In this document: positions 1 through 64,000 of the stretch, in pieces
How the letters are laid out: each line of letters begins with the position of its first letter
Numbering within the stretch: the first letter of the stretch is position 1
Assembly (NCBI GenBank): GCA_026692905.1
Contig: JAPLNL010000119.1
Coordinates: 62,001 to 126,000, forward strand
Origin: Planctomycetota bacterium
GTDB lineage: Bacteria > Planctomycetota > Planctomycetia > Pirellulales > Pirellulaceae
Direction: 5' to 3'
Length of the DNA: 64,000 nucleotides
Made by a program: the position numbers and the translations under genes
The notes under the pieces: generated by a model
The model's input: the letters and a program-made list of their open reading frames with translations, nothing else
Told to the model about the DNA's origin: nothing
Database searches by the model: none

Positions 1-33
1 CCCCAGGCGCAAATCTTTGCCGTTGGCGGTCAT
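1..33 (-). CDS. 5' end of a divergent gene, cut by the window edge
   Basis: An ATG on the minus strand at 33 opens a frame of 11 codons (M-T-A-N-G-K-D-L-R-L-G) that runs off the window. A GAG about 9 bases upstream could serve as ribosome binding site. It would be divergent from the reductase gene starting at 176. The fragment is too short to name; the opening resembles that of some class I aldolases, but this is a weak guess. Confidence 0.35.
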   Translation of the reverse strand, partial: MTANGKDLRLG

Positions 34-175
34 GAATTTCTACTCAATGTACAAAAAAACTCTTTGAACTTCCCAATTTCGGGGAAATCCGATTAACATC
101 TTGGGGCGTTACCTGTATGACACATGTGAGCTAAGCTTCGCACAGCGCGTTGTTGATTCGTGGAAAAGGTGAAAA

Positions 176-1630
176 TTGACTGGCTATCTGTTATTGACGG
201 GATCGACCGGACTCCTTGGTCGTTATTTGATGCGCGATCTGTTGGAAAGCGGACAACGACTTGCGCTGTTGGTACGAGGTTCTAAGCGTGAATCTGCATC
301 CCACCGAGTCGAAGCCATTCTTCAGTTTTGGGAACGCGAAACCGGACGAGTACTTCCCAGACCCGTCTTGCTCGAAGGGGATCTACGCAAGCCATGCCTG
401 GGACTTTCCGGCAACGACAAACGCTGGGTTGCAGACCATTGCAGTTCGATCATGCACAGCGCCGCTTCGTTAACTTTCCACGCGGACGGTTCCGGTGAAC
501 CCTGGCTCACCAACTTCGATGGCACTCGCAATATGCTAGAGCTTTGCGAAGCGACAGGCCTTCGGAAATTGCACTACGTTTCGACTGCATACGTTTGCGG
601 TTTGCGTCCAGGCACCATGTTGGAATCCGAAGTGGATTGCGGTCAAACTTTCCGCAATGACTATGAAGAGAGCAAACTCAAAGCTGAAATGTTGGTTCGC
701 TCTGCCGACTTCATCGATGAATTGACCGTCTATCGACCGGCTGTTATTTCAGGTGACTCCAAGACGGGCTACACCAACACCTACCATGGTATTTATCTTT
801 ATCTGCGGCTGATGGCTTTGCTCATCCCACGACAACCGATTGGTCCCGACGGCGTTCGCATCACAAACCTCCGAATCCCCATTATTGGCGATGAGCGAAG
901 AAACGTTGTTCCTGTGGATTGGGTGTCCAAGGCCATGACTCATTTGTATCTTACTCCTGAGGCTCATGGCCATACATTCAACTTGGCTCCGGACGTTTGC
1001 ATGACTGCGCGCGAGATGATTGATGCTGGGGTAACCTATTTCAATTCGTCAGGCGTGGACTATGTCGGGTACGTGACCATCGACCCATCGACCTACAACG
1101 AACTGGAAGCTGCTTCGTTGCCAGGATTGGCGATGTACAACAACTACGAAAATACCGATCCCAAATTTGACTGCTCAAATCTAAAGCGATTTGCCAGCCA
1201 CTTGCCTTGCCCACCTATCGACGAAACCGTTCTTCACACTTATCTCCGATATGGTGAAGAAGATCGCTGGGGTAAGCGACGCATTGTGGCTCCTGTTATT
1301 CCTTGGGTGGCTGCGGACTACTTTCGCGAGTTTCAAGTTGCGGACGATATCAGTTACGGAGCGACCAAAAGTCGTGTCGCCATCGACTTGATGGGCCCTG
1401 GCGGTGGGCAATGGACATTGGGGCTATTGGAAGATGGAACGCTGACTTGCAATGCTGGAATTCATGCCGGCGCCGATTCTGTTTTGAGACTAAACGTTTC
1501 CGAATTTCGAAAACTGGTCGCGAACCCGAAAGACTCGAAGAATCGGCACGCAGTCGAGCAGCTGTTTCCGATATCGATGGCGGTTAACTTCGAACCTCAA
1601 GCTCGAAGCAATCGGGAACGCGTTTTTTAG
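176..1630 (+). CDS. SDR-family acyl reductase-like protein with C-terminal SCP2-like domain
   Basis: Probable NAD(P)-dependent reductase of the extended SDR type, of the kind that reduces fatty acyl thioesters. Residues 1-360 carry the Rossmann motif TGSTGLLG near the N terminus, a serine/threonine catalytic stretch (HYVSTAYVCG) and the YxxxK motif (YEESK). Residues about 395-475 look like a sterol carrier protein 2 domain (GGQWTLGLLEDG... LRLNVSEFRKL), which in other proteins binds lipids. The start is TTG, preceded by AAGGTG. The glycosyltransferase gene follows after 26 bases, so the pair is probably co-transcribed and may make or modify a lipid. That pathway is inference; the SDR call is firm, the substrate unknown. 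Confidence 0.8.
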   Translation: MTGYLLLTGSTGLLGRYLMRDLLESGQRLALLVRGSKRESASHRVEAILQFWERETGRVLPRPVLLEGDLRKPCLGLSGNDKRWVADHCSSIMHSAASLTFHADGSGEPWLTNFDGTRNMLELCEATGLRKLHYVSTAYVCGLRPGTMLESEVDCGQTFRNDYEESKLKAEMLVRSADFIDELTVYRPAVISGDSKTGYTNTYHGIYLYLRLMALLIPRQPIGPDGVRITNLRIPIIGDERRNVVPVDWVSKAMTHLYLTPEAHGHTFNLAPDVCMTAREMIDAGVTYFNSSGVDYVGYVTIDPSTYNELEAASLPGLAMYNNYENTDPKFDCSNLKRFASHLPCPPIDETVLHTYLRYGEEDRWGKRRIVAPVIPWVAADYFREFQVADDISYGATKSRVAIDLMGPGGGQWTLGLLEDGTLTCNAGIHAGADSVLRLNVSEFRKLVANPKDSKNRHAVEQLFPISMAVNFEPQARSNRERVF

Positions 1631-1656
1631 AAATTTCCGTATTGGTAAGTCGACTC

Positions 1657-2913
1657 ATGAGCACGATGTACTTGGTGTTATTCGGAATCTTGATTGGGTC
1701 CGCCTTGACTCAATTCTATCTTGTTGCCGGTTTCGTTTCTTGCCTGCGAAAATGGAAGAAACCGTTGCTTGTTGACACGGCCTGTCCACAAGCCACGGTG
1801 ATATTATGCTTGCGGGGAGGCGACCCTTTTTTAACGCGGTGTATTCGTGGATTGATGGCGCAAGATTACCCAAACTACGACGTCCTGTACATGGTCGACC
1901 ACGCGGAGGATCCAGCGATGTCTATTTTGAATCAGACGCTTGCGGAATGTGCCTTCGACCGTTTTCGGATCGACTTTCTCGCGAGTCCGCTGAACACATG
2001 CAGCCTTAAGTGCTCTGGCTTAGTCCAAGCGATTGAGAGTCTCCCCGCGTCCACTAAGATTGTTGCATTTTTAGATGCAGATACGATTCCGCATGCGAGT
2101 TGGCTTCGGGAACTATGCACTGCTTTGGAGCCGAACAACGTTGGCGCAGCGACTGGCAACCGTTGGTATCGGCCAACGAAGCCCAGCCAAGGGTCGCTGA
2201 TCCGGTATCTTTGGAATGCGGCCGCCATTGTTCAAATGTACTGGTACCGCATTGCCTGGGGCGGCACACTTGCTATCAAACTTGATTCGATACGCCGAGC
2301 GGGTATCCTCGAAAGCTGGCGAAAAGCCTACGCAGAGGACTGCATGGTTCACTCCGCTCTCGCTAAGATCGGCGAGCATGTTGTGTTCGTCCCATCGCTG
2401 ATGATGATCAATAGAGAAGACTGTACGGTCTCCGCATTTCAAAGTTGGGTCAAAAGGCAATTGCTTTCCGCCAGGCTCTACCATCCATTCTGGTCGCTCG
2501 TTGTGGCGCATGGCATCAGCTCGGCGGTAGTTTTATTGTGGGGCTGTTTGTTATGCGTGGCGGCAGCAGTCCAAGGTGATTTCCGCGGAGCTGTCGGCGT
2601 CTTTTTTGCTTTGTTCGCGTTTCATACGTTTTTATCTTGCTTGCTGCCTTCGATGGAAAGAGCTGTCTTTGAAATCGCAAAGGAACGAGGTGACGACGAT
2701 GCTTGGCCCTGCAAACCCAATTTTTTTGCTGTGCTTTGGATTGGATGGTTGACGCAATGGGTCTACACTTGGGCACTGTTGGGGTGCCTGTTCCTCAAAC
2801 GTTTTAATTGGAGAGGAATCGAATATAAAGTAGACGGCCCATTTGACATCAAGATGCTAGGCTACCGTCCCTATCAATCGGAACCAAAAACTCTGGAATC
2901 TCACTCGATTTAG
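1657..2913 (+). CDS. Membrane glycosyltransferase, family 2 (ceramide glucosyltransferase-like)
   Basis: A 418-residue GT2 enzyme that should transfer a sugar from a nucleotide sugar to a lipid or similar acceptor at the cytoplasmic membrane. One N-terminal transmembrane segment precedes a GT-A domain with the acidic motifs VDHAED, FLDADT (DxD) and YAED; the following basic motif is WVKRQL rather than a clear QxxRW. Three hydrophobic segments close the protein. The order D, DxD, D, RQ plus C-terminal membrane segments is that of ceramide glucosyltransferases and HpnI-like enzymes. ATG at 1657 is preferred because GGTAAG lies 7 bases upstream; a TTG at 1642 is also in frame. It is the likely operon partner of the upstream SDR-SCP2 protein. 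Confidence 0.8.
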   Translation: MSTMYLVLFGILIGSALTQFYLVAGFVSCLRKWKKPLLVDTACPQATVILCLRGGDPFLTRCIRGLMAQDYPNYDVLYMVDHAEDPAMSILNQTLAECAFDRFRIDFLASPLNTCSLKCSGLVQAIESLPASTKIVAFLDADTIPHASWLRELCTALEPNNVGAATGNRWYRPTKPSQGSLIRYLWNAAAIVQMYWYRIAWGGTLAIKLDSIRRAGILESWRKAYAEDCMVHSALAKIGEHVVFVPSLMMINREDCTVSAFQSWVKRQLLSARLYHPFWSLVVAHGISSAVVLLWGCLLCVAAAVQGDFRGAVGVFFALFAFHTFLSCLLPSMERAVFEIAKERGDDDAWPCKPNFFAVLWIGWLTQWVYTWALLGCLFLKRFNWRGIEYKVDGPFDIKMLGYRPYQSEPKTLESHSI

Positions 2914-3041
2914 CTCAACCTCGTCTGTCAGAACTTATGATGCGGAAGCACTTTGGCTGCTCCCCGTCAGTTCCCTAGTACGTATAATGTCTGGAGATAG
3001 AAGCACATTGAATTTCAAAGCGTAGAGGTAGGGAGAATTTG

Positions 3042-3533
3042 ATGACGGAACGGGCGGTATTGGCTGGAGGTTGCTTTTGGGGCATGCAAGATTTGATTCG
3101 CAAGTTGCCTGGTGTCGAAGCAACACGCGTCGGCTACACAGGCGGAGATGTCCCAAACGCAACGTACCGACATCATGGTACCCATGCCGAGGGTATCGAG
3201 GTTCTGTTTGATTCAGAGAAGATCACGTATCGACGAATCTTGGAGTTTTTCTTCCAAATCCACGACCCATCGACTGCTAATCGACAGGGAAACGATCGCG
3301 GAACCGCATACCGATCCGCAATTTATTACGAAAACGAGGCACAAAAGCAGACGGCGATTGAGGTCATTGCAGATGTAAATGCATCGGGCTTATGGCCAGG
3401 TAAAGTCGTCACGGAAGTTGCTCTCGTGGGTGATTTCTGGGAAGCTGAACCAGAACACCAGGACTATTTAGAGCGGGTCCCAAGCGGTTACACTTGCCAC
3501 TTTCCCCGTCCGAACTGGGTTCTAAAAAAATAG
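3042..3533 (+). CDS. msrA: Peptide-methionine (S)-S-oxide reductase MsrA
   Basis: Repairs methionine-S-sulfoxide in proteins and free methionine. The active-site motif GCFWG lies at residues 10-14 with the nucleophilic Cys11, followed by family patterns [43 protein letters not shown] and [12 protein letters not shown]. At 163 residues it is slightly short; one further cysteine near the C terminus (YTCHFP) could be the resolving residue. ATG at 3042 follows GGGAG at a normal distance; the TTG just before it is less likely. It stands alone between the glycosyltransferase gene and the convergent permease gene. Confidence 0.95.
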
Positions 3534-3655
3534 CGTTGCGCGTTATTTCTGGCTCCTTCGCCGGTTCGTATAAGCCACCCAAGGACACAAAGATCGCGAA
3601 AAAAAGAACTTTGTATGAAGGACATGACCGTGCCCACGCGTCCTCGGCCATTTTG

Positions 3656-5488
3656 TCATTCCAGCTCGATTTGGTCTTGTCCGGTCGATTGCAGGTAGTG
3701 ACCCCAAAGAAGAAAGAGGCCACTCGTTGCGAAGTAACCACATGCAAGTTGCCACATCGATGATCGCATTCCGCTTGGGAGAATCCATGCGTCGGGAAGT
3801 CCTGGTACACCGACAGGCAAAAACAAGGCATTGTTGGGCACGGGGGAATGGATCAGTCCAAACAAGGTGAAGCCGCCAGCTATCGCGGCGAACACGGCAG
3901 CATGCTTCATTTTTCGGTCGATCGCCATGGCCAACAATGAGGCCCATAGCAAACTGGTCAGAATGAAGCCTTGCTTGAGGAGATGGACAGTCTGAAGATC
4001 GGACACTAGATCAGGGCGGAGCCTAAAGGCCGATTGAACCGTCTTCATTTGTTCGGCCATTGCTTCCTTTTCGGAGGCAAGCGAAGCGAGTCCATCGATG
4101 GCTTGTTGGATGTCTGGACGGAGCGAAGAATTACGGAGCGAAGAATCACGGAGCGAAGAATCACGGAGCGAAGAATCACCCAGCGAAATTCCGATGCCAC
4201 CCAAGAGCTGGTCTGCGTAAAGATAAGCCAAAAAGGCCAAAGCGGGAACGCAGGCAAAGACCAAGGCAGGGTAATGTCGTTTGGGAGTTGCCAAGAAGCT
4301 TTGAGCTGAAATTTCGAGTCCCACAAAGATCAAAATCGGATAGACCGCCGCTTTGGGAATGAGCATATAAAAGTAGCCGAAGCCCCCGAGCAATCCGATA
4401 GCTCCAACGGTAATCGCGGTACCAAGAACATAGGCAGCTCGTCCGCCCATCGCTTTGTAGGCTGGATGTCCGATGTACGGAGTCGTTTGTGTTACGCCAC
4501 CGAAGAGTCCAGCGACAAACGTCGCAAACGCTTCGACGCCCAATATTTGTCCCGTTGAATATTCGTCTCCTGCTGCGCTAGCTGACTCGGTGCAATCGAT
4601 ACCACCGACGACGGTACACAGAGCAAATGGGATGGCGACAGGTAGATAATTGATAGCTGGCCCCATTTGTTGCCACCAGCCAAAACCGAGGGCTGACATC
4701 CACGCAGTCGGAGGCAAACCTGGAGCAAGCGACGCCAATGTAGGTAGCGATTGTCCCGTCACTATGGTTTGGATGTAGTGAATGACGCCTCCAACCACTA
4801 GTGCTGCAAGCGTGCCCGGGATCTTGAATGGCAGAGGGACACGTCCGACCAAGCTGGTCAATACTATTGCCAGAGCCACGAGGCCGACGATGGGTTCACG
4901 AAATACATCTACCAGCGGAACGAAGCTGATAATGACCAGAGCGATCGAAGTTAGTGAGCCAAACAGGCCGGCTCGCGGGATAACTTTACGAACCCAAGCC
5001 CCACCGAATGAGCAAACGGTTTTGAAAATACCGGCATAGATCATACAGCAAATGCCAATATGCCAAGCAATCGTGGCTGCTTGTTCAGGTGAGGAGCCTG
5101 CCTTGAGGGCACTGGAGTAAGCAGCTCCGACCACAAAAATGGAGAGGCCAAAAATACTCGGCGTATCTAGCCCGAGCGGCATGGCGGTTACCTCTTGCCG
5201 GCCAGTCTTTTTGGCAAGCTGAAGAGCCATAAAAAAGTAAAGCAAATCACCGACCAACACACCGATGGCGGTTCCTGGGACCATGTGGTTCAGCACAAAT
5301 TCCTCGGGCATCTTAAAGCCCCCAACGAGGAGCCCAACCATCAAGACTAGGCCGGCGATGTTGTCCAAAAGCAGGCCAAAATAGGCGTTCACGTCACCTG
5401 AAGTTGCCCAGCGGTATCCACGATTCATTCGCAATTCCTCAGCTCGAGTCGGAAAATCTTTGGATGGAGAGACTAACATTGGTGTCAT
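3656..5488 (-). CDS. NCS2-like (xanthine/uracil permease superfamily) membrane transporter
   Basis: A polytopic membrane protein of about 610 residues with 12 or more hydrophobic segments. The stretch GGIDCTESASAAGDEY followed by TQTTPYIGHPAYKAMGGRA resembles the substrate-site region of NCS2/AzgA-type permeases, so a nucleobase-like or other small anion substrate is possible but not shown. A hydrophilic loop about three quarters along carries four copies of the pentapeptide DSSLR (one as NSSLR), encoded by a 15-bp tandem repeat, and a short helical stretch that has no counterpart in standard family members as far as I recall. ATG at 5488 is chosen; TTG at 5497 and ATG at 5479 are alternatives and none has a clear ribosome binding site. 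Confidence 0.75.
   Translation of the reverse strand: MTPMLVSPSKDFPTRAEELRMNRGYRWATSGDVNAYFGLLLDNIAGLVLMVGLLVGGFKMPEEFVLNHMVPGTAIGVLVGDLLYFFMALQLAKKTGRQEVTAMPLGLDTPSIFGLSIFVVGAAYSSALKAGSSPEQAATIAWHIGICCMIYAGIFKTVCSFGGAWVRKVIPRAGLFGSLTSIALVIISFVPLVDVFREPIVGLVALAIVLTSLVGRVPLPFKIPGTLAALVVGGVIHYIQTIVTGQSLPTLASLAPGLPPTAWMSALGFGWWQQMGPAINYLPVAIPFALCTVVGGIDCTESASAAGDEYSTGQILGVEAFATFVAGLFGGVTQTTPYIGHPAYKAMGGRAAYVLGTAITVGAIGLLGGFGYFYMLIPKAAVYPILIFVGLEISAQSFLATPKRHYPALVFACVPALAFLAYLYADQLLGGIGISLGDSSLRDSSLRDSSLRNSSLRPDIQQAIDGLASLASEKEAMAEQMKTVQSAFRLRPDLVSDLQTVHLLKQGFILTSLLWASLLAMAIDRKMKHAAVFAAIAGGFTLFGLIHSPVPNNALFLPVGVPGLPDAWILPSGMRSSMWQLACGYFATSGLFLLWGHYLQSTGQDQIELE
4119..4187. repeat. 15-bp tandem repeat inside the permease gene
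   Basis: Four tandem 15-bp units (CGGAGCGAAGAATCA, the first ending TTA) at 4119-4178, then a partial degenerate unit. The unit length keeps the reading frame and encodes repeated D-S-S-L-R on the minus strand. Copy number could change by slippage without breaking the protein. Confidence 0.95.
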
Positions 5489-5672
5489 TGCTGTCAATCA
5501 ATTTTGAAGAATCGGCGAATGTCCGACACCAATACTTTGACTTTGTAGATACGGATCGACTACAATGGTTATGAGGTGTATTTCCTCTTTCGGTGCTTAT
5601 TTTCCCTTAAAACAGCCCTGTTGCGACTTTCGACCGACTTCGTCGTCATACCTAGAATATCGAGATACAGCG

Positions 5673-6338
5673 ATGAAACCGCAAATGGATACCGGGCCCT
5701 TGGAATGGGATTTGTTGGGGCTCCAGTCACATCAGCATGAGCTGTCCGATGAGGAGATCGTTTCTGCGTATTTGGAGTCGAGAAATGCCCGAGATTTCGA
5801 AAGATTGGTTCAGCGGTATGAGCGAGAGCTATTTACCTTTTTGAGGCGGTTCCTGAGCGACGTCCAGCAGGCCGAGGATGTCTTTCAGGCAACCTTTCTG
5901 AGCGTGCATTTGCGAATCGATCAGTTCGAACCCGGTCGACGATTTCGACCCTGGCTTTATGCGATCGCCAGCAACAAGGCGATCGATTACATGCGCCGCA
6001 ATCGACGACACCAAGTCGCGAGTCTTGATGCCAAAATGTCTCACAGCGACTCCGAAGATTCGATGGTAAATCAATTGTCGGGAAGCGTTTCGCCCCCTGA
6101 CGAGAATGCGATGATTAATGAAACGAGTGCCCGGGTCCGAGCGGCCGTACAGGAGCTCAGCGCTCCCACTCAGCAACTGATTCAACTGGCCTTCTACCAG
6201 GGCATGAAATACTCCGACATCGCTGAGGTGCTCCAGATACCGCTTGGAACGGTAAAAAGTCGAGTTTTCACCGCAATTCGTAAACTGAATCAGATTTGGA
6301 TGCGTATGAATGATTCGTCTCCGAATGGCAATTCCTAG
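5673..6338 (+). CDS. ECF-type RNA polymerase sigma factor
   Basis: A 221-residue sigma-70 family factor. Region 2 spans about residues 38-112 (FERLVQRYERELFTFLRRF, DVFQATFLSVH, FRPWLYAIASNKAIDYMRRNRR) and region 4 about 155-208 with the helix-turn-helix YSDIAEVLQIPLGTVKSRVF. The sequence between them is longer than in the shortest ECF factors and acidic. ATG at 5673 gives the usual N terminus; the open frame upstream to 5565 is not sigma-like. The next gene, 71 bases downstream on the same strand, encodes a membrane protein that fits an anti-sigma partner. Target promoters are unknown. Confidence 0.9.
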   Translation: MKPQMDTGPLEWDLLGLQSHQHELSDEEIVSAYLESRNARDFERLVQRYERELFTFLRRFLSDVQQAEDVFQATFLSVHLRIDQFEPGRRFRPWLYAIASNKAIDYMRRNRRHQVASLDAKMSHSDSEDSMVNQLSGSVSPPDENAMINETSARVRAAVQELSAPTQQLIQLAFYQGMKYSDIAEVLQIPLGTVKSRVFTAIRKLNQIWMRMNDSSPNGNS

Positions 6339-6409
6339 GGCGGTAGACTTGCAGCATGGACGTGCTCTGTAGTTTGTTCTGAATCGCTTGCACAACTGAC
6401 AAAGCTTCG

Positions 6410-7423
6410 ATGAGTCGTAATCGCAGTATTTCTGACGAAACCCTTCTAGGGTATCTGCTATTGGCTTTGCCAGAGGACGAGCAGTGGCGAATTGAGAGCT
6501 TAGCATCGTCCGATTCCGTTCTTCAGCAGCGAATTCAGGATTTGCGGGAGTTGCTTTCGCCGCTACAAGCATGCTTGCAGCCTGCCGATCCGCCTTGCAA
6601 TTTGACCGCTTCAACGATGGCGATGATCGAACAGTCGCAAGGTTCCGCAGCAGAGCCTGGCCTAGCTGAATTGAAGATGACGCAGCCGTTGTACGAGTCC
6701 AGTCGGTCAACGCGTTTGGCTTGGATCGACAGTGTTGTGGCTCTCGTGGCGGGAATTGCCATCCTAACCGTTTTGCTTCCGAGTGTATGGTTTTCTCGAG
6801 AGTCGGCTAGACGAACTTCATGTGCTTCCAATTTACGTGAACTCGGACATGCGTTTGTCTTGTTTTCTCAGAACAATCCAGATCGTCAGCTCCCACGGAT
6901 CGACGTTAGCGGCCCGCTTTCCTTTGCTGGCGTGTACTCCATGCGATTGAAGGAGGCTGGACTTTTGGGGGCTTCCAAGTGGCTTTGGTGCCCGTCCGTT
7001 GAGAGTTTGAATGTTGGACAGGAGGTGCCGTCGGCGGAGGATTTTCTTTCTGCTTCCCCTGCAACACAAGAAAGGCTTCGATTCACAGTGGGAGGTAATA
7101 TGTCGTACAACCTTGGAAACATGGTTGATTCGGACTACAAGACGCCAAGCTTAAATGGTCGCACGTACTTTGCTGTATTAGGAGATTCATTGCCCAAAAT
7201 TGCGGAAGACGAATTGAAAGCAGTGCACGGAGCGAACGTGGCAAATGTTCTCTTTGACGACGGCCGGATCCAATCCATCCAAGTCAAGTGTCGGAATGTA
7301 TCTACATTGCTCGACAATCCTTATCTCAATCGGGATATGCAGCAAGCGGTTGGGAAAGGGCTGGGAGACACTTGTCTTGGGCCGAGTTTTCAGAATCCGT
7401 TCAAGCCGTTACGCAGCGAATAA
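6410..7423 (+). CDS. Putative anti-sigma membrane protein with a pilin-type (DUF1559-like) outer domain
   Basis: The N-terminal 100 residues (SDETLLGYLLLALPEDEQWRIE) resemble the cytoplasmic part of anti-sigma factors encoded next to ECF genes. One transmembrane helix follows at about 104-128. The outer part begins SRESARRTSCASNLRELGHA, which closely follows the AREAARRxxCxNNLKQxG pattern behind the pilin-like helix of planctomycete DUF1559 proteins. Near the end, H273...D284-G285 gives a variant of the H-X9-DG motif of those proteins (here ten residues between). The apparent fusion of a sigma-control segment to a pseudopilin-like domain is inferred from sequence; the family assignments are from memory of patterns. 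Probably co-transcribed with the upstream sigma gene. Confidence 0.65.
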   Translation: MSRNRSISDETLLGYLLLALPEDEQWRIESLASSDSVLQQRIQDLRELLSPLQACLQPADPPCNLTASTMAMIEQSQGSAAEPGLAELKMTQPLYESSRSTRLAWIDSVVALVAGIAILTVLLPSVWFSRESARRTSCASNLRELGHAFVLFSQNNPDRQLPRIDVSGPLSFAGVYSMRLKEAGLLGASKWLWCPSVESLNVGQEVPSAEDFLSASPATQERLRFTVGGNMSYNLGNMVDSDYKTPSLNGRTYFAVLGDSLPKIAEDELKAVHGANVANVLFDDGRIQSIQVKCRNVSTLLDNPYLNRDMQQAVGKGLGDTCLGPSFQNPFKPLRSE

Positions 7424-8081
7424 GAGCCATCAGAAGTTTCCATAATGCAAGGCAAATCGGAGTTGGGCTAGGGAGGAGGGATCTGAAGTAATGAGTGCCA
7501 ACCCACATTGGTGGCATTCGTACCCCGAAAAAGGCCGAAATACAACGTAGAATTCAGAGAAAGCAATTTAGTAGTATTAGTTTGGGGACTTCAGTACGGC
7601 TTTCGAGCAAATTGCGGCCAGAGCTAGTCGAGTGCCATTAGCGATATTTCTTTCCGAAATATTCAAAATCGACCTGTGTTGGTCTAGGCGGTATGGCGTG
7701 GATCGGTACACTCTTGGCTGTGAGTATTGGCATAATTGGCAATCCAGTTCCAGGCAGTAGACTTAGCGTCGTCACCTGTTTGGGCTTTTATTTGGGGGGA
7801 GAGAATTGGACGGATACTTTGTTGTTCAGATTCAATCTCCATTACCCACCCATTTTTACCGGATCGAGACCGACCGTGACAGGTTGCGTGTCTTTTCTGG
7901 TTCCTCTTCGGTTAATCGTTGCAAAATGCCTCACTTCTGTCGTCCGGCACATGCGTCTTTCCCGGTCGATGCGAGCAGTTGTGGCGATGTCTGTTGAGTC
8001 AAATCGACCAGCTTTCCGGCCCGACGTTTCGAATCATCTTACAATTCCTTTCAGATCCACTTTGAGAATTAGCTAGTCTCC
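7424..8081. other. 658-bp intergenic region upstream of rpoB
   Basis: No gene is supported here. A 127-codon open frame (7693-8076) ends just before rpoB but has no recognisable domain or ribosome binding site and an irregular composition. The ribosomal protein genes rplJ and rplL, which commonly precede rpoB, are absent. The rpoB promoter and leader must lie here; I cannot place a -35/-10 pair with confidence. Confidence 0.5.
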
Positions 8082-11000
8082 ATGGCAACATCCTCCAAGC
8101 GACGATTACAGCCCAAATCAATCCGTGTATTCGGTTCTGGCCGTAGTCAATTCCCTATTCCCAATTTGACCACTTTGCAGACGGCGTCTTACGAGGCGTT
8201 TTTGCAAGAGGACATTCCTTCGGATAAACGGAAAAACCAAGGGCTTGAGTCTGTCTTTCGTGAAATTTTCCCTGTTGAGAGCTATGACAAAACCGTCGCT
8301 CTTGAGTACTTGCGATACGAGCTTGGTAAGCCTCGCTACACGCCAGAGGAGTGTCGTCAGCTTCGGTTGACTTACGGCAAGCCTTTGAAGGTATGGTTTC
8401 GGTTGAAGCGAGATCAGCCGCTTGAAGAAGAAGTGTATTTGGGCGACGTCCCGATTATGCTCGGTGGTGGGGAGTTTATTATTAACGGTGCGGAGCGTGT
8501 GGTGGTAAGCCAGTTGCACCGATCGCCTGGCGTTGACTTTGTTGAGGAATCCGAAGGCACATCCGAGCGGAAGCTCCCGTCTGCCCGTGTGATTCCAGAG
8601 CGGGGTAGCTGGATCGAAATCAATGTCACTAAGAAGGATTCGTTGTCGGTTCGAATTGACCAGTCTGGTAAGTTCTCGGTGATGACGCTTCTGCGTGCAA
8701 TGTCGCCTAAGTTGAGCACTGAGCAGGATTTGCTGAATGCGTTTTACCAAATCACCCCGGAAAAGCTTTCGGGTGGAGGCAGCGTTGCCAAGATCGAAAA
8801 CAAGATCGCGGGGGATGATGTTGTTTATCCGGCGGACCACGAGCGAGCAGGTGAGATCATCATTGAAGCTGGTCAGAAGTTCACCAAGGCGCTTGCTGAA
8901 ACCGTTTGTACTAGCGGTGTGAAGAGTGTGCAGGTGATGGACTCGCCCAAGGTCCCTTATATCATTAATTCGATCGCGGAAGACAATACGAATTCGCACG
9001 AAGAGGCTTTGCTGCGAATCTATCAAAGGCTTCGTCCTGGTAATCCGCCAGCATTGGAAAAGGCTCGAACGCTTTTTCATGAAAAGTTCTTCGATATCAA
9101 TCGCTACCGTCTCGGTCGTGTGGGGCGATTTCGTGTGAATCGCAAGCTTGCGTTGGAAGTGCCTGAGGATGAGATGGCGCTGCGTCCGGAGGATTTGGTC
9201 GCCTCGATCAGATACTTGATCGATTTGTTCGACAGCGAGTCCAACGCTCGCTTTGACGACATTGACCACCTTGGTAATCGACGTTTGCGAACGATCGACG
9301 AACTGGCTTGCGAGGAGCTCCGCAAGGGCTTTTTGAAGCTGCGTCGAACGGTCCAGGAGCGAATGAGTCTCAAGGAAGTTGAGGACATGACCCCTCGGTC
9401 GTTGGTGAATCCAAAGAGCATCAGCGCAGCGATCGAATATTTCTTCGGTCGTGGTGAGTTGTCGCAGGTCGTCGACCAGACCAACCCTCTGTCGCAGTTG
9501 ACGCACGAACGTCGTTTGTCGGCTCTTGGGCCGGGCGGTTTGAATCGAAAACGTGCAGGATTTGAAGTTCGTGACGTGCATATTTCGCACTATGGTCGTA
9601 TCTGCCCGATTGAGACTCCTGAAGGTACGAATATCGGTTTGATCAGTTCGCTCTCGATCTACGCTGGTGTTGACGAGTACGGATTCTTGGTGACTCCGTA
9701 CCGTAAAGTAGTTGAGGGCAAAGTCACCGAAGAAGTGGTCTGGCTCAGAGCGGACGAGGAATCCGATTCCTACATTGGACCAGCCGATTTGGCGGTCAAA
9801 GACGGAGCGTTGGTTGCCGGTCCGAGCTTGATCGCTCGTCACCGAAGCGATTTCGAAATCGTCCCTCCCGAAACCGTTCACTACATGGACATCGCTCCGA
9901 GTCAAATGATCGGTGTTTCCGCTGGTTTGATTCCGTTCCTTGAGCATGACGACGCCAATCGTGCGCTCATGGGTTCTAACATGCAGCGACAAGCGGTTCC
10001 GTTGTTGGTGGCCGAGCCAGCCATCGTTGGAACAGGTCTTGAGCGTGAGGTTGCTGCCAATAGCTCGATGGTGGTCCGTGCTCGCAAAGCTGGAAAGGTT
10101 ACCTACGTCGACTCGATGAGAATCGAAGTGGGCAATGACATATACCATCTGAAGAAGTACCAAGGGCTGAACGAGCGCACATGCCTAAATCAGCGACCGA
10201 TCATCCAGATGGGGGACAAGGTTGAAAAGGGACAGATTATAGCCGATGGGGCCTCGACCCATTTAGGTGAGCTCGCACTTGGGCGAAACGTTCTGGTCGG
10301 TTTCATGTCGTTCGATGGCTACAACTACGAAGATGCGATCATCATCAGCGAAGAGTTGGTCAAGCAAGACGTTTACACCTCGATTCACATCGAAGAGTTT
10401 GACGTGGAAATTCGCGAGACCAAGCTTGGTCGCGAAGAGTTCACTCGGGACATTCCAAACGTGAGTGAGAAAGCCCTTCGCAATCTTGATGAAAGCGGTA
10501 TTGTTCAGATCGGTACATATGTTGCCCCCGGCGATATCCTCGTTGGCAAGGTTTCGCCGAAGAGCAAGACTGAGCTAACGCCGGAAGAAAAGTTGCTTCA
10601 TGCGATTTTCGGACGTGCGGGGGAAGACGTCAAGAACGACTCTCTAGAAGTGAGTTCGGGCGTTGAAGGCATCGTGATTGATACTCAGAAGTTTTCGCGT
10701 CGAATGAGTCTCTCTGAAGAGGAGCGAAAGGAATTCGAGAAGGAGCTCAAGCGAGTTGAGACCGAAGGTAACAAGGAGATCGCGACGTCGTTTGCGTCGT
10801 TTGCTGAAGAGCTTGAAAAAGCCATTGGCGGCAAGCTGACCGATGACGATGGTACTCCGTTGACCGGTGGCCAGGATCCGAAGTACATCGCGGAAAAGGC
10901 TCAAACGTTCAATTTGTCTCGTTTGATCAATCGACTTGATGCAGGTTTGCACGCAGAAGTCAAAAAGGTTTACAAGAACCTTTGGCCTGCTGTAGAAGAA

Positions 11001-11801
11001 GCACTCGATATTCGTGACCGTCAGCTTAACAGCATGAAGCGCGGCGACGAATTGCGGAGCGGCGTGCTTCAAATGGTCAAGGTCTACATTGCTACCAAGC
11101 GAGTTATTAGCGTTGGGGACAAGATGGCCGGTCGGCACGGTAACAAGGGGGTAATCTCCAAGGTGTTGCCAGTGGAAGACATGCCATTTTTGCCGGACGG
11201 TACTCCGTTGCAGATCATGTTGAATCCGCTTGGGGTTCCAAGCCGTATGAACGTCGGTCAGATTTTGGAGACTCACTTGGGTTGGGCGGGGGCTACTTCG
11301 GGCTTCCAAGCTCTGACACCGGTCTTCGATGGAGCAACCGAAGGAGACATCAACGACGCGTTAGAGCAAGCGGGATTGCCGCGTCACGGCAAAATCAAGC
11401 TGTATGACGGCCGAACAGGCGAGCAAATGAACCAAGAGACCACTGTTGGTTACATTTACATGCTCAAGTTGCATCACCTTGTTGACGACAAAGTCCATGC
11501 TCGAAGCACGGGGCCTTACTCGCTCATCACCCAGCAACCGCTCGGTGGTAAAGCAAGATTTGGTGGCCAGCGATTCGGGGAAATGGAAGTGTGGGCTCTC
11601 GAAGCTTACGGTGCAGCGTACATCCTTCAGGAACTGCTGACAGTGAAGAGCGACGACGTCGAAGGTCGAACGAAGATTTACGAATCGATGGTCAAGGGCG
11701 AGAACACACTGGAAGCCGGAACGCCAGCGAGCTTCGACGTTTTGACCAATGAAATTCGTGGTCTTGCATTGAACATGCGACTCGAAAAGCGACGCCTGTA
11801 G
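8082..11801 (+). CDS. rpoB: RNA polymerase beta subunit RpoB
   Basis: Second-largest core subunit of RNA polymerase, 1239 residues. Seen in order: beta protrusion and lobe ([40 protein letters not shown]), the rifampicin-pocket region at about 454-490 ending in [10 protein letters not shown], then [25 protein letters not shown], the hybrid-binding region [18 protein letters not shown], the [13 protein letters not shown] motif, [14 protein letters not shown] and the C-terminal clamp segment ending in LRLEKRRL-like sequence. Start ATG at 8082 fits the family N terminus. rpoC follows after 192 bases on the same strand. Confidence 0.99.
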
Positions 11802-11993
11802 TCAAACGCGATAGCAGGTTCCGGCTTGCGATAGCATGACATGTCCTCAGTAATCAACCAAAAACGCGAGATTCGATACGGGTCTCGCAAACTTAAATAA
11901 GCATTCTCCACCCTCACTTATCACCTTAGACGATTCCCATTTGACTTGCTGTCGAGTTAAATGCCGAGTTGTTGAGAACAGGAGTTTTTCGTA

Positions 11994-14900
11994 ATGGCCA
12001 ATGCCGAAGCCACCTACGATCGCGTAAACGATTACACCTCAGTCAAGATTTCTCTAGCGAGACCCCAGGACATTCGTTCTTGGTCGTTCGGTGAAGTCAA
12101 GAAGCCTGAGACCATCAACTACCGTACCTACCGTCCGGAAAAAGATGGTCTTTTCTGCGAACGGATTTTTGGCCCTGAAAAGGACTGGGAGTGCGCTTGC
12201 GGTAAGTACCGCGGGATGAAGTACAAAGGGATGATTTGCGATCGCTGCGGTGTTAAGGTTACGCACTCGCGCGTTCGACGCAAGCGAATGGGCCACATTG
12301 AATTGGCGGCACCCGTTGCTCACATTTGGTTCTTCAAGGCCATGCCAAGCCGCTTGGGCAATTTGCTCGAGATGAAGACCACGAGTCTCGAGAAGGTTAT
12401 TTACTTCCAGGATTACGTTGTCACTAACGCTGGAACGACTGAGCTTGAAAACCAACAGCTTTTGACCGAAGAAGAGTATCGAGCCGCTCGCGCTCAATAC
12501 GGGGAAGCATTCGAAGCCGACATGGGCGCCGAAGCGGTTCGCAAGCTGCTGCAGTCACTTGATTTGGTAAAGCTCTCCGAAGTACTCCGTGTTGAGCTGG
12601 CAGAGACAAGCAGTAAGCAGCGCAAGAAGGACTTGATCAACCGGCTGAAACTGGTGGAATCGATTCGCGACAGCGAAAACCGTCCTGAGTGGATGGTTCT
12701 CGACGTTATTCCTGTGATTCCGCCTGATCTTCGTCCATTGGTTCTGTTGGATAGCGGCAACTTCGCAACGTCCGACTTGAACGACCTCTATCGTCGTATT
12801 ATCAATCGAAACAATCGATTGCGCAAGCTGGTCGATTTGAATGCTCCTGAAGTCATCATCCGCAATGAAAAGCGTATGCTTCAGCAGTCCGTCGATGCGT
12901 TGTTTGACAACGGCCGTTGCAAACGTCCCGTTTTGGGCAGCAGCAACCGCCCGCTCAAGTCGCTGACCGACATGATCAAGGGCAAGCAAGGTCGATTCCG
13001 CGAAAATCTCCTGGGTAAGCGAGTCGACTACTCGGCGCGAAGCGTTATCGTGGTTGGGCCGCGACTTCGATTGCACCAATGCGGCCTGCCAAAGAAGATC
13101 GCTTTGGAATTGTATCAGCCGTTCATCATTCGCAAGCTGAAAGAGCTTGGACACGCTGACACGATCAAGTCGGCGAAGAAGATGTTGGAACGCAAGGACG
13201 AAGAAGTTTGGGATATCCTTGAACAGGTGATTCGCAATCACCCAGTGCTTCTCAATCGAGCTCCAACGCTTCACCGAATGGGTATTCAAGCGTTTGAACC
13301 GATCTTGGTCGAAGGCAACGCGATTCACTTGCACCCGTTGGTTTGTAAGGGGTTCAATGCCGACTTCGACGGTGACCAGATGGCTGTGCACTTGCCTCTC
13401 TCGATCGAGGCACAGGTCGAAGCTCACACTCTGATGATGAGCACGCACAACATTTTCGCGCCGAGCAATGGCAAGCCGATCATGAGTCCATCGCAGGATA
13501 CTGTGATGGGTTGCAACTACATCACTGTGGAGTTGCCTGACCAAAAGGGTGAGGGCATGACCTTTGCCACGATGATGGAAGCCGATTATGCGAATCAGCA
13601 AGGTGTCATAGCCATGCACGCGAAGATCAAAGTCCGGTTGCCAAAGGATCGACGTCTCAAGTCGGATGAGCCGAGTGCAAAGTACGGTGCGGTCATACAA
13701 ACCACCTTCGGTCGAATTTTGTTCAATTCGATTTTGCCGCAGGGAATGGACTTCTACAATATGCCTCTTAAGGGTAGCGACTTGGCTGCCGTTATTAGCG
13801 ACTGCTATCATCGTCTAGGCCGTCGACCAACGATTAAATTGTTGGACGATATGAATCAACTCGGTTTTCGCGAGTCGACCAAGAGCGGTCTTTCATTCGG
13901 TGCCGACGACCTTGTGACACCCACATCCAAGATCAAGCACATCGCCGACGCGGACAAAAAGGTGATGATGTTCCAGAAGAACTATTTCAAGGGGGTTATG
14001 ACCGCCAAGGAACGGTACAATCAGGTTCTGGAAGCTTGGACGGCAACGCGAGATTTTATCACTACCGACATGATGCTCGCGATGAAGAACGATACCCACC
14101 GCGGCAATTGGTACATCAACCCTGTGTTTTTGATGGCGAACTCCGGTGCACGAGGTGGTATCGAGCAGATTCGACAATTGGCGGGTATGCGAGGTCTGAT
14201 GGCCAAGCCGACGGGCGAAATCATCGAAACGCCGATCAAGTCCAACTTCCGGGAAGGGTTAACCGTACTCGAGTACTTCAGCTCGACGCACGGTGCTCGT
14301 AAGGGCTTGGCAGATACGGCCCTCAAGACGGCTGACTCCGGTTATTTGACTCGTAAGCTGGCCGACGTTGCACAAAACGTGGTCATCACCATGAACGACT
14401 GCGGAACCACCCAAGGGATTACCAAGGGTGTTATCTACCGAGGCGAAAAGGTCGAAGTCAAGCTTGCCGACTCGATCGCTGGTCGTGTAAGTCGTCAAAA
14501 CATCGTCAATCTGATCACTTCGGAAACGATTGTCGGCGAAGATCAAATGATCACTCGCGAAATCGCTCGCAAGATCGAAGAGATGGGCTTGGAAAAGATC
14601 CAAGTCAGGTCGCCAATGACTTGCGATGCCCCGCTCGGTATCTGCCGTACTTGCTACGGCATGGACATGAGTACCGGTGCACTCGTCGAAGAGGGAATGG
14701 CGGTTGGAATTATCGCCGCACAAAGCATCGGTGAACCTGGAACGCAGTTAACCATGCGTACCTTCCACCGAGGTGGTGAAGCCGGTACGAGCTTGATCGA
14801 TAACGACATCAAGGCCAAGAAGGGTGGTATCGTCAAGTTCTTGAAGATGCGTTTGGTTACCAACGATGACGGACACGACGTGGTCTTAACCCGTAATTGC

Positions 14901-16304
14901 GAAATTGCCCTGGTTGACGCCAAGGGTCGCGAAATCGACCGATACGACGTTCCATCCGGTGCTCGCTTGAGCGTCAAGGAAGACCAAGAAATCGTCAAGG
15001 ACCAGCAAATTTGCCAGTGGAATCCACACAAGATTCCAATCTTTGCAACTGCCAGCGGTAAGGTCGTTTTCGTTGATATCATCGAAGGCGAAACCATGAA
15101 GCTGGAAAAAGATACCGGCGGTATTATCCGACGACGTATCATGGATGCACGCGGAAAGTTCCATCCGCAAATCGTGATTGAAGACGCTGACGGAAAGGCT
15201 ATCGACGTACACTACCTACCTGACCGTGCGTTGATCAACTGCACAGAAGGCAAGCAAGTAAACGCAGGTACCGAGTTGGCGGAAATCGACCGAGAAGCGA
15301 CCGGGGTGAGTGACATCACCGGTGGTCTGCCTCGAGTTACCGAAATCTTCGAAGCTCGAAAGCCAAAGGATCCAGCCGTTGTTGCTGAACTCGACGGTAT
15401 TGTTGAAATTTCGAAGGACCGCAAACGCGGTAAGCGATCGATTGTGGTTCGTAGCGAGAGCGGCGAAGAAACGGAACACTTGGTGCCACCAGGCAAACGA
15501 TTCATGGTCACTTCGGGAGACTCCGTTAAGGCGGGTCAGGCGCTCGTTGAAGGTCCACTGGTGCCACACGACATTCTTCGAGTCAGCGGTGAAGAAGCCG
15601 TACAGCAGTACTTGGTACACGAAGTACAACAAGTTTATCGTCTCCAGAAAGTGGAAATCAGCGATAAGCACATCGAGATCATCATCGCTCGAATGTTGCG
15701 TAAGATTAAGATCACGAACGCTGGCGATACGAACTTGTTGTCCGGATTGGTCATGGACCGATTTGAATTCAAGCGACACAACGATCAACTTGCGAAGTGC
15801 TTGAAGATCTCGGATCCAGGCGACACCGAGTTTGCACTCGGTGCGATTGTTCCGAAAGAAGCTTTCGAAACATCCAATGCTCAGTGCGAAGCCCTCGGTG
15901 GCAAGGCAGCCAAGGGCAAGAAGCCGAAGCCGGCTCACGGCGAAGTTCAGTTGCTGGGTATTACCAAGGCAGCTGTTCAAAGCAATAGCTTTATCTCGGC
16001 AGCAAGCTTCCAGGAAACGACCAAGGTACTGACCGAAGCAGCATTGGCTGGCAAGGTTGATAGGCTGGTCGGTCTAAAGGAAAACGTGATTCTCGGTCAC
16101 TTGATCCCAGCAGGTACTGGTTTCCGAATCTTCCAAGATTCGGAAGTTAGCTATCGCAAGGAAGCCTTGGAAGACCTTGTCAATCGTGGAACGGCTGCAG
16201 CTGAGCAAAGTTTCCCGTTGCTAGCGGATGCACCGCGACCACAAACGGGTGCCGAGTCGGTACAGCCGCCATCGGTTTCCGATGCGGAAGTAAACGACGA
16301 GTAG
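11994..16304 (+). CDS. rpoC: RNA polymerase beta' subunit RpoC
   Basis: Largest core subunit, 1436 residues. The N-terminal zinc site is C-x-C...C-x2-C ([14 protein letters not shown]), the catalytic magnesium site is NADFDGD at residues 455-461, followed by the bridge-helix and trigger-loop regions and the second zinc site (DCG... [13 protein letters not shown]). The C-terminal 60 residues run past the last conserved block. A good AGGAG lies 10 bases before ATG 11994. Together with rpoB it forms one transcription unit closed by the terminator at 16334. Confidence 0.99.
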
Positions 16305-16333
16305 TTGAGCGTTGGTCTTGAAAAGATATTCTG

Positions 16334-16363
16334 AAAAGGGGCATGCTAAGCATGCCCCTTTTT
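16334..16363 (+). terminator. Rho-independent terminator of rpoBC
   Basis: A perfect 13-bp stem (AAAAGGGGCATGC / GCATGCCCCTTTT) with a TAA loop, ending in a T run, lies 30 bases after the rpoC stop codon. Confidence 0.95.
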
Positions 16364-16446
16364 CGTTTCTGGGCAGTGGAAACCGGGGCAGTGGTCTATT
16401 CATTCCAATAGGAAGGCCATCTCACTTTATTGGGGAAAGGTGTATA

Positions 16447-16572
16447 GCCGTGAAACGGCGACACCTCACCGTGGCGCCGTTTCACGGCTCTTGAATTCAT
16501 CGTTGCTAGAGACCGTGGGGCGAGCCCCACGGCTACCAAGTGTCGCCGCTATCGTGGCTAAGAAACAAAGCG
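16447..16572. repeat. Repeat family A, copy A1 (uninterrupted)
   Basis: Two adjoining palindromic modules: a hairpin with arms GCCGTGAAACGGCG... and ...CGCCGTTTCACGGC (16447-16488), and a second part 16510-16572 with the GTGGGGC/GCCCCAC hairpin followed by GTCGCCGCTATCGTGGCTAA. The second part recurs at 31862 and both at 39615-39880. The rest of the 16364-16893 gap holds further small GC-rich palindromes and no gene that I can support. Confidence 0.85.
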
Positions 16573-16893
16573 ATAGTCGCTTACCAGAAAATCGACAGGT
16601 CCAAAAGTGAATGGGCCACCGAGGCCGCTGGGGTCTCAAAGGAACTAGCCGCGTTACGATTTCCAGGGCAAACTAGCGCCCGCGGCTCAATTCGAACAAA
16701 GTGAGTGCCATTTGGCTAGCCCGTCGGCTAATTGCGTGACAACAAAAATTGACTTGCGCGTCGTGCTAGCATTTTGGCCAAACTACCCCGCTTATCTTGA
16801 GAGTATTTACCCATTTTTGCTAAAGTTGGTTTGGGGAAGTGCGCGATGGATGCGCACGAATGGATGAATAGATTTCTCAGATAGCCAGCACCG

Positions 16894-18003
16894 ATGCTCC
16901 AAGTCAACCAAAAACAACCTAACACGCGGGTCTCTCCCGGTTGGGTGTTGTTATGGTTTTTCGCGGGTTTCGGCATGTGCTCGGGTTTAGGTTGCCGGAG
17001 TTTTGTCCAAGCGAAATCCAATTCCCAACTTGTCGCTGCGCGAGAGTTGTCTCGTCGCGGCGCCGATGCGATGCAGCGATCGCGCCCGCAAGATGCCGAA
17101 ATGCTCTTCTCGGAAGCCCTTCGGAATTCCACGTTGGACGAGCGTGCACACTGGGGCTTTGCGACTTCGCTGTGGCAACGGGGAGAAAAACAGCGAGCGA
17201 TCGAGCACATGCGTGAAGCCCTTCGGCTCTCCGGCAAGAATCCTGAGTACGCGGTGCGACTGGGTGAAATGAATCTCGAAGTCGGCAATCGCGGAGCCGC
17301 GCGTGAATTGGCACTGGGGGTCCTTTCGGTTAATCACAAACATGCTGAGGCTTGGGCATTGCTCGGAGACACGCACCAAGCGGAGCGAGACTGGCCCGCT
17401 GCCGAGGAATGCTACAACCGCGCGTTGCTGGAACGAAGCGACTACCCACGCGTGCAACTTTCCGTTGCCGAGATTTATCTTCGCACAGGTCGCCCGAGAG
17501 GTACGCTTAGGATTCTAGATCGGATGGCGGATTTGCACGCCACCTCAAGCAACGATCCTGATGTGCTGTTAATGCGAGGCGTCACTTTAGCGGATCTGGG
17601 ACGCGAATCGGCAGCGGCCGAAGCTCTCGCTATGGCCTCCGAGAGAATGCCCAGCGATCGTGTCGACAAGCAAATCCAACTGGTGACAGCACAGCATCGG
17701 ATAGGCGAATTGGTGCCTGCCCGCATCACGCTCGGCAAACTAATCGCATCGAATACCAACAACCCCGAGGTCAAGCGGCTTCAGTCGATGCTAGACATGT
17801 CCTTTGCCCACCTCTCCGATCCAACAAATCCTGGCGTTCGCGACCCAAACCTTATGGCAAGCCAGGGAGTGGATAAACAAAATCTGTTGCAAAATGGGGT
17901 TTCCAATTTCGGAAAGCCGAACGCGACTCTCATTGCGAGCCCAACGCTCAACGGCAGTTCGGGTATGCTAAATGGCACTGCAGGCGACCTGCTTCGCCGA
18001 TAG
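16894..18003 (+). CDS. TPR-repeat lipoprotein
   Basis: A 369-residue exported protein. The N terminus has a hydrophobic stretch ending in SGLGC, which fits a lipobox with Cys34 as the lipidated residue. Residues about 48-270 are a solenoid of tetratricopeptide-like helical pairs (AHWGFATSLWQRGEKQRAIEHMREAL, AWALLGDTHQAERDWPAAEECYNRAL, PDVLLMRGVTLADLGRESAAAEAL). The C-terminal 80 residues are low in structure and rich in N, S and G. It should act as a scaffold at a membrane facing the periplasm; no partner is evident. The short open frame between this gene and the next is filled by repeat C1. Confidence 0.8.
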   Translation: MLQVNQKQPNTRVSPGWVLLWFFAGFGMCSGLGCRSFVQAKSNSQLVAARELSRRGADAMQRSRPQDAEMLFSEALRNSTLDERAHWGFATSLWQRGEKQRAIEHMREALRLSGKNPEYAVRLGEMNLEVGNRGAARELALGVLSVNHKHAEAWALLGDTHQAERDWPAAEECYNRALLERSDYPRVQLSVAEIYLRTGRPRGTLRILDRMADLHATSSNDPDVLLMRGVTLADLGRESAAAEALAMASERMPSDRVDKQIQLVTAQHRIGELVPARITLGKLIASNTNNPEVKRLQSMLDMSFAHLSDPTNPGVRDPNLMASQGVDKQNLLQNGVSNFGKPNATLIASPTLNGSSGMLNGTAGDLLRR

Positions 18004-18099
18004 TTCCTCTTTGCCACGAGTACCCGCCATGCGACCAAGAAATCGAGTTCCCTTAGCGTTGACAGAAACCGATACGATTTTCTCCCTCTCGCTCCGTTT

Positions 18100-18232
18100 C
18101 GGCAACGCGGTGAAGCCTTATGTTGAGAAACTCGTCAAGAGTTTACGTCGTTTCGGCGATGCAGCCGAAAGTCTCGACGACTTTCGCTCCACAAAAGCCT
18201 GGTCTCTGCATCGAAAAAGGTTTTACAGCGTT
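18100..18232. repeat. Repeat family C, copy C1
   Basis: Starts GGCAACGCGGTGAAGC and contains the family core: GAAACTCGTCAAGAGTTT, a short spacer, then GCCGAAAGTCTCGACGACTT. It ends near TTTTACAGCGTTCCC. It lies entirely open in the frame of the downstream hydrolase, so it would be read as an N-terminal extension if translation began at 17972. Confidence 0.85.
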
Positions 18233-18268
18233 CCCCTCAAGAGGCGAGGGGAGCAAAGTCAAAAAGAT

Positions 18269-20644
18269 ATGTTTGAAGACAAAGCGAACGCCGTGCAACC
18301 AATGTTAGATTGCCGAGCCGTCCTTCGAATACTCCCTTGGCTATGCCTTGGTTGCCTTTGTCTTTGCTCCAGCGTTGCGAACAGCCAAGTGATCCCGGGC
18401 AAAAGAGGCGCTGTCGCGAAAACATTAGACGGCACCTCGAAACTGGAACTCCAAGGCGACATCGCATCCACCCTTGTGGACGGCGTTGACCGTTTCTTGA
18501 TCAAGGAACTTGCGGGTTCTGTTCAAAAGCGAATAGATCAATGGCCAAAACCGAACCGATCCGATGCGAACGCGTCCAACCCACCGCTCTATGAGGCTGC
18601 CACGAAGGAGCTTCGCGACGAACTGCGGACTCGGCTCGGAATGATCGATGTGAGAGTGCCATGCGATGCTTTTATTGTCCAGTCCACAGGATCGACCGCC
18701 AAGGACGCAATAGCTGAGGTCGCGTCAAATGATACTTGCAGAGTGTTCTCAGTTCGATGGCCTGTCTTTGAAGGAGTTGACGCAACGGGTTTGCTGGTGA
18801 TCCCAAGCGGTGAAGTTCAATTCCATGCCGTTGTGGTTCCCGATGCGGGACAGGCTCCCGAGCAACTCTGTGGCCAGGGGGACAATGCATCTGATATTGC
18901 ATTGGCATTGGCTGCACAGGGTGGAGTGGTTGTGATTCCCAATGTCGTTCAAAGAACGCGAGAAGCCCGCAACGGACGATCCAAATTGACAGATCAAGAG
19001 TTCCTGTACCGTTCGGCATTTGTCTTGGGCCGGCACGTTATCGGTAATCAGGTAGCTGAAATTTCGGCAGCCGTCGATGCCCTACAAAAGACCTATGGCG
19101 ATCATCCCAACTTGGTCGCTGGATGGGGAGAAGGAGGTTGTCTTGCGCTCTATGCAGCCGCGGTCGACACTCGCTTTCAAGTCGCATGCGTCTCCGGCCA
19201 CTTTGGACCACGCGAACAAATTTGGTCTGAACCGATCCATCGTAATGTTCATGGACTTTTGAACCGTTTTGGCGATGCGCAACTTGCTGCACTCGTCGCT
19301 CCAAGAACTTTGATCATTGATACGATGCTGGGCCCAGAAGTGACAATCGCCGGCGACGGTGGCGCTCCAGGAACGTTGAGTGGACCCTCGGCTGGGCAAG
19401 CGGAATCAGAATGGCGTCATGCCGTTAAGCTGCTTGACCCCTGGCTGCTCAGCAAGAAAGTCCAACTCGTTAAGCCTGATTCAAACGAAAAAAAAGCTGG
19501 GACCAGTTCGCAAGCGATTCAGGTCGCCTTGGGTGCTCTCGGTGTAAAGCCGAGGGCAGATTCTAGGGATAAGCAACCGTTGTCGAACTGGAAAGCGGAA
19601 TATATCGCATCAGGATCAGCTAGACGTTTAGAAACTCTTTCGAAATGGAATCGGTTTCAGGAGGTGATCCTCGAGGGGAGTGCAACGGAGCGAGATCGCT
19701 ATTGGAGTAAGCTCGATACCAATACACCGGACAGCTTTGCCAGTTCGATCAAGCCCTTCTTCGAGGCCTTTCGTGGCGAAACGGTCGGAGACTGGGAGTG
19801 GGAAGCGGCTCCGCTCAATCCTCGAACGCGTTTGATCTACGACGAACCAAAATGGCTAGGCTATGAAGTTGTGCTAGACGTTCATGAGGATGTGATCGCT
19901 TACGGGACCTTGCTCATCCCACGCGATGAGAAGCCCATCGAGAATCGTCCATGCGTTGTTTTTCAGCACGGCCTCGAGGGGCGACCGAGCGACACAATCG
20001 TCGGGGATCATCCTGCGTACCACGATGTTTCCAAGCAGTTGGTGGAGCAAGGTTACGTGGTATTTGCTCCACAGAATTTGTATTTGTTTCAAGATCGTTT
20101 TCGTACGTTGCAACGCAAAAGCAATCCGCTTGGCAAAACCTTGTTCTCAACGATTGTTGCCCAGCACAAGCAAATTGTGAGATGGCTCGGCCAACGCCAA
20201 GAAATTGATCCAAAGAGAATTGCGTTCTATGGCCTTTCCTATGGTGGAAAGAGTGCCATGCGGATCCCGGCCTTGGTCCCGGAATATTGTTTGTCCATTT
20301 GCTCGGCGGATTTTAATGACTGGGTGTGGAAGAACGCCAGCACCAATAGCCCGTACAGTTACGTCTGGACGAACGAGTACGAGATCTTTGAATTTGGCTT
20401 GGGCAACCATTTCAATTACGCCGAGATGGCTGCGTTCATAGCCCCTCGCCCGTTCATGGTCGAACGAGGGCACTTTGACGGCGTAGCGCCGGACGAGCGG
20501 GTAGGACTCGAATTCGCCAAAGTCAATCGACTCTATTCGGCGCGGCTTGGACTAACCGATCGGTGCCGCATCGAATGGTTTTCAGGCCCACACACCATCA
20601 ACGGCAAAGGAACTTTCGATTTCCTCCGCGAGCATTTGAAATAA
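18269..20644 (+). CDS. Secreted tandem alpha/beta-hydrolase (acetylxylan-esterase/dienelactone-hydrolase-like)
   Basis: About 791 residues. A signal peptide (charged start, then ILPWLCLGCLCLCSSVANSQ) begins at ATG 18269 or 18302; the frame upstream is repeat C1. Two alpha/beta-hydrolase domains follow. The first (about 120-400) has GWGEGG at 285-290 where GxSxG is expected, so its nucleophile is lost. The second (about 490-791) is complete: GLSYGG with Ser657, an acidic residue in GHFDGVAPDE and a late histidine in SGPHTING. The second domain probably cleaves esters, plausibly acyl groups on polysaccharide; the first may bind. The beta-helix gene follows 104 bases later. Compare the gene at 60214, which has the opposite arrangement. 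Confidence 0.8.
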   Translation: MFEDKANAVQPMLDCRAVLRILPWLCLGCLCLCSSVANSQVIPGKRGAVAKTLDGTSKLELQGDIASTLVDGVDRFLIKELAGSVQKRIDQWPKPNRSDANASNPPLYEAATKELRDELRTRLGMIDVRVPCDAFIVQSTGSTAKDAIAEVASNDTCRVFSVRWPVFEGVDATGLLVIPSGEVQFHAVVVPDAGQAPEQLCGQGDNASDIALALAAQGGVVVIPNVVQRTREARNGRSKLTDQEFLYRSAFVLGRHVIGNQVAEISAAVDALQKTYGDHPNLVAGWGEGGCLALYAAAVDTRFQVACVSGHFGPREQIWSEPIHRNVHGLLNRFGDAQLAALVAPRTLIIDTMLGPEVTIAGDGGAPGTLSGPSAGQAESEWRHAVKLLDPWLLSKKVQLVKPDSNEKKAGTSSQAIQVALGALGVKPRADSRDKQPLSNWKAEYIASGSARRLETLSKWNRFQEVILEGSATERDRYWSKLDTNTPDSFASSIKPFFEAFRGETVGDWEWEAAPLNPRTRLIYDEPKWLGYEVVLDVHEDVIAYGTLLIPRDEKPIENRPCVVFQHGLEGRPSDTIVGDHPAYHDVSKQLVEQGYVVFAPQNLYLFQDRFRTLQRKSNPLGKTLFSTIVAQHKQIVRWLGQRQEIDPKRIAFYGLSYGGKSAMRIPALVPEYCLSICSADFNDWVWKNASTNSPYSYVWTNEYEIFEFGLGNHFNYAEMAAFIAPRPFMVERGHFDGVAPDERVGLEFAKVNRLYSARLGLTDRCRIEWFSGPHTINGKGTFDFLREHLK

Positions 20645-20748
20645 AAACGCTGGTCTACCGGCTTCAGCCGGCCTATCCCCCCGTCACAGAACAAATCACA
20701 AATGCCTAAATAACATACAATAGCGCAGTTCCAAAAGGTCCATACCAT

Positions 20749-22629
20749 ATGCATCGTCTACTTCTGCTATCCGTAGGTGTATTGCTTTTTCCGCTGCGAT
20801 TGATGGGAAGCGATCGACCTGTGGGTGCGATGCTCGACGAAGCAGTCAGCGTGCGATTCCCATCGACATCCGCTGTGATCGACGTAACCAAAGCACCTTA
20901 TTTTGCTAGGGGCGACGGCAAGACAGACAATACCGATTCGCTCCAAAAAGCTCTTACGGATGTCATGGGAGCTCACAAGATTCTGTACTTCCCGAATGGC
21001 ACGTACCTGATTTCCAAGACTCTCTTATGGTCGAAAAAGAACGCCAAAGGCGAAGAGGCTTGGGGAATGAATTGGCTCCAAGGAGAAAACGGGTTGAAGA
21101 CCGTCATTCGGCTGAAAGATGGCGTCTTCGACAATCCCGCCATGGCGTCAAGCATGATGTGGTGCGGTGGGTTCGGGTCCGCAGATTGGTTTCACAACTA
21201 TGTCCAAGACCTGACTTTCGATGTCGGAGAAAACAACGCTGGCGCTATTGGACTGCAATTCTATTCCAACAACTCAGGCGCCGTGCGCAACTGTCGGTTT
21301 CTCGCTGGTCCTGGAAGCGGGCTCGTTGGCCTCGATTTTGGTCATCGCGACATGAACGGCCCTCTGCTGGTCAGCAACTGCGAAGTGGTCGGCTTTCATC
21401 GCGGCATTAGCACATCACGCGCTGTCAACGGCCAAACTTTTGAGCACATTACGCTCCGGGGTCAGACACAGTTTGGTATCACCAATGAAGGACAAGCGAT
21501 CAGCATACGCAGCCTGTTCAGCGAAAACTCGGTCCCTGTCATCCAAAGCTATGGCTCATGCTGCATGCTCGACGCAAATTTAAAAGGAACAGGGGCGGCC
21601 AGCAGTGTTCCCGCCATCGTCAACTTCAATGGTGGCCGAATGTTTCTGCGCAACGTATCGACAAGTGACTATGGGCGAGCTCTCGGCGATGTCGCCTCAC
21701 CCGACTCCGCTGCCGCCGCCAGAATCGTAGGGGAAGATAAGCCCGGAAGCCGAGGCCCGAACATCGACGAATACTGCTCGCATGAAGCGACGAAGCTTTC
21801 CGATTCGAGGCCCGGTTCCTTGCGATTGACGATCAAGGAGCCGCCCGCAACCCATCTCGAGAAGGCTGAAAAATGGGCGAACGTCGATGATTTCGGCGCA
21901 GATCCGACTGGACTATCCGACTCCTCGATCGCGATACAGAAAGCCATGGACTCCGGCGCGTCCACCGTTTTTTTCCCTGGGTCGTACGCGCTCACAAAGA
22001 CCGTTTTCATACGTGGCAAAGTCCGACGCATGCTTGGAGCAGGTGGATCGATTGACTACTTTGGGAAGGTCCATCCTGACTTTCGAATCGTCGGTATGGA
22101 ATCGGACTCGTTGACCATCGAACACTTCTCGGCGATTCACGGTGGCATCGAGATTGACTCGTCTCGCGCGCTCGTCCTTCGCAGCGTCTCGGATTGCGAC
22201 TTGACGATGCGCGATCGATCAGCTGGCGGTGAATTGTTTTTGGAAGACTTTGTAACTAACGATCTCAAGCTCAAAAATCAAAAGGTCTGGGCACGGCAGC
22301 TCAACGTCGAGAACGAGGGGACACATATCCTTAACGATCAAAGCGACCTCTGGGTTCTCGGTTATAAGACGGAGCGCGGCGGCACGCTGTTGGAGACACG
22401 AGGTAGAGGCAATAGCGAAATCCTAGGCGGCTTTAGCTATACCACTACAGCGGGCAAGCTTGGTCCTATGTTCGTGAACGTCGACTCATCCGTGTTCACG
22501 TTTTTTGGGGAGGTTTGCTATAACGGCGATCCGTTCGCGACGCTCATTGAAGCGTCTCGATCCAACAACAAAACGGAGAAGGTGCTGAGGGGAAGTGGAA
22601 CAACGGCACCTTATTACGGGAAGCGTTGA
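20749..22629 (+). CDS. Secreted tandem pectate-lyase-3-like beta-helix protein
   Basis: A 626-residue protein with a signal peptide (MHRLLLLSVGVLLFPLRLMG). Two copies of the Pectate_lyase_3 opening motif are visible: residues about 48-70 (YFARGDGKTDNTDSLQKAL...YFPNGTYLISKTL) and about 378-412 (VDDFGADPTGLSDSSIAIQKAM...FFPGSYALTKTV). Each should start a right-handed parallel beta-helix. Such proteins bind or cleave acidic polysaccharides; catalytic residues cannot be judged from sequence alone. With the upstream hydrolase it suggests a small carbohydrate-processing pair. Confidence 0.8.
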   Translation: MHRLLLLSVGVLLFPLRLMGSDRPVGAMLDEAVSVRFPSTSAVIDVTKAPYFARGDGKTDNTDSLQKALTDVMGAHKILYFPNGTYLISKTLLWSKKNAKGEEAWGMNWLQGENGLKTVIRLKDGVFDNPAMASSMMWCGGFGSADWFHNYVQDLTFDVGENNAGAIGLQFYSNNSGAVRNCRFLAGPGSGLVGLDFGHRDMNGPLLVSNCEVVGFHRGISTSRAVNGQTFEHITLRGQTQFGITNEGQAISIRSLFSENSVPVIQSYGSCCMLDANLKGTGAASSVPAIVNFNGGRMFLRNVSTSDYGRALGDVASPDSAAAARIVGEDKPGSRGPNIDEYCSHEATKLSDSRPGSLRLTIKEPPATHLEKAEKWANVDDFGADPTGLSDSSIAIQKAMDSGASTVFFPGSYALTKTVFIRGKVRRMLGAGGSIDYFGKVHPDFRIVGMESDSLTIEHFSAIHGGIEIDSSRALVLRSVSDCDLTMRDRSAGGELFLEDFVTNDLKLKNQKVWARQLNVENEGTHILNDQSDLWVLGYKTERGGTLLETRGRGNSEILGGFSYTTTAGKLGPMFVNVDSSVFTFFGEVCYNGDPFATLIEASRSNNKTEKVLRGSGTTAPYYGKR

Positions 22630-22718
22630 TAGGTACTACTGCCCATAGGGCGGCACATCTCTGCATGCGGTGCCAGCCTAATGGCTGTCATCAGCCACCG
22701 GTCCACGGGTTTGTCAAA

Positions 22719-23012
22719 CTCGTTCCCAGGCTCCGCCTGGGAACGCAATGCATTGGAGGCTCCCGCCCACCGCTGTAAACATGTTTCCAACGAGTTTACC
22801 TAAGTCATTCATTGCTCGGGAGGGTGAGGCTCCTGTCAAACCTTTGCACCGTTGGCTCGGCAGGAGCCTCGCCCTCCCTAAGGTTTTCAATGGAATTGAC
22901 TTTGCAAAGATGTTTACAGCGGTGGGCTCCCGCCTCCTGAGTTCACTACTCGATAGCAACGCGAGGCGGAGCCTCGAAAACAGAGCGTTCCAACGCGGAG
23001 CCTTGGAACGAG
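22719..23012. repeat. Repeat family F, interrupted by a family B element
   Basis: Begins CTCGTTCCCAGGCTCCGCC and ends in GCCTTGGAACGAG, so its ends are inverted. The interior is split by the B1 element at 22767-22925. A short related piece (CTCGTTCCAAGGCTC) occurs at 55127. The gap 22630-23068 lies between two convergent genes and holds no gene that I can support. Confidence 0.8.
22767..22925. mobile_element. Family B element B1 (MITE-like) with target duplication
   Basis: A 159-bp element with perfect terminal inverted repeats CCACCGCTGTAAACAT / ATGTTTACAGCGGTGG. Inside is a hairpin with arms GGGAGGGTGAGGCTCCTG and CAGGAGCCTCGCCCTCCC. It is flanked by direct repeats GCTCCCGC (22759-22766 and 22926-22933), consistent with a target-site duplication of 8-9 bp. 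It carries no gene. Confidence 0.85.
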
Positions 23013-23068
23013 GGCAACCGGGGCTAACGCTCAACCGCTAATTGGTAGATTTCGGCCTGCTTGGCCTC

Positions 23069-24091
23069 CTACGCATAATCATTGGCTAGTTGCTGAATGA
23101 TCTTTTTGATCTCTTTGCGACCAACGGCTGGTTCCAATAGCACTGCTTCGTTACCAAGTTTGAGGACGTTAGGGATGATTTCCATCGGATGATATGCTGG
23201 CACCTTCATGATGCAGGAGCCGTCCGCATCGAATTCAAGTTTCTGTTCGGCATGCCAGGGTTCTTCTTGAATCCAACGAGCCGCGTTGCGAGACAGTTTG
23301 ATCGTATAAGTGACTGGCTTTTCGCCGCCACTGAAAATGCCGACACTTTTCCCGAGGTGGTGCTCCAAGTCGATGTCGTCGTCGGCCTTGAACCATTCGT
23401 CGAGTGCGGTCGCTTTGGTAAAGCGGTCTAGTTTCCAGTGCCGAAGTCGTTCGTCCGGTTCGGCATCTTCGTTTTTGCCAGATTCGATGGCTACGACATA
23501 GATGCTGCTTTGGTAGATCACTAGACCGTAGGGTTCAAGGCAACGGGTCGAAGGTGGCTTGCCAATCGACTCGTATTCGATTTCCAATTTGCGATGTTCT
23601 TGGATCGAGCGATTGATGGTTCTGAGAATGCCTTGTTGTTTTTCGTACGTCTTGGCAGGAACGCCTAAGACTCGCAAGGTTTTGCGATAGCGTTGATAGT
23701 GGTCCCATACGCCGGTTGGTAATTGCTCGCGGACTTTGTTCCAGAACCCCTCGATGCCTTGCCAAAATTGAGTTCCTACCAGAGGCAGCAGCAGATCGCG
23801 TCCCATTGAGAGAGCGATGAGTTCGCTGGCCGTGATCGCGATTTTGTGGAGCCCTTTTTCGACTCGGCTCATCTTCCAAACTTTACCGGTTTGCGTTTCC
23901 TCAGTGACGATGGCCATCCCGGCGGCTTGAAGAGCTTCGATGTCTCGGCGAATGCTACGGACGTGGAGCGTGCCGATTCCAAGTTCCTGGACAACGGAAT
24001 CTCGGAGATCCTCCAGAGTTGCCCCGTACCGTCGTCGCTCAAGGATTTGAATGATTTTATGTTGTCGAATGAGTTGTTCGTTGCGAGCCAC
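23069..24091 (-). CDS. WYL-domain transcriptional regulator (YafY-like)
   Basis: About 340 residues. Residues 1-60 form a DeoR/HTH_11-like winged helix (RQHKIIQILERRRYGATLEDLRDSV... VRSIRRDIEALQAAG). The WYL domain spans about 150-235 (LEIEYESIGKPPSTRCLEPYGLVIYQSSIYVVA... HWKLDRF), followed by the C-terminal extension typical of the family. WYL domains sense ligands, often nucleic acid-related. A GTG start at 24091 is chosen because AAGGAG lies 6 bases upstream; the frame extends to 24127. It is divergent from the SulP gene, which it might control. Confidence 0.85.
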   Translation of the reverse strand: MARNEQLIRQHKIIQILERRRYGATLEDLRDSVVQELGIGTLHVRSIRRDIEALQAAGMAIVTEETQTGKVWKMSRVEKGLHKIAITASELIALSMGRDLLLPLVGTQFWQGIEGFWNKVREQLPTGVWDHYQRYRKTLRVLGVPAKTYEKQQGILRTINRSIQEHRKLEIEYESIGKPPSTRCLEPYGLVIYQSSIYVVAIESGKNEDAEPDERLRHWKLDRFTKATALDEWFKADDDIDLEHHLGKSVGIFSGGEKPVTYTIKLSRNAARWIQEEPWHAEQKLEFDADGSCIMKVPAYHPMEIIPNVLKLGNEAVLLEPAVGRKEIKKIIQQLANDYA

Positions 24092-24362
24092 TGACCACTC
24101 CTTTGATGCAAAATCTCGTACCGGCAAGGATTACCGAATCGTTAGGTTTCATTGCCTTCGAATAGTGTAACCAATTTGGTCCCTAGCCCAAGACTTGATG
24201 GGAAAAGTTGCATAAGTGACAAACTTGTTAGGGAGTGGTTTTGATTCTACTTTGAGTGTATTCCTGCCGTTTATTTGGAGATATAGTTATGTTTTGGATA
24301 CGCGGATTCACTTCGCGTTTGGATTAGGCATTTCGCAAAAAACATCGAAACAAAAGTTCACT

Positions 24363-26324
24363 ATGGCAACGATTGCACAAGCAAATTCGTCCGAACCGGT
24401 TCCTGTCGGCAATCTTTCTGGCTTTACGAAGTATTGGCGAAACGACTTTGTCAGCGGTTTGTTCGTTTTTTTGATTGCATTGCCTTTGTGTTTAGCAATT
24501 TCATCGGCAGCAGGATTCCCTCCCATTGCCGGAGTACTGACGGCTATCTGCGGAGGCTTAATTGCCCCTTGGATTAGCAATAGTGAGCTGACTATCAAGG
24601 GGCCGGCAGCTGGCTTGATCATGATCATGGCTGGCGCTTTCCAGGAAATGTCCACTGTAATGGGACCTGAGAAAGCCTATGCCGCCGCACTTGCAATAGG
24701 ATTTGTTGCGGGGCTATTCCAAATCATGCTTGGCTTTTTGAAGAGTGGATTCATAAGCGAGTTCTTCCCACTCGCTGTGGTGCACGGAATGCTCGCGGCG
24801 ATCGGCGTTATCATTATCTCCAAACAAGTGCATCAATTGCTAGGCGTTGTACCGCATGGTAAAGAACCGCTGCATCTGCTGGCAGAAATACCACATTCTA
24901 TTGCCAATTTGAATCCGATCATAACCATAGTGGGTTTGCTGAGTCTGGTATTGCTCTTTGGGCTGGCATTTTTCGGAAGTGCGTTAACAAAGCGACTACC
25001 CGCACCTATGATCGTTCTATTGATTGCGATACCACTAGCGTACTACTTGGGGTTTGGTGACCCGCGCGAATATTCCTTTTTGGGCTCTACTTACGAAATG
25101 AAAGAGAGCGCGTTGGTTACTGTCCCGTATGACATTACGAAGACAATTGCGTTTCCAGACTTTAATGCATTGACATACGGTGTGGCATGGAAATGGGTGC
25201 TGCTCTACGTCTTGATTGGGACGCTGGAATCGATTCTTAGTGCAAAAGCAATCGACATGCTGGATCCCTATCGTCGCAAGACGAATATGAATCGAGATTT
25301 GTTGGCTATTGGCGTTAGCAACACGGTTGCATCGTGTATCGGCGGATTGCCGATGATTTCCGAAATCGTTCGCAGCAAAGCAAACATTGACAACGGTGCA
25401 AAGACCCGGTTTGGGAATTTCTGGCACGGCGTGTTTCTTCTTTTTAGTATTGCATTTCTTGGCAGAGTGATACACCTGATACCAAATTCCGCCTTGGCTG
25501 CCATGTTGGTATTCACCGGTTTTAGACTGGCTTCTCCCAATGAATTTATCAAAGTATTTAGGACAGGCAAGGAACAACTTGCTGTATTCGTCTTTACCAT
25601 GATTGCGGTACTAGCAACCGATTTACTCATCGGAATCCTCTTAGGTATTGCACTCAAATTCGTGATTCACGTGGCCAATGGCGTGCCCATCAATTCTCTT
25701 TTCAAAAGGTATCTTGACATCGAGACACTTCCAGATGGTTCCAGCTTAATCCATGCGAATCGGTCTGCTGTTTTTTCGAATTGGATTCCATTCCGGCAAC
25801 AAATCGAATACCTTGGTCTAGTCCAGCACTCGAACATCATCATCGATTTCTCTGAAACCAAATTTGTCGATCATACGGTTATGGAAAAACTACATGAACT
25901 TCAGTCAGACTTCGAAGGGGAGGGGTTGAAGCTGGAATTGCGTGGTCTTGATTCGCACCGTCAGATGGGCCGAGATGCTCTTGCAGCACGTCGATTGGAT
26001 CTATTAGCGACGTTCAATCGAGTCCGTATCGAAATCCCACTGGCGGCTGAAAGTGCATTTCAATCGATACTGGATTCCATTCAAACTGGGCAAGTTCTTC
26101 GATTTACTCCACTCGAGTCTTACCTGACTGACCCCAAGCCACCGCGCGCATTTTGCGAGTTCTTGGTCGAACCGAGAGACTCGGACCAGATCATTCGTCA
26201 GCTACGTCCGCTCATGTTGAGCACTCAAAGCGCAATGCTTACGATTGAGAAAGTAAAGGGTATGATGGGGCCAGTGCTAGTGCCAAAAGTTGCCGAATCA
26301 ATGCATCCGAATGAAAAATATTAG
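24363..26324 (+). CDS. SulP-family anion transporter with C-terminal STAS-like domain
   Basis: A 653-residue protein with ten or more membrane segments. SulP patterns include SGLFVFLIALPLCLAISSAAGFPP, GPAAGLIMIMAGAF, and LESILSAKAIDMLDP. A cytoplasmic STAS-like domain follows at about 470-560 (SNIIIDFSETKFVDHTVMEKLHEL). Relatives move sulfate, bicarbonate or other anions; the substrate cannot be told here. ATG at 24363 gives the usual N terminus; the frame upstream to 24216 is not family-like. Confidence 0.85.
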   Translation: MATIAQANSSEPVPVGNLSGFTKYWRNDFVSGLFVFLIALPLCLAISSAAGFPPIAGVLTAICGGLIAPWISNSELTIKGPAAGLIMIMAGAFQEMSTVMGPEKAYAAALAIGFVAGLFQIMLGFLKSGFISEFFPLAVVHGMLAAIGVIIISKQVHQLLGVVPHGKEPLHLLAEIPHSIANLNPIITIVGLLSLVLLFGLAFFGSALTKRLPAPMIVLLIAIPLAYYLGFGDPREYSFLGSTYEMKESALVTVPYDITKTIAFPDFNALTYGVAWKWVLLYVLIGTLESILSAKAIDMLDPYRRKTNMNRDLLAIGVSNTVASCIGGLPMISEIVRSKANIDNGAKTRFGNFWHGVFLLFSIAFLGRVIHLIPNSALAAMLVFTGFRLASPNEFIKVFRTGKEQLAVFVFTMIAVLATDLLIGILLGIALKFVIHVANGVPINSLFKRYLDIETLPDGSSLIHANRSAVFSNWIPFRQQIEYLGLVQHSNIIIDFSETKFVDHTVMEKLHELQSDFEGEGLKLELRGLDSHRQMGRDALAARRLDLLATFNRVRIEIPLAAESAFQSILDSIQTGQVLRFTPLESYLTDPKPPRAFCEFLVEPRDSDQIIRQLRPLMLSTQSAMLTIEKVKGMMGPVLVPKVAESMHPNEKY

Positions 26325-26327
26325 TTT

Positions 26328-27206
26328 CTAAAGCGAGTAACGTGCTGCGAAGCCGCAATCGAGCTTGCGGCCAACTGCGTCTATCAGATTGGCTTGATGA
26401 ATCTCACAGTTTGAGACTGCCTTGGCACCATACTTCTCTGCAAGCTCTGCGTTGATATCTCGAATTGCGATGTGGGAAGAGTGGCCGCAAAGCAATATTG
26501 CCTTGCGATGCTCCGATAATAGTTGCCAGCAATCGTTTAACAACGGCATGAGATGGCGATGGATCTCCCAACGTGTGCCCTTGGAACCGTGGCCGTACGT
26601 CGGTGGATCGAGGATGATCGCTTCGTATTGAGAATTGCGTCGAATTTCGCGTTTCACAAAGGTGGCCGCATCATCCACAATCCAGCGGATAGATGATTCG
26701 CCTAACAGGGAGTGGGCACAGTTTTCTCGAGCCCATGCAACCGTCGGCTTGGACGCATCGACGTGCGTTACCGCGCACCCTGCTTTGGCAAGTGCCAGAG
26801 TCGTCGCACCCGTGTAAGCGAAGAGACTGAGCACGCGTGGTCGCATTTCAGGAGTTTGCACATCGATGGCAAGCCTCTCGAACAGCCAAGACCAATGCGA
26901 CCAATGCTCGGGGAACACGCCAACTTGACCCGCGGGGGTAGGTTTGAGCGACATCCGAACTCCATCGCATTCGCAGAACCATTCTCCAGCAGATGGAATC
27001 GCTCGACTTGTTTGTCTTTGGTGAGCATGCCAATGGTCCTCAGCCTTGAGGCCATACGAAAGGTCCGTTTGATCCCATAGGTTTGGAGATTTCTTTGCGC
27101 TGGCAGCACCTGGGCAAGGGCGGTCTACGATGAATTTGCCGAACTGCTCTAATTTTCGTCCCATCCCGAAGTCGAGCAAACGATAATTGGTTTTTAACGT
27201 TTGCAT
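26328..27206 (-). CDS. RlmI/RlmK-like SAM-dependent methyltransferase
   Basis: A 292-residue class I methyltransferase. Motif I is LSLFAYTGATTLALAKAG with motif post-I VTHVDASK; motif IV is ILDPPTYG. The order and the YTG/DPPxYG motifs fit the family of 23S rRNA cytosine-C5 methyltransferases (RlmI-like), though the N-terminal PUA domain of RlmI is missing here, so the target is uncertain. Its start codon adjoins the stop codon of the phosphatase gene upstream, so the two are translated from one transcript. Confidence 0.8.
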   Translation of the reverse strand: MQTLKTNYRLLDFGMGRKLEQFGKFIVDRPCPGAASAKKSPNLWDQTDLSYGLKAEDHWHAHQRQTSRAIPSAGEWFCECDGVRMSLKPTPAGQVGVFPEHWSHWSWLFERLAIDVQTPEMRPRVLSLFAYTGATTLALAKAGCAVTHVDASKPTVAWARENCAHSLLGESSIRWIVDDAATFVKREIRRNSQYEAIILDPPTYGHGSKGTRWEIHRHLMPLLNDCWQLLSEHRKAILLCGHSSHIAIRDINAELAEKYGAKAVSNCEIHQANLIDAVGRKLDCGFAARYSL

Positions 27207-27743
27207 CTATTCGATCAAACCCAGCTTGCACGGTTGTTCGCAGTATTGGCGAACGACCGCTCGCTCGACGAGCTTTGCATTGACATGTGGACGTTTGCGA
27301 AGCAGATGTGATTGTGCATCATGCAACTCCATGGATCGGTGGCGCACCAACCAGCAAATGACCACAGTAGCGCTTCGCGCTCGTCCCGCTTTGCAGTGCA
27401 CGTAGACCTTTTCGCCGAGTAGCGAATGCTTCCTGATGAAATCGACGCCGCGACTAACATCTCCGAGGGTTGGCGGATTGAAATCGACCGTAGGCAGCCA
27501 AAGCTGATCGATACCGAGTCGTTGGTACTCTGACTTTGGTCCAGCGTATTCCTGGCACATGTTGATAACGCCTCGTACACCCAAAGCGTGGAGCGGCTTG
27601 GCGTCCGATCGTAATGGCATGGCTCCCAAAATGATGGCCGGGTCGACTTCATCCCACCAATTCCGGACCTTCAGGACTCTGCCCAACATGTAGTTCCATG
27701 TAAACGTGGGAGCGAACAACGCTCGAGATAAGACCGGGTGCAA
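27207..27743 (-). CDS. PTPMT1-like dual-specificity phosphatase (probable phosphatidylglycerophosphate phosphatase)
   Basis: A 178-residue phosphatase with the CX5R loop HCKAGRARSA (Cys117, Arg123) and a candidate general acid Asp87 (TVDFNPPTL). The segment WWDEVDPAIILGAMPLR...VRGVINMCQEY and the N-terminal LFAPT stretch match the mammalian mitochondrial enzyme PTPMT1 unusually well. A mammalian-type enzyme of this kind has been described in Rhodopirellula baltica (my recollection). By that analogy it would dephosphorylate phosphatidylglycerophosphate in cardiolipin synthesis. The TTG start at 27743 is supported by AAGG upstream and by homology reaching that far. Confidence 0.8.
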   Translation of the reverse strand: MHPVLSRALFAPTFTWNYMLGRVLKVRNWWDEVDPAIILGAMPLRSDAKPLHALGVRGVINMCQEYAGPKSEYQRLGIDQLWLPTVDFNPPTLGDVSRGVDFIRKHSLLGEKVYVHCKAGRARSATVVICWLVRHRSMELHDAQSHLLRKRPHVNAKLVERAVVRQYCEQPCKLGLIE

Positions 27744-27786
27744 TTCAGGACCTTGTTTTAAGAGGATGGGAGATGATTTAGCGTAT

Positions 27787-27870
27787 CATGGGAGGGCGAG
27801 GCGCCTGCCGAGCCGGTGACGTTATGGTTCGGCGGAGCCTCACCCTCCCTAGTAATGAACTGTTGCGAAG
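27787..27870. repeat. Family B inner hairpin, degraded copy B5
   Basis: GGGAGGGCGAGGCGCCTGCC at 27790 pairs with GGTTCGGCGGAGCCTCACCC further on; the terminal inverted repeats seen in B1 and B2 are not recognisable here. Confidence 0.7.
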
Positions 27871-27899
27871 CCCGGCGGAAGGCATATGGAATGGGCCTG

Positions 27900-28955
27900 C
27901 TACTTGGTTAGGCTCGCACGTTTTTCTTGAATGGTTTGGAGCAGTTGTTTCTGAGGAGCTACAAACTTGGCAACTCCTTGTTCCATCAAGGTCTTTTCCA
28001 AGTCCGGAACGTTGACCGCAGCGTCCAGCTCTTTCGCAATGGACTCGCTGACCATCGTATCGACCTGACGCGTGAAGCTTTGATTGCTAGCGGCGACAGC
28101 GGCGTTCGTGTCGGGCGGATTGGTTTGGATATCGGAACCCGCCAACGCAGACACATACTTCCATGGCGCATCGGCTGCGTTTTTGGTGCCGGTGCTTGCA
28201 AAGATGATTTCTTGTTGAAGTGGCGTCGCGTGTTCTTTCCAAAAGTTTTGGTTGGCAGTCCAAATCCGTTTTGCATTGAGGATTCCGTACTGACCTTGCG
28301 CTTCGGCCGACAGTTGCTTGCAATTGTCGGCTGTATATTGATCGATGCGGGAAACGAAGATGCTAAACACGCTTTTAAAGGATTCCAGTGAATTGCGACG
28401 TTGAGCTCCGCGCCAGACGGCATCGCGTGCGAGGTCATACTGGCGCATCGTGAAGATCAAGGTGACGTTGAGAGTGACTCCAGCCGCGGCCAATTCTTCC
28501 AAGGCATCCAGTCCGGCAGGGGTAGCCGGAACTTTGATCATGCGATTGTCGTGTCCAGCGGCCCATTTCTTTCCGAGGGAAATGTACTGGGCGACGCGTT
28601 CCGCGTGAGGCAAGTTTACTATAGGATCTTCCAAGAGCGGATCGAGTTCGAAGCTGACCCAACCGGCATTTCCTTTGGTCCGTTCCCAGACGGGATGGAA
28701 TTCTTTTTGGGCGTCGCTGACTAGGTCATTGGTCATACTCCAACAAACCGCCGAGTCATCTTGCCCGCGTCCTAGGTAATCGACGATGGACTTGTCAAAC
28801 CGCCCGGTACGAATCAGACCTGAAATAATGATGGGGTTGCTGGTTGCTCCGACGGCTCCCCATTCCAGGTTTTGAGCCACCAACGTTGGATCGATCGAGT
28901 CAAGATACAAATTGGTCCCCGTGTCGATCAGGGATTGGATGGAAGCGTTCTTCAT
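27900..28955 (-). CDS. tal: Transaldolase
   Basis: Transfers a dihydroxyacetone unit between sugar phosphates in the non-oxidative pentose phosphate pathway. The 351-residue sequence follows the TalA/TalB fold family: LYLDSIDP near the N terminus, [19 protein letters not shown], then the Schiff-base lysine Lys141 in [14 protein letters not shown], followed by [11 protein letters not shown] and FVSRID. ATG at 28955 has AGGAC at a normal distance. It stands alone between repeat B5 and the divergent threonine aldolase gene. Confidence 0.93.
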
Positions 28956-29102
28956 ATTTTGTCCTGTTGCGGAGATGGTTTTTGAGGGTTTTTGCCCGCC
29001 TGAGCAAAGACTATAGTAAGCTTCTCACTGCATCACCAACAGCCCGCAACAGCCGATTCCATCTCGGAGTCTGGGAATTGGGCCCACAAAACATAGGAAA
29101 CC

Positions 29103-30149
29103 ATGCAAATCATAGATCTTCGCAGCGATACCGTTACTAAGCCAACGCCTGGAATGCGTGAAGCCATGTTGAACGCGCCGGTCGGCGACGACGTAATCGA
29201 CATCGATCCTACCGTGGTTGAATTGCAGGAGTATGTCGCTCGATTGTTGGGCAAGGAAACAGCCATCTTCATGCCCAGCGGAACGATGACCAACCAAATC
29301 GCCTTGCGTGTCCACTGCGTACCTGGCGACGAATTCCTGTGCGAGTCGGGTTGCCATATCTACAACTACGAGCAGGGTGCCTTTGCACAATTGAGTGGTC
29401 TGGTGGCCAAGACGATCGAAGGTCAGAATGGTTTGCTGGATTTAGACCAAATGTACGGAACCGTTCGTCCTGAAAATGAACACACGGTTCGAACCAAATT
29501 GCTCTGCCTGGAAAACACACACAATAGGGGAGCGGGCAAGATCTACTCGCTTGCGCGGATCGAAGCTTTGTGCGACTGGGCTCACTCGCAAGGCCTGAAA
29601 ACACACTTGGATGGTGCGCGACTTTTTAACGCGTCAGTTGCAACCGGCGTTTCTTTGCAATCTTTCTCAGAACCTTTTGAGTCCGTTAGCGTCTGCTTCA
29701 GCAAAGGACTCGGTGCTCCCGTCGGCTCATGCTTGGCTGGCTCTCGAGACTTCGTCGCGAAAGCCCGACGTGCGAGAAAGCTATTTGGTGGAGGCATGAG
29801 GCAGATCGGAATCCTTGCAGCGGGCGCAATCTACGCTCTCCACCATCAGATGGATCGCCTGGCGGACGACCACGCCAATGCTCGACAGCTAGCTCAAGCG
29901 GTAAGCAAATGCAAGTCGCTTCGACTGAGCGACAAAGAGCCCGATACCAACATTGTGATCTTTCATGTAGACAAGGAATGGGGGACGGCATCGCAATTCT
30001 CCGAGTCGCTTAAAAAAGCGGGCGTACTGTCGTTGCCTTTTGGGCCGCAAAGCGTCAGGTTAGTGACTCACCTTGATGTTTCCTCGCAGCAAATTGCGCA
30101 GGCTTGCGAAACGATAGAGAGTGTCGCGAGTAGTTCACTGCTGATTTAG
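29103..30149 (+). CDS. Low-specificity L-threonine aldolase
   Basis: PLP enzyme that splits threonine or allo-threonine into glycine and acetaldehyde. Family motifs: DLRSDTVTKPTPGMREAM, PSGTMTNQIAL, LENTHNRGAG, THLDGARLFNA and the PLP-binding lysine Lys201 in CFSKGLGAPVGS. The 348-residue length is usual. AGGAAACC precedes ATG 29103. The stop codon at 30147-30149 overlaps the open frame of a VOC gene fragment that follows directly. Confidence 0.93.
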   Translation: MQIIDLRSDTVTKPTPGMREAMLNAPVGDDVIDIDPTVVELQEYVARLLGKETAIFMPSGTMTNQIALRVHCVPGDEFLCESGCHIYNYEQGAFAQLSGLVAKTIEGQNGLLDLDQMYGTVRPENEHTVRTKLLCLENTHNRGAGKIYSLARIEALCDWAHSQGLKTHLDGARLFNASVATGVSLQSFSEPFESVSVCFSKGLGAPVGSCLAGSRDFVAKARRARKLFGGGMRQIGILAAGAIYALHHQMDRLADDHANARQLAQAVSKCKSLRLSDKEPDTNIVIFHVDKEWGTASQFSESLKKAGVLSLPFGPQSVRLVTHLDVSSQQIAQACETIESVASSSLLI

Positions 30150-30270
30150 ACAGGAAGCCGTTGAGAATGAAGGTGGCAAGATAATCAAGCCGATATCTTC
30201 GTTTCCTGGAGGACGAAGATTCCAGTTCCTTGATCCGAGCGGTAATGAATTTGCCGTGTGGTCCGAATAA
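30145..30270 (+). pseudogene. Truncated glyoxalase/VOC-family gene, C-terminal remnant
   Basis: In the frame ending at the TAA 30268-30270 the sequence encodes about 40 residues with NEGGKIIKPI, FPGGRRFQFLDPSGNEFAVWSE. This is the typical C terminus of a vicinal oxygen chelate protein (GGkiv.p..fpgGr...F.DPdGN...). The frame is closed by a stop at 30142 and has no start, so everything before it is lost. It abuts the threonine aldolase gene and faces the DinB gene. Confidence 0.85.
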
Positions 30271-30277
30271 TAAGAAT

Positions 30278-30778
30278 TCAAACGTCGAGACCAAAACGTT
30301 TCCTGACGATGCGCCAATGGTGAGCGACATGCCCAACCAAAATCGTCGCAAGTTTGTGAACCGTTACCTCATGCCCCATGACCTGCCCCATAGCTCCCCA
30401 AGCATCCTCAGGTAGATTTTGAAATAGAGCCAACGACGACGACCTCACCGCCTGAAACTCTGCAGTCAAGGAAGTGATCGCAAACTCTTTGGCTTTAGAC
30501 CGGCGAGAAAACTCATCTTCGTCAAACGGGATGAGTGGCATGTCACCACCTCGGGCAACCCAAAGTGCACGGTAAGCAAAAACGCGTTCGCAATCCGACA
30601 AGTGATTGACAACTTCTTTCAAAGTCCACGTATACGGTGCGTGCACAATCAAAGAATCCGATTCGGAAATGGTCCCAAGCCAGAGCCCAACCTCTTGCCC
30701 CTGTTCTGCCATCATGCCAACAAGGTTCGTTTTTTCGTCGATCAGATCGGTATACTTTTTGAACGTGGGTTCGGTCAT
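30278..30778 (-). CDS. DinB-family protein
   Basis: A 166-residue four-helix protein. The conserved pattern is WTLKEVVNHLSDCERVFAYRALWVARG followed late by HVAHHWRIV, which supplies the histidines of the DinB/DfrA-like metal site. Relatives include thiol S-transferases, but the activity here is unknown. It is convergent with the VOC remnant, whose stop lies only 7 bases away. Confidence 0.85.
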   Translation of the reverse strand: MTEPTFKKYTDLIDEKTNLVGMMAEQGQEVGLWLGTISESDSLIVHAPYTWTLKEVVNHLSDCERVFAYRALWVARGGDMPLIPFDEDEFSRRSKAKEFAITSLTAEFQAVRSSSLALFQNLPEDAWGAMGQVMGHEVTVHKLATILVGHVAHHWRIVRKRFGLDV

Positions 30779-30982
30779 TTAGAATAGGGTGGGCTAGAAT
30801 GAAGATGCGAGGTCCAGAGCAAAACCGTTGCTCAGTTTAGAGTTTTCCCAACTAAATCCCAGGTCGTTTTCGTTTTCACAACACAAAAATCGTGAAGAAC
30901 TCTCCAATAATCCTTCTCAACCTGCGAACTAACCGCAACCGTCGATGCCTTTGAATCATCACCTCTAATCCACTTCCAAATC

Positions 30983-31939
30983 ATGAAAACGCTTGCTACC
31001 ACTTTTGCGATGGCTTCATTCGGTCTTGCGATCCTTTCTGGTTGCAATATGCCGCAATTTTCTGCGAAACGAGATTATCAAAAGGTCATTCCGATCAATT
31101 CTCAGGTCAACGTAAATGCCGAAACATTCAACGGCAGCATTACCGTAACCCCAACGGACCAATCGGAGGTGGCATTGGTCGCTCACATCAAGAGCCATGG
31201 TTACACTCAGGAAGAAGCAGACGCCGCGCTGGACTCACTAACGCCCGTCATCGATACAACCGCTTCCACATTGACAATCGCTTGCAAGCGTCGCAATCAA
31301 ACTCTCATGTACTCGGATTCGGTTAGCTTGGAGCTGAAGGTACCCGCAAGCTGGCCATTGATACTGTCGACTTCGAACGGGGCGGTCTCGACCACTCAAA
31401 GTCGCGGACCTGTTAGCATCCATACTTCCAACGGAAAAATCGAAGTCAGAGAAGCAGCCGGCTCGCTTCAACTTTCGACCAGCAACGGGAAGATTATTGT
31501 TGAAAACTCGGCCGGCAATATTCAGGCAAGTTCAAGTAACGGAGTTGTTGAAATGACCAACTGTTCGCTCGAGGGGAAATGCAAATTGGAGACGAGCAAT
31601 GGCCAAATCAAAGTCAGCTTTTCCGACCGCAGCCCAATCAAACTTGACGCAAGCACTTCGAATGGCTCTATCCAATTCAATGAAGCCGACGCCGATTTGA
31701 CCAAGAATTCAAAGACTCATGTCGCGGGAGTGCTTTTCGGTAAAGCAAACGGACCAATACCAGCTAGCTCCTTAGACCTCGAAACTTCCAATGGAAACAT
31801 CACCATCTCGACGGAGTCCGCGAGTTCAAAGACCAAGACTCTCTCGTATTTATCCTCCCTTGAGACCGTGGGGCAAGCCCCACGGCTACAAATTGTCGCC
31901 GCTATCGCGGCTAAGAACAAAGCGCTCGTCGCATACTAG
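30983..31939 (+). CDS. DUF4097-like (putative adhesin) lipoprotein with a repeat-derived C terminus
   Basis: A 318-residue lipoprotein with lipobox ILSGC (Cys21). The body is a beta-solenoid ladder built from strands that each end in the tripeptide S-N-G (for example LSTSNGAV, IHTSNGKI, LSTSNGKI, SSSNGVV, LETSNGQI, ASTSNGSI), the hallmark of DUF4097 proteins. The last 25 or so residues (ETVGQAPRLQIVAAIAAKN and on) are translated from the family A repeat at 31862-31924, so the original C terminus was replaced. Function unknown; a structural or adhesive role in the periplasm is inference. Confidence 0.8.
   Translation: MKTLATTFAMASFGLAILSGCNMPQFSAKRDYQKVIPINSQVNVNAETFNGSITVTPTDQSEVALVAHIKSHGYTQEEADAALDSLTPVIDTTASTLTIACKRRNQTLMYSDSVSLELKVPASWPLILSTSNGAVSTTQSRGPVSIHTSNGKIEVREAAGSLQLSTSNGKIIVENSAGNIQASSSNGVVEMTNCSLEGKCKLETSNGQIKVSFSDRSPIKLDASTSNGSIQFNEADADLTKNSKTHVAGVLFGKANGPIPASSLDLETSNGNITISTESASSKTKTLSYLSSLETVGQAPRLQIVAAIAAKNKALVAY
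31862..31924. repeat. Repeat family A, copy A2, inside a coding region
   Basis: GAGACCGTGGGGCAAGCCCC with the hairpin arms GTGGGGC/GCCCCAC, followed by GTCGCCGCTATCGCGGCTAA. Nearly identical to the second modules of A1 and A3. It is open in the lipoprotein frame and provides its last codons; the stop follows 13 bases after it. Confidence 0.9.
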
Positions 31940-32008
31940 AAACGCGCGTGGTCCGAAAGCGAGGCCCTCCCTGCCCCATTGGTCGTAAAGGTTTGCGAAG
32001 CAGAGTCC

Positions 32009-32725
32009 ATGGAAAAAGCGGATCAAATGGCTGACTGGTTGAAGACTGATCGGCAGAAGTTGCTTGCCGCAATTCTGGAGCAATTGAATCTCCACGACGA
32101 CTTGGGCCTTGATTCCCTATGGACTGACGAAACCAAAACACAGTCCGGACTGAAGCAGTCCTTCCTCATCGCCAATTGGCTCTCGACTCGGATCAAGATC
32201 GGCGATGATGTATGGCGTCTTCTCGCAGCACATTCCAACAATATTGTTCGCGAATGGGCAGCGATCATCGTCGGTTTGACAGATAGCATCCCATTCGCTC
32301 GCAAGCTGGCTTGGATGAAAACTTTCGCTGACGACGAGCACCCAGGTCTTCGAGAAATCGCATGGCTAGCATTAAGAGCCGATGTTATTCGCGATCCATT
32401 ATCGGCAATCTGTTGTTTAGTCCCTTGGACAGGGAGCAGAAACGAGCGGCTTCGCAGGCTTGCGGTTGAAGTAACACGCCCCAGTGGCGTTGGGTGTTCG
32501 CCCATTCCGATTCTCCAAGATCAGCCGGAACTCGGGCTCCCTATTTTAGAGCCGCTTTCTGCGGACGATTCAGAGTACGTGCAGATTGCCGTTGGCAATT
32601 GGATCGTCGACGCTAGCAAATCCAAACCCGATTGGGTTCAAGCCATAACGGAACGATGGCTCTCGGAGTCGGCGTCCGATAACACGCAAGCCATCCTAAA
32701 GCAGGTGTTGGGCGCAATCGAGTGA
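32009..32725 (+). CDS. AlkC/AlkD-like HEAT-repeat protein (DNA alkylation repair family)
   Basis: A 238-residue helical-repeat protein. The C-terminal half follows the AlkC pattern: ERLRRLAVEVTRP, ILEPLSADDSEYVQIAVGNWIVDASKSKPDWVQAITERW corresponds to the 'LRRLaSEGtRP ... D.SeYVrrSVaN.LNDi.K..PdwV' block. AlkC and AlkD are glycosylases for alkylated bases. Some residues differ (SEGTRP is VEVTRP, NDI is IVD), so activity is doubtful. ATG at 32009 is preferred over the TTG at 31979 because it begins the helical part. Confidence 0.65.
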   Translation: MEKADQMADWLKTDRQKLLAAILEQLNLHDDLGLDSLWTDETKTQSGLKQSFLIANWLSTRIKIGDDVWRLLAAHSNNIVREWAAIIVGLTDSIPFARKLAWMKTFADDEHPGLREIAWLALRADVIRDPLSAICCLVPWTGSRNERLRRLAVEVTRPSGVGCSPIPILQDQPELGLPILEPLSADDSEYVQIAVGNWIVDASKSKPDWVQAITERWLSESASDNTQAILKQVLGAIE

Positions 32726-32764
32726 AGCGACGGACACGGATTTGGCTAAGCGATCTCCAAGTGT

Positions 32765-32889
32765 GCGGTGAAGCATTTTCCGCTGCTAAAACAAACATTT
32801 TTGTAGCGAAAGTCGTCAAAACTTTCGGCTGCATTGCATAAACCACCGAAACTCTTGACGAGTTTCGCTACAAAGTGCTTCTCAGCGTT
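32765..32889. repeat. Repeat family C, copy C2
   Basis: Left end GCGGTGAAGCATTTTCCGC, core TGTAGCGAAAGTCGTC ... CTCTTGACGAGTTTCGCTAC, right end AAAGTGCTTCTCAGCGTT. Terminal and inner parts are inverted repeats. The remainder of the 32726-33069 gap shows no gene. Confidence 0.85.
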
Positions 32890-33069
32890 CCCGAATAACG
32901 GTTAATGAGCGAAGATTAGTGTTCCTCTATTTGCAATGAAGTAGAATTCGGCGATTCAGAAGACCAACCATTCCGGTTTAGTTCGTTTGATTGGCTCGCA
33001 TTGGGTGACTTAGCTCATCCGTTCGAGTCAAGTCATGTCCTGCATCCGATTCAAAACCGAAACCTCACA

Positions 33070-34221
33070 ATGCTTAACAAAGACTCGCTTGATACGTTAT
33101 CTCGAACGGCGTTGGATTCTGTCAAACGAGCGGCGTTGATCCAGCACTCTCACTTCCCAGTCAACGCCGGCGAAGTGGAGTGTACTTCTTGGCGGTCGAA
33201 TGGTTTTAGTGACTCCGCTATCTACCGACTTGCAACAGAGGCTGGTGTGTTTGCCATCCGTAGTTGGCCGAATCGATTTGACACACCCTCAAAAGTCGAG
33301 TTTTGGTCGAGCACCAACAATTCGTTTGCGGGCGAAACGAACAGTTTATCCCATGTCGGAGCCTCCAACCCAATGCCGTTTCCCAAAATCGTGGAATGGT
33401 ATTCAATGGATACATCCTTTGGATTACTGCTGCCGTATGCAAACAAGCTGTGGACGCTTTGCGAATGGGTTGAGGGGAAACCAGTCGAAGCCAAAGGTGT
33501 TTCCAAATCAACGGTTCAGCATCTTGCCACCATACTGGGGCGACTCCATTCGAATTCAATCCAAGTGTTGCAAGCCTCAGGCTCACCCGTTCCCAAGCAA
33601 ATGATGCGATCCAATTCGCTTCGAGAGCGATTGGAGCTTCTGAAAACGATGGACTATCGCTTGTTGGCGGCCTGCGATCCAACCGAATTTTTCGCAAACA
33701 ATCTGTTGCTAGAGAAGGTAAAACACTGTTTGGCAATCGTGCTGGAGCGGCAGCCAAGTTGGCTTCGTTTTCTAACCATATGCGAGTCGCAGAATCGCGA
33801 ATGCCATTGGATCGTTCGCGATCTTTGGTTCGAAAATATCCTGGTTGACGAGCGACAGTATTTTTCATCGATCGTAGACTTAGGGGCAGCCCGACTTGAC
33901 TGGCCCGGGCTCGATTTTGTTAGGCTTTTTGGGAGTCTATCCTATAGGGATGGCGATCGTACCGTCTTCTCGGGTGACGATAGTGACGAAGAACTTTGGA
34001 ACGATGCCTATGGCGCGTACACTCAATCGCATACCGACCATGCAATAGAGTCTCTCGAAGAATGCAAGATGCTTCATAAAGTGTCACTTGGACTTTCTCT
34101 TTTCCAGTGGGTACTCTGGAATAAAGCAGGAAGCATCGATCTGACCAACTCGGACAAAGTACAACGTGTGTCCAAGCGGATAGCTGCAATCTGCGACCAA
34201 GTGTTGACTGCGGTTCAGTAG
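33070..34221 (+). CDS. Phosphotransferase-family (APH/choline kinase-like) protein
   Basis: About 383 residues with a kinase-like C-terminal lobe: WIVRDLWFENILVDERQ (catalytic loop, D and N present) and SIVDLGAARLDWPGLDFVRLFGS (metal-binding D, matching the 'iDf..a..g....Dla' block). The first position of the usual H-G-D-x-x-x-x-N motif is Val-Arg-Asp rather than His-Gly-Asp. ATP-dependent phosphorylation of a small molecule is likely if active; the substrate is unknown. ATG at 33070 and TTG at 33001 are both possible starts without a good ribosome binding site. Convergent with the ABC-like gene. Confidence 0.7.
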   Translation: MLNKDSLDTLSRTALDSVKRAALIQHSHFPVNAGEVECTSWRSNGFSDSAIYRLATEAGVFAIRSWPNRFDTPSKVEFWSSTNNSFAGETNSLSHVGASNPMPFPKIVEWYSMDTSFGLLLPYANKLWTLCEWVEGKPVEAKGVSKSTVQHLATILGRLHSNSIQVLQASGSPVPKQMMRSNSLRERLELLKTMDYRLLAACDPTEFFANNLLLEKVKHCLAIVLERQPSWLRFLTICESQNRECHWIVRDLWFENILVDERQYFSSIVDLGAARLDWPGLDFVRLFGSLSYRDGDRTVFSGDDSDEELWNDAYGAYTQSHTDHAIESLEECKMLHKVSLGLSLFQWVLWNKAGSIDLTNSDKVQRVSKRIAAICDQVLTAVQ

Positions 34222-34283
34222 TGACTGCTGGCGAATGCCGAGATCTTGCCTCAGGAGAACTTCAGGCTGCAATTTATCCATCG

Positions 34284-34343
34284 AGAACATGTTGAGCCTC
34301 AGGCTCAAAAAGTACAGAGCAGCGTCACTCTCGGCAAGAGTGA
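34284..34343. other. Paired hairpins between convergent genes
   Basis: TTGAGCC-TCA-GGCTCAA near 34288 and GTCACTCT-CGGCA-AGAGTGAC at 34323-34343. Neither has a T run after the + strand stem, though the first is followed on the minus side by a T tract. They may slow both convergent transcripts. Confidence 0.5.
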
Positions 34344-34374
34344 CCCAACGGTACACCTATAGACGATGTGCGGT

Positions 34375-36228
34375 TTAGTGTTTGCTTTCGAGAAACGGAG
34401 AGAACTGCATGTAGTTTAGATGCCGGTAGATCTCGCTTTGCTCTAGCAACTGCGCATGGTTGCCGACACCAGCAACTTTGTGTTCATGGATAACGATGAT
34501 TTGATCGGCTGCACGCAACGTTGACAAACGCTGCGTCAGCACAACCAATAAAGTGCTTTCCGATTTGAGTTGCAGAATCGAATCCAGCGTTTCGGATTCG
34601 GTAGTCGGCTTGACTCGCGCGCTGGGTTCTTGGGCAACGATGAGACTGCGTTTCTTGACGAGGGCCCTTGCTAGTCCGATGCGAAACAAAGCGTCTGGAA
34701 GCAAGCGATCTTCATCCGGCGTAACCAAGGTTGCAAGGCCGTCTGGCAAGTTCGAAATGGCGTCGGAAACATGCACTCTTTTGGCAATGCTCATCAGATC
34801 CACGGTGGCGTCGGGTGAAACAACGGACCACAGGTTGTCTTCCACTGTTCCGTGTACCAAGGGGCCGCGAGCCGTGGCCCACAATGAGAGATTTCGAATC
34901 GCAGAAGGATCGAGATCGGTCGAGTCCACTCCATCTACCAAGATTCGTCCGCTTGCCGGACGTCCAAATCCAAAGATCAATTCCGCGAACGCGCTGGCTT
35001 GAACGCTTTGGCTAGCAACGACTGCTGTCAATTGCCCTGGCCTAATCGTTGTCGAAATGTCTTCAAGAAGTTTTTGACCGGAACTGTTCTTAATCGTCAC
35101 GTGATCCAAAACAATACTTTGCAAAATCTTCGTTGGGACAATTCGGTTTTCTTGACTTACGTCTGGAGTGGTTTGCTCAAGGTAGGACGAGAGGCGTTCA
35201 GCGGCTGGTTCCGCCGCTTTGTAGCGTTGGTATGCGCGGTGCAAACGCTGTACGCCGGCTACAGCAAGCGTGATCGAACTGCACAGCACCAAAATCTCGC
35301 CAAAATGTAGGCTCGACGATTCGTCGAGAAAACGAATGGAAACAACAATCATCAAGAACGCGCCGAGCGCAGCGGAGGTCGACAACATGACTGGTGATTT
35401 CCAAGTTCCTCCATCGGCCAGCTGCAACTGTGCTGATCGATACGAATTCAAGTGAGCTTCGTAGCTAAGTTTCGTATCCTCTTGGTCGTGTACAAACGCC
35501 AACAAGGGAGCCGTATTGCACAAATAGGAAAGTTGTTCACTGGCTGCTCGAGCTCGTTCAAAAAGCACGGGTCGCCTTTTTCTTCGCGTCGACTCCAAGC
35601 TAGCAAACAGAACCCAAACGAACATCGTGCAGATCAACGCCAGTAGCGTAATCCAAAGATGGATCGAAGCTGCCAACATCAATAGCAAACTCGCTTGGAT
35701 GATGTGCCTAGGGAGAACTCGAAACCACTGACTCATTGATTCTCGAATCGTAGGCACGTGCACGAAGAGCATTTCGTGCATCGCGTCCTGTTGGCCAGAC
35801 AGCCCTTGTTCCATCGCGAGCGCACCGGATTTGCCAAAGAGTTTTCTCTGCAGTTCAACAGTGATATCGAGAGCGGTGTGCAGTGCGGCACGATACGAGG
35901 TGAGCAGCGCGATGCACTCGATCGCTATTACAATAACGAGCAAAACGACAATGCCGAAAACGCCTCGCAGAATGCTTCCTCCCGCATTAAGCCAAGAAGA
36001 GTTCAACGTAAAGAATCTTCCGACGGATAGCTGTGCCGGCAAGTTTGCGACCGTCTTGCCTTCGGTCATCGAGACTTGACCTGCTAGCAGCAATTGAATC
36101 AACCAACCCCCTAGCACCAGCAGGATTGGGATGAGAACGCCCGCGAGTGTACCGAAAATCCAAACTGCCCATTGGTGCTCAGGCATCTTGATTTGCTGGA
36201 CCAAACGCTGCCAAACTCGTGAGTGCAA
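34375..36228 (-). CDS. ABC exporter-like membrane protein with degenerate ATPase domain
   Basis: A 617-residue fusion of a six-helix exporter-type membrane domain (residues 1-345) and an ABC ATPase-like domain (about 365-600). The ATPase half aligns along its whole length (DISTTIRPGQLTAVV, SGRILVDGVDSTDLD, AIRNLSLWA, GTVEDNLW, ISNLPDGLATLV, IGLARALVKKRSLIV, QRLSTLRAADQIIVIHEHKVAGVGNH), yet Walker A is ASQSVQASA with no GK, the signature LSGGQ is LPDAL, the Walker B Asp is Gln (AQEPS) and the switch His is Gln (TQRLST). ATP hydrolysis by this chain is very unlikely. TTG at 36228 follows a perfect AGGAGG; the frame extends to 36264. It is divergent from the NtrC-type gene. Confidence 0.8.
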   Translation of the reverse strand: MHSRVWQRLVQQIKMPEHQWAVWIFGTLAGVLIPILLVLGGWLIQLLLAGQVSMTEGKTVANLPAQLSVGRFFTLNSSWLNAGGSILRGVFGIVVLLVIVIAIECIALLTSYRAALHTALDITVELQRKLFGKSGALAMEQGLSGQQDAMHEMLFVHVPTIRESMSQWFRVLPRHIIQASLLLMLAASIHLWITLLALICTMFVWVLFASLESTRRKRRPVLFERARAASEQLSYLCNTAPLLAFVHDQEDTKLSYEAHLNSYRSAQLQLADGGTWKSPVMLSTSAALGAFLMIVVSIRFLDESSSLHFGEILVLCSSITLAVAGVQRLHRAYQRYKAAEPAAERLSSYLEQTTPDVSQENRIVPTKILQSIVLDHVTIKNSSGQKLLEDISTTIRPGQLTAVVASQSVQASAFAELIFGFGRPASGRILVDGVDSTDLDPSAIRNLSLWATARGPLVHGTVEDNLWSVVSPDATVDLMSIAKRVHVSDAISNLPDGLATLVTPDEDRLLPDALFRIGLARALVKKRSLIVAQEPSARVKPTTESETLDSILQLKSESTLLVVLTQRLSTLRAADQIIVIHEHKVAGVGNHAQLLEQSEIYRHLNYMQFSPFLESKH

Positions 36229-36480
36229 AATGAAAATCCTCCTAAAGGCATCAAACGGAACCACTCCAGGATATTCCTAAGAACCCGCAACGTCTTGCTC
36301 TTAAGGGCTGATTTTAACGATTTTACCATCGATTCGATCTGCTTTCGGCAAAGAAAGGGTACTGTCTCAAGAATCGTGGCGTTTGCACAGCATGTTGCGA
36401 AAAGTCAACCTATGTTTCCGAAGTGCGGCAAAGGACACAGCTTTACCTATCCTCAGACTCTTCCAGTCACGATTCCAGTT

Positions 36481-37941
36481 ATGGCAAATCACAACGCAAA
36501 GAATGAGCTAAAGGCTCGACTCCTCATCGCGGATGACGATCAATGGCTCTTGCAGTCCATGGCGGAATGGCTTTCCGGCGAAGGCTACGCGGTTCAAACA
36601 GCCAACAGCATCGAGCAAACAACCAAGATATTGGCCAAAGAGACCTTCGATTTGCTTTTGTGCGATGTTCGTTTCGACGATGGCGATGGAATTGCTTTGC
36701 TTCGAAAAGTTCAAAAACGTTTTCCTCAATTGCCGGTCCTTATGATGACTGGCTACGCTGGTCCGGATGCAGCCCGCGAGTCGATTGCCGCCGGCGCCTT
36801 CGAACTCTTGACGAAGCCTATTATCGATGACGAGCTTCAAACCGCCATCACACGGGCTCTGCAACAAAAGAACATGACCGAAGAGAACGAACGCCTTAAA
36901 GAAGCGCTCGATCGTCGATTTGGCCTTGAGAGTATCGTCAGTCATGATCTCAGAATGCTCAAGATTTTTGAGATGATCGATAACGTGGCCGATTCTCGAG
37001 CCTCGATTCTGATTACCGGCGAGAATGGTACCGGCAAAAGCATGATCGCTCGCGCTATCCATAAAAAATCGTCGCGACGCAAAGCGCCCTTTGTGGAAGT
37101 TGCTTGCGGAGCCCTCCCTGATACGTTGCTTGAAAGCGAATTATTTGGCCACATGGCTGGTGCCTTCACTGGCGCCACGCACAATAAAGTGGGCAAGTTT
37201 CAGCAATCGGATCGCGGGACGATTTTCCTAGACGAAATCGGGACTGCGAGCCAATCGCTACAAGTGAAGTTGCTGCGAGTTCTGCAGGAACTACAATTCG
37301 AACCTCTTGGTGGTACCGAGACGATTTCCGTCGACACACGGACGATTTTGGCAACGAATGAGAACCTCGATATCGCCGTTGCGGAAGGGCGCTTTCGGCA
37401 GGACTTGTTCTACCGCGTCAACGTGATCCATATCGAATTGCCATCGCTTCGCGAGCGGCCAGATGACATTCCGTTGCTCGCAGAACACTTTCTTCGAAGT
37501 GCGGCCAAGGAGTTCGGACGGGAAGTGGATCGTATCACCAACGACGCCATGAAAGCGATGCAGGCCCACCGCTGGCCCGGTAATATCCGAGAGCTTGAAA
37601 ACGTAATCCAACGCGCTGTTCTATTGACCAAGTCGCGAAGCATCGACAGCGAATCGTTGCCCAGGTCGATATTGGGTGGAGTGATAAATCCTTCCCAACC
37701 AAGCGTTCGTGAAGCAGAGACAAGGGCCTCAGTCCAATCGCCCCCAAGCCGAATCGCGACTGAAGTTCCTCAAACATTAAGCGAAGCCCTCGAAGCCCCT
37801 GAACGTCAGATCATTTTGAATGTTCTCAAATCCAACGATTGGAATCGAAACATAACGGCAGATCAGTTGGGTATCAACCGAACGACCCTTTATAAGAAAA
37901 TGAAGAAGCTCGGGATCGAGTCGTTGACACAATTGCAATAA
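36481..37941 (+). CDS. NtrC-family sigma-54-dependent response regulator
   Basis: A 486-residue regulator with three domains. The receiver (1-125) has the acidic residues D18-D20, phosphoacceptor Asp62 and Lys112. The AAA+ domain (about 150-390) has Walker A GENGTGKS at 180-187, the sigma-54 contact loop GAFTGA at 227-232, Walker B GTIFLDEIG and the arginine finger region FRQDLFYRVNV. The Fis-type helix-turn-helix at the end is ITADQLGINRTTLYKKMKKLGI. It should activate sigma-54 promoters after phosphorylation. No histidine kinase gene is next to it. The start ATG 36481 gives a normal N terminus; the open frame upstream to 36223 is not family-like. Confidence 0.93.
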   Translation: MANHNAKNELKARLLIADDDQWLLQSMAEWLSGEGYAVQTANSIEQTTKILAKETFDLLLCDVRFDDGDGIALLRKVQKRFPQLPVLMMTGYAGPDAARESIAAGAFELLTKPIIDDELQTAITRALQQKNMTEENERLKEALDRRFGLESIVSHDLRMLKIFEMIDNVADSRASILITGENGTGKSMIARAIHKKSSRRKAPFVEVACGALPDTLLESELFGHMAGAFTGATHNKVGKFQQSDRGTIFLDEIGTASQSLQVKLLRVLQELQFEPLGGTETISVDTRTILATNENLDIAVAEGRFRQDLFYRVNVIHIELPSLRERPDDIPLLAEHFLRSAAKEFGREVDRITNDAMKAMQAHRWPGNIRELENVIQRAVLLTKSRSIDSESLPRSILGGVINPSQPSVREAETRASVQSPPSRIATEVPQTLSEALEAPERQIILNVLKSNDWNRNITADQLGINRTTLYKKMKKLGIESLTQLQ

Positions 37942-38040
37942 CAAGCTCGATCGATTTGCCAGGGTGCTCGACATTCCCCGAAAACCGTGGCTAACGCCGA
38001 TTGTCACTGCCCATGACTTGTTCCCCTCGCCTCTTTTCGG

Positions 38041-38260
38041 CAAAGCTGTGAAGCAATTCAGGACGGTTGGGGCTTGCCCCTCCGTCCGCAGCTTTGGTGT
38101 TCTACATTCATGTCGCCTGCTTGCGTGCCTCCTTACTCGTCGCACCGCCTTTGGCGGTGCGACGAGTAAGGAGGCGTCATTTTGGTCACGCTACACATGA
38201 GAACACCAAAGCGGTGACCGGTCGGGACAAACCCGAACCGGACAAGACTTTTGCAGTGCT
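38041..38260. repeat. Large multi-arm palindromic element between convergent genes
   Basis: Begins with a family C-like end (CAAAGCTGTGAAGCA at 38041). Nested inverted arms follow: 38065-38079 with 38225-38239 (12 of 15), 38092-38103 with 38200-38211 (12 of 12, CTTTGGTGTTCT), and a central perfect 23-bp stem 38127-38149 / 38153-38175 with a TTT loop. There is no T run, so it is not a simple terminator. No gene is supported in 37942-38259. Confidence 0.85.
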
Positions 38261-39510
38261 TAACCCCTGATGTCATAGCACCAAACGTCCCCTTGATCGC
38301 GAACGTAAAGTTTACCGTTCGAAATCACAGGATGGGTCCATGGCTTGGCATTGCCATGTTCGCTGGTACCGGGCGGGGTTACGGTTCCCAATAATTTGAA
38401 ACCGCTGGCGGACGCTTCGATCATTGCTAACTGGTTTTTGAGGTTATGCAAATACAGTCGCCCATCTGCAAAACAAACCGAGGCTGAACCAATTCCACGA
38501 TCCTGCCACTTGATAGTCCCAGTCATGAAATCGACGCAAGCCATCGTTTCGCCGATCGAGCCATAGAGATTGCCGTCGATCAAAACGCTGCCGCCCATTC
38601 CTGCGGGCAGCGACTTCGCGAAGTAAAGTTCTTTAGGTTCGCTCTTTGCCCCAGTCACCTGCACGAGTCCACCACCGACACGACTTGCAGCGGAGTAGAC
38701 AAAGTTGCCGCTGGTGATCGGAGTTGCAATATTTGCCTGAGCATCCGATGTCTTGGTGTATCGCCAAAGCAATTCACCCGTACCGGCTTTAAGTCCGACG
38801 ATTCCTTTTCCAAGGTAAAGAACGTATTGTTTCACGCCGTCGATCGTAGCGATCACAGGCGACGAATAGCTTGCCGCATCGGCTTCGGTCAACGGCGACT
38901 TCCAAACGACTGAGCCGGTCGTTTTTTGCAATGCAACGACTGTTGCGGTTGCGCCACCTGGTGAGCAGATAAGCAGATCGCCATCGATTAGCGGAGACTC
39001 GGTATAAGCCCACATGCCAGCTACACCACCGAAGTCGCTACGCAAATTCTTGGCCCATTTCTTTTGTCCAGATTTGATATCGAGGCAAACAAGATCACCA
39101 TCGGACCCGAGCGCATAAACCGAATCTCCTACTACGGTTGGCGTAGCTCGCGTGCCGGGGTACTGAGGGCCTTGGTTCTTTCCGACTTTCCCGATCGGAG
39201 CCGACCAGACTTTATTGCCGGTGGCTGTTGAAAGGGCCATGACCTCTTCCTTTTCGTTTCCTCGATTGGAAATCACAAACAGCTGTTCACCAACCACCGA
39301 TGGAGTTGAATAGCCGTCGCCGATATCCTTGGCCTGCCATAGCAGTTTCGGCCCATTTTCTGGCCACGTTGCGAGCAACCCCTTTTCGGCCGACTTGCCA
39401 TCTCGCTGAGGGCCTCGCCATTGCCCCCAGTCGTCGGCATTTGCAACGCTTGACGCCAACGACAATGAAACAAAAGCTAGAGCAAAATGTTTTCCAATGT
39501 TCCACTTCAT
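38260..39510 (-). CDS. Secreted PQQ-like beta-propeller protein
   Basis: A 416-residue exported protein (signal peptide ending ASSVANA) with a beta-propeller made of repeats of the PQQ/BamB type: MALSTATGNKVWSAPIG, LVCLDIKSGQKKWAKNL, VVALQKTTGSVVWKSPL, IVGLKAGTGELLWRY, ACVDFMTGTIKWQDR. It opens with DWGQWRGPQRDGKS, the usual planctomycete variant. Such proteins are abundant in planctomycetes and their role is unknown; they lack an obvious dehydrogenase active site. ATG at 39510 has GGAGAG at 8 bases. Compare the paralogue at 55404. Confidence 0.85.
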   Translation of the reverse strand: MKWNIGKHFALAFVSLSLASSVANADDWGQWRGPQRDGKSAEKGLLATWPENGPKLLWQAKDIGDGYSTPSVVGEQLFVISNRGNEKEEVMALSTATGNKVWSAPIGKVGKNQGPQYPGTRATPTVVGDSVYALGSDGDLVCLDIKSGQKKWAKNLRSDFGGVAGMWAYTESPLIDGDLLICSPGGATATVVALQKTTGSVVWKSPLTEADAASYSSPVIATIDGVKQYVLYLGKGIVGLKAGTGELLWRYTKTSDAQANIATPITSGNFVYSAASRVGGGLVQVTGAKSEPKELYFAKSLPAGMGGSVLIDGNLYGSIGETMACVDFMTGTIKWQDRGIGSASVCFADGRLYLHNLKNQLAMIEASASGFKLLGTVTPPGTSEHGNAKPWTHPVISNGKLYVRDQGDVWCYDIRG

Positions 39511-39614
39511 GGCAGACTCTCCGAGTAGTTTTGTTAAGCGATGGGGTTGGTGCGGGAGAGATTATAGCAGTTTTGAGCTCATTGGTTACCGTCGCCACAT
39601 TCAGAAATAAAATG

Positions 39615-39880
39615 CAAGCGCCGTGAAACGCTACGCTGTTTCGCATTTTGTAGCGAAACTCGTCAAGAGTTTCGGTGGTTTACGCAATGCAGCCGAAAGT
39701 CTTGACGACTTTCGCTACAGAAAAGCCCAATTTACATTGAGCAGAATGCGAAACAGCGTTGCGTGAAACGGCGCCACCACAACGTGGCGCCGTTTCACGG
39801 CGCTTGTATCCATCGTACGTAGAGACCATGGGGCAAGCCCCATGGCTACAAAATGTCGCCGCTATCGCGGCTAAGAAACA
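39615..39880. repeat. Repeat family A, copy A3, interrupted by element C3
   Basis: Outer arms CAAGCGCCGTGAAACG (39615-39630) and CGTTTCACGGCGCTTG (39791-39806) form the first family A hairpin, split by C3. The second module (GAGACCATGGGGCAAGCCCC, then GTCGCCGCTATCGCGGCTAA) runs to 39880. A decayed family C-like core follows to about 39950. The rest of the 39511-40004 gap has no gene. Confidence 0.9.
39631..39761. mobile_element. Family C element C3 (MITE-like) with 9-bp target duplication
   Basis: A 131-bp element with 20-bp terminal inverted repeats (CTACGCTGTTTCGCATTTTG; 18 of 20 match) and the family C inner hairpin (GTAGCGAAACTCGTC ... GACGACTTTCGCTAC). It is flanked by the direct repeat CGTGAAACG (39622-39630 and 39762-39770). 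Copy A1 at 16447 shows the same hairpin arm without insertion. No coding capacity. Confidence 0.9.
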
Positions 39881-40004
39881 AGTCTATCTCCGTTGCGAAA
39901 GTTGTAAAACTTCCTGGATTTTGAGGCACTTCAGGAACTCTTACGAGATTCCACTGCTTGCTAATTCAACGCCATTTGGGCTAATCCCGACGGGTAGCCG
40001 CATA

Positions 40005-42644
40005 CTATGGCAACGACTTGATCTCAAATGCGTCATCGACAAAGTCGACGTGGATACTACCACCGTCATTGACTTCGTGTCGAAGCAGTTCTGTTGCGAT
40101 CTTGTTTTGCAGTCTTCTCTGTATCACTCGCTTCAACGGTCTCGCTCCGTAGACGGGATCGTACCCTTCGTTGCTGATCGCATCGATCGCACGTTCCGAA
40201 ATATTGAGACGGTAATGGCTTTCCGCCAATTGTTGTTCCAGCTTTTCAATTTGCAGAACGACAATCTTTCGAATCTGCTCTTTACGAAGCGGTTCGAAAA
40301 TGATCATCTCGTCGATGCGATTCAAAAACTCGGGTAGGAATTTGGTTTTGAGAGAATCTTGAACCGCTTGTTGCATCTCCTCTTCGCTTCCGCCTTCTTC
40401 GGCAACGCGTTGGATCATCTGGCTTCCGATGTTGCTCGTCATCACGACGATCGTATTGGTAAAGTCGACGGTTCGATTTTGACCGTCAGTTAGTCGGCCA
40501 TCGTCGAGCAGTTGCAAAAGGATATTGAAGACATCCGTGTGTGCCTTTTCGATTTCATCGAGCAAGATAACGCTGTATGGCCGTCGACGGACCGCTTCGG
40601 TTAACTGGCCACCTTCCTCATAGCCAACATAACCAGGAGGTGCCCCTACCAGACGGCTGACGGTGTGGCGTTCCATGAATTCGCTCATGTCGATACGAAC
40701 CATGGCCGTTTCGTCATCAAACATGACTTCGGCCAAAGCCTTGCAGAGTTCTGTTTTGCCCACTCCGGTTGGTCCGAGGAACAAGAATGAGCCGATCGGT
40801 CTGTTCGCATCCTGCAAGCCACTTCGGCTTCGTCGAACGGCGTTGCTGATCGCTTCAACTGCCTTATTTTGACCGATCACCCGTTGATGCAAACGCTCTT
40901 CCATTACCAAAAGCTTTGCGCGTTCGGTCTCGAGCATGCGGGTTACAGGAACGCCCGTCCAGGAGCTGACTACCATGGCGATTTCGTCGGCTGTAACTTC
41001 CGTTCGAAGCAAACGTCGTTTTTCCGTTTCTTTGGTTTCCTTTGTCTCTTGGACTTCTTCCTTTGCGATCTGCTCTCGGACTTTGCGCAGTTGTTGATCG
41101 AGTTCAAAAAGCTTTTGATAGTCTGCTTCGGAGACACCTGCGCCGGAAGACTGCTGCTCCTTGATGCGTGAATCTAGCTGGCGAAACTCCCCTTCGGTTT
41201 GTTCAAGCGAGCGACGGACCGAACCTACACCCGAAAAGCCAAGTTTTTCCGATTCCCATTGCTCGCGAAGGCTGGCGAGTTCCCTTCGAACCTTTTCCAT
41301 TTCTTGTTCTATTGCCTCCAGCGCATCGTCAGTGCTGGTATCCGATTCTTCATTTAGCTGACGCTGTGCAAGTTCCAGTTGTCGAAGTCGTCGTTGAAGC
41401 GTATCGATCTCGGTTGGTACGCTGTCACGTTCCATCGCGAGCCTAGCGGACGCTTCATCGATCAAGTCGATAGCTTTGTCTGGTAGAAAGCGGTCCGTAA
41501 TGTAGCGATGCGAGAGCTTTGCTGCCTCAACCAAGGCCGCGTCGCGAATCTTGACACCGTGGTGGGCCTCGTACTTTGCTTTCAGGCCTCGAAGGATAGT
41601 GATCGTATCTTCTACGCTAGGCTCACCGACGTAAACAGGTTGGAAGCGGCGTTCGAGCGCAGCGTCCTTTTCAATGTGCTTACGATACTCATCAAGAGTG
41701 GTCGCGCCGATGCAGCGAAGTTGGCCTCGAGCGAGTTCGGGCTTGAGCAAATTGGCAGCATCGCTCGATCCCTCCGCGGCTCCTGCACCGATCACGGTAT
41801 GGAGTTCATCGATGAAGAGAATGACATCGCCATCCGCATCCTTTACCTCACGCAAGACCGCCTTGAGCCGTTCTTCAAACTCGCCGCGAAACTTGGTGCC
41901 AGCGATCAGAGACCCCATATCCAAAGAGATGACGCGGCGATTTTTTAAGCTCTGCGGAACGTCCCCCTGCACGATTCGTTGGGCCAACCCTTCGGCGATA
42001 GCCGTCTTGCCTACGCCAGGCTCACCGATCAATACGGGGTTGTTCTTGGTGCGTCGCGAAAGTACTTGGATCACTCTTCGGATTTCATTGTCGCGACCAA
42101 TGACCGGGTCGAGCTTGTTCTTGCTGGCCAACGCGACCAAATCGATCCCGTATTTTTCCAACGCTTGAAATTTGCCCTCAGGATTTTGGTCTGTCACACG
42201 TGCGCTCCCACGCACACTTTGAAGCGCATTGAGAATATCGGGTTCGGAGACACCCAGGAGTTTCAACAGGCTGCTTGCCTTGTTTTCCGTCCGGCAAAGT
42301 CCAAGTAATAAATGTTCCGTGCTAACAAACTCATCCTTCATGGCTTCCGCCGCAGATGCCGCAGCCTCAAAAGATTTTTGCAACGTGGGGCCAACCGAAG
42401 CTTGACGACCTCCGGAACTTCGCGGCAATCGCTGCATTTCGCTTTCGCAAGAAGACCGGATTTTGTCGAGTGGAGCCCCCATTTTCTTGAGCAATGGGAC
42501 AACAACCCCCTCATTATCCTTCAGCAAGGCCGCGAGCAAGTGCAGCCCTTCGATTTCGGGATTTCCGGCCGCGGTAGCTAGCGATTGTGCCTCGACTACG
42601 GCTTCTTGGCCCTTGATCGTCAGTTTATCCATGCGAAAAGTCAT
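40005..42644 (-). CDS. clpB: ATP-dependent disaggregase ClpB
   Basis: Hsp100 chaperone that with DnaK dissolves protein aggregates. The 879 residues show the Clp N domain (1-145, [17 protein letters not shown]), AAA-1 with Walker A GEPGVGKT at 207-214 and FIDELHT, the ClpB-specific coiled-coil middle domain (about 410-520) and AAA-2 with [26 protein letters not shown] and [13 protein letters not shown] at 42644 has GGAGAAG upstream; the much longer open frame to 42953 only reads repeat B4 and is rejected. No CIRCE-like element was seen upstream. Divergent from the DUF4159 gene. Confidence 0.96.
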
Positions 42645-42814
42645 CGTTCTTCTCCGTGATTGGCAGTGGGGATTACGAAAATCCGTTGAATGCAAATCGT
42701 GCGCCGAAAACCACTGCACTGGAAACGACCGAGCTTTACCCCGGCTTAACCCCAAAATCAAAACGGGTAACTTCAAAGCCTGATCGAGTGACTCTACCAA
42801 GTCCAGTTCAGACC

Positions 42815-42930
42815 TTAGGGAGGGCGAGGCTCCTGCCGAGCCAGCGGTGAAAAGGTTCGGCAGGAGCCTCACCCTCCCCAGCCATGATTTGCTTAGGTAA
42901 ACTCCAAGAAAAAATGTTTGGAGCGATGGC
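42815..42930. repeat. Family B, diverged copy B4
   Basis: Inner hairpin GGGAGGGCGAGGCTCCTGCC ... GGCAGGAGCCTCACCCTCCC, then CTTAGGTAAACT and a decayed right end AAAATGTTTGGAGCGATGG. It matches B2 in the same orientation. The left terminal repeat is not recognisable. The rest of the 42645-43038 gap between the divergent clpB and DUF4159 genes shows no gene. Confidence 0.8.
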
Positions 42931-43038
42931 CTCGCGCTACCATTGGAACCCATGGCACGTAAGTTTCAGCCTGTCGCTCGTCTTAATGCTACAATAATCG
43001 CCCAATCAAAATTGATTTTCGAAACAGGTTACTATCGC

Positions 43039-43815
43039 ATGATAAATCTCAACCGAGCACTTGCTCTCTTGCTTTGGCTTGCCCTAGTGGTCTCGATGAC
43101 AACGTCATCGTTTGGAGATGATTCGGTAAAAAACGATTTTGCGAAATTCGATTCGGCAAAAACGAATAAGTCCGACAAAGCCTCCAAACCCAACGGAGCC
43201 ATTGCGGACCCGGCATTGGTGGGTGGTGAATCGAGTTCCGTGATCAAGGTCGCGAACTTGGTGTACGCAGGGACGAAAACCAGCGAATGCTTTTCCGATC
43301 ACTTCCTAAGGCGAGCCGAAGAGGCCTCCTCGCTCAGTACCAGCCGCCGACTTCATAGTGTCAAACTCGCGAGCGACGAAGTCTACAATTTTCCGATGAT
43401 TATCATGAATGGCGAAGGGGAGTTTACGTTGCTCGCGCAGGAGCGAGACAATCTTCGCCGCTTCATTCAACGCGGAGGTTTCTTACTGGCCTCGGCGGGG
43501 TGCTCCTCCAAAGAATGGAACCAATCCTTTCGCCGCGAAATGGCCATGGTGTTTCCCGAGCAATCCCTAAAGACAATCGGTTTGGAGCATCTCGTTTTCC
43601 ATACGGTCTACGATATTGCAGGCCTGAATGCCAAGCATGGTACGCCAAAACAACTTGAGGGACTTCATTTCGGAACTCGCCTTGGTGTGCTCTACTCGCA
43701 AGATGGACTCAACGATACGTCCAATACGCAAGGTTGCTGTTGCTGCGGTGGCAACGAAATCACCAATGCAGAGCAGATCAACGTCAACGTCCTCATCTAT
43801 AGCTTGCTTCAATGA
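43039..43815 (+). CDS. DUF4159-domain exported protein
   Basis: A 258-residue protein with a signal peptide (NRALALLLWLALVVSMTTSSFG). The DUF4159 pattern is seen in FPMIIMNGEGEFTLLAQERDNLRRFIQRGGFLLASAGCSS and the C-terminal NVNVLIYSLLQ. A run of four cysteines (GCCCCGGNEI) near the end could bind metal or carry disulfides. It overlaps the start of the cytochrome gene by four bases (ATGA), so the two are translationally coupled and probably work together at the membrane. Function unknown. Confidence 0.8.
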   Translation: MINLNRALALLLWLALVVSMTTSSFGDDSVKNDFAKFDSAKTNKSDKASKPNGAIADPALVGGESSSVIKVANLVYAGTKTSECFSDHFLRRAEEASSLSTSRRLHSVKLASDEVYNFPMIIMNGEGEFTLLAQERDNLRRFIQRGGFLLASAGCSSKEWNQSFRREMAMVFPEQSLKTIGLEHLVFHTVYDIAGLNAKHGTPKQLEGLHFGTRLGVLYSQDGLNDTSNTQGCCCCGGNEITNAEQINVNVLIYSLLQ

Positions 43816-45143
43816 AGTACCTTGCCTGGCGGGAAATTGCGATCGCTTGCGCTTTCTGCGTTGGTATGTTGGGCTGCAGTCCAACTCAACCGTCCAGTCT
43901 CCATATTGTCGTTAGCGGCGACACGGCAGGTTGGATCACTCCGTGCGGTTGCACAGCCAATCAATCAGGTGGACTAGAACGTCGCGCATCGCTCCTGAAA
44001 TCGATTGGACCTTCGGATCGTATTGTTTATCTGGACGTCGGCGGATCAGCAGCAGGCAAATCCGCTTATCAGCAGGTCAAGCTGACATCGATTCTTCTCG
44101 GCGATCAACTGATGGGGCTTGAGCTGCACAACATGGGTGCACCCGAAACGCAACTAGCGCCTGAAACCCTGTTTCAAATTGCGAAGGAAACGAAAACGCA
44201 ATGGCTCTCCGCAAACCTCCAGGCAGCAAACGCGAACAGTTTATTGCCCGAGGCATTGACTGCGTATCGCATCATCAAAAGAGCCGGCATTCGTATTTTG
44301 GTAACGAGTGTCGTTGACCCAAACCTAGTCAAGAACTCTTTGTGGAAAACTCGCGAAGCATCATTAAGTGTGCTGCAAGTGCTCCAAAAAGAAAAGGCGG
44401 ATATCAAAATCGTTTTGGCTTACATGGACGAACCAGGATTGCGAGCCTTGGCCGAATCGCTACCCGAAGTCGACTTCATTGTCGGCGGTCCAACAGGTCA
44501 GTCGCTTTCACCATTCCGAGTTGGACCGGTGGAGATACTGTCGGCTACCAACAAAGGGAAGTTTATTACGAGGATCGAATTGCAAAAGCAGGACAAAGCT
44601 TGGAAGGCGGTCAAGAGTGGTGCTTTGGAAGTGACGAGCACATTGCCGCTCGAACCTGCTCAATCCAAGAATCTTGAAATGTATCTTAGCACACTAGGCA
44701 AGCTCGATTTTTCAGCAGATGAAACGGGACTTGTGGCAAGCCAGCTAGCCAAGAGCGCCAATCAATCCGACTACCGTATTGCAGGTTCCGATTCTTGCGC
44801 ACAATGTCACAATCAGGACGATCAGTCTTGGCATGCTTCCAAGCACTCGCAAGCTTGGCAAACTCTAATCGACAAAAGATCCCACGTAGATCCCACATGC
44901 CAAGTGTGCCACACAACGGGGTATGGGCTAGGCGGCGGCTTTGTTCAAATTGCAAAATCGATGCCGAGGGTGAATGTGGGTTGTGAAAGCTGCCATGGCC
45001 CTTCGCAAGCCCACGTACTGAACCCAAAGACAAAAACGACGTATTTGTCGCGCGAGCAATGCGTTCGATGCCATGACCATGAAAACAGTCCCGAGTTTGA
45101 ATACGGCAAATACTGGGCGAAGATTGCTCACGGGGCGAAGTAA
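43812..45143 (+). CDS. Lipoprotein fusing a 5'-nucleotidase-like domain to a tetrahaem c554-like cytochrome
   Basis: A 443-residue lipoprotein with lipobox GMLGC. The first part (30-290) begins VSGDTAGWITPCGCTANQSGGLERRASLL, the pattern of 5'-nucleotidase/metallophosphatase-like domains with a CGC motif, and includes VDFIVGGPTGQ. The last 120 residues have four CxxCH haem sites (CAQCH, CQVCH, CESCH, CVRCH) and further histidines such as SWHASKHSQAW, as in cytochrome c554-type proteins. It is probably a periplasmic electron carrier tethered to a membrane. The metal ligands of a true phosphatase are not clearly present. Coupled to DUF4159 by a four-base overlap. Confidence 0.88.
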   Translation: MKYLAWREIAIACAFCVGMLGCSPTQPSSLHIVVSGDTAGWITPCGCTANQSGGLERRASLLKSIGPSDRIVYLDVGGSAAGKSAYQQVKLTSILLGDQLMGLELHNMGAPETQLAPETLFQIAKETKTQWLSANLQAANANSLLPEALTAYRIIKRAGIRILVTSVVDPNLVKNSLWKTREASLSVLQVLQKEKADIKIVLAYMDEPGLRALAESLPEVDFIVGGPTGQSLSPFRVGPVEILSATNKGKFITRIELQKQDKAWKAVKSGALEVTSTLPLEPAQSKNLEMYLSTLGKLDFSADETGLVASQLAKSANQSDYRIAGSDSCAQCHNQDDQSWHASKHSQAWQTLIDKRSHVDPTCQVCHTTGYGLGGGFVQIAKSMPRVNVGCESCHGPSQAHVLNPKTKTTYLSREQCVRCHDHENSPEFEYGKYWAKIAHGAK

Positions 45144-45230
45144 TAAGCAGCAGGCTGATAAGTCTCCCGGATTCACACGCAACAGTTAACGCGAATCCCC
45201 CTCCCGAATGTCACTTAACGCTCCATTCGA

Positions 45231-45255
45231 CCTCCCCCAGCTTTGCTGGGAGAGG
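45231..45255. other. Hairpin between convergent genes
   Basis: CCTCCCCCAGC-TTT-GCTGGGAGAGG. It lies between the cytochrome gene and the S9 peptidase gene, which converge. A bidirectional transcription barrier is possible; there is no T run. Confidence 0.5.
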
Positions 45256-45320
45256 TGACTCGGCTTATGCAGTTCGGTTCAGCGAAGTCGGCTAAACCCT
45301 CCTTCAGGCGGAAACTAAGA

Positions 45321-47471
45321 TCAGTTTCCACTGAACAGCTGCTGCTTTAGGAACGTGTAGGCAATCGCTTGCATGAACGCGGATTGGCGATTGTTTGCCG
45401 CTCCTCCGTGGCCACCCTCGATGTTTTCGTAGTAAAGGACCGAGTGTCCTTGTTCCTCCATTTTGGCCATCATCTTTCTGGCGTGGCCGGGATGGACACG
45501 GTCGTCGCGAGTTGAAGTCGTGAAAAGAACATTCGCGTATTTTTCGCCACTCTTGACGTTGTGGTACGGCGAGAATGACTTGATGAACGACCATTGGGCG
45601 GGATCATCCGGATTGCCGTATTCTGCCATCCATGAGGCGCCGGCTAGCAATTTGTTGTAGCGTTGCATATCCAAAAGTGGCACTTGGCAGACCGCTGCTT
45701 TGAACAAACCGGGATAGAGTGTAACCATGTTTCCGACCAAAAGTCCGCCGTTGGATCCACCTTGTATTCCGAGCTTTTCCGGCTTGGTTACTTTCCGTGT
45801 GTACAGGTCTTGAGCGACGGCTGCAAAGTCTTCGTAGCATCGCAATCGGTTCTCCTTCAAGGCTGCTTGGTGCCAGCGAGGGCCATACTCTCCACCGCCT
45901 CGAATGTTTGCAACAACGTAGACTCCGCCTTGGCTAACCCAGGCTCTCCCGACTGCAGGGCTATAACCGGGTTGCATTGATATTTCGAAACCGCCATAAC
46001 CGTAAAGTAGGGTCGGATGATTGCCATCAAGCTTCAAACCCTCGGCACCGACCAAGAAGTAGGGAACGCGAGTTCCATCTTTGCTAGTCGCAAAGTGCTG
46101 CGAAATCGCGAGCCCCTTGGCGTCGAAGAACGCCGGCATTTGCTTGAGCACCGACGGTTCCGAGCCGATGGTTCCGAAGGAAAGTGTGGTTGGGTTCAAG
46201 TAGTTGGTCGAGGTCATGAAGAAGTCATTAGACTCGTCCGAGTCGACGGATGAAATGTTGACCGTACCAAGCGATGGTGCTCCTTTGAGCGGTTCGCGAA
46301 CCCAGCCCTTGTCCGTTGGATTCAATACATAGATCCGATTTTTGACATCCTCCAACACGTTAATGTAAGCGAAGTCTTTGGTGAAGCCTGCGCTAGATAA
46401 TGCTGTGGTATCCGAAGGTTCGAAGACCATTTCGAGATTGCGATCGCCTTTGATAAAGGCATCGAAATTTGCCATGAGCAATGCGCCAGCTGGGTAAGTT
46501 TTGCCGCCTACTTCCCAGGGCTTGCGAAGTTCGATGGATAGGTACTGGTGAAAGACCGACTTGCTGGCACTGTTGGGAACGTCGATTTTGATAAGCTTGG
46601 AATTGCTATCGAGCAGGTACAACTCATCGTTGTAAAACGCGAGATTGCGGCTGACCAAGTTACGTTCGAAACCGGGCGAATCGTCGTGCATGGCGGAGAT
46701 GGACATGTCTTCGCTCTTACCTTCGTAGACAATTTCCGCTGATTCTAGAGGTGTGCCGCGTTTCCATTTCTTGGCAATGCGGGGGTAGCCCGATTCGGTC
46801 ATCGATCCCGGACCAAAATCGGTCATGACAAAAACATGGTCCTTGTCGATCCAGCTCATGCCACCTTTGGCTTCCGGTCTCGAAAAGCCATCCTTGACGA
46901 ATTCTTTCTTGTCCATGTCGAATTCACGAGTGACATCGGCGTCCGCTCCACCACGCGAAAGAGTGATAAGGGCTCGTTTGTAGTCGGGACGAAGGAGGTT
47001 CGCACCTTTCCAAACCCAGTTTTCGTTTTCTGCTTTGCCGAGAGCGTCCAGGTCCAGAATCACTTCCCACTCGGGCTGAGCCTTCTTGTATTGCTCCAAA
47101 GTTGTTCGGCGCCAAAGCCCTCGTTCGTTCTTTTTGTCTCGCCAAAAGTTGTAGTAGTAGTCACCTTGTTTGGACACGAAGGGAATGCGAGCATCGGAGT
47201 CGAGGATGGCTAGAAGATCTTCGCGAAGTGCATTGAACTGTGGATCGGCCTCCAATTTGGATTGTGATTTTGCATTCCTGGCCTTAACCCATTCGATGGC
47301 TTTCTCGCCGGTAACATCTTCGAGCCACAGATAAGGATCCGTGTCCCCTGCTACTGCGGGACTGGTCGCTGCGGAACTGTTGGGTAGTTGGGCCATAGTT
47401 GTTTTGGTAAAAGGTAGCAATCCAAAGGGTAAAACTGCTAAGAGTAGGGATGTTTTGAAGTGAAAACGCAT
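45321..47471 (-). CDS. Secreted prolyl oligopeptidase (S9A)
   Basis: A 716-residue exported serine peptidase that should cleave proline-containing oligopeptides. A signal peptide (KTSLLLAVLPFGLLPF) precedes PYLWLEDVTGEKAIEWVKARN, the S9A opening, then the propeller. The catalytic domain carries GYGGFEISMQPGY, NIRGGGEYGPRWH, the nucleophile in GGSNGG (about Ser573), the acid in TSTRDDRVHPGHARKM and the histidine in EGGHGG. AGGAGC precedes ATG 47471. All triad motifs are intact. Confidence 0.95.
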   Translation of the reverse strand: MRFHFKTSLLLAVLPFGLLPFTKTTMAQLPNSSAATSPAVAGDTDPYLWLEDVTGEKAIEWVKARNAKSQSKLEADPQFNALREDLLAILDSDARIPFVSKQGDYYYNFWRDKKNERGLWRRTTLEQYKKAQPEWEVILDLDALGKAENENWVWKGANLLRPDYKRALITLSRGGADADVTREFDMDKKEFVKDGFSRPEAKGGMSWIDKDHVFVMTDFGPGSMTESGYPRIAKKWKRGTPLESAEIVYEGKSEDMSISAMHDDSPGFERNLVSRNLAFYNDELYLLDSNSKLIKIDVPNSASKSVFHQYLSIELRKPWEVGGKTYPAGALLMANFDAFIKGDRNLEMVFEPSDTTALSSAGFTKDFAYINVLEDVKNRIYVLNPTDKGWVREPLKGAPSLGTVNISSVDSDESNDFFMTSTNYLNPTTLSFGTIGSEPSVLKQMPAFFDAKGLAISQHFATSKDGTRVPYFLVGAEGLKLDGNHPTLLYGYGGFEISMQPGYSPAVGRAWVSQGGVYVVANIRGGGEYGPRWHQAALKENRLRCYEDFAAVAQDLYTRKVTKPEKLGIQGGSNGGLLVGNMVTLYPGLFKAAVCQVPLLDMQRYNKLLAGASWMAEYGNPDDPAQWSFIKSFSPYHNVKSGEKYANVLFTTSTRDDRVHPGHARKMMAKMEEQGHSVLYYENIEGGHGGAANNRQSAFMQAIAYTFLKQQLFSGN

Positions 47472-47636
47472 ATGTAGCTCCTGCGACGTATCGCCGAGTA
47501 AAAGTTGGGAAAGTTCTGTCTAATTTGGAGAGGAGAGAATCACTGGGCGATACAAGGACGATAGACTTATGGGATTGGACTCTTCCGAGGTCTTCTGAAT
47601 TCTAAATGGTATCGATTTATCCATGGAGGATCAATC

Positions 47637-49340
47637 ATGCGGTCTCTATTTGGCTTGTCCGTCATTTTCCTGACAACGTTTTTCGGTACCTCTACTCGCG
47701 TTGCACTTTCCGGGGACCCAGTTGATTCACCTAGCAACCTTACTCGTGTTCGAGATGCGGTGTTGTCTGGAAATACCGGTTCGGCGGTAAACGAACTCAG
47801 GTCGTTGCCGAGCCAAGAGAGACTGGAATGGCTAAGTCAACTGCACCAGACTGCCGGCAACGAGAACCCCAACGGTGGTGCTTCGATGGCGGACTATTCC
47901 GCTTTGATTGGTCTCATCGAGAACGTGATCGATGCGGACTGGCAAATCAACGGTGGAACTGCTTCGTTGAACCCATATCGCCAAGGGGTGCGGATCGACC
48001 CGACGGGTTTGATTGAACGATTCGACGCCACCAAAGTGAAATGGAAGTCACTCAAATTCGATCGAGATCAGGGCAAAAAGGTCAAGTCGGAACCGAAAAC
48101 GCTTTCGGAGCTCGGTGATTGGCAGGAAGCTACTTCGCTTAGATGGGTTTCGCTGCACCAATTAGACCAGCAAGTTGCTGAGCGTCTCAAGGACTCGAAC
48201 AATGCTCGAGCCAACATCGCAATGGAATTGTTGGGTGGCCTCTATCGAATCGACTATGTGGCGTACGACAAGGAGTCGCGTGAGTGGTACCTGGGAGGAC
48301 CAGCGGGAAATCTTGTTGCCAGCAAGTCAGGGGAGTTGTTCAGTTCGGAAACCGGTTTGCCACCAGTGCTTCTCGAAGATCTACTGGGCATTGCACCTCA
48401 TGTTTTGCGAAACAAAGGGGAGTTCGGTTGTTCGATTGATCCAGATCCAGTTCGACTCACGGAGGCCTACGAGATGGCTCGAAGCTCTTCCTCGCTGCGC
48501 GCCATGCAAAGAGAGCCAGAAAAGTGGGCTGAAGAGTGGCGTCAAAAGCTAGGACGACAACATGCGAAAGTCATTGGGCTTCGGCAAGATTCGCCGACTG
48601 GCTACGCACTATTGATCGCCGATGCGCACATGAAACGCTTGGGGTTGGGACTAGAACCTTGCCCAGCCAAAATGAAATCGTATTGGCACGAAAGAGCCGC
48701 CTTATCAAGTTTGGGGAATTCTGGGGATTCGGGCATGGTCCGCTGGTGGTTCTCGTTGACCGACTTCAAGATTCCGATGGACCCAGAACGCCACATCTAT
48801 CATTTCGTGTCCTCGAATGTTCAAGTGCTCAGCGAAGCCCAAATGATGAATACTAAAGGGGAACGTGTTGCAACGTCCTCTCCGGACTTTGCGGCAGATG
48901 CATTCGCGAGGAAGTTCACACGCAACTTCGACCAATTGCAGCGGGACTATCCGGTCTACGGTCGCTTGCGACACATTTTCGACTTGGCCGTTGCCATGGA
49001 AATCGTGCGACACGAGATTCGCGGAGGCAATGGAAAGCCATTTTTGGCAATCGACAATACGAAGCTGCAACCTCGGTTGCCTGTAGCGCCAGTGGAGTTG
49101 GAATCGGTCGCTTCGACGCATCTCCAACCGAACGGATCGATGTCCGCAATGATCAGTGGAGGAGTCTCAATTCAAATCTCGGACGCGATTGGCCGGTTGA
49201 AAGTGGACAAAACCGAAACGAATAAAGTTGCAATCGAATCATCCAATGATTTAAGCAAACGAGCAGACCTAGTAGCCGATCAGCAAAGTGATGTGGAGCT
49301 CACGCTGAAGCCAAAACGCGACTTGCCGTTTTGGAAATAG
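47637..49340 (+). CDS. Exported DUF1598-like protein (planctomycete-type)
   Basis: A 567-residue exported protein with signal peptide RSLFGLSVIFLTTFFG. The stretch LRWVSLHQLDQQVAERL...MELLGGLYRIDYVAYDKESREWYLGGPAGNLV and the later WWFSLTDFKIPMDPERHIYHFVSSNVQVLSEAQMM fit DUF1598, a family I remember as restricted to planctomycetes. No catalytic motif is visible. ATG at 47637 has a strong GGAGGA 6 bases upstream. The family name is from memory of patterns; function unknown. Confidence 0.7.
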   Translation: MRSLFGLSVIFLTTFFGTSTRVALSGDPVDSPSNLTRVRDAVLSGNTGSAVNELRSLPSQERLEWLSQLHQTAGNENPNGGASMADYSALIGLIENVIDADWQINGGTASLNPYRQGVRIDPTGLIERFDATKVKWKSLKFDRDQGKKVKSEPKTLSELGDWQEATSLRWVSLHQLDQQVAERLKDSNNARANIAMELLGGLYRIDYVAYDKESREWYLGGPAGNLVASKSGELFSSETGLPPVLLEDLLGIAPHVLRNKGEFGCSIDPDPVRLTEAYEMARSSSSLRAMQREPEKWAEEWRQKLGRQHAKVIGLRQDSPTGYALLIADAHMKRLGLGLEPCPAKMKSYWHERAALSSLGNSGDSGMVRWWFSLTDFKIPMDPERHIYHFVSSNVQVLSEAQMMNTKGERVATSSPDFAADAFARKFTRNFDQLQRDYPVYGRLRHIFDLAVAMEIVRHEIRGGNGKPFLAIDNTKLQPRLPVAPVELESVASTHLQPNGSMSAMISGGVSIQISDAIGRLKVDKTETNKVAIESSNDLSKRADLVADQQSDVELTLKPKRDLPFWK

Positions 49341-49364
49341 TGTTGCTGGGTTTGCTGCACGCTA

Positions 49365-49411
49365 CCTTCGCGCAGCGAAGGGCGATATTGTCGCTCGTCG
49401 CTCCGCGACGA
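49365..49411. other. Two hairpins between convergent genes
   Basis: CCTTCGC-GCA-GCGAAGG at 49365-49381 and TCGTCGC-TCC-GCGACGA at 49395-49411, between the convergent DUF1598-like and MscS genes. No T runs. Confidence 0.55.
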
Positions 49412-49535
49412 TTGCGTACATGATACTGGGATTCTAGATGGGCTATCAAACTCCAATCGCACGTACATTCAACACCCCTCAGTGCATCTACCGAAGCACA
49501 GTACTCTAGTTGTTTTTTAAAAGTGGGCTTAGCCA

Positions 49536-51695
49536 TCATCCCGCTTGCCTAAAGCCTCCCGATCGATAGCTTGGATTGTTCTCACGTGCCGAACCGTCGT
49601 CGTTGGACTGCACGTAGACAGACCGCTGTGGATACGGATGCTGAATGCCGAGTTCGCCAAAGCGGTTCTTGATGCGTTTCAACCATTCCTGCTTGACCGC
49701 CCCATGCTTATTCGGAAGTGTTTTGACGGACATCTTCAGATTCATAGCTGACTCGCCCAGGTTTTCGATGGCGGGGGAACTCGGCAGTTCAAGCAACAGG
49801 CTTCCAAACGTGGGGTCTTGGTGAAGCTCCTGCGAGATGGAGTTCAAGATATCGGTGATTCGATCGAGACTCTCTTGGTGGCCGACAGCAATTTCACAGA
49901 CCGCTCTGGACCATCCGTGCGTTTCGTTGCTGACACTGTTGATGGTACCATTGGGAATAAAGTGCACCACGCCGTTGGAGTCTCGCAACACGGTCATTCG
50001 CAAAGTGATCCGTTCGACTTGGCCGCTCACCCCACCAACGCGAACGAAGTCGTTAAGCATGTACTGGTTTTCGAGTAGCATCACGAAGCCATAAAAGTAG
50101 TCCTTGATCAAGTTCTGAGCGCCGAAGGCAACGGCCAAACCGATGACGGCAACTCCCCCCATCAAGACGGTGATGTTCGCACCGGCTTCGTCAAGAACCA
50201 TCATCACACCAGCGATAAAAATACCGACGGTCGAGGCGTTTTGAAAAACCCCAACTAGCGTTTTTGCTCGGTTCTCTCGTTCGGTTTTTGAGCCTCGACC
50301 TGAGCTGGTGGTAACGAGTCGGACTGATCGCGACGCAAAGAAGGAAGCGAGCCAATTGAAAATAAACATGCCGGCCACGATGGCTAAAATGGGTGGGCCA
50401 TGCTCAACGATCCATTTCGAAATGTTGTGCAACGTAAAAGGGTTTCGAATGGCCGCGGTGCGACTCTCAGCTTCGTTGGCCTCTTGGCGTTTCTTTTCGG
50501 CTTCGTGCAGTGCAACAATGTGTTCCGATTGCAAACTGCTTTGTTCGGCGCGGTGATCGTTGAGACGCTCGCTGATTTCGGCGACTTCCGACCTCGCTTG
50601 AATCAGTCGGTTGCTGGCATTCGCAATCGACGTTCTCAGCTCCGCCAACTCCGACGCGTTTGCTTCTTCGGCGGTGCGGCGAGCTAGCTCTTGCGAAAGC
50701 GTGAGCTGTGCAGCGCTAGAGAGATCGACTTTCTTGCGGGCAAGCGTCAGTTCTTTCTGTTCTTGAACGACTAGCTTTTGGATGTCGGCCAAACGAGCGG
50801 CAATAGAGCGAGTTTCCTCTTGAGCTTCGTCCGCTTGTTTGTCTTTTTCTTCCGCTTCTTCTACCGCTTTCGCTAGTTCTGGATTCTGTTCGTCGGAATC
50901 GGAATCGGTTTTGTTCTCTTCCGACTGATCGGAGTCGGAATGCGATCGCTTTCGAAAGTCCCGTTCGTCACCGTGGTTGGAGTCATTGTTCGAGGCGTTG
51001 CGGTGTTCGGACTCGCTGTGAGTATCGCGTTGGTTGGAGTGTTCCGACTTTGAATCTTCTTTCGTTATGTCCTCATTTTCGGCTATCGTTTCGTCGTTCT
51101 CGCCGGTAATTGCGGCCAAGGCTGCTTTGTCGTTTTCGATTTTTCGTTTTAAGGTCACCTTTTGCTCGCGCAGTGTCTTTCGATCTTCGATGGCGAGGTC
51201 CAATCGATCTTCGGCGAGTTTGCGAAGCCGTTGAAGCGATGCATGCTCTTTTTCTAAATGCTCCACGGCAGATGCATCCTTGCCATTGCGGGCTGCTTCC
51301 CATTTTTCTGCGATAGACTCCATCTCCTCTTTTGCTGATCGGAATTCCTTTTCGGCGATGGCATATTCGCTGTTTGGGTTATCCATTTCCTGTTCGAGGG
51401 CGAGGAGTTGTTTTTGATCGTGTTCGAGCGACTCCAGAATCTCACCCATACGTTCGGCATCGGAATGCCCAGCATGCTTTTTGTCGTCGTCAGGTTGAGT
51501 CTCCTCGCTGTTCTCCTGAGGAGTTTCGTTGGCAACACTTCCCTGCTTCAGGTCGGGCGTTTCTGCCGCCCGATTTGTCGAAGGTTGTGGCTTATTCGAT
51601 TGAGGAGAGTTCGCGCTGGCGATGGCAGAAAGAAGTGCAATAGCCAAAATAAAGCGAAAAGCAAAATTAGAAACGAGACTCATTCGCGTGCTCAT
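49536..51695 (-). CDS. MscS-family mechanosensitive channel with long periplasmic coiled coil
   Basis: A 719-residue protein. After a signal peptide, residues about 30-420 are charged heptad-type helix (KQLLALEQEMDNPNSEYAIAEKEF, KLAEDRLDLAIEDRKTLREQK, RLIQARSEVAEISERLNDHR) interrupted by a Ser/Asp/His/Asn/Glu-rich segment at about 205-275. Then come two membrane segments, the MscS pore helix VAVIGLAVAFGAQNLIKDYFYG (about 515) and the beta and alpha/beta domains (RVGGVSGQVERITLRMTVLRDSNGVVHFIPNGTI). It should open on membrane tension. The domain order recalls the large MscK-type channels. AAGGA precedes ATG 51695. Confidence 0.88.
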   Translation of the reverse strand: MSTRMSLVSNFAFRFILAIALLSAIASANSPQSNKPQPSTNRAAETPDLKQGSVANETPQENSEETQPDDDKKHAGHSDAERMGEILESLEHDQKQLLALEQEMDNPNSEYAIAEKEFRSAKEEMESIAEKWEAARNGKDASAVEHLEKEHASLQRLRKLAEDRLDLAIEDRKTLREQKVTLKRKIENDKAALAAITGENDETIAENEDITKEDSKSEHSNQRDTHSESEHRNASNNDSNHGDERDFRKRSHSDSDQSEENKTDSDSDEQNPELAKAVEEAEEKDKQADEAQEETRSIAARLADIQKLVVQEQKELTLARKKVDLSSAAQLTLSQELARRTAEEANASELAELRTSIANASNRLIQARSEVAEISERLNDHRAEQSSLQSEHIVALHEAEKKRQEANEAESRTAAIRNPFTLHNISKWIVEHGPPILAIVAGMFIFNWLASFFASRSVRLVTTSSGRGSKTERENRAKTLVGVFQNASTVGIFIAGVMMVLDEAGANITVLMGGVAVIGLAVAFGAQNLIKDYFYGFVMLLENQYMLNDFVRVGGVSGQVERITLRMTVLRDSNGVVHFIPNGTINSVSNETHGWSRAVCEIAVGHQESLDRITDILNSISQELHQDPTFGSLLLELPSSPAIENLGESAMNLKMSVKTLPNKHGAVKQEWLKRIKNRFGELGIQHPYPQRSVYVQSNDDGSARENNPSYRSGGFRQAG

Positions 51696-51849
51696 ATCGG
51701 TGTCCTTACCCTAAGCGGTTGCCAGGTGATCTTTCACCAAACGTCGGTCCGTCGGGATTGTAGCCTGTCGCGTGAGCTTGGCCAAGAGAATTCCAAAAAC
51801 GCTAGGAATACTTGGAAAGCTAGCGAAAACCCCATGCAATTTATTTTTC

Positions 51850-51960
51850 GGGAGGGTAAGGCTCCTGCCGAACCGTAGCGCCGCAAGCTCGGCAGGAGCC
51901 TCGCCCTCCCATAGGATTTCAAAGGAGCCGGCAAAGCAAAGATGTTGAAAGCAGTGGGCT
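51850..51960. repeat. Family B, diverged copy B3
   Basis: GGGAGGGTAAGGCTCCTGCC ... GGCAGGAGCCTCGCCCTCCC followed by a decayed right end GATGTTGAAAGCAGTGGGC. Another hairpin (AGCCTGTGC ... GCCACAGG) follows to about 52020. The gap 51696-52116 separates divergent genes; no gene is supported. Confidence 0.8.
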
Positions 51961-52116
51961 TCTAGCCTGTGCATGAGCGTTTTCATAGGCTTGAAGCGCT
52001 GGAAGCCTATGCCACAGGTAAATTTTTGCATGGTTGCGATCGACTGCAAAAAGGGTCACAATCTAGTCTCGCCATGTACCCGCCAAGTTCGTCTCGCAAT
52101 CCAGAATTTTGAATTT

Positions 52117-54345
52117 ATGAGCACAAACACCGTTCCTGAGCATAAGCCATTTATCGCTGATGAAGCCAACATTCCGGAGTTCACATGGTTCCCGATCGTT
52201 ATGGGAGCGTTGCTTGGAATCGTCTTCGGTGCATCATCGATGTATCTGGTGTTGAAAGTTGGCTTGACGGTATCGGCTTCTATCCCGGTTGCCGTGCTTT
52301 CAATCACACTTTTTAGAGCGATTTCACAGGTTACCGGGGCTCGAAAAACGACGATCCTTGAAAACAATATCGTTCAAACGACGGGATCAGCTGGTGAGTC
52401 CTTGGCTTTTGCTGTAGGCTTGATCATGCCGACTCTCTTGCTTTTGGGATTCGACATCGATGTCGTGCGAGTTATGACCGTAAGCGTATTTGGTGGTTTG
52501 TTGGGAATCCTATTGATGATTCCGCTTCGTCAGGCCTTCATTGTCAAGCAGCATGGGATCCTGACTTTTCCCGAAGGCAAAGCATGTGCTGAAGTTTTGC
52601 TTGCGGGGGAGAAGGGTGGCTCAACTGCAATCATGGTGTTTGCCGGGTTCGGACTTGGCTTTCTCTACCAGTTTTGCATGCAAGCGTTGCTCCTTTGGAA
52701 AGACGCAGTTGCATTTGCTCTGTACTATGTTGATGCGGCCGGAAAAGCGGTTGGACTCAAAGGGGCAACACTCAGTGCAGAGGTATCTCCTTCGCTATTA
52801 GGTGTTGGATACATCATTGGGCCTCGGATTGCAGGAATCATGTTTGCGGGAGGAGTGTTAGCATACCTCGTGCTGTGCCCATTGATCGTGTTCTTTGGCG
52901 AAGGGTTGGAAGCTCCGCTTGCTCCTGGGACGAAGTTGATCAAGGACATGAATGAATCGGCAATCCGCTCAAGTTACATTCTGTATATTGGTGCTGGCGC
53001 TGTTGCGACAGGTGGCATCATTAGCATGATCAAAGCGCTTCCAACAATCTTGAGCGCAATCTTGGCTAGCCTCAAAGAATTGTTTGCATCCAAGGATGGA
53101 TCAAAACAAGGAAATCGCCGAACAGATCGCGATATCCCACTTCCATATGTCTTGATTGGTAGTCTTCTTTTGGTTGTGGGGCTTATGGCCGTACCTCAGT
53201 TGGGCCTAGGATTTGGCTACACGGGAATGGCAGGGGCTGCCATGATCATTGTCTTTGGCTTTTTGTTTGTGACCGTCTCCTCACGATTGACGGGTGAAAT
53301 TGGCTCTTCATCGAATCCGATTTCTGGGATGACGGTTGCAACGTTGTTGTTGACATGCCTCATGCTGTTGGGATTGGAATGGATGGGGGTTGCGACGATC
53401 AACAAGGAGATCAAGCTTACCGCGTTGACTATCGCTGGTGTCGTTTGCGTGGCAGCCTCCAATGGGGGAAGTACCGCTCAAGCGCTCAAGGTTGGTCACA
53501 TTGTCGGAGCCACGCCACGCGCCCAGCAGTTAAGCATTTTGATCGGCGCGCTGACATCCGCATTGGTTGTCGGGCTTGTCCTTATAGCCATGAACGAAGC
53601 AAACTCGACATACAGCAAAAAAGCTGTGGAGCAGCATGCCAGTGTGGTAGTCGACGTAAAAGGACTGCCCCTGGATCGAGTGCGATCCGGGCCGTATTCA
53701 ACCGCGGATTCTAAAGACTACTACGTACTTAACGTAGGACGAACCGAACGAGATGCCCCGTTACCAGCAGGTCGTTATCTTTTGGATGATGCAGGTAAGC
53801 CGGTTTATTTGGTGGATCCAGGGATCAACGGAATCTTGACCGAGGATGACGACGGAAAAAGTGTTAAAGCAAGCAAATTTGATGCGCCAAAGACCGTATT
53901 GATGCAACTGATCATAGATGGGATCTTGGATCGGAGGCTTCCCTGGGGGTTAGTGTTGATTGGGGCACTTATCGCTGTAACCCTTGAATTGAGTTGTGTA
54001 CCAAGTTTACCATTCGCCGTTGGAGTGTATCTGCCTCTCGCCGCATCGACGCCCATTTTCCTGGGTGGGATGATTCGCATGGCGGTCGACAAGTGGCAAG
54101 GCAATAAAGCGGGAAGCGAAGACGATTCAAGTCCAGCTGTTCTGTTGAGCTCAGGCTATATAGCCGGCGGTGCTATCGCTGCCGTATTGATCTCATTTAT
54201 GAACTTCAAAAAAGAATGGCTTGAGTTGATCAAGCTCGAGGCATGGGCTCCTACGACGGAACTGATGTCGCTTTTGCCCTTCGGGATACTGTGCGTCGTG
54301 CTGTTGATCGTTGGAATGAGCAAAAAGCAGATTCCAGCAGAGTAA
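52117..54345 (+). CDS. OPT-family oligopeptide transporter
   Basis: A 742-residue transporter with about 15 membrane segments. OPT patterns: FTWFPIVMGALLGIVFGASSMYLVLKVG, ARKTTILENNIVQTTGSAGESLAF, ILTFPEGKACAEVL, ASNGGSTAQALKVGHIVGATP, and PWGLVLIGALIAVTLEL near the end. A hydrophilic insert of about 90 residues (EQHASVVVDVKGLPLDRVRSG...SVKASKFDAP) splits the late part. Substrate unknown; relatives move peptides or metal chelates. ATG at 52117 is preferred because the frame upstream reads repeat-rich sequence. Confidence 0.92.
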   Translation: MSTNTVPEHKPFIADEANIPEFTWFPIVMGALLGIVFGASSMYLVLKVGLTVSASIPVAVLSITLFRAISQVTGARKTTILENNIVQTTGSAGESLAFAVGLIMPTLLLLGFDIDVVRVMTVSVFGGLLGILLMIPLRQAFIVKQHGILTFPEGKACAEVLLAGEKGGSTAIMVFAGFGLGFLYQFCMQALLLWKDAVAFALYYVDAAGKAVGLKGATLSAEVSPSLLGVGYIIGPRIAGIMFAGGVLAYLVLCPLIVFFGEGLEAPLAPGTKLIKDMNESAIRSSYILYIGAGAVATGGIISMIKALPTILSAILASLKELFASKDGSKQGNRRTDRDIPLPYVLIGSLLLVVGLMAVPQLGLGFGYTGMAGAAMIIVFGFLFVTVSSRLTGEIGSSSNPISGMTVATLLLTCLMLLGLEWMGVATINKEIKLTALTIAGVVCVAASNGGSTAQALKVGHIVGATPRAQQLSILIGALTSALVVGLVLIAMNEANSTYSKKAVEQHASVVVDVKGLPLDRVRSGPYSTADSKDYYVLNVGRTERDAPLPAGRYLLDDAGKPVYLVDPGINGILTEDDDGKSVKASKFDAPKTVLMQLIIDGILDRRLPWGLVLIGALIAVTLELSCVPSLPFAVGVYLPLAASTPIFLGGMIRMAVDKWQGNKAGSEDDSSPAVLLSSGYIAGGAIAAVLISFMNFKKEWLELIKLEAWAPTTELMSLLPFGILCVVLLIVGMSKKQIPAE

Positions 54346-54453
54346 CATCGATTGAGAGTTAATGCGATTGAATCGCGAATGCGATGGCAGTTTTCAGCCT
54401 GGGGTAAGTTTGCAAGGCGAACGAAACCCCAGGTCCCGGGGCTCCGATTTTTG

Positions 54454-55011
54454 CTATTCGCCAAACAGATCTCGCAAATCCAGTGGCGAGCTGCAATGGG
54501 CCAGGGGAGATACGGTTTGTTCTAGTTTGAAAAGACTTCGATCGGAGTAGCAACCATCATCAGGCAGTCGAAAAACGTGGATACACTTGCTTGGCACATC
54601 CACTATCCAGTATTCGACGATTCCAGCTTCGGCATAAAGAGCTGATTTTCGAACAAGGTCGTTCTGCAAACTGCTGTCTGAAACTTCGATTGCCAACTTT
54701 ACGTCGGCTGCATTCGGATGGCGATCAAGATAGCGTCCGGCTCGAACCCACAGCAGATCAGGTTCTGGACGACTATCGAGCTCAATGAGTTCAAGTCCCG
54801 TTTGGACCGTTACTCGGATAATACTTGGGTCTGTCGATCGCACGGACCAATTGAGCAGAAAAGCAATCAGATCGTCATGTATGGGTCCAGCAGGATTCAT
54901 TTCGCATATCTCTCCGCGAATCAATTCGATTTTACGATTCAGGTGATCGAATGCTCCGAGTTCCACCATACGGTTGTAGTCAGAGGTCGTCAAATGGAGA
55001 TGAGTGCTCAT
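54454..55011 (-). CDS. Uma2-family restriction endonuclease-like protein
   Basis: A 185-residue protein with the full pattern of the Uma2/DUF820 family: KIELIRGEI (Glu34), PEPDLLWV (Asp85), LAIEVSDSSL (Glu109), DLVRKSALYAEAGIVEYWIVDV (Lys122). These residues match the PD-(D/E)XK nuclease core. Such genes are numerous in planctomycetes and cyanobacteria and their role is not known. No partner or methylase gene is adjacent. Confidence 0.88.
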   Translation of the reverse strand: MSTHLHLTTSDYNRMVELGAFDHLNRKIELIRGEICEMNPAGPIHDDLIAFLLNWSVRSTDPSIIRVTVQTGLELIELDSRPEPDLLWVRAGRYLDRHPNAADVKLAIEVSDSSLQNDLVRKSALYAEAGIVEYWIVDVPSKCIHVFRLPDDGCYSDRSLFKLEQTVSPLAHCSSPLDLRDLFGE

Positions 55012-55403
55012 TGGCTCACGGTCTCGCGTTTATCCATTGATACGTTGAGAATGGTACGATGCGGGTTGTAGGGATTCCGAAAGTATACCTCCAGCAGGGC
55101 TAGATGTCTTCCGATTTCGCACTCACCCTCGTTCCAAGGCTCTGCCGGCATAGCCAGGGGACGAGGGGGCAACCATCTTAAGTCCCTCTTTTTTGCCAAA
55201 AAAACTAAGGAAGCCGAAAGAAATTCGAATTGATGCTTCGTTAAGTCCCTAGGATCGTTGGTCGTCAGGCTATTAAGTTGCGGCGAGCCTTTGATCATGA
55301 CCCCTGCGATTGACAGCCTCCCATACTAGCCGCAAAGGAAAAACTACCCGATACTTTGGCAGTTCAATCGATCGCAAACTCGAACCCCGTCAGCATTAAA
55401 ATT
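55012..55403. other. Intergenic region between divergent genes
   Basis: No gene is supported. A minus-strand frame of 96 codons (55008-55298) has no domain and reads partly through a family F-like fragment (CTCGTTCCAAGGCTC at 55127). The region must hold promoters for the Uma2 gene and the PQQ propeller gene. Confidence 0.5.
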
Positions 55404-56759
55404 ATGGTGTTTTCTTTTCATCGGATCTTGGCAATAGCCAGCCTTGTGTTCGGTATCACAGATTGTCTTGCAACAGCCGATGATTTTTCGCAGTTTCGTG
55501 GGACCGGTGGTAGCGGTGTTGTCCGCGACCAAAAAATCCCGCTGCAATGGTCGTCTGAAGACAACCTAGCGTGGAAAATCACTGTTCCAGGAGCCGGTTG
55601 GTCTCAACCGGTGATTTGGAATCAAATGCTTTTCGTTACAACCGCTGTGTCGAACCCGGAATTGCGTCCCAAAGATTTTTCAGGCGGAGTGCGGATGCCG
55701 CAAAGTATGGGAATGGGGGGATTGGCGGGACCACCCAAGGTCCAGATCCAATGGCAAGTTCATTGCTATGACACAAAAGACGGCCAACTGATTTGGAAAC
55801 AAACCGTGGTTGAGGGACAACCGGAACATCCTATTCACCCCTCGAACACCTACGCTACGGAATCGCCAGTTGTAGACGAGAACGGGGTATACGTTTTCTT
55901 CGGTGCAACTGGCACAGTAGCCGGTCTGACACACGCAGGATCACTTCTTTGGCGCAAAGAGCTGGGCGTCTTCCCAACCAACAATGGCTTCGGAACAGGG
56001 AGCTCGCTTGCCATTCAATCCGGATTCGTTTTCGCTCAGCACTTTACCGAGAAAAGCGCTTCCCTTACCTGTTTCAATACGCGTTCGGGGGATTTGGTTT
56101 GGTCCGACAATCGAGACAAAATGGGCAGCTCATGGAGTTCGCCGATCATTTGGAAGAATGGTGTTCGTACCGAGTTGATCTCATCCGGGGGTGAACGCCT
56201 AACGAGTTATGATCCGGCCACAGGGAACAAACTTTGGTCCATTGCGAATGTCAAGGCACCGACAGCTTGTTCCATCGCCAGCGACTCAGCTCGAATCTAC
56301 TTTGGTGGCTCCGATCCGATGTCGAAAGGCCCTTTGTTTGCGATGCATGCAGGGGCAACAGGCGATTTAACCCCAAAGAAAAAGAATGAGAGGTTTGAGA
56401 ATTGCGATTGGCTCGAAGCAAAGGCTGGTCCAGGGATGGCATCGCCTGTATCGTCCGGAAAGTTTGTGGTGGTGATCGACAACAATATCCTTCGCGCCTA
56501 CGAAACAGAGACAGGTAAGAAGATCCAGGAACGCAGATTGGGTATGCTCAAGATGGTTGCTGCCAGTCCTATCGTCGTGGATGAAAAAGTTCTAATTCTC
56601 GACGAAGAGGGGAACGCTGTATTGCTAGAGGCTAGTGCCGAATTCCCGATCGTTGGTCAGGGTGCGATTAAGGACACGTTTTGGGCAACTCCCGCTATTG
56701 CTAACGATTCGATCTATCTCAGAGGAATCGATGGCCTGTACTGTGTGCGCAATCCGTGA
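55404..56759 (+). CDS. Secreted PQQ-like beta-propeller protein (second copy)
   Basis: A 451-residue exported protein, paralogous to the one at 38260. The signal peptide is FHRILAIASLVFGITDCLATA, then DDFSQFRGTGGSGVV and propeller blades such as HCYDTKDGQLIWKQTV, GLTHAGSLLWRKELG, TCFNTRSGDLVWSDN, TSYDPATGNKLWSIA, RAYETETGKKIQERR. ATG at 55404 starts the signal peptide; the frame upstream to 55356 is not needed. Role unknown. Confidence 0.85.
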   Translation: MVFSFHRILAIASLVFGITDCLATADDFSQFRGTGGSGVVRDQKIPLQWSSEDNLAWKITVPGAGWSQPVIWNQMLFVTTAVSNPELRPKDFSGGVRMPQSMGMGGLAGPPKVQIQWQVHCYDTKDGQLIWKQTVVEGQPEHPIHPSNTYATESPVVDENGVYVFFGATGTVAGLTHAGSLLWRKELGVFPTNNGFGTGSSLAIQSGFVFAQHFTEKSASLTCFNTRSGDLVWSDNRDKMGSSWSSPIIWKNGVRTELISSGGERLTSYDPATGNKLWSIANVKAPTACSIASDSARIYFGGSDPMSKGPLFAMHAGATGDLTPKKKNERFENCDWLEAKAGPGMASPVSSGKFVVVIDNNILRAYETETGKKIQERRLGMLKMVAASPIVVDEKVLILDEEGNAVLLEASAEFPIVGQGAIKDTFWATPAIANDSIYLRGIDGLYCVRNP

Positions 56760-56880
56760 CTGGCAATTGCCGGAAGCGATACTTAGTTGATTGGTAAGAA
56801 GATGGGGGTAAGTAAATGGACTAGAGATATCTTCTTACCTCCATTTTCTTACCAAACCTATGGGCTTGGCATACTCATAA

Positions 56881-56926
56881 AACGAAAAAACCCTCGCTGA
56901 TTTTGCCAGCGAAGGTTTGTTTCGTT
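56881..56926 (-). terminator. Rho-independent terminator of the HTH-receiver gene
   Basis: On the minus strand the stem CAGCGAGGGTTTTTTCGTT pairs with AACGAAACAAACCTTCGCTG around a GCAAAAT loop, ending in a T run. It follows the stop of the 56949 gene by about 20 bases and may also stop the convergent propeller transcript. Confidence 0.85.
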
Positions 56927-56948
56927 TCGGATAAAGGATCTTTGGTGA

Positions 56949-57521
<573 letters not shown>

Positions 57522-58389
57522 ATTTTTGGTCTCCGTTACCTTCCAATAGTGAGTGAGTCCGGGATCAGCACAATGCGTACTAACCCCATGACGGTACTTG
57601 CCCTTGTTGAATCCAAACGTGACCAATTTGCTATCACTCCGTAGAGTTTTCGCAACCGATCCACCGTCGGATGACAACTGGGTCTGGGCATTAACATCAT
57701 TAGTCCGACTCGTTCGCGGTACGAAATGCAAAGCTCCTTCTCTGCTGCTTTCGCGGCGAACTCATCTGCTTTTGAACCGACTCGAATCCCTAGCTTGAGC
57801 ATGTACGAGCAACCGCACCCCTACGACGGAACGCATTTGCTCAACCCAAACATTCGAATTCGGCTTACCAGCCAAGAAGACTGGGGACAGAGAATCTGCC
57901 TGCACTATCGGTGACGCGTTCAAGCCGAAGCATCTGCGCACCCATAGCTGCATCCAAGCAAATCAATCTTGGATTGCAAGCACTTTCCCCCCTAATCAAC
58001 TTGGCAGGCTTATCAAAAAACTGGACTTGACTCGTGAGAGTTGTCCAGCGCAGATCAAGCCGTCCTGCACCTAGTTTCGTTTCAAAGGGGGGGATTACTT
58101 TAGAAAGAATCTTCGGATCGATCGGTATCAGCCAATTCAACCGAAATCGTAATCGAACCCACTCTTTTTTAACCTAAATTTCAATTTCGAGAGGCTTTCG
58201 ATCAAGTGATAAAGACGACGCAACCCATGTATTTTGCTCGATTGGATTAACGAAACGAATCGATCCGAAGTTGCCTCTATTCCCTTGGTAAAGTCTGCGG
58301 GCAACAACAACTGAGTGCGACATTTTTTTGCTTTCTCCCCTCGACCCCCTTAGGCGAGCGGCAGGCTGAAAACTTCCCGCGAAGGTTCC
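57522..58389. other. Intergenic stretch without a recognised gene
   Basis: About 870 bases with several short open frames on both strands, none with a domain, ribosome binding site or steady composition. A run CCCCCCCTTTGAAAC (minus strand) lies near 58085. I see no gene here; it is followed by repeats. Confidence 0.5.
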
Positions 58390-58620
58390 AATGGGAGAGC
58401 CAGGCTCCTGCCGAGCTTGGTAACGGTTCGGCAGGAGCCTCTCCCCACCGCTGTAAACATCTTTGCACAGTCAATTCCATTGAAAAACATTAGGGAGTGC
58501 GAGGCTCCTGCCGACCAAACGGTGCAAAGGTTCGGCAGGAGCCTCACCCTCCCGAGCAATGAATGACTTAGGTAAACTCGTTGGAAACATGTTTACCGCG
58601 GTGGAGCCTCTCCCTCCCGG
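58390..58620. repeat. Hairpin repeat interrupted by family B element B2
   Basis: Left arm GGGAGAGCCAGGCTCCTGCC and right arm GGCAGGAGCCTCTCC form a hairpin of the kind found inside family B. Its right arm is split by B2 and resumes as CTCTCCCTCCC after 58605. Confidence 0.85.
58445..58604. mobile_element. Family B element B2 (MITE-like) with 9-bp target duplication
   Basis: A 160-bp element with ends CCACCGCTGTAAACAT and ATGTTTACCGCGGTGG (15 of 16), the reverse complement orientation of B1. It is flanked by AGCCTCTCC on both sides (58436-58444 and 58605-58613). Its inner hairpin is GGGAGTGCGAGGCTCCTGCC ... GGCAGGAGCCTCACCCTCCC. No coding capacity. Confidence 0.9.
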
Positions 58621-58645
58621 TATAAGCAGAGCTGCGGCTCGCCTT

Positions 58646-58775
58646 AGGCAATGCTGTGAAGCATCTTGTAGCGAAACTCGTCAAGAGTTTCGGTCGTTTA
58701 AGTGATGCAGCCGAAAGTCTTGACGACTTTCGCTTCACAAAACCCTGTCTTTAGCTGCACAAGATGCTTCAAAAC
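58646..58775. repeat. Repeat family C, copy C4
   Basis: GGCAATGCTGTGAAGCATC at the left; perfect 13-bp inner terminal pair TGAAGCATCTTGT (58657-58669) and ACAAGATGCTTCA (58759-58771); core GTAGCGAAACTCGTCAAGAG ... CTTGACGACTTTCGCT. The extreme right end has decayed. Confidence 0.85.
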
Positions 58776-58855
58776 AACTGCTCATAATCGCCATAAACGA
58801 AACAACCAACCTTGTGTTGAGCAGCTTCAAGCGGATTGCCGATAACTTCTCCACT

Positions 58856-60013
58856 ATGCTCTCGTTAAAAAAACGTTACGTGGTGATTGCAGGTATCCTT
58901 GGAGGCTTTGCGATCGCCTTCCAAGATTCCACCGCTTCAGTTTGGCATCAACTGCAAACCAAACTCGCTGCGCTCTCCACAGCGTCGCCAAACGCTCAAA
59001 GCACCCAGTCTTCGACCACACCAACGTTGCACTCCGACCTAGACACTACCTCGAGTCGATTGGTTTCGAACTCATCTCTCGGAGAACACTTCCGTTCCAA
59101 CACTTTTTCCGCAGAAAATTTTAATAAAACGGAAACAATCGCCAAGTCTACGCCTGTATGGCCAGCTAGGTCCAATGGTAATAGCATGATTGCTAAAGAG
59201 CCTAATCGCTCTACTCAACTCCCTACGATTCGCATCGCCTCATTCAGCATCGAAGCATTCAACGAAACCAAACTCAGAAAAGTAGCTGTCATCGAAACGA
59301 TTGCTCGGATGATTAGGCAATTCGATGTCATCGCTTTGCAACACATTCAATCCAAGCAACACAACATCGTTCCCGAGTTGCTCGACAAAGTGAATCAAGG
59401 CGATCGGCGTTACGACTACTGCATCGGTCCACGTGTTGGTACCGAACCCTACCAGCAGCAGTTTGCGTTTTTATTTGACACCGATCGGATTGAGACAGAT
59501 CGTCCACAGCTTTACACAGTGGACGACCCGCAAGCCTTGATGGAGTTCGATCCCTTGGTTGGTTGGTTCCGCTGCAAAGCGGTCCCCAGCGACAAAGCGT
59601 TCACGTTTACGCTGGTCAATGTACGACTTGATCCGCTTTCCAACGGCAAAGAACTCAAGCTGCTTCCCGATCTTATTCGAAGCGTCCGGCAAGACGGAAG
59701 ATCCGAAGACGACATCATCCTGCTCGGAAATTTCGGCTACTCGGATAGCGAGATGCTGTCGCTCCGGAATGCAGGCATGATCTTTGCCTTGGAGGGGATA
59801 CCGACCGCGGTAACAGGCGAAGCGATGCTAGACAATCTGGTTTTTCCCGCTCGAGCAACGGATGAATTCACGGGACGGACAGGTGTGGTCGATTTTCTGC
59901 GACAACTGAATTTGTCTATCGATCAAGCGTATCAGATCAGCACGCACATGCCCATTTGGGCTGAGTTCTTCGCCACCGAAGGTGGTAGCCCAGGATACAC
60001 GGGCTCGCGATAG
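58856..60013 (+). CDS. Membrane-anchored degenerate EEP (DNase I-like) protein
   Basis: A 385-residue protein with one N-terminal membrane segment (10-27), a Ser/Thr/Asn-rich linker (about 40-120) and an endonuclease/exonuclease/phosphatase-like fold from 124 on: TIRIASFSIEAF, FDVIALQHIQS, FAFLFDTDRI, FTLVNVRLDP, DIILLGNFGYSD, LDNLVFP, ISTHMPIWAEF. Each lines up with an EEP catalytic motif, but Q-E is Gln-His163, the first His is Arg257, GDFN is GNFG (Asn292) and SDH is Ser-Thr-His. Catalysis by the standard mechanism is unlikely. ATG at 58856 is chosen; GTG 58814 is also in frame. A binding or structural role is inferred. Confidence 0.7.
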   Translation: MLSLKKRYVVIAGILGGFAIAFQDSTASVWHQLQTKLAALSTASPNAQSTQSSTTPTLHSDLDTTSSRLVSNSSLGEHFRSNTFSAENFNKTETIAKSTPVWPARSNGNSMIAKEPNRSTQLPTIRIASFSIEAFNETKLRKVAVIETIARMIRQFDVIALQHIQSKQHNIVPELLDKVNQGDRRYDYCIGPRVGTEPYQQQFAFLFDTDRIETDRPQLYTVDDPQALMEFDPLVGWFRCKAVPSDKAFTFTLVNVRLDPLSNGKELKLLPDLIRSVRQDGRSEDDIILLGNFGYSDSEMLSLRNAGMIFALEGIPTAVTGEAMLDNLVFPARATDEFTGRTGVVDFLRQLNLSIDQAYQISTHMPIWAEFFATEGGSPGYTGSR

Positions 60014-60046
60014 CCGAAGGTGCTAAGCAAATTAGCCTCTATCTTG

Positions 60047-60180
60047 GCAAAGCGGTGAAGCATTTTCCGCCGAAAAAAACCATGCTTTTGTGTAGCGAAA
60101 GTCGTCAAGACTTTTGGCTGAATCGCCTAAACGACCGAAACTCTTGGCGAGTTTCGCTACAAAATGCTTCACCGCATTGC
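60047..60180. repeat. Repeat family C, copy C5
   Basis: Terminal inverted repeats GCAAAGCGGTGAAGCATTTT (60047-60066) and AAAATGCTTCACCGCATTGC (60161-60180), 19 of 20 matched. Inner arms TGTAGCGAAAGTCGTCAAG and CTTGGCGAGTTTCGCTACA. It lies between convergent genes. Flanks CTATCTTGG and CAGTCTTGA agree in 6 of 9 positions, a possible worn target duplication. Confidence 0.9.
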
Positions 60181-60213
60181 AGTCTTGACGGTTCCCCACG
60201 CTTAACTTCGCAT

Positions 60214-62427
60214 TTATCGCAACAACCAAGTCGTGACCGCTAATTCCTGTGCTGCTTTATCGCCCGCGTAAACTTCGAGATCGCTTCGATTGGCTTTCTT
60301 GAAGACCTCGCTCACGATGGCAGGCTCTTTTCCTTCGCCTGCTAACCAAAGTGGACTCGGAGGTGCTACGGCTAGCATGCCTGGGATATCGAGATACTTG
60401 CTACCACCGGGAAGGAAATTCGGGGAGCGATAATCGAGTACATTCGCAAATCGAAATCCGGTCGTATCGATCGCAGCTTTGTCAATCGATTTTCCGAGTA
60501 TAGCCCGGGCAGCTGCGGCGATCGGGCCGACGTCTCCCAAGCCTACTAGTGCCACCGAGGATGGATTCGGGTGGTCACCGATTTTCGCTGTGCGAAGGAA
60601 ATGGACAGCGGTCATCACATCATGTGTCCTCTGAGCGAACAACGCATGGTTGTAACCGTGTGTGTAGCCTGCAAATTCGCGTGGGTTGGCTACTATAGGC
60701 GTCTGAGCCAAAGGCTTTCCATCCCTCTGCAAGTCACCTTGGAACAGCATGTCGAGCCCGAGCACCGTTGCACCGGAGTCTACAAGCTTCGCAATTGCTG
60801 GCTTCAGCACACCTTCGGCTGAGTAAAGTACTGACTTGCCATTAGCATCAAGCCAGACGATTGTCTTGCCGTTCCATTTCTTTGGGTAAAGCCAAGTGAC
60901 AGGCAGCTCCTCTTGGTGAGCATTCTTGAGCAGGCCAACCATTTCGACAAAGTTACCTCGGTCATTTTTGGTCTTGATATCCCATGTGACGTTTCCGGTT
61001 TCAGCGGTTTTTCGTCCGATCAAGACCTCGATCGCTCCCCCGATGTCTTTGTTTAACGTGTCTGATGATTGGGCTGCGGTGAGCATTTGCTTTTCGGCGT
61101 CAACGGCAAGCCATTTCAGGAGTTTCTTTTCAAAGTCAGGGCCTTTCTCTTTGGGGGCTGGGTGTTCTTCATTCCAAACGGTGAGTTGCTCTCGTGAAAG
61201 AGGTTCGAAATCGCGCTCGATCACGGGTTCTTTTTGTCCGAGTTTGAAGTGCTGATTGAGCCAAGTGTAAAACGCCGAACGCGAGACGGCGTTGTAGTTG
61301 TGCGGGAAATGCTCGCCTCGTTGGAGCATGACGTTTTTCGGGGCACCAAGCAACGAGTATATTTCCTTCAACTCAGGAAAGCCTTTGGTGGCCATTTCCT
61401 TGGTCCAATCATTCGCGGTCGTCATGCCTTGAGGTTTCGGGGCAAACAACGCGGCGAATTCGATGTTGCCGGTGTTTACACGTAGGAGTGAAGCGTTCTC
61501 ACAAGTGCAACCACCTTGCATGGAGGTGCTCACCATCACCGCAGGAAACGACAATTGAATGCGAGGATCGATGGCTGCTAGGATCATCGACTGCGTACCG
61601 CCGCCGCTTGCTCCGGTGATTGCGGTTCGAGTCGGATCGACTTCTGGAATGCTCAGCAAGAAGTCGAGCGATCGCACCGCGTTGAGCGTTTGCAATCCGA
61701 GGATGCTTTGCAGATTCGACTCGGCTTGAGGGCTATACAACCCCCACTCTTTTGTCGTGTTCATTTCAGGTCGTTGTTTGGCAAATGTGTGAACGACTTC
61801 ACGAGAAAATTGAACCGAGTCGGAATCGCTGAGCATATCCCATTGCCAGACGACGCAGCCCATTCGAGCCAACTGAACGCACATCGATTGAAAACGGCTG
61901 TGTCCTCCTTTTTCAAAACGTTCTTCCCCGGTTGCGATCTCGCGAAGAAGGTTCGCTTCGGATTCGATCGAAAGCCGTGCGTCCTGCCAATGCCCGTGAG
62001 CAAACATCACGCCGGGAACTTTGCCTGTTACATTTTTGGGGCGATACAGGTTGCCCGTAACAAAAAAGCCTGGAGCGCTCTCGAAGTAAACCTTTTCGAT
62101 ACTGTACTCAGGCAAATCGATTTTGCCGTGCATAACGGCATTCAGCGGCGATTTGGTCGGCATCGGCAACAATCCAAGCGATACCAGCATCTGGCGCCGC
62201 ACATATTCCGAACGGGTGTCCCACTCCTCCTTGCTTTTAGGAGGAGTGAATGGGAAATAACCGTTCAGGTCTTTAGGCGGCAGGAGCCGTCGATCGTTCG
62301 GAGGGAAATTGGGTTCGGCAGCAATCGGGTCCGTTGCATTGGCGATTTTGAGTTGTTGGGGATTTGAAATCGTTGCTTCGGCAGCGAGTAGAAGGAGGGT
62401 AAGGGCGAACAAGCGATGTTGTTTCAT
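60214..62427 (-). CDS. Secreted tandem alpha/beta-hydrolase (acetylxylan-esterase-like)
   Basis: A 737-residue exported protein (signal peptide RLFALTLLLLAAEATIS). The N-terminal hydrolase domain (about 90-400) is complete: HGHWQDAR oxyanion region, GASGGG with nucleophile Ser274, and the histidine in RGEHFPHNYN. A second hydrolase-like half (about 500-737) keeps the fold pattern (TVLGLDMLFQGD, HDVMTAVHFLR) but has GLGDVG where GxSxG is expected. The family removes acyl groups from polysaccharides or similar esters. This mirrors the protein at 18269, where the second half is the active one. Confidence 0.82.
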   Translation of the reverse strand: MKQHRLFALTLLLLAAEATISNPQQLKIANATDPIAAEPNFPPNDRRLLPPKDLNGYFPFTPPKSKEEWDTRSEYVRRQMLVSLGLLPMPTKSPLNAVMHGKIDLPEYSIEKVYFESAPGFFVTGNLYRPKNVTGKVPGVMFAHGHWQDARLSIESEANLLREIATGEERFEKGGHSRFQSMCVQLARMGCVVWQWDMLSDSDSVQFSREVVHTFAKQRPEMNTTKEWGLYSPQAESNLQSILGLQTLNAVRSLDFLLSIPEVDPTRTAITGASGGGTQSMILAAIDPRIQLSFPAVMVSTSMQGGCTCENASLLRVNTGNIEFAALFAPKPQGMTTANDWTKEMATKGFPELKEIYSLLGAPKNVMLQRGEHFPHNYNAVSRSAFYTWLNQHFKLGQKEPVIERDFEPLSREQLTVWNEEHPAPKEKGPDFEKKLLKWLAVDAEKQMLTAAQSSDTLNKDIGGAIEVLIGRKTAETGNVTWDIKTKNDRGNFVEMVGLLKNAHQEELPVTWLYPKKWNGKTIVWLDANGKSVLYSAEGVLKPAIAKLVDSGATVLGLDMLFQGDLQRDGKPLAQTPIVANPREFAGYTHGYNHALFAQRTHDVMTAVHFLRTAKIGDHPNPSSVALVGLGDVGPIAAAARAILGKSIDKAAIDTTGFRFANVLDYRSPNFLPGGSKYLDIPGMLAVAPPSPLWLAGEGKEPAIVSEVFKKANRSDLEVYAGDKAAQELAVTTWLLR

Positions 62428-62716
62428 GGTGAGTGCGTTTAGTGGGGAGGGAGAGTGTCGGTAGGCTTAGACAGTCTATCAGTATATCAAACTGATCTGC
62501 TGGCGATGGAGGTGAGCATGGGATGAATGGGTTGCGATTGTAGGAGTCATGTCGATAAACACGGCTCCGAAGTCTGTTTTTTGGCGAGGGTAAAGGTTTT
62601 CTGGCGGAGGCTTGTCCCGAGTTCAGCGAGGAAGGGCGCTTTCTATTTTAACGTGCCTTTAGCCGAATCTTTGAGTTCCCACTTTCGAGACCTATGGCAA
62701 CCTCGCGTAGATATTC

Positions 62717-62842
62717 ATGACTCAACCGACAAACGTCAAAGTAGTAGGCACATTCCATGTGCCGTTCACCTGGAATCCTTGTCAATTCACTCCCGCGGAC
62801 GGCACGACGGAGCGTGCCTGCTACTTTTGTCGTCTGAGTCAT
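62717..62842. mobile_element. MITE-like palindromic insertion next to the PAS-LuxR start codon
   Basis: Inverted ends: ATGACTCAACCGACAAACG...AGTAGTAGGCAC at the left and GTGCCTGCTACTTTTGTCG...TGAGTCAT at the right, with one gap. The octamer ATTCATGA occurs at both borders (62713-62720 and 62841-62848) as a likely target duplication; the right copy contains the start codon of the next gene. The rest of the 62428-62844 gap holds no gene. Confidence 0.8.
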
Positions 62843-62844
62843 TC

Positions 62845-63513
62845 ATGATCCCGAATCCCGAGTTTTCCAAAAAGGCTGATGAAATGCTGACCGAGCAGGT
62901 TAGCGTACTGTCGTTGCTGGCAAGCGGCCCAGGGACGGAGTTCGTCTTCTTCACCTATGACATTGAAGGTACTGTCCGTTATTTGAGTGAGTCGTCGTGG
63001 AAAGTGCTTCAAATAAGACCCGAAAACTGGCGACGGCAGTCATTTTATTCCCGACTGACCGATCATAAATGGAACACAAGCTGCGTCCACTCAGCTGAGG
63101 GCTTTGAAGTGGATCGAATTCATCGCTGCAAATGCGAGCTTCGCGATGACTTTCGCGTTGGAATGAAAATTGATCTTTGGCGTCGACCAGTGCATTTGGA
63201 GGGCAATGTCATCGGCGTCGTGGGAATGGCCAAGCGTTCCATTGACATTGGACTTGATGGCAACACACATCAGTTCGTCTCGCCAAATCTCATTCGTGAA
63301 CGCATTGCGTCACTCAGCAGAGCAGAACGAGACGTCATCGAATTGGTGATCGCAGGGGAATTGAACAAATCGATCGCGGTTAAACTTGACATTGCGATGC
63401 GAACGGTAGAATCGCGACGTTCCAAGGCCATGTCGAAAATGGGAGTCGATCGGCTAGCCGACTTGGTGCGCATCTGGTTTACGGCGCAAGAAGCGTCATC
63501 CAAAGCGAAGTAA
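62845..63513 (+). CDS. PAS-domain LuxR/GerE-type regulator
   Basis: A 222-residue regulator. Residues 30-135 resemble a PAS domain (FVFFTYDIEGTVRYLSESSWKVLQIRPENW ... HLEGNVIGVVGMAKRSID). The GerE helix-turn-helix is at about 158-212 (LSRAERDVIELVIAGELNKSIAVKLDIAMRTVESRRSKAMSKMGV). It should bind DNA in response to an unknown signal. ATG at 62845 lies inside the right copy of the target duplication of the upstream insertion; the longer frame to 62527 reads that insertion. No ribosome binding site is visible, so expression may have been changed by the insertion. Confidence 0.8.
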   Translation: MIPNPEFSKKADEMLTEQVSVLSLLASGPGTEFVFFTYDIEGTVRYLSESSWKVLQIRPENWRRQSFYSRLTDHKWNTSCVHSAEGFEVDRIHRCKCELRDDFRVGMKIDLWRRPVHLEGNVIGVVGMAKRSIDIGLDGNTHQFVSPNLIRERIASLSRAERDVIELVIAGELNKSIAVKLDIAMRTVESRRSKAMSKMGVDRLADLVRIWFTAQEASSKAK

Positions 63514-63591
63514 AGCAACGCCTAAATGGTCCCTACTCGTTTCGCCCCAGCTGGTTGCAACGCGATCAATATTGAGCACACGCCCAACGGT

Positions 63592-64000
63592 CTATTTGTT
63601 CTCAACTTCATGACCACGAACCGAATCGTTACGGATCTTCATGAGAGAATTAGCTGCGTGGTGTCTCGATGAAACACTTGGCTGAGGCCAAATCCCTCCT
63701 CCCAAAACGAGAACAGCCAACAAGATAACGGCAAATCTCTCAGATGGCTTTGATCGAAGCACGGCTAACGTTTGGAATTTTTTGCCTGTAAAGATGCGGA
63801 AATAAGCCCTGAGTATGGCAATTCCATTCAATGCGGCCGCGACGACCACCGCTAGGCCCGCGATGGGGAATACGCCGACAGCTCCCTCCACCAACAATTC
63901 CATTCCGACAAAACCAATAGTGCCGGGAAATCCAATCGATGCTAGGCCTGTCAAAAGAAACAGTCCTCCCAGCGTAGGTGTGTGTTCGTACATCCCATTG
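63592..64000 (-). CDS. NuoM/MrpD-type proton-translocating subunit, C-terminal part
   Basis: The last 136 codons of a gene that continues past the window (the frame is open to the edge). [34 protein letters not shown] and [21 protein letters not shown] match the late helices of antiporter-like subunits of complex I and related complexes (NuoL/NuoM/MrpD). Two more hydrophobic segments and a basic tail follow. Which complex it belongs to cannot be said from this part. Confidence 0.8.

Follow-up and report, generated by a model that had tools for sequence, protein, structure and literature searches.

The window (the whole stretch of DNA analysed, 64,000 nucleotides of a Planctomycetota contig) contains a two-gene ECF unit. 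Sequence comparison and structure prediction show that it is composed of a sigma factor gene and a gene for a one-span protein, which has a predicted anti-sigma domain of the class I type inside the cell and a putatively uncleaved DUF1559/H-X9-DG pilin-like module in and outside the membrane. On these grounds we regard the architecture, a sigma factor paired with an anti-sigma/pilin fusion, as practically certain; it is real and conserved, and would add a new type of sensor to a regulator of a known kind. As to function, the best overall explanation, to which we give about an even chance, is that the anchored, uncleaved pilin-like module, packing with pilins or with the platform, controls the release of the sigma factor. 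The features of the unit are as follows.

5537-5566 (+): promoter-like site of the sigma70 type, TTGACT-18-TACAAT, 5′ of the sigma gene (pattern seen by eye)
5673-6338 (+): ECF sigma factor, 221 aa (Pfam regions 2 and 4; TIGR02937)
6410-7423 (+): anti-sigma/pilin-like fusion, 337 aa (profiles and AlphaFold)
6410-6649 (+): residues 1-80 of the fusion, predicted cytoplasmic anti-sigma-type domain with helices at 9-16, 22-34, 36-53 and 65-78 (AlphaFold, VIA-align, NF052375)
6710-6871 (+): residues 101-154, single continuous helix equivalent to pilin alpha-1 and the only membrane segment (AlphaFold, alignment with solved pilins)
6728-6730 (+): codon of D107, position 5 in pilin numbering, the E5 equivalent (acidic in 120/131 distinct segments)
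6779-6781 (+): codon of P124, position 22 in pilin numbering (invariant in alignment A1)
6872-7342 (+): residues 155-311, predicted extracytoplasmic alpha/beta domain, which includes C194 and H-X10-DG (AlphaFold, VIA-align)
7226-7228 (+): codon of H273, start of H-X10-DG
7259-7264 (+): codons of D284 and G285, end of H-X10-DG

The first protein was identified as an ECF sigma factor by sigma-70 regions 2 and 4, both of which exceeded the Pfam cut-offs (Sigma70_r2, E 2.2e-18, 66.2 bits, cut-off 24; Sigma70_r4_2, E 4.3e-12, 45.9 bits, cut-off 25.7); NCBIfam TIGR02937 also matched it (E 1.6e-33). The longest ORF for this gene is open from position 5565. The site upstream was called promoter-like by comparison with the sigma70 consensus, and the same pattern was seen by eye 5′ of most of 16 sigma genes of the same genus. 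A regulon search by promoter motif was rejected, since this conserved site is sigma70-like: with a housekeeping-type promoter, the sigma gene has no self-regulated promoter that could reveal the regulon, a point that weighs against the best explanation. The fusion gene begins 71 bases past the end of the sigma gene, on the same strand.

The pair is adjoined by a divergent gene (3659-5497, minus strand) for a 613-aa membrane protein, presumably permease-like, which had no Pfam match at E<=1e-5 and contains short SLRDSSLRD repeats, in frame and in a row; within the order, many other genomes likewise have a homolog beside the pair. The rpoB and rpoC genes come after the pair in the window (8082-16304). 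This neighbourhood is not general, since no rpoB was found near the pair at the other examined loci of the order, where the flanks are short in many cases.

Taken by themselves, the two proteins of the window leave the case undecided, because the matches of the fusion to the relevant profiles are sub-threshold; it is the family that settles it. PF07596 (DUF1559) matched the window fusion with an E of 0.0038 and 17.8 bits over 20 residues, below the curated cut-off of 23.3 bits, so that the protein is related to this family, not filed as a member; NF052375 (antisigma) gave an E of 1.1e-8, below its own 100-bit cut-off. Among 33 aligned orthologs, NF052375 matched 31, PF07596 21 and TIGR04294 four at E<=0.01. 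With a profile built from these 33 sequences, prepilins from other classes of the phylum were matched (model positions ~88-298; best E 3.3e-28), and the pilin-like module of the fusion spans residues ~101-311. In searches of 294 phylum genomes, matches covering the N-terminal half of the fusion were strong only within the same order, and the C-terminal half also found prepilins in other classes. A comparison of the profiles of alignments A3 and A6 gave an E of 7e-64, a match which is not independent because the window protein is common to both. Divergence within the fusion is greatest in its outer domain (mean column identity 18% in alignment A5). Besides C194, the other conserved cysteine is C138, located inside the membrane helix. 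A zinc-type H-x3-C-x2-C was seen by eye in the inner domain of a few distant members (L101, L141 and L144).

The AlphaFold model of the window fusion (built on 43 sequences, mean pLDDT 86.5) consists of four inner helices, a loose linker, one 54-residue helix and an alpha/beta domain. A member from the Phycisphaerae (L190) was modelled alike, with helices at 16-23, 28-40, 42-60 and 70-80, then 111-161 (pLDDT 88.3); the four-helix topology is therefore common to two independent models from different classes. When the inner halves were compared with solved structures by VIA-align, anti-sigma domains were recovered for both the window model (ChrR Z 8.0, RsiW 5.7, RskA 5.0; one unrelated row, 7obq_u, Z 3.0) and L190 (ChrR Z 6.8, RsiW 5.4, RskA 4.8, RslA 5.6, RseA 4.4). 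The pilin halves matched pilins only (window model: 9iuf Z 4.6, 8uhf 4.3, 5v23 4.2, 3sok 3.9; L190: 6xxd Z 5.5, 8tj2 3.2). The predicted alpha/beta domain aligned with whole pilins over 119-136 residues at modest scores (Z 3.9-4.6), with a globular head on alpha-1 as in pilins; PilV aligned over 87 residues of the window model (Z 4.2). Fold scores of this size (Z 3-6) are modest and count against the best explanation. Foldseek returned no match in the PDB at E<=0.001, and the fold statement rests on VIA-align. When all PDB chains were searched with a sequence-only profile, nine matched at E<=1. Five of these are pilins or pseudopilins and one is RskA; the other three comprise two engineered fusion proteins and a leucine zipper. 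Excerpts of PMC7406223 define class I (ASDI) anti-sigma factors by an N-terminal four-helix anti-sigma domain. Such a domain was found in the fusion by both AlphaFold models, by VIA-align and by NF052375, and the co-encoding with an ECF sigma gene that is typical of the class was observed as well (see the counts below).

The original prediction, which had been made from the letters of the DNA, was borne out in part, namely in its design, by these results. It had described an ECF sigma gene directly followed by a one-helix membrane protein, the inner part of which looked anti-sigma-like; it had also named SRESARRTSCASNLRELG and H-X10-DG as the pilin-like motifs, both of which (the latter starting at H273) are present in the 337-aa protein. 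The relation of the outer part to DUF1559, the absence of which was one of two refuting conditions named with the prediction, is upheld by the ortholog matches, the prepilin matches and the pilin folds. In one respect the prediction is refined: likeness to pilins extends beyond the outer domain and starts already where the membrane helix does, on its cytoplasmic side. That the outer domain would gate transcription was also proposed, and we return to this below.

The same arrangement, for which a search behind other ECF genes had been proposed, recurs widely. A sigma ortholog was present (E<=1e-40) in 58/60 related genomes, and a pilin-type partner adjoined it on the same strand in 57 of the 59 relatives examined (G003 was left out). 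One of the two misses, G022, has the two halves at contig ends that neighbour each other; the other, G038, has two sigma copies without a pilin-type partner. Among named genome records, the partner lay directly 3′ of the sigma gene at 62 of the 67 best relatives and at none of 13 weaker ones. The former count was read from whole open frames; a cruder ORF method gave 56/67. The partner-less loci are L154, L157, L178, and also L177 and L179, in which the sequence ends within 923 and 636 bases, respectively. At L157 (Aporhodopirellula), genes resembling MotA and MotB were seen by eye after the sigma gene (around 5600-8300) instead of the fusion. The named relatives include Rhodopirellula, Rubripirellula, Mariniblastus, Botrimarina, Thermoguttaceae, Gemmataceae, Singulisphaera acidiphila and Phycisphaerae.

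Across the phylum, the sigma profile matched 55/294 genomes at E<=1e-45, and a pilin-like partner was present at 29 of the 30 loci fetched, a set in which L205 and L143 are weak members; the sets of loci overlap (L032 and L149 are the same contig, judged by length). The exception, L119, belongs to genome G332, in which some other gene comes after the sigma gene and a pilin-type anti-sigma gene lies on another contig (L114:5528-6703). In family f21, 16 genomes had no sigma match at E<=1e-45 though DUF1559-type proteins match there; proteins of this type therefore do not require the pair. Its absence from some planctomycete orders rich in DUF1559 pilins counts against the best explanation.

If the second protein were not an anti-sigma factor at all, but an unrelated membrane protein or an activator travelling with the sigma gene, neither the anti-sigma profile and fold matches of its inner half nor its position next to the genes of a single ECF group, one to one, throughout the phylum would be expected, and we consider this very improbable. 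Mutual information was no higher between the sigma factor and the anti-sigma half than between the sigma factor and the pilin half (z>4 in 0.51% vs 0.45% of pairs), and the top pairs look phylogenetic, so that we count this comparison neither for nor against contact. It was calculated with weighting and average-product correction from 115 sigma/fusion pairs (117 before removal of duplicates; effective number ~100), with the pilin-half columns as an internal control.

The membrane helix of the fusion retains part of the signature of pilins. According to excerpts of PMC10191384, pilin alpha-1 comprises 53 residues and has a hydrophobic start, except for Ser/Thr at position 2 and an invariant Glu5, followed by Gly14 and Pro22; the position-5 glutamate is needed by pilins for docking (excerpts of PMC5059446 and PMC10191384). 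Residues 101-154 of the window fusion aligned from residue 1 of solved pilins, with model residues 100-103 falling on pilin residue 1 in VIA-align; the sequence register agrees within a turn, and in the case of L190 the structure alignment is off the sequence register by about one turn. The fusion thus has the acid at position 5, the proline at position 22 and an alpha-1 of about 53 residues that are found in type IV pilins. In the window protein the acid is an aspartate, D107, where pilins have glutamate, and P124 stands 17 residues past it, the same spacing as in prepilins.

This acid is conserved throughout the family. Starting from 156 domain rows, we dropped nine with a gap and 11 with another residue at the proline column and merged identical sequences, which left 131 distinct segments; position 5 (17 residues before the register-22 proline) was acidic in 120 of them (D in 99, E in 21). 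Of the remaining positions between -1 and +21, each was acidic in 0-1%. In all 11 rows with another residue in place of the proline, inspection by eye nevertheless reveals a D or E at the expected place or beside it. As a control we used DUF1559 relatives of the same order without a prepilin site, which were acidic at this position in only 5/34 distinct segments (Fisher p 2.5e-18, a nominal value, since the sequences are related); 11/64 control matches had been left out because they had no hydrophobic stretch with a proline at its end, and a few of those kept look only weakly membrane-like. Proteins that cease to be pilins thus normally lose the acid as well; the fusion departs from this rule. 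Prepilins carried the position-5 glutamate in 31/31 cases, a count which is not used as evidence because it is partly circular (the seed pattern demanded the glutamate).

Several DUF1559-type proteins of other kinds were encountered. Non-pilin members with an uncleaved helix are common in the order, and at L113:9934-11460 two of them are adjacent, one of which keeps the position-5 acid and the other has lost it. A DUF1559-like domain without a pilin helix before it occupies the C-terminus of a large protein (L107:7305-9092), and at L093:1447-2751 there is a prepilin-like protein whose tail is very long, charged and repetitive, with many E, R and K residues.

Other pilin residues are not kept. 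The glycine at -1 that marks a prepilin cleavage site is replaced by R102 in the window fusion; arginine occupies this position in 55/131 segments and glycine in 12/131. Gly14, a further conserved pilin residue, is not retained in the family, and the loss of both glycines, as read from the alignment, probably speaks against assembly of the fusion into filaments. These losses bear on the idea that the fusion is still processed, with the prepilin peptidase cutting a non-canonical site, the anti-sigma domain serving as a very long leader and the rest joining the filament. Such processing would fit the W or F at +1 in 67/131 segments and the S or T at +2 in 39/131, as in pilins, and the 12 segments that keep the glycine; but 119/131, the window fusion among them, do not have it, and the helix-melting glycine 14 is gone, so that we hold this to be very unlikely. 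The few fusions with glycine before W or F (e.g. L152) might still be cleavable by a prepilin peptidase.

The retained acid favours a packing role for the module. We propose that, in the resting state, the four-helix domain would hold the sigma factor at the membrane, and that the pilin-like module would stay there uncleaved, unable to leave the membrane because the cleavage glycine is replaced. Its alpha-1 would pack against type IV pilin subunits or the assembly platform, as pilins pack on each other, and such packing would be the reason why the acid and the helix register are kept. A change in packing (caused by the free pilin pool, by filament assembly or by its blockage) would then free the sigma factor, either by conformational change or by proteolysis. 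We place a pilin-reading mechanism of this kind somewhere between tentative and evenly balanced. Its most specific form, in which an immobilised receptor pilin docks through alpha-1 with the free N-terminus of processed pilins, so that, throughout Planctomycetota, the sigma factor would sense how large the pilin pool is or how type IV filaments are assembled, is a tentative idea that leans towards doubtful. This form is testable by one point mutation, since a single acidic position is involved. Type IV filament parts were found in the sampled genomes (platform PF00482 in 18/18, DUF1559 in 18/18, prepilin peptidase PF01478 in 17/18), which fails to refute pilin reading and discriminates little, because most relatives carry such parts too.

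The main rival is an ordinary envelope sensor. Regulated intramembrane proteolysis is the usual mode of membrane anti-sigma factors, and the pilin-derived module could be a periplasmic sensor only (of a ligand or of envelope stress), no longer connected with pilins and cut in the manner of RseA and RsiW, with the acid serving helix capping, dimerisation or protease recognition. Besides this usual mode, the loss of Gly14 and of the cleavage glycine and the divergence of the outer domain point in this direction, and we regard the rival as plausible, if short of an even chance. It sits less easily with the position-5 acid, which is mostly gone from the non-pilin DUF1559 relatives of the same order and which, in the fusion, has been conserved from class to class as the sole acidic position among the first 21 residues.

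If pilin reading by the module is correct, the cell could make gene expression depend on the condition of its pilus-like filaments, and a pilin-derived sensor would be new among anti-sigma factors. Planctomycetes have tens of DUF1559 pilin-like genes per genome (74 in R. baltica and 68 paralogs in P. limnophila, according to excerpts of PMC2754498 and PMC10632474, respectively), and a conserved pair with a non-cleavable pilin sensor would provide a direct handle on their role and monitoring. In the literature search we found no paper joining DUF1559 with an anti-sigma factor, one paper mentioning both DUF1559 and ECF without linking them, and nothing fitting on planctomycetes, anti-sigma factors and pilins together; among the matches listed, none described an anti-sigma factor with a pilin-like, pseudopilin or prepilin part. 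The fusion may be tabulated as a group with an unnamed domain in the 2021 ECF reclassification or in the 2012/2020 planctomycete surveys, which lie outside this search.

Four kinds of known systems invite comparison. The class I (ASDI) anti-sigma factors RskA, RsiW and RseA and the soluble ChrR are like the fusion in the inner four-helix domain, the adjacent ECF gene and the one membrane span; the outer parts of the RskA, RsiW and RseA class are not known to be pilin-like. In contrast to these proteins, the span of the fusion is itself a pilin alpha-1 with the E5-P22 register. The DUF1559 (SBP_bac_10, PF07596) and H-X9-DG-CTERM (TIGR04294) prepilin-like proteins of Planctomycetota, which are ~220 aa long, share R-x2-A, C-x2-NL-x2-LG and H-Xn-DG with the fusion and match it over the full domain (E to 3e-28), but the fusion has an anti-sigma domain in place of the leader and no prepilin cleavage site, and its family has H-X10-DG, rather than H-X9-DG, in 84 of the 102 sequences with H-X8-12-DG. 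Minor (pseudo)pilins likewise have a single pilin-type helix with the E5 and P22 register; they are cleaved and assembled, whereas the fusion has a cytoplasmic domain and no cleavage glycine. A functional parallel would be PilS-PilR of Pseudomonas aeruginosa, for which excerpts of PMC6058289 provide the precedent of a membrane regulator that reads a pilin in the inner membrane: PilS is a six-span histidine kinase which detects PilA, whereas in the system proposed here the regulator would itself be derived from a pilin and would hold a sigma factor.

Follow-up and report, generated by a model that had tools for sequence, protein, structure and literature searches.

The window, that is, the whole stretch of 64,000 nucleotides analyzed here, carries on its minus strand a gene (34375..36228) whose intact frame and AlphaFold2 model mark its product as a pseudo-ABC exporter half of 617 amino acids, counted from a TTG start. 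The open frame is uninterrupted over this entire interval, as an earlier note on this DNA had claimed, and an extension to a GTG is possible up to position 36264. Given that a TAG stop lies just upstream of the gene in the close relatives L019-L021, the TTG at 36228 or an internal ATG is favored over the GTG as the start. Near its C-terminus the protein contains a family-specific motif, YRHLNYMQF (residues 601-609; 34402..34428 on the minus strand), which was recognized in the family alignment and is less conserved in some of the basal relatives described below.

The gene is divergent from that of an NtrC-type response regulator (36481..37941, plus strand), in which domain matches identify a receiver, a sigma-54 AAA+ module and a Fis HTH; this neighbor, already pointed out in the earlier note, is real, and the same divergent arrangement is seen in all 18 same-genus loci. 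A search upstream of the family gene for a sigma-54 -24/-12 site yielded none above shuffled sequences. The element TGCGAAAAGTCAACCT is located at 36396-36411, between the exporter-like and the NtrC-type genes; it is exact in the window and in 6 of the 18 same-genus loci, occurs with two or fewer mismatches in 3 more, and was not found in 9. It may be a regulatory site or belong to an N-terminal extension. Also next to the exporter-like gene, an APH-type kinase-like protein is encoded at 33001-34221 (PF01636, 42.5 bits). The surroundings further contain a dispersed repeat with two 80-nt copies that are 85% alike (31843-31922 and 39803-39882) and an inverted pair of 91 nt with 91% complementarity (32798-32888 and 39633-39723). 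The PADLOC search for defence systems returned nothing beyond a partial, weak match to mad3 (24.6 bits), and a plasmid search gave zero matches at 1e-40.

Predicted fold and the former ATP site

In the AlphaFold2 prediction, computed with 44 family sequences as input, the whole chain has a mean pLDDT of 89.6 and a pTM of 0.78, and combines the transmembrane helices of an exporter with a complete nucleotide-binding domain (NBD). The transmembrane domain (TMD), with its model helices within residues 19-338 (35215..36174, minus strand), was delineated using the predicted secondary structure and Kyte-Doolittle peaks, and the pseudo-NBD (residues 362-610; 34399..35145, minus strand) using the model and an alignment to solved ABC NBDs. 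The first Foldseek match of the model is MsbA (E 1.5e-28), VIA-align gives a Z-score of 28.5 both to TmrAB (578 residues) and to MsbA (563 residues), and the pseudo-NBD aligns with 2ghi over 247 residues (Z 26.8, rmsd 2.4). The model and the structure matches, extending over 563-578 residues, agree on an exporter membrane domain that is joined to one with the ABC-NBD fold. The identity of the protein as a complete type IV (MsbA/TmrAB-like) exporter half is well supported by this predicted fold, and the full exporter-half layout asserted in the earlier note, for which structure prediction had been suggested as a check, is borne out concordantly by AlphaFold2, Foldseek and VIA-align.

By sequence, the window protein is remote. 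The Pfam ABC_tran model scores 22.1 bits, below its cut-off of 25 bits, and the window gene is not among the matches of PF00664 in its own genome at E <= 1e-5. The best NCBIfam model, MsbA_lipidA (TIGR02203), matches with an E-value of 1.6e-37, but its 129.2 bits compare with a curated cut-off of 602.

Alignment reveals an alteration of the catalytic motifs. The Walker A position is occupied by ASQSVQASA (residues 405-413; 34990..35016, minus strand), which, as the earlier note had observed of its missing G-K, does not conform to GxxGxGK[ST]. At the position of the signature (LSGGQRQR) the protein has LLPDALFR (residues 509-516; 34681..34704, minus strand); the loss of the signature reported earlier is genuine, but the pentapeptide LPDAL then given for it was placed one residue late, LSGGQ being aligned to LLPDA (residues 509-513). 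The Walker B Asp-Glu position reads Gln533-Glu534 (34627..34632, minus strand), and the switch histidine is replaced by Gln566 (34531..34533, minus strand), which is followed by the invariant Arg567, both substitutions being as previously described. Compared with ordinary exporters from this genome and its order, the protein also lacks the Q-loop Gln. The former statement that every ATPase motif is lost thus stands for Walker A, the signature, the Walker B Asp and the switch His, but is slightly too strong in that the catalytic Glu534 is kept.

The same condition is encountered throughout the family. Scored for how many of 12 catalytic positions carry the canonical residue, the window protein attains 2 of 12, and the family ranges from 1 to 5 in a set of 95 sequences that includes the window, some near-identical sequences and a few truncated at contig ends, and from 2 to 7 in 30 further class-level relatives, as against 11-12 in 36 ordinary exporters. 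Neither Walker A Gly4 and Gly6 nor the SGG of the LSGGQ signature is present in any of 125 family sequences, which come from several families of the class and include the window. The Walker B Asp is found in a single sequence (L109) out of 124, and the catalytic Glu beside it is retained in all 123 sequences having a residue there; as a pair, the two acidic residues do not characterize the family. Other positions display recurrent substitutions, namely Ala at Walker A position 9 (89/95), Asp or Glu at Walker A position 3 (79/95), Phe or Tyr in place of the signature Gln7 (83/94), and Pro directly after the catalytic Glu (88/94). Judging from these alignment columns, the former ATP site has acquired a new consensus and is not mere noise. 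The 30 basal relatives retain the Lys in 14, the Gln in 15 and the His in 10 cases, and all three are lost in the window's genus. The greater retention of catalytic residues in the basal relatives suggests that the loss was stepwise, with the P-loop glycines disappearing early.

Phyletic spread and selection

Within the window's genus the gene is present in 25 of 26 genomes, the exception being a genome that is 77% complete; these relatives were drawn from a 60-genome search in which 38 genomes had a match, 3 of them (G049, G050 and G052) representing ordinary exporters. At the level of the order, matches reach at least 391 bits in 44 of 296 genomes, the next one being at 299 bits, and the motifs are lost in all 44 of these members, each of which was inspected. 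A search of 392 genomes of the phylum recovered the gene in 28 genomes from two further families, and here too it is motif-less in 28 of 28. A further search of 317 genomes of the class matched 215 genomes at E <= 1e-97, a number that includes the ordinary exporter of G070; this match and that of G048, both near 331 bits, were excluded from the family. From this search 30 loci were chosen, including the lowest-scoring ones of the newly found families, and it is these that the motif counts cover; the P-loop glycines are absent in all of them. No orthologue with intact motifs was found among the 125 sequences inspected across the class, and the loss of the motifs, for which the earlier note had proposed an orthologue search, is fixed class-wide.

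In a tree from which 85 motif columns had been removed, 26 family members and 36 ordinary exporters are split by one branch with an SH-aLRT of 100, and the family is therefore a single clade even without the columns that define its degeneration. Some of the terminal branches are long, which leaves the deep order inside the family unsure. In the simplest scenario, the motifs disappeared once, no later than in the common ancestor of the class, and some lineages subsequently discarded the entire gene on repeated occasions. These phyletic patterns show that the disappearance of the ATP-binding motifs is old and ancestral as opposed to a recent decay.

The gene has continued to evolve under purifying selection. 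Where synonymous divergence is unsaturated, the whole-gene dN/dS lies between 0.015 and 0.26, and it is low in every computable pair, which answers the question about silent and replacement changes raised in the earlier note. Among 22 pairs examined, dN/dS is lower in the NBD than in the TMD in all 13 in which both are defined, and the greater constraint on the pseudo-ATPase domain suggests that the protein acts mainly through its cytosolic part. Between the window and G006 the dN of the family gene is 0.63, and that of two ordinary exporters from the same genomes is 0.22-0.30. The family thus changes at about two to three times the rate of ordinary exporters when the same genomes are compared, implying that the constraint on it is weaker than that on ordinary exporters. 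The motif loss and the fast evolution would be compatible with a pseudogene in decay or with an artefact of assembly, but carriage in nearly all same-genus genomes, the class-wide extent of the loss and dN/dS values far below 1 rule out recent decay or artefact, and we accord this explanation practically no probability. The proposal of the earlier note that the protein is selected without ATP hydrolysis is well supported by the combination of low dN/dS, a class-wide fixed loss and the lack of any intact orthologue among the sequences compared. It withstood both checks that the note had named as able to overturn it, one for intact orthologues at this locus and one for a sequencing or assembly artefact.

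The NosY-like permease neighbor

In most lineages the family gene is located directly downstream of a permease gene on the same strand. This arrangement was found with tblastn in 33 of 41 order-level loci from outside the window's genus; it was also seen in 26 of 28 loci of two further families and, with a flank of 1.5 kb examined, in 21 of 30 additional loci of the class. The other genes flanking the family gene vary between loci, and no conserved ATPase gene was found beside the pair in the loci examined. Adjacency is seen in none of the 18 loci of the window's genus and in none of 8 loci from g7, g44 and g54, which are further genera of its family. In the window's genome the permease is encoded alone on another contig (L145:1498-3261; G000 contig C22). 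The permease gene itself is present, mostly as a single copy, in 278 of the 296 genomes of the order, including all 44 that have the family. In 19 permease loci of family-less genomes the permease has no exporter half as a neighbor, a survey in which a longer antisense frame masked the permease during ORF picking in L155 and L158; in one of these loci (L174) an ABC ATPase-like gene (52 bits) is situated two genes from the permease.

The model of the permease has a pLDDT of 87.6, and its C-terminal part (approximately 270 of 587 residues) matches NosY. The top 8 Foldseek matches are all NosY, with a probability of 1.00 and TMt of 0.59-0.71, at weak E-values of 3.1e-3 to 8e-3, none being below 0.001, and the Pfam ABC2 models score under their cut-offs. 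For the N-terminal ~290 residues, which comprise helices and a beta-rich part, no clear PDB match was found. The sequences of a conserved neighbor cluster, c19, proved to be the antisense of the permease. In some families, genes for a GNAT acetyltransferase and two M16 peptidases lie ahead of the permease gene (L066:2703-8377, L133:615-5961 and L156:1548-6597), these assignments being based on Pfam in L066 and L156 and on similarity clusters alone in L133.

Candidate roles and relation to known ABC systems

We favor, with a probability of roughly 0.45, the reading that the window protein is one member of an ancient pseudo-ABC exporter family that assists or regulates the NosY-like permease as one of its subunits, independently of ATP. 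The mechanism that we infer is one in which the protein probably dimerises in the manner of an exporter, its pseudo-ATPase domains would meet without nucleotide, and the resulting subunit would act on the permease, whose energy might come from an ATPase encoded elsewhere or might not be needed at all. Given that many genomes without the family protein retain the permease, this protein would modulate or complete the permease and not drive it. Some nucleotide contact may be possible in the basal relatives, which keep up to 7 of the 12 residues. It could also be conceived, tentatively, that across the class a nucleotide-free and constitutively held pseudo-ATPase dimer serves as a scaffold or gate for the NosY-like permease, the ABC fold having been reused mechanically or regulatorily with new chemistry at the former site, namely the invariant Glu followed by Pro, the aromatic residue in place of the signature Gln, and the Ala that ends the old P-loop.

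Several other explanations have to be weighed against these. The protein might itself be an ATP-independent conduit or lipid scramblase, in which a homodimeric pathway opens without nucleotide and the permease belongs to the same pathway but to another complex. Such a role would be consistent with the retention, under selection, of a complete exporter membrane domain, and a gene pair is no proof of a complex; we nevertheless consider it rather unlikely, since in every pair with computable values for both domains the stronger constraint falls on the pseudo-ATPase domain and not on the membrane domain. The earlier note had listed a lock and a sensor among the roles of the protein, and either may still apply. 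A sensor of nucleotides or metabolites, whose altered site would still accommodate a ligand, possibly a nucleotide held differently, and pass the effect of binding on to the membrane domain or to the permease, would account for the invariant Glu, the frequent acidic residue at Walker A position 3 and the partial retention of Lys, Gln and His in the basal relatives, and the NtrC-type regulator adjoining the gene in the window's genus would also fit a sensory role. The absence of the P-loop glycines from all 125 sequences and the additional loss of Lys, Gln and His in the window's genus argue against it, and we regard it as improbable.

The earlier note had also entertained the dead half of a heterodimer and had recommended a search for an intact partner, and exporters with one degenerate site are indeed well known, PMC7756269 describing composite ATP sites. 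The window's genome encodes at least four ordinary exporters from which a live half could be supplied. In a first small set, one group of these was present in 8 of 8 family-bearing genomes versus 1 of 4 family-less ones; in the search of 296 genomes the same candidate partner group occurs in 33 of the 44 family-bearing genomes versus 55 of the 252 family-less ones, a comparison in which kinship is ignored. The candidate group is accordingly enriched with the family but is not obligatory, being absent from 11 of the 44, and the other common group of ordinary exporters occurs both with and without the family. Furthermore, no second exporter half was detected near the family gene in 59 order-level loci, and neither a linked nor a constantly co-occurring partner emerged. 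As the window chain supplies neither Walker A nor signature, even a heterodimer would probably be devoid of any complete composite site, unlike the known heterodimers, and this explanation strikes us as very unlikely.

The family can be set against several known systems. ABC exporters are defined by ATP sites at the NBD interface. With MsbA and other type IV homodimeric exporters, which provide the best Foldseek matches, the family shares its full-length fold and layout, but it differs from them in lacking the P-loop, the Walker B Asp, the signature and the switch His, and in the pairing of its gene with an ABC-2 permease gene in most lineages. TmrAB, TM287/288, MsRv1273c/72c and BmrCD have the fold in common with it and have likewise lost catalytic residues in one chain. 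Such heterodimers retain ATP binding at the degenerate site and have a complete second site, whereas the family chain has lost Walker A and the signature together and has no linked partner half. SUR1/SUR2 and CFTR, which are exporter-type ABC proteins that gate or regulate channels, exemplify the kind of reuse of the exporter fold for regulation or gating that we propose for the family; they still use nucleotides, and unlike them the family is without a P-loop. In NosDFY, an ABC-2 (type V) system, NosY works with the active ATPase NosF; the permease associated with the family differs in having no conserved ATPase gene beside it, its neighbor being the pseudo-exporter. To our knowledge, all known degenerate exporters keep at least ATP binding, and our literature search found no description of a class-wide ATP-less exporter.

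If the proposed role is correct, it would mean that a nucleotide is dispensable for the exporter architecture to work or to be put to another use, and the family would constitute a natural dead mutant for asking which of the movements of an exporter need ATP. In Planctopirus limnophila, according to PMC10632474, the essential proteins include 108 that are planctomycete-specific and of unknown function. Members of the present family are easily annotated as ordinary ATP-binding exporters, as exemplified by MsbA_lipidA being the best NCBIfam model at a score far below its cut-off, and the counts of transporters in planctomycetes may consequently be wrong at such loci.

Follow-up and report, generated by a model that had tools for sequence, protein, structure and literature searches.

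The 131-bp repeat element located at positions 39631-39761 (plus strand) of the window, i.e., the 64,000-nucleotide stretch of planctomycete DNA analyzed in this study, is with high confidence an IS4-type MITE that was inserted with duplication of its target, which is the best explanation of the findings as a whole. The compared sequences show that the element, here termed Ca, is a real MITE that has moved recently and belongs to an IS4-type transposase clade favoring palindromic targets.

Structure of the Element and Its Insertion Site

A previous sequence-only reading of the window had described this copy, named C3, as being bounded by a 9-bp duplication and by 20-bp inverted ends. Both features were recovered: CGTGAAACG occurs exactly on either side of the element (left and right target-site duplications at 39622-39630 and 39762-39770, plus strand), and the inverted ends match at 18 out of 20 positions (39631-39650, CTACGCTGTTTCGCATTTTG, and 39742-39761, CAACGCTGTTTCGCATTCTG). 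C3 has no ORF of its own and, at 131 bp, is too short to encode a transposase; the size, the inverted ends, and the missing transposase gene are characteristic of a MITE. The element folds into a single hairpin nearly from end to end (z = -10.5 as compared to 200 shuffles).

Removal of C3 together with one 9-mer in silico yielded a perfectly paired stem of 23 bp and a loop of 6 nt (CAAGCGCCGTGAAACGGCGCCAC), whereas the stem in the right flank alone comprises 16 bp. The restored stem consists of the interrupted left arm of a family A hairpin (39615-39630, resuming at 39771-39777) and the right arm of the same hairpin (39784-39806), followed by the remainder of this left-truncated family A copy with the second hairpin and the right end (39807-39881; all on the plus strand). 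The minus-strand neighbors of C3 were identified by means of Pfam as a PQQ/BamB-like beta-propeller protein (38260-39510) and a ClpB-like AAA+ protein (40005-42953).

The uninterrupted arm that had been reported for family A copy A1 at position 16447 was found there (uninterrupted hairpin at 16447-16568, plus strand), as were 35 intact GCCGTGWAACGGC sites in the whole genome, a control pattern yielding 0 and 1 matches. The proposal that pre- and post-insertion states coexist in one window therefore holds by paralogy, but not by orthology, since the site at 16447 is a paralogous empty site and the family A target is missing from the orthologous loci of the nearest relative. Empty-site searches were performed with the window locus and the joined or trimmed flanks of eight copies from the related genome G021 and seven from G000, the genome of the window. 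No clean orthologous pre-insertion site for Ca was found between the loci of these two genomes, which is attributed to too-rapid turnover of family A: at comparable loci, the family A target itself was absent, replaced, or diverged. A near paralog on contig C36 of G000 carries an uninterrupted GACGCCCTAAAAAGGGCGTC hairpin resembling the one interrupted on contig C101 of G021.

Copy Number, Target Duplications, and Related Repeats

G000 (6.0 Mb, a draft of 148 contigs, 95.95% complete) and G021 represent uncultured planctomycetes of the same genus. Searches with the element revealed 40 C-like loci in G000 and at least 14 in G021, which can be divided into subfamily Ca with the ends CAACGCTGTTTCGCAT and subfamily Cb with the ends CAACGCTGTGAAGCAT. 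A scan of the retrieved loci gave 36 rows, corresponding after merging of the two strands to 20 separate Ca insertions that are full-length and have both of their flanks (8 in G000 and 12 in G021). The sequence-only reading had proposed to look for additional copies with matching 9-bp flanks, and these are frequent: among the 20 insertions, 17 have duplicated 9 bp of the target (≥8/9) and two have duplicated 10 bp, while one lacks a duplication. All eight insertions in G000 are flanked by 9/9 duplications, while those in G021 comprise nine with 9/9 or 8/9, two with 10 bp (10/10 and 9/10), and one without duplication (6/9). By chance, direct repeats of ≥8/9 at the spacing of C3 occurred at 24 out of 200,000 random window positions.

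The duplicated targets include CGTGAAACG, CGTGTAACG, CGTTTTACG, CCCTGCACG, GGAACCGGG, CYCGATAGG, CGCTATCGCG, and CCTAAAAAGG, two of the targets being 10-mers. At least eight different target sequences were duplicated, which rules out the copying of one larger unit. Identical flanks at all copies, named beforehand as the outcome speaking against transposition, were not observed; the flanks differ among loci and agree within each locus, and such co-variation of the left and right 9-mers cannot be produced by a fixed larger unit. Ca is inserted in both orientations. Within family A, it occupies either end and both of the central arms, and it is also present at non-A sites, e.g., CCCGGTTCC, CGTGCAGGG, CGTAAAACG, and CCTAAAAAGG. 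Full-length Ca copies are 95-99% identical among each other, compared to 76-95% for A copies. Many dispersed copies, nearly all with a duplicated target, are again typical of MITEs, and the duplications at differing targets support the earlier proposal that a gene-less 131-bp element was transposed.

The sister subfamily Cb is represented in the window by four degraded copies, located at 60048-60179 (plus strand, ends CAACGCTGTGAAGCATTTT, with a decayed 9-bp duplication of 6/9), 58649-58757 (plus strand, degraded right end), 32761-32890 (minus strand, degraded), and 18103-18233 (plus strand, duplication not recognizable). In a pooled scan for Cb-type ends covering 29 elements, flanks matched with ≥6/9 at the predicted position in 20 cases, of which about nine represent Cb, and in 0-3 cases at positions shifted by 1-3 bases; with a tolerance of up to four mismatches, the scan also captured Ca copies among the 29 elements. 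Since its copies are mostly decayed, Cb appears to be older.

Further repeats were also observed in the window. A dispersed palindromic family, GGGAGGGCGAGGCTCCTGCCGAGCC...GGTTCGGCAGGAGCCTCACCCTCCC, occurs at 22807-22928, 42812-42929, 51839-51960, and 58487-58604; its copy at 42812-42929 is located in the 5' portion of the ClpB-like ORF, suggesting that the true start of this gene probably lies further downstream. Moreover, a 15-bp unit, ACGGAGCGAAGAATC, forms a tandem array at 4118-4192.

Target Choice

Family A constitutes a large imperfect palindrome of the type TTTAGCCGTGTAACGGCGACA ... GTGAAACGGCGCCAC ... GTGGCGCCGTTTCAC ... CGCCGCTATCGCGGCTAAGAAAC. Within the reconstructed Ca targets, on average 0.65 of the symmetric base pairs are complementary, as compared to 0.25 at random positions, the former value being derived from a set that is dominated by family A and contains most sites twice, once per strand. 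One target, GGAACCGGG, has a palindromy score of zero. These sequence comparisons indicate that the Ca element prefers short palindromes. This preference accounts for the repeated landing of Ca in the arms of family A, as these arms offer the preferred palindrome CCGTGWAACGG. Tn5 and ISRm22, which belong to the IS4 family, are known to use symmetric targets with GC ends (PMC1525189).

Family A, with a length of ~210-275 bp and ends near GGCCGTCTCACTTT and AAAGTGAGACGGCC (16420-16620; loci L244, L247, and L248), is probably itself MITE-like, and whole copies of it are missing from orthologous loci in G021.

An Autonomous IS4-Type Partner

The exact 16-bp end of Ca was scanned in 241 genomes of the family and found in four of them, all belonging to one genus. 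In G015, a third species of this genus, an autonomous insertion sequence of 1647 bp with facing ends and a single ORF of 502 amino acids was identified (contig C262, 6448-8094). Its 17-bp ends are identical to those of Ca, meaning that the MITE and an autonomous element have their ends in common. The insertion sequence is flanked by the 9-bp duplication CCCAACGGG on the left (contig C262) and CCCAACGGG on the right (contig C212), possibly originating from different copies.

The IS4 family is defined by a single-ORF transposase featuring D(60-110)D(100-150)E and Y(2)R(3)E(6)K, and its subgroups generate target duplications of 7-13 bp, about one helix turn (PMC2266710). The partner agrees with this definition in its single ORF, its catalytic spacing (D154-100-D255-100-E356), and its YREK motif (YKMRWGIEVEFRGLK), the latter or a near form of it being common to the aligned relatives of the transposase. 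The duplication length also agrees, with 9 bp in G015 and several relatives. The transposase passed the cut-off of Pfam DDE_Tnp_1 (PF01609, 1.1e-14), scored 94.8 bits against the closest curated IS4 model of NCBI, i.e., below its cut-off of 115, and had no sequence match among solved structures. The best plasmid-borne matches are only about 24% identical.

Relatives of the insertion sequence comprise a truncated copy in G009 (91% identical) and an element in G011 (52% identical). The latter, with an 8/9 duplication, possesses exactly the Cb ends, so that Cb is paired with the end variant CAACGCTGTGAAGCAT of a second insertion sequence from the same transposase clade. More distant relatives with CAACGCYGT ends occur across the family, and exact 9-bp duplications among the relatives are CCCTGCGGG, CCCCTCACC, GGTGAGGAG, and GGTGAGGGG. 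One relative in G196 (locus L347, 1244-2987) is seemingly nested in another element with the inverted ends TGGATGGAAC...GGGGGAGAGGG and the 9-bp duplication AGTCGAACT.

A transposase gene with ends matching those of Ca, which the sequence-only reading had suggested to look for, is thus present in a congeneric genome, but no clade transposase or autonomous insertion sequence was found at E<=0.001 in either of the genomes rich in Ca copies, i.e., draft G000 and G021. An autonomous helper residing in the same genome is usual for MITEs, albeit not required. Accordingly, the elements may lack a helper at present, or the drafts miss it; the helper is inferred to be the transposase of other species of the genus.

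Insertion Sequence Ends Surrounding a REP Doublet

C3 is composed of IS-like ends of 19 bp and 42 bp around a GTAG...CTAC REP doublet. The terminal inverted repeat at 39631-39649 (plus strand) corresponds to the right end of the insertion sequence, with 17 of 19 bp aligned and no mismatch among them; at base 2, C3 has a private change. On the other side, the terminal inverted repeat and subterminal sequence at 39720-39761 (minus strand) are identical to the left end of the insertion sequence at 38 of 42 positions. The core (39650-39718, plus strand) consists of two inverted GTAG-type REP hairpins, GTAGCGAAACTCGTCAAGAGTTTCGG ... CCGAAAGTCTTGACGACTTTCGCTAC. Its inverted hairpins with GTAG on the outside and its dispersal as an independent unit correspond to a REPIN or GTAG-REP dimer: the doublet was detected without IS ends in G024, G023, G032 (in tandem), G028, and G022. 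The array in G032 (locus L116, 1500-1900) has a unit of about 98 bp.

Ca therefore looks like a REP doublet set between two IS4-type ends. Planctomycetes are known to harbor REP families with the GTAG tag, and in other phyla, REP dimers situated within a longer palindrome have been described for Anabaena variabilis and H. neapolitanus (PMC3733652). It is conceivable, although rather doubtful, that Ca represents a chimera of two mobility systems, in which a RAYT-type REP doublet was captured between IS4-type ends. If so, an IS4 transposase would now be spreading a REPIN into palindromic arms that belong to another repeat family, and Ca may still be recognized by both enzymes.

Proposed Mechanism and Alternative Explanations

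In the proposed course of events, the transposase would recognize the CAACGCTGTTTCGCAT ends of Ca, staggered strand transfer would place the element into a short palindrome, and repair by the host would generate the 9-bp, sometimes 10-bp, duplication. Mobilization presumably takes place in trans, and cut-and-paste chemistry would be expected from what is known of the IS4 family. Ca may have originated from an internally deleted copy of the insertion sequence that either became joined to a REP doublet or was invaded by one.

C could instead belong permanently to a larger A+C repeat that spreads as one unit and merely includes the 9-bp direct repeat, as most G000 copies reside in family A hairpins with CGTGWAACG flanks. 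Moreover, whole A composites are absent from orthologous G021 loci, so that some of them may have moved or been lost together. Nevertheless, this explanation is very improbable, given that the 9-mers differ between loci and agree within them, that C occupies each of the four palindromic sub-sites of A, is inserted in both orientations, and also occurs in non-A targets, that 35 A-type sites are intact and free of C, and that Ca copies are more alike than A copies. Co-amplification as a general explanation is refuted by the non-A insertions; single loci could still fit. A chance match or an assembly artefact has the lowest probability of all. G000 is a draft in which some contigs end at these repeats, but the C3 locus is internal to a 335-kb contig, the same structure occurs in independent assemblies, and the proportion of duplicated targets far exceeds the random expectation given above. 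Thus, the agreement of the targets within loci and their difference between loci lead to rejection of both the A+C and the chance model.

Movement of C as a REPIN by a RAYT (Y1 transposase), with the outer ends merely being flanking target sequence, was considered because of the GTAG-tagged inverted doublet, which is found alone in relatives, and the REP dimers embedded in palindromes mentioned above. However, the duplicated 9-mers are located outside the CAACGCTG ends rather than at the GTAG boundary, and the ends of Ca are those of an IS4-type element. A 9-bp duplication is not expected either, as Y1 transposases, being HUH enzymes, are not known to leave one. RAYT-driven movement is hence contradicted for the present mobility and, as an explanation of the element, highly unlikely, but may describe the arrival of the core.

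Comparison with Known Systems

Interpreting Ca as an IS4-type MITE connects a specific clade of transposases with a major family of dispersed repeats in an environmental genus of planctomycetes, and the transposase's putative preference for short palindromes is offered as the reason for the pile-up of hairpin repeats inside one another. The two matched end variants (Ca/IS-a and Cb/IS-b) permit a direct test of transposase-end specificity.

The partner resembles the IS4 family in its single-ORF DDE transposase, the YREK motif, the CA ends, the length of ~1.6 kb, and the 9-bp duplications; its length, its CA ends, and the size of the duplication are similar to those of IS4Sa (Table 1 in PMC2266710). 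It differs in scoring below the curated model cut-off and in its distance from plasmid-borne matches. Like other IS4-family MITEs, Ca is a short derivative keeping the ends; in contrast to them, it contains a REP doublet. Insertion sequences targeting REP palindromes, such as ISRm22 (PMC1525189), are comparable as IS4-family elements found repeatedly in a dispersed palindromic repeat, with palindromic targets and GC pairs at the duplication ends. In the case of Ca, however, the invader is non-autonomous and mostly enters an arm of a different, larger hairpin repeat.

With GTAG-tagged REP dimers and REPINs, Ca shares the two inverted GTAG hairpins of its core, and REP dimers inside larger palindromes have already been noted in other phyla (PMC3733652, PMC3116915), where the surrounding palindrome was reported without explanation (PMC3733652). 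Ca differs in that the enclosing palindrome consists of IS4-type transposon ends moving with a 9-bp duplication, and hence provides a concrete case in which transposon ends account for the palindrome surrounding a REP doublet. While the general phenomenon is known, the new aspect is a REP-doublet core framed by IS4 ends and repeatedly targeting another hairpin repeat.

Follow-up and report, generated by a model that had tools for sequence, protein, structure and literature searches.

A gene-less element of a Pirellula-like planctomycete enters hairpin arms at one exact spot and often takes the place of the hairpin tip

Mobile elements of one short family, here termed B, occur in more than 100 copies in the genome of a Pirellula-like planctomycete, where most of them are inserted at one fixed position within one arm of an abundant, GC-rich hairpin. 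In nearly half of these hairpin insertions the tip of the hairpin is replaced by B. Entry at one exact hairpin position together with an exchange of the tip is an unusual mode of insertion for a transposon. B is probably a MITE that is moved by an absent DDE transposase with a combined sequence and palindrome target, and the replacement of the tip would then result from the mirror arm being attacked as well. The draft genome (G000) comprises 5.96 Mb in 148 contigs; the window, i.e. the whole analysed stretch of 64,000 nucleotides, corresponds to positions 62001-126000 of contig C119. Among named organisms, a protein from the neighbourhood is closest to those of MAGs labelled Planctomycetaceae bacterium RE-27jun17-92 (93% protein identity; this MAG is G021) and Pirellula staleyi (76%).

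The copy B2 (Table 1) has inverted termini (CCACCGCTGTAAACATCTTTGC ... GGAAACATGTTTACCGCGGTGG) and is bordered on either side by AGCCTCTCC (58436-58444 and 58605-58613). Read between these two copies the element comprises 160 bp with the ends CCACCGCTGTAAACAT and ATGTTTACCGCGGTGG. The limits of the duplication can be shifted, as the element starts with C and finishes with G, edge bases which are common to target and element; it therefore counts 9 bp (AGCCTCTCC) or, if the ends are taken as symmetric (CACC..GGTG), 11 bp (GAGCCTCTCCC), the latter convention giving 9 bp for most other B copies. The GC-rich target hairpin, GGGAGAGCCAGGCTCCTGCCGA-loop-TCGGCAGGAGCCTCTCCC, harbours B2 within its right (3') arm. 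Its folding energy (58393-58444) is -21.4 kcal/mol (z = -4.5), and the core hairpin of B2 itself (58493-58553), which belongs to the same family, reaches -22.7 kcal/mol (z = -6.8). Both are enclosed by a host element whose ends (inverted repeat I7) are 88% complementary. Nearly all of this host stretch (58255-58646) is missing from the relative locus L200, and a usable empty site for B2 was not found, the relative lacking the entire host stretch.

Table 1 Features of the B family and of its targets in the window
Feature	Position	Strand	Basis
B1 element, 157 bp; lies within GGAGGC-TCCC-GCCTCC (palindrome) and is flanked by the 10-bp duplication GGCTCCCGCC	22768..22924	-	
Intact hairpin of the target family, B ends absent	27790..27849	+	
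Diverged B-like copy, core hairpin 42818-42878	42812..42929	+	D5/I1 repeats
Diverged B-like copy with core hairpin; ortholog in L200	51839..51960	-	
Host element of B2: 17-bp inverted ends CCTTAGGCGAGCGGCAG / CTGCGGCTCGCCTTAGG around the target hairpin	58348..58648	+	
Target hairpin, left arm, GGGAGAGCCAGGCTCCTGCCGA	58393..58414	+	
Target hairpin, right arm as far as B2, TCGGCAGGAGCCTCTCC	58428..58444	+	
Target duplication, copy 1, GAGCCTCTCCC (AGCCTCTCC within)	58435..58445	+	
B2 element, 158 bp, ends CACCGC..GCGGTG, gene-less	58446..58603	+	
B2 core hairpin of the target's own family; B brings its own target	58493..58553	+	Fold and nested copies
Target duplication, copy 2, GAGCCTCTCCC, perfect match to copy 1	58604..58614	+	
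Remainder of the target right arm (TCCC), pushed away by B2	58615..58618	+	

An earlier note on this DNA had placed three insertions, B1, B2 and C3, inside palindromes, and all three placements hold. For B2, reading and folding confirm a hairpin of the type of its own core with AGCCTCTCC on both sides. The palindrome of B1 is found as an exact empty site in locus L343 of G021 (TCAGGAGGCGGGAGCCTCCAATG, or GGAGGCGGGAGCCTCC on the opposite strand) between flanks of 98-99% identity. C3, which we take to be the 131-bp element at 39631-39761, interrupts a GCGCCGTGAAACGGCGCC hairpin, and the duplication at its borders measures 9 bp (CGTGAAACG). This inverted-end element is unrelated to B, and a further copy (L173:15743) resides in the same hairpin family with the duplication CGTTTCACG. 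Insertion into hairpin arms is thus not unique to B, since the 131-bp element enters hairpins as well.

B copies carry CACC[G/C]CTGTAAACAT at both sides (pattern also CACC[G/C]C..GTAAACAT), and the two ends are too alike to orient B reliably relative to its target. With 157-160 bp the elements are too short for a transposase gene; short, gene-less and equipped with terminal inverted repeats, they have the build of MITEs. About 240 B end sequences and 206 exact-match hairpins were counted across G000, of which about 1.36 Mb, comprising the surroundings of B copies and stretches of contig C119, were sampled. The 58 full-length copies collected initially all differ in sequence (median identity 94%). 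Among 60 genomes searched, matches to B were found in six, G000 included, all of the same genus, and among the relatives full-length copies are restricted to G009 and G021; those of G009 are only about 78% alike. Many G000 contigs start or stop within or beside B (e.g. C54, C65, C104, C131, C141), and the assembly is broken at these ends because of the B copies there. The literature searched yielded no account of this hairpin family for Pirellula.

Counting elements with both ends paired, at least one hairpin arm adjoins B in 55 of 61 copies in G000, 30 of 32 in G009 and 4 of 6 in G021. Even under the generous assumption of 400 hairpins, equal to 0.44% of the genome and thus an expected share below 0.5%, the chance of finding at least 50 of 61 elements in hairpins has a log10 P of about -106. 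The genome-wide count proposed in the earlier note accordingly finds B concentrated in hairpins, and a majority in non-palindromic DNA was not seen. Out of 220 unique B ends, 126 join an outer arm (GGGAGGGYGAGG|) and 53 an inner arm (GGCAGGAGCCTCRCC|), the remainder being located at another palindromic repeat, whose core is CACTTCACC (10 ends), or at other DNA (31 ends). The outer-arm junctions use the identical base offset in 122 of 126 cases. The duplications range over 9, 10 and 11 bp, and the duplicated 9-mer has the consensus GCCTCRCCC, followed by TCCC.

B also nests in B at the same base, because it contains the same hairpin arms as its target. In G021 an outer copy on contig C113 is split at positions 97-105, and trains of partial outer copies are present at L025 and L029. 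By means of the carried target hairpin every new B copy adds two further targets. Half-B copies joined to other hairpins (e.g. L043, L313) are found as well, since repeated arms favour deletions.

Two insertion products can be distinguished, the second of which was beyond the view of the earlier note. Type 1 (inner/outer) is the standard insertion into one arm and amounts to 35 cases (24 in G000, 10 in G009 and one in G021). A 9-bp duplication accompanies most of them, and in about half it is GCCTCACCC; in G000 all 24 are bordered on either side by the 9-mer, its two copies differing at no more than two positions and being identical in 13 cases. Type 2 (outer/outer) has the structure GGGAGGGYGAGGC|B|GCCTCRCCCTCCC: the 9-mers of both arms are whole and B stands exactly in place of the tip, without any duplication. 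It was counted 29 times (17 in G000, 10 in G009 and two in G021), the G000 share to be read with the caution that many of the 148 draft contigs stop inside B. Both products are kept across about 20% sequence divergence. As with MITEs, target-site duplications and a clean empty site are found for type-1 copies and B1, the duplication being absent from type 2.

The mirror product (inner/inner) was found once in the three genomes, against 29 outer/outer cases (P = 6e-8 for equal numbers), whereas reciprocal recombination is expected to yield both in equal numbers. This imbalance bears on the possibility that B-B homologous recombination or assembly errors joined the outer arms of different hairpins. 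Shuffling of this kind is a known reason for missing duplications (PMC1525189, PMC11708052), and an assembly in draft state, with contigs ending in B, could invite it, yet it would have produced inner/inner junctions as often as outer/outer ones. Furthermore, type 2 is equally common among the G009 copies, and an assembler collapse of identical repeats does not account for it because these are only about 78% alike. The flanks of three type-2 elements (E014, E037 and E044) moreover both align to one continuous locus of the relative. We therefore regard shuffled flanks as very unlikely.

These loci were recognised by searching unique flank pieces of G000 B loci in G021 and comparing the loci found. 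At the position of B, the relative has an intact tip, CTCCTGCCGAGCCGACGTGCCAAGGTTCGGCAGGAG, for E014 (L170:1401 vs L313), likewise an intact tip for E037 (L142:3662 vs L347), and a tip plus an extra insert in the loop for E044 (L059 vs L345); other rearrangements occur in the region of E014 and E044, i.e. in two of the three type-2 comparisons. Type-1 loci behave in the same manner: the relative possesses an intact hairpin at E008 (L297) and E018 (L356), and a hairpin with a different loop insert at E006 (L355). Elsewhere the comparison mostly did not provide an orthologous hairpin that could be used, since G021 lacks it, often having another palindrome in that place, or aligns on one side only. 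It would be extremely improbable, in our opinion, that B ends and hairpin arms move as one larger repeat that never inserts into a hairpin. The core sequence common to B and the hairpins fits such a unit, as do several relative loci devoid of both; on the other hand, the hairpin stands without B at six relative loci, as does the palindrome of B1, its flanks differ from place to place, and 9-bp duplications of its own accompany B.

The small loop inserts in the G021 hairpins at L345 and L355, one of them flanked by the short repeat AGGTTCG, give the impression that elements of several families land in these hairpins. At L346, L349, L358, L359 and L350 the intergenic slot that contains hairpin plus B in G000 is occupied in the relative by another small palindrome, GTTTAACAGTCAGCCG.. 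or GTAGCGAAACTCGTC.., as if such slots exchanged palindromes.

The earlier note had suggested that the target is chosen by structure, i.e. hairpins or cruciforms. The concentration in hairpins stood; structure may be part of what is recognised, but sequence matters in either case, because there is a fixed junction base and a consensus GCCTCRCCC plus TCCC. Target choice is by sequence at least as much as by structure. Taken to its end, this would mean that the transposase recognises GCCTCRCCCTCCC and takes no notice of the hairpin fold, the hairpins being merely rich in the motif. Such pure sequence targeting is a serious alternative, although we lean against it. It is in line with the single fixed junction base and the 9-mer consensus, and the sites outside the hairpin family share the shape of the 9-mer, often with TCCC beyond. 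However, the 7-mer core GGYGAGG bears B at 104 of about 302 places in hairpin arms, about a third, and at 4 of 267 outside them, in a sample drawn around B with mostly genic outside sites, so that selection on genes may explain part of the contrast. The B sites outside the main hairpin family also lie in unusually stable folds, with a mean of -21.5 vs -15.8 kcal/mol (P = 4e-4) in GC-rich control windows from the same loci, unmatched for intergenic position. In addition, products involving both arms exceed the expectation from independent hits (17 vs 11, P = 0.005), an excess which the bias of the sample towards insertions works against and which unequal target quality could also cause. Both sequence and structure thus appear to count in the targeting of B, the part of structure being supported, short of proof.

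In the mechanism that we consider probable, a DDE-type transposase would act on B in trans, its autonomous copy being absent from the assembly. It would cut GCCTCRCCC (then TCCC) with a stagger of 9 bp and insert B there, in keeping with the observed position, duplication and empty sites. This 9-mer stands in each arm of the abundant hairpin, so that two mirror-image targets are offered per hairpin. Type 2 would most likely arise when the transposase also attacks the mirror arm. Most simply, the inner end of an inserted B could make an adjacent deletion up to the mirror target, which would give exactly the observed type-2 junctions and no inner/inner class. Otherwise two B copies might enter both arms and then collapse, or the stem might be attacked while extruded, its two 9-mers forming one duplex.

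In its strongest form the last route would have the transposase prefer extruded hairpins (cruciform or single-stranded) and cut the 9-mers paired in the stem as one target, joining B to both arms with loss of the tip, which we think unlikely but worth keeping in mind. If this were true, the replacement of the tip would be a primary insertion pathway visible in ordinary genome sequence, and the frequency of type 2 would serve as a natural archive of cruciform extrusion in living cells.

The assignment of the probable transposase to the DDE class is derived from the duplication length (9-11 bp) alone. DDE transposons of the IS4-like group make duplications of about 9-12 bp. The reading of the 9-bp duplication as a sign of a DDE-type enzyme, put forward before, is shared here, while the IS200/IS605-like (HUH) mechanism raised next to it clashes with the type-1 duplications. 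Searches with the terminal inverted repeats revealed no transposase with B ends in draft G000, and the matches read, with 2-3 mismatches at most, all resemble B in their interiors; the autonomous partner may have been lost or may be hidden within unassembled DNA. A related autonomous element with the same ends is common for MITEs and is not required of each. In G009 a pair of B ends lies 3.8 kb apart at locus L363, a possible full element.

A mobilisation of the hairpins as single strands (IS200/IS605- or RAYT-like), with B as a hairpin-borne passenger, is highly improbable. G000 does contain seven Y1 transposase-like genes, and the type-2 junctions are bounded by hairpins and free of duplications. 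To our knowledge, however, the IS200/IS605-like class makes no target duplications, and type-1 copies have 9-bp duplications; such elements also lack inverted ends, whereas B has both. Neither of the two Y1 loci read, out of seven, has a B-type hairpin beside the gene, and one has a GAGCCGTGAAACGGCG palindrome instead. Several GAGCCGTGAAACGGCG palindromes precede this IS200-like gene, a RAYT candidate (L099:6797-7569 in contig C121 of G000), and the same palindrome family is present in the window at 16449, 31802 and 39762. The gene and these palindromes are likely a REP/RAYT pair separate from the B hairpins.

Among known systems, B comes closest in behaviour to the insertion sequences that target REP hairpins. 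IS elements of five families enter such hairpins at a single fixed base, among the REP-targeting IS being IS1397, ISKpn1, ISPsy8, IS621, ISPa11 and ISRm22 (PMC1525189); ISRm22, placed in the IS4 family, makes a 6-bp duplication and is centred on the palindrome axis (PMC1525189). High-copy palindromic repeats as targets, a fixed entry base and, in several IS families, target duplications are shared with B, most copies of which lie in palindromes at a fixed point in all three genomes. In contrast to B, which is gene-less and exceeds 100 copies, REP-targeting IS are autonomous and have few copies; furthermore, B carries its target hairpin and so often replaces the tip. B is therefore filed as a MITE with REP-like targeting, as it behaves like REP-targeting IS but encodes no transposase. 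With bacterial MITEs (PMC10969869) it shares the short, gene-less build, terminal inverted repeats, target duplication and high copy number, but it is nearly site-specific and nests in itself by way of the carried target, and its autonomous partner was not found in G000.

Like REP/REPIN-RAYT systems (PMC3116915, PMC2817692), B involves an abundant intergenic GC-rich palindrome as target in a genome with Y1 transposase-like genes. The B hairpin, however, is a stem-loop of about 60 bp, the two Y1 loci read of seven have no RAYT beside this hairpin family, and B moves with duplications whereas REPINs do not. Adjacent deletions are a known side reaction of IS elements which removes target duplications (PMC11708052). 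B resembles these events in the loss of both the DNA beside the element end and the duplication, but in B the loss always runs precisely up to the mirror target of the opposite arm. An earlier description of target carriage and tip replacement was not found in the literature searched.

The copies of B, more than 100 in one genome and more in two relatives, are a large natural data set on the choice of palindromic targets. Each site offers a pair of mirror-image targets, and duplication versus tip replacement makes an attack on extruded hairpins directly testable. The carried target amounts to a self-feeding strategy by which insertions create new safe landing sites; this might account for the nesting of intergenic palindromes in planctomycete genomes and for the assembly breaks there. 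One B copy (L104:4803-4900, minus strand) has a core in which tandem GGGAGGGCGAGGCTA 15-mers replace a single hairpin arm, and a short tandem array of the 15-mer ACGGAGCGAAGAATC is located at 4118-4192 of the window.
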